Origin: an uncultured Faecalibacterium sp.
Lineage (GTDB): Bacteria; Bacillota; Clostridia; Oscillospirales; Ruminococcaceae
DNA length: 10,278 nt
Assembly (NCBI GenBank): GCA_934525325.1
Contig: CAKSZE010000061.1
Span: 1 to 10,278 of the forward strand
Direction: 5' to 3'
Positions 1 to 10,278 of this stretch are shown here, one piece after another. The notes under the pieces were generated by a model. The model was not told the DNA's origin. It ran no database searches and saw only the letters and a program-made list of their open reading frames with translations. Numbering within the stretch: the first letter of the stretch is position 1; every line of letters starts with the position of its first letter. Made by a program: the position numbers and the translations under genes.

Positions 1-656
1 GCGGGCAGGGGCAGAGAAAAGGCCATGGGCTTGCCGGTGTCCGGGTGCACAAAGCGCAGCCCGCAGCTTTGCAGGGCAATGCTGCCCTTCTGGCGGCTGC
101 CGTATTTGCCGTCGCCGTACAGCGGGTGCCTGCGGCTGGCAAACTGTACCCGGATCTGATGGGTGCGCCCGGTGTGCAGGGTGATCTCGGCAAGGCTGTT
201 TTCCCCTGCCGTGGCAAGGATGCGGTATTCCAGCACCGCTTCCCGCACCCCCTTGCGGGGACGGCTGACCGGGAACACCCGGCCCTTGCGGCTGTCCTTG
301 AACAGGTAGTCCCGCAGCACCCCGGCGGCGGGCAGCTGCGCGTCCGGCGCACCGGCGAGGACTGCGCGATACTGCTTGACGAACTGCGGCGCGGCGGCTT
401 TGCCCTCGGCGCGGCCATCCTGCACGGCGTAGGCGTCCTGACTTTGGGTCACCTGACGGCTCAGTGCGGCGGCAGCCGCCGGGGTGCGGGCATAGACCAT
501 CAGCCCGGACACCCCGGTGTCCAGCCGGTGCACCACCCCCACAAAGGCGTCGGGCGCGTTCCAGTGCGCGCGCAGCGCGGCGGGCACGCTCTCCTCGCTG
601 GAAAGCCCGGCGGGCTTGTTCAGCACCACAAGGGCGGCGTCCTCGTATAAGATCAC
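1..656 (-). CDS. RluA-family 23S rRNA/tRNA pseudouridine synthase, C-terminus cut by window edge
   Basis: This gene is predicted to isomerise uridine to pseudouridine in structural RNA. Reading the minus strand from a GTG at 656 gives 218 open codons to the window edge. Visible motifs are an N-terminal LNKPAGL (residues 12-18), the catalytic block HRLDTGVSG (43-51, catalytic Asp46), and the C-terminal HTGRTHQIRVQF (161-172) followed by a HPLYGDGKYG-type segment. There is no S4 domain, so this is the short RluA-like form. A short extra loop (about residues 74-90) sits between the catalytic block and the usual K-x-Y strand. I chose the GTG because it overlaps the stop of the upstream Nudix gene as GTGA, with a GAGGGC ribosome-site-like sequence a few bases before it. 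Any ATG start is absent here. The overlap suggests translational coupling. The exact target uridine cannot be assigned. Confidence 0.9.
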   Translation of the reverse strand, partial: MILYEDAALVVLNKPAGLSSEESVPAALRAHWNAPDAFVGVVHRLDTGVSGLMVYARTPAAAAALSRQVTQSQDAYAVQDGRAEGKAAAPQFVKQYRAVLAGAPDAQLPAAGVLRDYLFKDSRKGRVFPVSRPRKGVREAVLEYRILATAGENSLAEITLHTGRTHQIRVQFASRRHPLYGDGKYGSRQKGSIALQSCGLRFVHPDTGKPMAFSLPLP

Positions 657-1207
657 AGCTTGCCCTCGGCCAGCAGAGCCTTCAGCTTCAGAATGCCCGC
701 AATGGTCTTGCCGTCCTTGATCTCGCCGCTCATGACCATCTGGTATGCCTTTTCCAGCGGCACCCGGTCAGGGGTCAAAAACTCGTCCGCATCAAGGTGC
801 ATCTTGGTTTCGTGCAGACCGGTGGCCACCCAAGTATAGATGACCTCGGTATCGTAGCCCACGGTGGGGTAGAACTCCCCCAGTGAGATGTAATTGTCGG
901 CGGTCAGGCCGCATTCCTCTTCCAGTTCCCGCTTGGCGGCTGCAAAAGGATCCTCGCCCTTTTCCAGCTTACCGGCGGGCAGTTCCCACAGCTGCTGCTG
1001 CATGGCATAGCGGAACTGCCGCACCATGCAGATGGTGCCGTCTGCAAAATAAGGCAGGATGCAGGCGCCGCCGTGGTGATGCACCACCTCGCGGGTAGCG
1101 GTCTTACCGTTTTCCAGCAGCGCGGTGTCCTTGGTCAGGGTGATGACCCGCCCCTCGAACAGAGTCTCGCTGGAGAGAGTTTTTTCAAAGTGTACTGTAT
1201 CGTTCAT
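653..1207 (-). CDS. Nudix hydrolase, ADP-ribose pyrophosphatase type
   Basis: A 184-residue cytoplasmic hydrolase predicted to cleave ADP-ribose (or a related nucleoside diphosphate sugar) to AMP and ribose-5-phosphate. The Nudix box G-x5-E-x7-REL-x-EE-x-GL is perfect at residues 79-101, with metal-binding residues R93, E94, E97 and E98. The N-terminal FEGRVITL strand and the RQFRYAM...WELPAG run before the box are typical of ADP-ribose pyrophosphatases. Pro114, shortly after the box, fits the ADPRase subgroup better than other Nudix classes. Length is normal for the family. The ATG at 1207 is preceded by AAGG and AAAGGGG on the coding strand. It is the first gene of a two-gene operon with the pseudouridine synthase, sharing a 4-base overlap. 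Substrate is inferred from family resemblance only. Confidence 0.93.
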   Translation of the reverse strand: MNDTVHFEKTLSSETLFEGRVITLTKDTALLENGKTATREVVHHHGGACILPYFADGTICMVRQFRYAMQQQLWELPAGKLEKGEDPFAAAKRELEEECGLTADNYISLGEFYPTVGYDTEVIYTWVATGLHETKMHLDADEFLTPDRVPLEKAYQMVMSGEIKDGKTIAGILKLKALLAEGKL

Positions 1208-1252
1208 TTGCCTTACGCCCCTTTTCCGGCGCTGCGCCGGTTTTATGCTCTC

Positions 1253-1282
1253 AGTTTACGGCAAAGTGCGGTTTGTTGTCAA
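1253..1282 (-). promoter_or_regulatory. Sigma-A promoter of the Nudix/pseudouridine synthase operon
   Basis: On the minus strand a perfect TTGACA (-35, 1277-1282) is followed after 18 bases by TAAACT (-10, 1253-1258). The leader then carries the palindrome CCGGCGC-T-GCGCCGG (1226-1240), which would fold as a short hairpin just before the ribosome site. The box sequences are seen directly; promoter activity is inferred. Confidence 0.62.
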
Positions 1283-1332
1283 TAAAGATATGATAAATAC
1301 AAGAGGAGGGAGAGAAAACCTTTAGCGGGCTC

Positions 1333-1488
1333 GCCCTCTCAGTCAAAGCCTACGGCTTTGCCAGCTCTCCCAAAGGGAGAGCCAAGAGCACTGCCGGAAA
1401 CCTCCTCTCTACACCTAATACTTTAGCAACGAGCCTAACGGCTTGGCTCTCCCTTTGGGAGAGCTGGCGCGGGAGCGCCTGAGAGGGC
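1333..1488. repeat. Palindromic repeat pair A/B, head-to-head
   Basis: Unit A (1333-1386) and unit B (1442-1488) are inverted copies of one element. Each has an outer GCCCTCTCAG box, a variable small stem, then the conserved hairpin GCTCTCCC-AAA-GGGAGAGC (A: 1364-1382; B as its complement: 1446-1464). The variable stem differs in sequence but remains paired: CAAAGCC/GGCTTTG in A and GCGC/GCGC in B. The 55 bases between the units have no gene. ORFs crossing it have no family resemblance. I interpret it as an interspersed REP-like element of the kind common in gut Clostridia. Confidence 0.75.
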
Positions 1489-1506
1489 GGGCGCTGCGGG
1501 AAAGTA

Positions 1507-1639
1507 CCCCCTCAGTCTTTGCTGCGCAAAGCCAGCTCCCCCAAGGGGGCGCCTTTGGGCACTGCCGGAAACTTTGCCGCCACCGCCAAAAGCTCCCCCC
1601 TCGGGGGAGCTGGCACGGCGTAAGCCGTGACTGAGAGGG
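1507..1639. repeat. Palindromic repeat pair C/D, second head-to-head copy
   Basis: Unit C (1507-1553) starts with a CCCTCAGTC box, then CTTTGC-TGC-GCAAAG (1517-1531) and an imperfect GCTCCCCC hairpin. Unit D (1591-1639) is inverted: AGCTCCCCC-CTC-GGGGGAGCT (1591-1611), CACGGC-GTAA-GCCGTG (1614-1629), then CTGAGAGGG. The 14-mer GCACTGCCGGAAAC follows both A (1388-1401) and C (1559-1572), so the two pairs are related by an old duplication of about 172 bases. From 1640 to the nifJ promoter I see only AT-rich sequence with T-runs. Confidence 0.75.
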
Positions 1640-1795
1640 TTCGTCTCCCCCTCTTGCGAAAAAAATCACAATTTCTGGAAGCACCCGCCCCCAAAAACCG
1701 AAAATCTGCATCACTGCTTGCTTTAACGCACTAAAGAAAGTACAAAACCGCTAAAATTTTTCTTAATTTTTGGTGCGTTTGTCGGGCGGTTTGCG

Positions 1796-1824
1796 TTTAC
1801 TTTATTGCCGGAATCTGCTATTAT
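1796..1824 (+). promoter_or_regulatory. nifJ promoter (extended -10)
   Basis: TTTACT (-35-like, 1796-1801) lies 17 bases before TATTAT (-10, 1819-1824). The -10 is directly preceded by TGC, making an extended -10. Transcription would start near 1831, giving a leader of about 90 bases with a small hairpin GCGGG...CCCGC (1868-1885) ahead of the ribosome site GGAGGA (1912-1917). No Rex-type palindrome was recognised. Confidence 0.6.
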
Positions 1825-1923
1825 AGTATACAAGCAATAGTGCCTTTTATGGGGTTCTCCGGTCCCAGCGGGCATATTGCCCCGCGCAAAAGGTACCAAA
1901 TTCTGAATAATGGAGGAAGAAAA

Positions 1924-4900
1924 ATGCCTAGAGCAAAGCAAACTATGGATGGCAATACCGCTGCCGCCCATGTAGCGTATGCCTACACGGACGTGGCTGC
2001 CATCTACCCCATTACCCCGTCTTCTCCGATGGCTGACTCTGTGGACCAGTGGTCCGCAGCCGGCCAGAAGAACATCTTCGGCAATCAGGTCAAGGTCGTT
2101 GAGATGGAGTCCGAGGCCGGCGCCGCTGGTGCTGTGCACGGCTCTCTGGGTGCAGGTGCTGTTACCACCACCTTCACCGCTTCTCAGGGCCTGCTGCTGA
2201 TGATCCCCAATATGTACAAGATCGCTGCTGAGCAGCTGCCCTGCGTGTTCGATGTTTCTGCACGTACCGTTGCTACCCAGTCCCTGAACATCTTCGGTGA
2301 TCACAGCGACGTTATGGCATGCCGCCAGACCGGCTTCGCAATGCTGGTCGAGAGCAGCGTGCAGGAAGTTATGGATCTGTCCCCTGTCGCCCATCTGGCA
2401 GCAATCGAGGGCCGGGTTCCCTTCCTGAACTTCTTCGATGGCTTCCGTACTTCTCACGAGTACCAGAAGATCGAGAAGTGGGACTACGCTGATCTGAAGG
2501 AAATGTGCAACATGGAGGCTGTCGAGGAGTTCCGCAAGAAGGCTCTGAACCCCGAAAGCCCCAAGATGCGCGGCTCCCACGAGAACGGCGACGTGTTCTT
2601 CCAGCACCGCGAGGCCTGCAACAGCGTTTACGACGCTCTGCCGGCTGTTGTTGAGAAGTACATGGCTAAGATCAACGAGAAGCTGGGCACCAACTACGAT
2701 CTGTTCAACTACTACGGCGCAGCCGATGCTGACCGTGTGATCGTGGCTATGGGCTCCATCTGCGACGTTGCTGACGAGGTCATCGACTACCTGAACGCCA
2801 AGGGCGAGAAGGTCGGTATCATCAAGGTCCGCCTGTACCGTCCCTGGGTGTCCTCCGCTCTGCTGAAGGTCCTGCCCAAGACCGCCAAGAAGGTGGCTGT
2901 GCTGGACCGCACCAAGGAGCCCGGCTCTCTGGGCGAGCCCCTGTATCTGGATGTTGCCGCTACCCTGCGTGAGGCTGGCCTGAACGATGTCGTTCTGACC
3001 GGCGGCCGCTACGGTCTGGGCAGCAAGGACACTCCCCCGTCCTCCATCTTCGCTCTGTTCAAGGAGCTGGAGAAGGATCAGCCGAAGGAGCGCTTCACCC
3101 TCGGCATCACCGATGATGTCACCGGCCTGTCTCTGCCTGAGGTCAAGCCCGCTCCCATCACCGCAGCTGCTGGCACCAAGGAGTGCAAGTTCTGGGGTCT
3201 GGGCGGCGACGGTACCGTCGGTGCAAACAAGAACTCCGTCAAGATCATCGGCGACCATACCGACAAGTATGTTCAGGCATACTTCCAGTATGACTCCAAG
3301 AAGACCGGCGGCGTGACCATCAGCCACCTGCGTTTCGGCGACAAGCCCATCCGCAGCCCCTACTACATCAACCAGGCTGACTTCGTGGCCTGCCACAACC
3401 CCGCTTACATCCACATGGGCATGAAGATGGTCCAGGATGTCAAGCCCGGCGGCGTGTTCATGATCAACTGCCAGTGGTCCGATGAGGAGCTGGGCCAGCA
3501 CCTGAACGCCGAGGCAAAGAAGTATATCGCTGACAACAACATCCAGCTGTATACCATCAATGCTATCGATAAGGCTATCGAGATCGGCATGGGCAAGCGC
3601 ACCAACACCATCCTGCAGTCTGCATTCTTCAAGCTGGCTGACGTCATGCCCATCGAGGATGCCGTCAACTTCATGAAGCAGGCAGCTCAGAAGAGCTACG
3701 GCAAGAAGGGCCAGGACGTCGTTGAGATGAACTGGAAGGCTATCGATGCAGGCGTTGACGCCATCCACAAGGTGGACGTGCCCGCATCCTGGTCCAACCC
3801 CGAGGCTGATCCCGCACCCAAGGCTCTCACCGGCCGTCCGGAACTGGTCAAGCAGATCCGCGATGTCATGGAGCCCATTGCCCGTATGGACGGCGACAGC
3901 CTGCCTGTCTCTTCCTTCGTGGCAAATGCAAACGGCGAGTGGGAGCAGGGCGCTTCTGCATACGAGAAGCGCGGCACCGCTGTCAACGTCCCCGAGTGGG
4001 ATGCTGCAAAGTGCGTTGGCTGTAACCAGTGTGCATTCGTCTGCTCTCATGCTACCATCCGTCCCTTCCAGCTGACCGCCGACGAGCTGGCAGCTGCTCC
4101 TGCACAGACCAAGAGCCGCGACAACAAGCCCGCAAACGAGTACAAGTTTGTCATGGCTGTGTCTCCTCTGGACTGCATGGGCTGCGGCGAGTGCGTCACC
4201 GTCTGCCCCACCAAGGCTATCACCATGGTGCCGCAGGACAGCCAGGCCGATCAGCAGGCAGTGTTCGACTACTGCGTGGCCAACATCTCCAAGAAGCCTT
4301 CCAAGTTTGCTGACGATACCGTCATCGGTTCTCAGTTCAACCAGCCGCTGCTGGAGTTCTCTGGCTCCTGCGCAGGCTGTGCCGAGACTTCTTACGCTCG
4401 CCTGATCACTCAGCTGTTCGGCGAGAAGATGTACATCTCCAACGCTACCGGCTGCTCCTCCATCTGGGGCGGCACCGCTTCCATCTCTCCGTACACCGTC
4501 AACAAGGACAGCGGCCATGGTCCTGCATGGTGCAACTCCCTGTTCGAGGATAACGCAGAGCATGGTCTGGGCCTGTACATCGGCCAGAAGACCGTCCGCG
4601 AGAACCTGATCAAGGAGATCGCAGAGGTTGCTGGTTCCGACAAGGCTTCTGCTGAGCTGAAGGCTGCTTACGAGCAGTTCATCGCAACCAAGAACAACAC
4701 CAAGGCCAACGACGAGCCCGCAAAGGCCCTGATCGCTGAGCTGGAGAAGGCTGCTGCTGCCGGCTGCGAGAAGTCTGCAGAGATCCTGAAGAGCAAGCAG
4801 TACATCGCCAAGAAGTCCGTCTGGATCTTCGGCGGCGACGGCTGGGCATACGACATCGGCTTCGGCGGTCTGGATCACGTTCTGGCTTCCGGCGAGGATG

Positions 4901-5469
4901 TCAACGTGATGGTCTTCGATACTGAGATGTACTCCAACACCGGTGGACAGGCATCCAAGGCTTCCAACATTGGTGAAGTCTGCCAGTTCGCTGCTGCTGG
5001 TAAGGAGATCAGCAAGAAGAGCCTGTCCGAGATCGCTATGACCTACGGTTACATCTATGTTGCTCAGATCGCACTGGGTGCTAACCCGGCTCAGGCTGTC
5101 AAGGCCATCGCTGAGGCTGAGGCTTACCCCGGCCCGTCTCTGATCATCGGCTACGCTCCCTGCGAGCTGCACGGTGTCAAGGGCGGCATGACCAACTGCC
5201 AGAACGAGATGAAGAAGGCAGTCGAGGCTGGCTACTGGAACCTGTTCACCTTCAACCCCGCCAACAAGGCTCAGGGCAAGAACCCCTTCACCCTGACCTC
5301 CAAGGCTGTGGACAACGAGAAGTATCAGGCTCTGCTGGCAAACGAGACCCGTTACAGCCGTCTGACCCGCGCCTTCCCCGAGCGTGCTAAGGAGCTGTTC
5401 GCTCGCAACCAGGAGGTTGCAAACGACCGCTACGAGCACCTGACCCGTCTGGTCGAGCTGTACAAGTAA
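1924..5469 (+). CDS. nifJ: Pyruvate:ferredoxin (flavodoxin) oxidoreductase, single-chain
   Basis: This 1181-residue enzyme oxidises pyruvate with CoA to acetyl-CoA and CO2, reducing ferredoxin. It is the main entry of glycolytic carbon into acetyl-CoA in strict anaerobes. Domain I has YPITPSSPM with Thr31, Glu64 (VVEMESEAG) and Arg114 (SARTVATQ), the residues that contact pyruvate and thiamine in Desulfovibrio africanus PFOR. Domain III holds GLGGDGTVGANK (425-436). Two ferredoxin-type clusters are at C697/C700/C703/C707 and C751/C754/C757/C761. The proximal cluster ligands are C816, C819, C844 and C1080. The thiamine-binding GDG (971-973) and NTGGQ (Asn1005) follow. It lacks the C-terminal extension linked to oxygen tolerance in D. 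africanus. The start at 1924 is chosen by GGAGGA 6 bases upstream and the MPRAKQTMDGN N-terminus; an in-frame ATG at 1840 lacks support. No TTA, CTA or TCA codon occurs, suggesting high expression. Confidence 0.97.
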   Translation: MPRAKQTMDGNTAAAHVAYAYTDVAAIYPITPSSPMADSVDQWSAAGQKNIFGNQVKVVEMESEAGAAGAVHGSLGAGAVTTTFTASQGLLLMIPNMYKIAAEQLPCVFDVSARTVATQSLNIFGDHSDVMACRQTGFAMLVESSVQEVMDLSPVAHLAAIEGRVPFLNFFDGFRTSHEYQKIEKWDYADLKEMCNMEAVEEFRKKALNPESPKMRGSHENGDVFFQHREACNSVYDALPAVVEKYMAKINEKLGTNYDLFNYYGAADADRVIVAMGSICDVADEVIDYLNAKGEKVGIIKVRLYRPWVSSALLKVLPKTAKKVAVLDRTKEPGSLGEPLYLDVAATLREAGLNDVVLTGGRYGLGSKDTPPSSIFALFKELEKDQPKERFTLGITDDVTGLSLPEVKPAPITAAAGTKECKFWGLGGDGTVGANKNSVKIIGDHTDKYVQAYFQYDSKKTGGVTISHLRFGDKPIRSPYYINQADFVACHNPAYIHMGMKMVQDVKPGGVFMINCQWSDEELGQHLNAEAKKYIADNNIQLYTINAIDKAIEIGMGKRTNTILQSAFFKLADVMPIEDAVNFMKQAAQKSYGKKGQDVVEMNWKAIDAGVDAIHKVDVPASWSNPEADPAPKALTGRPELVKQIRDVMEPIARMDGDSLPVSSFVANANGEWEQGASAYEKRGTAVNVPEWDAAKCVGCNQCAFVCSHATIRPFQLTADELAAAPAQTKSRDNKPANEYKFVMAVSPLDCMGCGECVTVCPTKAITMVPQDSQADQQAVFDYCVANISKKPSKFADDTVIGSQFNQPLLEFSGSCAGCAETSYARLITQLFGEKMYISNATGCSSIWGGTASISPYTVNKDSGHGPAWCNSLFEDNAEHGLGLYIGQKTVRENLIKEIAEVAGSDKASAELKAAYEQFIATKNNTKANDEPAKALIAELEKAAAAGCEKSAEILKSKQYIAKKSVWIFGGDGWAYDIGFGGLDHVLASGEDVNVMVFDTEMYSNTGGQASKASNIGEVCQFAAAGKEISKKSLSEIAMTYGYIYVAQIALGANPAQAVKAIAEAEAYPGPSLIIGYAPCELHGVKGGMTNCQNEMKKAVEAGYWNLFTFNPANKAQGKNPFTLTSKAVDNEKYQALLANETRYSRLTRAFPERAKELFARNQEVANDRYEHLTRLVELYK

Positions 5470-5743
5470 GCTGTTTTTAAGCAGCGGCAGAGACACCAAA
5501 TGAACCAGCGGCCCCTGCTCTTTCCCGTGTGAAGAGCGGCAGCCCCGCATCGGCGGTTACTGCGCAATGCAGCGGTGCGGAACTGTGGAGTTTGCCTTTG
5601 CCGTGCACAGAACAGGCTGAACGTTTTGCCCTGTACCTGACAGAACGGTCGAAAAACCTGATTTCATTCCCCTCCTTTTGCGCAGGGGCTTGAGATACCA
5701 AAGCGCCCGCGAGGGCCCTTGAGAGCACACCCCGCGTGTGTCA
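5470..5743 (+). other. nifJ 3' untranslated region, gene-free, hairpin-rich
   Basis: No convincing coding sequence is present on either strand. Several hairpins can be drawn by eye: GCTCTT/AAGAGC (5517-5537), CCGCA...CTGC-GCAAT-GCAG...TGCGG (5545-5580), GCCC-GCGA-GGGC (5705-5716) and CACAC-CCCGC-GTGTG (5726-5740). No terminator directly follows the nifJ stop, so the nifJ message probably continues through this stretch to about 5880. I do not see a clear internal promoter. Confidence 0.5.
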
Positions 5744-5814
5744 GGAGCATAAGGTCTGCGTGCAGATACCTTGCTCCGCCTGCGGCATAAGACCTGCTGT
5801 GCAGGGATCTTGCC
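5744..5814 (+). ncRNA. Tandem covarying hairpins, unknown RNA element
   Basis: Two hairpins of the same design repeat with a 38-base period (GCATAAG at 5747 and 5785). Copy 1 (5744-5777): GGAGC, bulge AT, AAGG, TCTGC, tiny loop, GCAGA, bulge TA, CCTT, GCTCC. Copy 2 (5784-5814): GGC, bulge AT, AAGA, CCTGC, loop TGT, GCAGG, bulge GA, TCTT, GCC. Between copies the AAGG/CCTT helix becomes AAGA/TCTT, and TCTGC/GCAGA becomes CCTGC/GCAGG. Both changes keep pairing, while the AT bulge and helix lengths stay fixed. That is evidence that the RNA fold, not the sequence, is maintained. I do not recognise the family. It could be a 3'-UTR element or part of a small RNA. Confidence 0.5.
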
Positions 5815-5821
5815 CCAGTGA

Positions 5822-5880
5822 AAAAACTGCATCAGTTTTTAGCGCCCCGTTCACCCTCCGGTGACCGGGGCGTATTTTTA
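5822..5880 (+). terminator. Terminator of the nifJ transcript, preceded by an A/T-flanked hairpin
   Basis: A first hairpin AAAAACTG-CAT-CAGTTTTT (5822-5840) is itself terminator-like. It is followed directly by a stronger stem, CGCCCCG...CACC with loop CTCC and GGTG...CGGGGCG (5843-5872, 13 pairs with one mismatch), and then a T-rich tail TATTTTTA (5873-5880). Together they should end rightward transcription from nifJ. Confidence 0.8.
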
Positions 5881-5892
5881 TGTAAATAAAAC

Positions 5893-5930
5893 TATAAGCC
5901 CGGAGCGTCCGCAGACGCTCCGGGCTTATA
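5893..5930. terminator. Perfect 17-bp bidirectional terminator between nifJ and the toxin-antitoxin operon
   Basis: The arms at 5893-5909 and 5914-5930 are perfectly complementary over 17 pairs around the loop CGCA. On the minus strand the stem is followed by AGTTTTATTT, so it is best placed as the terminator of the leftward toxin-antitoxin operon ending at 5948. It may also catch read-through from nifJ. Confidence 0.8.
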
Positions 5931-5947
5931 TATTGACGAAATAAAAG

Positions 5948-6229
5948 TTATTTGTTCGTCACAAATTCAATTTTGACATTCATCCCCATACCAGCGGCAA
6001 GGCGCTGCAAGGTGCGCAGAGAAGGGTTTGCATTCCCTCGTTCCAGCTTGCTGATATCGGCCTGTGCAATGCCGGTGCGCTCCGAAAGCTGTTTCTGGGT
6101 CAGACCGCTTTCCTTCCGGGCATCGAGCATGGCCTGCGCAATGGTAAGCTCCGGCTGAAGAGCATCCCATTCTGCCTTAAAGGAAGGCCGCTGTAATTGT
6201 TCATTCAAATAATTCCGAAAATCACTCAT
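5948..6229 (-). CDS. HigA-like antitoxin, XRE-family helix-turn-helix
   Basis: A 93-residue DNA-binding protein, predicted to neutralise the toxin encoded upstream and to repress the operon. The helix-turn-helix spans about residues 38-80: RKESGLTQKQLSERTGI forms the first helices, QADISKLERGNANPSLRTL the recognition helix and following turn. The N-terminal 35 residues form the extra segment typical of HigA-type antitoxins with RelE/HigB partners. The ATG overlaps the toxin stop as ATGA, and AAGGAG lies 8 bases before it inside the toxin gene, so translation is likely coupled. Toxin-first order matches HigBA systems. A close palindrome over the operon -10 (6613-6633) is a plausible binding site. 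Family is clear; the specific name HigA is by resemblance. Confidence 0.9.
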   Translation of the reverse strand: MSDFRNYLNEQLQRPSFKAEWDALQPELTIAQAMLDARKESGLTQKQLSERTGIAQADISKLERGNANPSLRTLQRLAAGMGMNVKIEFVTNK

Positions 6230-6585
6230 GAGGAACTCTCCTTTCGATAAAAATAGTCCGCACGATATTTTTGCGCCAGTGCAATTTCCTCCGGCGGCGT
6301 TTTCTGCGTCTTTTTGACAAAGCCGTTTGTCAATATGATCTGATGCCCTACCACGAAGAAATACAAAATGCGCGTAATGTTGCTGCTTTGTTTGGCGCGC
6401 AATTCAAAAATGCCGTCTCCCAGTGATTTGGAATAAGGCTCCCGCAGTTGTGTGCCGTTGGTTTCCAATAGAGAGATCGTGCCCAAAAGTTTTGCCAGCA
6501 TTTTGTCATCCAGCGTATCCAGAAAATCACGAACCGGGCAACTGCCGTCTGCCTTATAATAAAAATTCACTTCAAAAGCGGACAT
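6226..6585 (-). CDS. HigB/RelE-superfamily toxin (Gp49-like)
   Basis: A 119-residue toxin, expected to be a ribosome-dependent mRNA interferase held inactive by the downstream antitoxin. The family signature is visible: GDGIFELRAKQ (57-66), ITRILYFFVVGHQIILTNGFVKK (70-92, core beta strands, with the Arg72 that is conserved here) and the C-terminal TQKTPPEEIALAQKYRADY. The ATG at 6585 is preferred over an open extension to 6651 because GGAAAGGA sits 8 bases before it, and the longer form would start inside the promoter. Another ATG at 6594 lies directly against that ribosome site and is unlikely. The 4-base overlap with the antitoxin marks a two-gene operon. The gene is less GC-rich than nifJ and mgtE, consistent with acquisition by transfer, though I have not computed this. 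Confidence 0.9.
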   Translation of the reverse strand: MSAFEVNFYYKADGSCPVRDFLDTLDDKMLAKLLGTISLLETNGTQLREPYSKSLGDGIFELRAKQSSNITRILYFFVVGHQIILTNGFVKKTQKTPPEEIALAQKYRADYFYRKESSS

Positions 6586-6612
6586 TTTCAGCATCCTTTC
6601 CGGTCGGTGACA

Positions 6613-6651
6613 TCCTATTATTATAATATAGGATAAAACCAATATTGTCAA
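6613..6651 (-). promoter_or_regulatory. Toxin-antitoxin promoter with overlapping palindromic operator
   Basis: On the minus strand a perfect TTGACA (6646-6651) and TATTAT (6623-6628) are 17 bases apart. The arms TCCTAT (6613-6618) and ATAGGA (6628-6633) form an inverted repeat straddling the -10, the usual place for antitoxin autorepression. Promoter and palindrome are seen; binding by the antitoxin is inferred. Confidence 0.75.
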
Positions 6652-6740
6652 GAAAATTTTTTATCACAAAATCTTCCAGAATTTTCCGCTTCCTTTTTAC
6701 AGTTTCTTCATAGCTTCTTAACGAAATGAATTGTGAAAGC

Positions 6741-6749
6741 TGTTATACT
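6741..6749 (+). promoter_or_regulatory. Extended -10 promoter for a candidate small RNA
   Basis: TG-T-TATACT (6741-6749) is an extended -10 without an obvious -35 at standard distance. It would start transcription at about 6756-6757, exactly at the base of the first hairpin of the RNA described next. From 6652 to 6740 I see only AT-rich sequence. Confidence 0.45.
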
Positions 6750-6756
6750 TTTGCCA

Positions 6757-6868
6757 TGGGAAGCGGGGCCGCAACCGATTCCCAAGTAACATGATTCCTC
6801 CTCACACCAAGGCAATATCCAAGCAAAACACCCTTCTCTGTGCACCGCAACACAGAGAAGGGTGTTTT
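6757..6868 (+). ncRNA. Candidate small RNA with anti-Shine-Dalgarno linker
   Basis: The predicted transcript of about 112 bases has three parts. A 5' hairpin has TGGGAA/TTCCCA and CGG/CCG helices separated by a G-A mismatch (6757-6784). An unpaired linker of 40 bases carries CCTCCTC (6797-6803). A terminator hairpin follows at 6825-6868. No ORF with a ribosome site fits inside. CCTCCTC is exactly complementary to GAGGAGG, the mgtE ribosome site (7271-7277), and generally to ribosome sites. This layout is typical of trans-acting small RNAs in Firmicutes. I do not recognise it as 6S, SRP, tmRNA or RNase P RNA. Confidence 0.5.
6825..6868. terminator. 18-bp perfect terminator stem
   Basis: Arms 6825-6842 and 6851-6868 pair perfectly (AAAACACCCTTCTCTGTG with its complement) around an 8-base loop. 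The right arm ends in TTTT followed by GTTTCTG; the left end gives TTTT in the other direction. It isolates the mgtE promoter from upstream rightward transcription. Confidence 0.82.
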
Positions 6869-6915
6869 GTTTCTGTAAGACGCTGCAAAAATCTTTGCAA
6901 AACTTCGCTTTAGGG

Positions 6916-6944
6916 TTGACCCTATTTTTTTGCGGCGCTATAAT
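6916..6944 (+). promoter_or_regulatory. mgtE promoter
   Basis: TTGACC (6916-6921), a 17-base spacer, then a perfect TATAAT (6939-6944). Start of transcription is expected at about 6951-6952, giving a leader of about 330 bases before mgtE. This is the strongest promoter match in the window. Confidence 0.85.
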
Positions 6945-6951
6945 AAAAAAG

Positions 6952-7104
6952 GATATAGCCAATGCAGTGCCCGGTGCGGGTGCTGCGGCTGCGGAATTTA
7001 CGAAAACTGGGAGGTGAACGCAGGACAATGGACCCTGATCATAGTCGAAGTAGATCCACCGATGCGGTAGATCGGACAACAAAAAGTACTGCGTTCGCCT
7101 TTTT
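6952..7104 (+). promoter_or_regulatory. Structured mgtE leader with terminator-like closing stem
   Basis: A first hairpin GCAG-TG-CCC/GGG-TG-CTGC (6964-6986) is followed by a long-range stem: GGTGAACGCAG (7013-7023) pairs with CTGCGTTCGCC (7089-7099), 11 continuous pairs with one G-U. It ends directly in TTTTT (7100-7104), so the closing stem acts as an intrinsic terminator. Inside are TGGA/TCCA (7029-7032 with 7055-7058) and CCGAT/ATCGG (7059-7063 with 7071-7075), giving a three-way-junction shape. The 5' arm also covers the ribosome site of the small ORF at 7028. I could not match it to the M-box or other riboswitch consensus that I know. Attenuation of mgtE is the inferred role. Confidence 0.6.
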
Positions 7105-7123
7105 GCATCCGGCGGCTTGCTGA
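7028..7123 (+). CDS. Small upstream ORF (31 aa) in the mgtE leader, possible Mg2+-sensing leader peptide
   Basis: Starting at ATG 7028, the peptide begins MDPDHSRSRSTDAVDRTTKS, continues TAFAFLHPAAC and stops at 7121-7123. A strong GGGAGGTGA (7009-7017) precedes it at slightly long spacing, with AGGA closer in. An in-frame ATG at 6962 could give a 53-residue form, but it lies only about 10 bases after the expected transcript start. The Asp-Pro-Asp beginning recalls the MgtL leader peptide of enterobacterial mgtA (Met-Glu-Pro-Asp-Pro), whose acidic/proline codons make translation sensitive to low Mg2+. The terminator T-run of the leader falls within codons 25-26, so translation and folding compete for the same bases. 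Coding status is inferred; no homology search was possible. Confidence 0.5.
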   Translation: MDPDHSRSRSTDAVDRTTKSTAFAFLHPAAC

Positions 7124-7229
7124 AAAGCCCCCGGAACGGGAAAGGCGCGGCTTTGCGTGCGCGGAAACGGCTGCTTTTGCGGTATTCCGGCACCGGGCGG
7201 CGCGTTTTTTGTTTCCCGACCTGCTGCAT

Positions 7230-7277
7230 CCTCCGGCGCGGAGAAAGCCCTCTGCGCCGTACAGTACCCAGAGGAGG
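7230..7277 (+). promoter_or_regulatory. Alternative hairpins around the mgtE ribosome-binding site
   Basis: The ribosome site AGGAGG (7272-7277) lies 6 bases before the mgtE ATG. CCTCTG (7249-7254) can pair with CAGAGG (7269-7274), hiding its first half; CCTCC (7230-7234) can pair with GGAGG (7273-7277). A competing hairpin, CGGCGC (7234-7239) with GCGCCG (7254-7259), uses bases from both and would free the site. Between 7124 and 7229 I see a GC-rich spacer ending in a T-run (7205-7210) without a clear stem. Confidence 0.4.
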
Positions 7278-7283
7278 TAGCCC

Positions 7284-8858
7284 ATGGAAATGGAAGAAAA
7301 GAAGCTGGAGACCAACACGGAACAGAACCTGCCGGTGCAGGAGCTGCCCGCCGATATCCCCGCCGAGGTGCGTCAGAAGCTGGCCGAGGACCTGAACGAG
7401 GAAGCCACCGAGGACCTGAAGCAGGATATGCGGGAGGCAGAGCGGGAGGAAGCCAACGACGAAGAGGTCAAGGCAAACCCTGAGATGCTGACCAAGAGCC
7501 GTCTGCTGAAGCTGCTGATCAAAAAGCAGTACGTCAAGCTGCGCGAGGTGACCGAGGAAGAGCAGCCCGCCGACCTTGCCGAGCTGCTGGAAGAACTGGA
7601 CGAGAACAACCGTCTGGTGGTGTTCCGTCTGCTGAAAAAAGAAGTTGCCACCGAAGCCTTTGCCTATATGTCCGACGAAGCCCGGGACGATCTGGTGAAC
7701 GCCTTCTCGGACGTGGAGCTGGTGAGCGCCATCGAGGAGATGAGCTTGGACGATGCCGCCGACCTGCTGGAAGATATGCCCGCAGGCGTGGTCAAGCGGG
7801 TGCTGGAAAAATCCTCCCGGCAGACCCGCGAGAGCCTGAACAAGCTGCTGAACTACCCGGAAAGCTCTGCCGGCAGCCTGATGACCCCGGAATATGTCCG
7901 TCTGCGCAAGGATATGACGGTGGAACAGGCTTTTGCCGCCATCCGCAAGCAGGGCGAGAACGCCGAGACCGTCTACACCTGCTATGTGGTGGAGAGCAAC
8001 CGGCTGCAGGGCGTTGTCTCTGCCCGCAATCTGCTGCTGGCAGACCCCAAGACCCCCATCACGGACATCATGGATGACAATCTGGTCACCGTGAAGGTCA
8101 CCGACGATCAGGAGTTTGTGGCCCGTGAGATGCAGCGCTACGACTTTACCGCCATGCCTGTTCTGGACAACGAGGGCATGTTCGTGGGTATCATCACCAT
8201 CGATGACGCTATCGACGTTCTGACCGATGAGAGCACCGAGGATATGCAGAAAATGGCCGCCATTCTCCCGGATGACGATGCCACCACCTACTTTGGCACC
8301 AGCGTGTGGACCCACGCCAAGCAGCGCATTCCTTGGCTGCTGATCCTGATGCTGTCCGCTACCTTTACCGGCATGGTCACCACCCACTACGAGGAAGCCT
8401 TTGTCAGTCTGCCGCTGCTGGTCTCCTTCATGCCCATGCTGATGGATACCGCCGGTAACTGCGGCAACCAGATCAGCACCCTGATGGTGCGCGGTCTGGC
8501 ACTGGGCGAGGTAGAGCCTGCCGACTTTGTACGGGTGCTGGCCAAGGAGCTGCGGGTGTCTGCCATCGTGGGCGCGGTGCTGGGCATCGTGAACGGCCTG
8601 CGCATCTACCTGATGTACACCTTCCTCTTCCCCGGCCAGTACGCCAACGTGATGGGCTACGCCATCGTGGTCAGCGTGTCGCTGTTCTTCAGCGTCATTC
8701 TGGCAAAGCTGGTGGGCGGTATGCTGCCCCTTGCCGCCAAAAAGCTGGGTGCCGACCCCGCCATTATGGCTACCCCCTTCATCACCACCATCGTGGACGC
8801 CTGCAGCCTGATCCTGTACTTCCAGATCGCACAGGTCGTGTTCCGCAATATGATGTAA
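7284..8858 (+). CDS. mgtE: MgtE-type magnesium transporter/channel
   Basis: A 524-residue inner-membrane Mg2+ channel/transporter that acts as a dimer and is gated by Mg2+ binding to its cytosolic domains. Residues 1-67 are a very acidic, probably unstructured extension. The MgtE N domain (about 68-195) follows, then paired CBS domains starting at MTPEYV (200) and at DIMDDNLVTV (about 265) through about 330. The membrane part begins near IPWLLILM (349) and has five predicted segments. MDTAGNCGNQ (387-396) corresponds to the family's M-x-G-G-N-x-G-N-Q pore segment. ATPFITTIVD ends with Asp505, equivalent to the pore aspartate that coordinates Mg2+. The family is usually about 450 residues, so the extra length is mainly the N-terminal extension. 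AGGAGG 6 bases upstream sets the start, although the second ATG (codon 3) is also possible. Expression is probably controlled by the long leader. Confidence 0.96.
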   Translation: MEMEEKKLETNTEQNLPVQELPADIPAEVRQKLAEDLNEEATEDLKQDMREAEREEANDEEVKANPEMLTKSRLLKLLIKKQYVKLREVTEEEQPADLAELLEELDENNRLVVFRLLKKEVATEAFAYMSDEARDDLVNAFSDVELVSAIEEMSLDDAADLLEDMPAGVVKRVLEKSSRQTRESLNKLLNYPESSAGSLMTPEYVRLRKDMTVEQAFAAIRKQGENAETVYTCYVVESNRLQGVVSARNLLLADPKTPITDIMDDNLVTVKVTDDQEFVAREMQRYDFTAMPVLDNEGMFVGIITIDDAIDVLTDESTEDMQKMAAILPDDDATTYFGTSVWTHAKQRIPWLLILMLSATFTGMVTTHYEEAFVSLPLLVSFMPMLMDTAGNCGNQISTLMVRGLALGEVEPADFVRVLAKELRVSAIVGAVLGIVNGLRIYLMYTFLFPGQYANVMGYAIVVSVSLFFSVILAKLVGGMLPLAAKKLGADPAIMATPFITTIVDACSLILYFQIAQVVFRNMM

Positions 8859-8868
8859 AGAAGAAAGC

Positions 8869-8904
8869 AATGCCGGACAGTCTGCGGACTGCCCGGCATT
8901 TTTT
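8869..8904 (+). terminator. mgtE terminator
   Basis: AATGCCGG-A-CAGTC (8869-8882) pairs with GACTG-C-CCGGCATT (8887-8900) around TGCG with one A-C mismatch, followed by TTTT. It begins 10 bases after the mgtE stop. Confidence 0.88.
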
Positions 8905-8942
8905 GGTGTGGAAAACCACAGTTTGTGTCCGTTTTCCACACC
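8905..8942. repeat. Perfect inverted pair of DnaA-box-like sites
   Basis: GGTGTGGAAAAC (8905-8916) and GTTTTCCACACC (8931-8942) are a perfect 12-bp inverted repeat separated by 14 bases. Each arm contains one TTTTCCACA 9-mer, facing each other. A second palindrome, CCCGGGC-G-GTTT with AAAC-T-GCCCGGG (8953-8981), carries another box at its tip. Confidence 0.7.
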
Positions 8943-9343
8943 GGGCTTTTCTCCCGGGCGGTTTGTGGAAAACTGCCCGGGGTAAAATTCCAAATTGGAG
9001 AAAAGCAAACCCGTAAGCCGGAGTAAACTGTAAAAACAAAAGAAAAACCTTCGACTTTCTTTTTTATAAAAGGCAGAATGCCCACATTTTAGCCCACAAA
9101 TTTCCAGAATGCGGCGGCATCCATTACGGCTTGTATAGGGCTTTCCTCCACCGGATGTGGAAAACTATGTGGAAAAGGTGGAAAACATCGTTGGAAACTG
9201 CGTCTCTTTTTCACAAAAACGGTGGAAAACCCGGTGGAAAAAGTGAAAAGTTCATTCCAGACCGGATAGTCCATACAATTTTCGGTTGTCGTTTTGGGAC
9301 TTAAAACCCGCATGAATGCTGTGCATTTCCCGCTTTTTCCACA
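8907..9343. other. Cluster of DnaA-box-like sites with AT-rich core
   Basis: Six exact TTTTCCACA 9-mers occur in 437 bases: plus orientation at 8932-8940 and 9335-9343; minus orientation at 8907-8915, 8964-8972, 9156-9164 and 9168-9176. One-mismatch forms TTTTCCACC occur on the minus strand at 9177-9185, 9221-9229 and 9233-9241, and TTTTTCACA at 9207-9215. The right-hand group runs in the same direction with 9-12 base spacing. Between the two groups 9022-9070 is only about 22% GC. The consensus DnaA box is TTATCCACA, so these differ at one position. It could be a replication origin, a DnaA-titrating site, or unrelated short repeats. No dnaA or dnaN gene is visible here. Confidence 0.5.
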
Positions 9344-9432
9344 CCCCGGCGGCTTCGGGGTGTAAAAACTGCGCTTGCAGCCTGTCTGCCGGGAAAGAAA
9401 GTGCAGTTTCAACGCCTTCCGCGTGGATTTTC

Positions 9433-9461
9433 TTGAATGCAGGGGCCGGTCATGGTAAAAT
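9433..9461 (+). promoter_or_regulatory. Promoter of the rhomboid-like gene
   Basis: TTGAAT (9433-9438), 17-base spacer, TAAAAT (9456-9461); start of transcription expected near 9468, about 42 bases before the gene. Confidence 0.7.
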
Positions 9462-9509
9462 AGATGTAACATGAAACTGGCGGGGCATCCCGCAACGGAG
9501 GCGAAACAC

Positions 9510-10154
9510 ATGAACAACTGGCTGAACAGGCTGGAGCGCAAGTATGGCCGCTACGGCATCCCGAACCTGACCAATATTCTGGTGGCAGGGCAGATCTTGG
9601 TATTGGCCATCGAGCTGTTTGTTGACCGCACCATCCCCTTCTGGCTGGGGCTCAGCCGCAGCCTGCTGCTGCAAGGGCAGATCTGGCGGGTGATCAGCTT
9701 TATCTTCATCCCCTTTTCCGGCGGCAGCATCCTCAGCGTGGTGCTGGGCATCTACTTCACATGGTTCGTCGGCACGGCGCTGGAGCGGGAGTGGGGCGAT
9801 TTCCGCTACACGGTGTATCTGCTGTCCGGTGTGCTGGGCACGGTGCTGGGCTGCCTGCTCACCGGCGTGACCGCCAGCACCTACTGCCTGTCCCTCTCGC
9901 TGCTGCTGGCCTTTGCCATGCTGTACCCGGAGGTGCAGCTGCTGCTCTTCTTTGTCATCCCCATCCGGGTAAAGTATTTCGGCGTTTTCGCAGCGGTGCT
10001 GTGGGTGTTCAGCTTTCTGGGCGCGTCCCTGCCCGGCAAGCTGGACTACCTGTTGTCCATGCTCAACGTTTGGCTCTTCTTTGCCCCCATGGCTTACCGC
10101 TCTCTCCGCGCATGGGTGCGCCGGGAGCAGTGGAAGAGGAAGAACCGCCGGTAA
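9510..10154 (+). CDS. Rhomboid-fold integral membrane protein, probably without protease activity
   Basis: A 214-residue membrane protein with about six hydrophobic segments (roughly 19-37, 71-90, 101-120, 126-140, 143-173, 180-195). It resembles the rhomboid superfamily: GQIWRVISFIFIP (56-68) matches the L1/TM2 W-R region and LEREWGDFRY (91-100) the E-x-x-W-G loop before TM3. Where active rhomboids have GxSG in TM4, this protein has TASTYCLSLSL (121-131), and no catalytic serine/histidine pair is evident. It is therefore likely a pseudoprotease or derlin-like member of unknown role. The C-terminus is short and strongly basic (RREQWKRKNRR). The start at 9510 is chosen because GGAGG (9497-9501) is 8 bases upstream; an ATG at 9471 lies almost on the predicted transcript start. 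It has its own promoter and no co-transcribed partner in view. Confidence 0.82.
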   Translation: MNNWLNRLERKYGRYGIPNLTNILVAGQILVLAIELFVDRTIPFWLGLSRSLLLQGQIWRVISFIFIPFSGGSILSVVLGIYFTWFVGTALEREWGDFRYTVYLLSGVLGTVLGCLLTGVTASTYCLSLSLLLAFAMLYPEVQLLLFFVIPIRVKYFGVFAAVLWVFSFLGASLPGKLDYLLSMLNVWLFFAPMAYRSLRAWVRREQWKRKNRR

Positions 10155-10221
10155 ACATAAAAAATAGAAGCGAATGGGAAAGTTTCTGCTTGCCTTTAGC
10201 GTGCAAGGACGCTCCGCTGGG

Positions 10222-10267
10222 CCAGAGGCAGGGAGGGGTGTTCCGACTCCCCCCTCCCTACCTCTGG
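10222..10267. repeat. Long G/C-rich inverted repeat downstream of the rhomboid-like gene
   Basis: CCAGAGG-C-AGGGAGGGG (10222-10238) pairs with CCCCTCCCT-A-CCTCTGG (10251-10267), 17 positions with one mismatch around a 12-base loop. No T-run follows, so it is not a standard terminator. It could be an end of another interspersed repeat that continues past the window. A smaller AGCGT/ACGCT hairpin lies just before it (10198-10214). Confidence 0.6.
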
Positions 10268-10278
10268 ACTCCACCCAC

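Follow-up and report, generated by a model that had tools for sequence, protein, structure and literature searches.

The stretch of 10,278 nucleotides analyzed here, from an uncultured Faecalibacterium sp., is referred to as the window. We identified on its forward strand an mgtE gene with MgtE, MgtE_N, and CBS domains, 99% identical to the mgtE of L001 (F. prausnitzii) and L002 (Faecalibacterium sp.), preceded by a leader with a small ORF. Farther upstream lie a Gp49-like (DUF891) and HTH_3 gene pair on the minus strand (5948-6651), which we take to resemble a HigBA-type toxin-antitoxin pair, and a perfect long inverted repeat, CAAAACACCCTTCTCTGTG ... CACAGAGAAGGGTGTTTTG (6824-6869), probably a terminator. 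From the promoter to mgtE, the features are as follows:

6916 to 6944, + strand: sigma-70 type promoter, TTGACC-17-TATAAT, with 11 of 12 matches
7010 to 7016, + strand: Shine-Dalgarno GGAGGTG of the leader ORF, overlapping the 5' arm of stem A
7013 to 7023, + strand: 5' arm of stem A, the putative anti-antiterminator, covering the ribosome site of the ORF (folding, swap test)
7028 to 7123, + strand: leader ORF MDPDHSRSRSTDAVDRTTKSTAFAFLHPAAC, 31 codons plus stop (ATG 7028-7030, stop 7121-7123)
7089 to 7099, + strand: 3' arm of stem A, in codons 21-24 and also within the antiterminator 5' strand (7085-7100)
7100 to 7104, + strand: T-run TTTTT behind stem A, present in the sequence, which may be a weak first terminator
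7140 to 7210, + strand: intrinsic terminator hairpin and U-run (TTTTTT at 7205-7210; folding, swap test)
7142 to 7161, + strand: proposed antiterminator 3' strand, partner of 7085-7100, inside the terminator 5' half
7224 to 7234, + strand: CTGCATCCTCC element, read by eye and present in several Faecalibacterium leaders
7270 to 7279, + strand: Shine-Dalgarno of mgtE, AGAGGAGGTA, from the sequence
7284 to 8858, + strand: mgtE, Mg2+ transporter of 524 aa, from domain matches

A strong promoter, a 31-codon ORF starting MDPD with its ribosome site in the 5' arm of a stem, an 11-pair stem running into TTTTT, and mgtE as the gene downstream had all been proposed in the original prediction, and each was identified in the window. 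A promoter-like box is also visible upstream in other Faecalibacterium loci. For the CTGCATCCTCC element, either the mgtE Shine-Dalgarno or the leader-ORF ribosome site is a possible pairing partner (region 7224-7277).

We inspected the upstream DNA of a first set of 80 mgtE loci, in which the loci of at least 65% identity form the close group. An ORF with a Met-Asp start and a Shine-Dalgarno-like stretch, the 2 search criteria, was identified in the window and in 38 close-group loci, giving 39 leaders; L035 was left out as a near copy of L034, the close-group loci without upstream DNA (L027, L037, and L042) were not counted, and the upstream search of L029 and L032 found no Met-Asp leader ORF. 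The ORF and its stem recur beside mgtE in 38 related loci, in line with the conservation that had been anticipated. As Met-Asp was a search criterion, Asp2 is not evidence of conservation. Outside the search criteria, Arg at codon 7 is the most conserved residue, found in 37 of the 39 leaders (CGA in 26, AGA in 8, AGG in 2, and CGG in 1), with Asp at codon 4 in 34 and His at codon 5 in 31. The conserved start is M-D-x-D-H-x-R, which in the window reads Met-Asp-Pro-Asp-His-Ser-Arg. Codon 3 is Pro in 24 of the 39 and otherwise Thr, Ser, Asn, Ala, or Asp, so the predicted conservation of an MDPD start holds for Asp4 but not for Pro3.

Among 22 distinct starts, third-position heterozygosity is highest at codons 4, 5, and 7 (0.40, 0.58, and 0.24, respectively), and first positions are equally variable at codons 3 and 6, whose residue changes. 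Codons 4, 5, and 7 hence vary mostly at the third position, the pattern expected of a peptide under selection, and the leader alignment suggested at the outset as a check yielded this synonymous-type variation with Asp4 and Arg7 kept. The remainder of the leader peptide drifts, the C-termini being free while the start is kept, and in all 39 leaders the stop lies beyond the stem A 3' arm, the arm being placed between +30 and +85. We also searched for the exact start with the pattern ATGGAYNNNGAYCAYNNNCGA, which has matches in 5 of 9 genomes of known loci. It matched in 9 of 394 genomes (reversed-pattern control, 0) and in 7 of a further 392 (reversed-pattern control, 10). Of the 16 places in these 2 sets of genomes, 2 are the leader itself (L088 and L089, on contigs of L001 and L004); the other 14 were rejected as leaders, being judged by eye to be without a comparable Shine-Dalgarno, and 2 of them stop after 2 codons. 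On this sequence search the exact start appears almost restricted to the known group, for which reason mgtE-based sampling was used instead.

Stem A comprises 11 pairs (7013-7023/7089-7099) closing a loop of about 65 nt and followed by TTTTT. The leader fold was better than all 200 dinucleotide shuffles, both for 6950-7106 (z -3.4) and for 7010-7106 (z -3.7). A pairing partner for the ribosome-site arm was found in each of the 39 leaders, and stem A covaries: in a swap test of 26 leaders, native arms gave -16.5 versus -12.7 kcal/mol for swapped arms, with 0 of 20,000 permutations as good (a count that, like those below, is not an exact probability, since the permutations ignore relatedness). 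TTTT is found within 10 nt 3' of stem A in just 10 of the 39 leaders (the window and 9 of the 38 relatives), so stem A is not a general terminator, and the proposal that the ORF-bearing stem is itself the terminator is not supported. Beyond the segment originally noted (6952-7123), a downstream hairpin with a U-run was identified in the window (7140-7210, -36 kcal/mol). Scanning for T-run hairpins 3' of the ORF start gave a pick in 38 of the 39 leaders and none in L030, the picks of L022, L024, L031, L034, and L038 either overlapping the ORF or being weak, and the terminator swap test in 26 leaders gave -24.2 native versus -17.6 swapped (0 of 20,000). We conclude that stem A mainly acts as an anti-antiterminator and that the terminator proper lies downstream, with a proposed antiterminator formed by the 3' arm of the one and the 5' half of the other.

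The stem A 3' arm can base-pair with the terminator 5' half (for example, L033, 16 pairs; L041, 17; L046, 15); in L002, L005, L007, L018, L019, and L020, the arm's best partner is the terminator 3' side instead. Taken alone, the window antiterminator does not outperform shuffles of the downstream sequence (p 0.30). Most Faecalibacterium leaders likewise show weak significance when tested singly, so pairing was assessed by swapping partners between species. With the first windows, in which L036 was ill placed and L046 short, the 26 leaders gave -14.7 versus -13.5 kcal/mol (254 of 20,000 permutations as good). With refined windows, in which the terminator was cut at its middle, the arm slightly longer, and L036 placed anew, the values were -16.9 native versus -15.2 swapped (21 of 20,000), and the 14 divergent leaders alone gave 7 of 20,000. 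The control, pairing the same arm with the terminator 3' half, gave -14.1 native and -14.2 swapped (12,704 of 20,000). The terminators of L014, L017, L028, and L031, and then of L036, had been placed by hand from motifs.

We folded 34 leaders to the middle of the terminator, mimicking RNA polymerase having reached that point, both free and under a ribosome mask covering -20 to +23 (codons 1-8); L022, L024, L030, L034, and L038, with a terminator missing or overlapping the ORF, were left out. In the unmasked window, stem A had 13.5 expected pairs and the antiterminator 0.2, and with the mask the antiterminator reached 8.9. Masked, the antiterminator had at least 5 pairs in 29 of the 34 leaders, with a gain of more than 3 pairs in 21, and its mean was 9.5 pairs versus 3.8 with the terminator 5' half shuffled; the native antiterminator exceeded the mean of its own shuffles in 31 of 34. 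Little or no masked antiterminator was found in L012, L015, and L048, and fewer than 5 pairs in L017 and L007, the latter being borderline. In 8 rumen-type loci (L023, L025, L026, L028, L031, L033, L036, and L040), the folding shows hardly any stem A, and no ribosome is needed for the antiterminator to form; the balance differs there, and full translation of the ORF would break the antiterminator, giving the same sign (efficient translation, gene off). The conserved ORF start and the 3 covarying helices are supported by comparison or computation, as is the mutual exclusion of anti-antiterminator, antiterminator, and terminator, the arrangement of a terminator-antiterminator attenuator. As computed, translation of the ORF would choose between exclusive folds that govern transcription.

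We therefore consider it rather probable that the leader is a translation-controlled attenuator with an acidic leader peptide, in which low Mg2+ leads to antitermination and turns mgtE on. With the leader ORF free of ribosomes, stem A would form, the downstream terminator would fold, and mgtE would be off. A ribosome held at, or repeatedly leaving, the first codons, Met-Asp-Pro-Asp-His-Ser-Arg in the window, would block the 5' arm of stem A and leave the 3' arm unreached, and the freed 3' arm would then pair with the terminator 5' half as the antiterminator, with mgtE on. Translation to the stop, a position beyond the 3' arm and in most cases short of the terminator, would first cover the 3' arm and then allow its recapture by stem A, so that the terminator forms and mgtE is off. 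That the ORF is translated, that Mg2+ is the signal, and that the response runs in this direction we infer by analogy with E. coli mgtL, low Mg2+ presumably destabilizing ribosomes on the early acidic and proline codons. It had been proposed that pausing would give read-through and drop-off termination, with the choice left open; with an antiterminator present, early pausing and early drop-off, which leaves the 3' arm uncovered, could both give read-through.

Acidic-start ORFs also precede more distant mgtE genes of the first set. We applied a fixed rule (Shine-Dalgarno match of at least 5, 8-60 codons, at most 400 nt from the gene) to 118 genomes sampled evenly across the class that includes G004 (the genome of L030), a class that we take to be Clostridia; 76 of these genomes have an mgtE match. 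From 88 rows, 80 were used and 77 were usable (L100, L104, and L175 were unusable), with 4 tandem second copies, 2 G901 fragments, 1 row below the cut-off, and G004:C19 (the same as L030) left out. Asp or Glu was identified as residue 2 in ORFs before 39 of the 77 mgtE genes (33 Asp and 6 Glu) in this sample, which partly overlaps the first set in that G004 and some species recur; the other 38 had no acidic-start ORF by the fixed rule. Counting all small ORFs of the class sample, Asp or Glu is second in 41 of 95, 2 of the 41 being inside M-boxes, and the opposite-strand control gave 0 of 30. Other genes at the same loci had an acidic-start ORF in 12 of 141 cases and an Asp start in 2 of 141, and mgtE differs from them with Fisher p values of 2e-15 (Asp) and 1e-11 (Asp or Glu), a well-scored start having been required of the 141 control genes (L039, an mgtE, excluded) and not of the mgtE genes. 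The 2 Asp-start ORFs of the control, VDAVSLVVYF and VDAISLVVYF, resemble an mgtE 3' end.

The sampled peptides include MDYDPLP, MDSDPLP, MDSSPLP, MDPGPLP, and MDYPDPLP, and further MDAYPGRC, MDAGSSSGT, and MDPIPSRSR. They often resemble MgtL, as with MDSDPLP and MDYPDPLP beside the MEPDPTPLP of E. coli. Across this wider set, His5 and Arg7 are not kept and the acidic second residue recurs. Of the 39 acidic-start leaders, 18 have a terminator of -9 kcal/mol or lower 3' of the ORF start, 13 have a ribosome-site arm whose partner outscores shuffles (z below -1.64), and 13 have an ORF ending 11-27 nt short of mgtE, 12 of the latter being without a -9 kcal/mol terminator. As the layouts differ, the shared part is the acidic start and not one RNA architecture. 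In a second class, that of G904 (the genome of L061, labeled Erysipelotrichaceae), which we take to be Bacilli, an acidic-start ORF was identified before 6 of 21 mgtE genes, 9 of 30 loci having been left out for lack of an intact MgtE frame. Its peptides include MDSGPLP, MDSYPSH, and MDDSPKL, and 2 of the 6 match the peptides of L061 and L056.

Among other transporter genes, an Asp-start ORF was identified by the fixed rule in 6 of 29 corA genes (30 loci, L180 left out), and all 6 are MDxDP: MDIDPYP, MDTDPYP, MDSDPGG, MDADPGE, MDADPRA, and MDADPRT. The first 2 and the last 2 look closely related, leaving about 4 kinds. Of 30 further corA rows, the 20 analyzed (1 only 230 nt long) held 1 Asp-start (L247) and 1 Glu-start ORF (L253), neither of them MDxDP; the pooled count is 6 of 49, L247 not included. 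By the same rule, no acidic-start ORF was found before 24 P-type ATPase genes below the MgtA cut-off or before 6 MgtA genes over it (a seventh row, a G022 fragment, left out). The mgtA genes of L207 and L208 share a leader with an acid-rich ORF, MSDESSSGMEPDGLSSGESS, running through MEPDG, the MEPD being as in E. coli MgtL.

An Rfam scan of the window (to E 5) gave only rows below gathering and no M-box (RF00380) row, and the M-box was likewise absent from 15 scanned close-group loci (all numbered above L020, 13 of them with the ORF). M-boxes were identified in 11 of the 60 scanned loci among the 80 of the class sample; 4 of these (L112, L115, L121, and L153) combine the M-box with an Asp-start ORF near mgtE, and the ORFs of L131 and L159 start MVAD and MNAG. 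In the first set, with 40 loci scanned, M-boxes were found in L043, L045, L047, L060, and L067. An MDSSP-start ORF, with Pro5 and no Asp4, follows the M-box before mgtE in L043, L045, and L047, and at L067:2781, the mgtE of a Halanaerobiales MAG, the M-box is followed by an ORF starting MDADPDD. Further, GA-cis RNA (RF02987) was identified directly before mgtE at L063:2890-2978 and L065:2512-2600, with a further copy at L065:4674-4764, a position that possibly hints at a role in Mg2+ control; no acidic-start ORF was found in these 2 loci.

It is conceivable, though doubtful, that the same attenuator answers to another signal, either slow decoding of Arg (often CGA) or His, or charged tRNA for Arg or Pro. 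The near-constant Arg7 with its frequent CGA fits such a signal, as does the control by charged tRNA-Pro of mgtP in the Salmonella mgtCBRU leader, described in the available portion of PMC8092293. However, no run of one codon was seen by eye in the leader peptides, nor one of regulating-amino-acid codons as in an amino-acid biosynthetic attenuator; His5 and Arg7 are lost in the wider set while acidic residue 2 recurs, and acidic starts are common to the leaders of 2 unrelated Mg2+ transporter families. That stem A is itself the regulated terminator, the downstream hairpin being secondary, is unlikely: the run of TTTT or more behind it in the window and 9 relatives would suit this role, but 29 of the 39 leaders are without a T-run despite a ribosome-site-arm partner in each, the loop is long, and the downstream terminator and antiterminator covary. 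A Mg2+- or ligand-binding RNA that needs no translation, with the ORF incidental, had been allowed for in the original prediction and is very unlikely; the leader is structured and M-box riboswitches precede other mgtE genes, yet the window has no Rfam match above gathering, and a peptide start kept through third-position change at codons 4, 5, and 7, with C-termini left free, disfavors an aptamer without translation. Most improbable is an ORF that is translationally coupled to mgtE or exposes the mgtE ribosome site and does not act through termination, since, although one-third of the wider-set ORFs stop close before mgtE, mostly without a terminator, and the CTGCATCCTCC element could cover the mgtE Shine-Dalgarno, the window ORF ends 160 nt upstream of mgtE with a strong terminator between.

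The leader, read as a translation-controlled attenuator responding to Mg2+, is most like MgtL/mgtA of E. coli and Salmonella, where a short Met-acidic-Pro-acidic ORF also precedes a Mg2+ transporter gene; here an ORF with a ribosome site starts MDPD, and the annotated leader peptide MgtL of E. coli starts MEPDPTPLP. In E. coli, low Mg2+ favors ribosome drop-off at EPDP of MgtL so that mgtA is transcribed, and full MgtL translation leads to Rho termination, according to the available portion of PMC11282234. Alternative RNA folds and an ORF whose efficient translation turns the gene off are further likenesses (available portions of PMC11282234 and PMC11552253), whereas the gene (mgtE), the Firmicute host, an intrinsic hairpin that may take the place of Rho-dependent termination, and the longer ORF set the window leader apart. 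The predicted MgtL-like leader found support, from the conserved peptide, the covarying stem, and the many related leaders, as an acidic ORF whose translation would be tied to termination before a Mg2+ transporter gene, but not as an ORF built into the terminator. The MgtL likeness consists of a few residues compared by eye, and convergence would be equally possible as common descent.

Salmonella mgtQ, in the mgtC-mgtB spacer, is described in the accessible text of PMC8092293 as a uORF whose Asp2 and Glu5 codons lower its translation and raise MgtB. It shares ribosome-destabilizing early acidic codons, alternative stems, and low uORF translation giving more transporter; unlike the window leader, it acts on mgtB translation and has 8 codons. 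The corL/corA leader of Salmonella and E. coli is alike in that corL translation is inversely related to corA expression (PMC11552253, in the text available), but corL has fewer acidic and Pro residues and is Rho-dependent, whereas the corA ORFs found here are MDxDP. The M-box likewise precedes mgtE in Firmicutes, and pausing in the mgtE riboswitch affects Mg2+-dependent attenuation (PMC12288461, in part); it differs in being an RNA sensor, has no match in the window, and in 4 class-sample loci stands before an acidic-start ORF. The mgtE motif, a riboswitch candidate that the available portion of PMC11109978 reports only in Thioalkalivibrio, is also a structured RNA before mgtE, but its P4 stem contains the Shine-Dalgarno and AUG of the gene itself, and that portion does not use the term leader peptide.

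Among the matches listed from titles and abstracts of the open-licence literature, none concerned an mgtE leader peptide or acidic leader peptides of Gram-positive bacteria, and those on the subject concerned E. coli and Salmonella. In the portions available, the term Gram-positive is absent from PMC11552253 and PMC8092293 and confined to the references in PMC11282234, whose sole mention of Bacillus in the text concerns an ABC-F factor. We regard this as weak evidence of novelty.

Ribosome-based Mg2+ sensing by acidic-start leader peptides may be a widespread form of Mg2+-uptake control in Firmicutes, recruited before at least 2 unrelated transporter families (mgtE and corA), with differing outputs (antitermination and gene-start coupling) and sometimes placed behind an M-box, a generalization that we hold to be evenly balanced between right and wrong. 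If true, the enterobacterial MgtL would be a single instance of a principle that is general or has evolved repeatedly, and unrelated transporters preceded by the same few codons should all respond to Mg2+. To our knowledge, the M-box RNA is the known means by which Mg2+ controls mgtE in Firmicutes. With leader peptides, common gut bacteria would have the ribosome itself as a second sensor, and early acidic codons as a Mg2+ gauge would not be an enterobacterial speciality.
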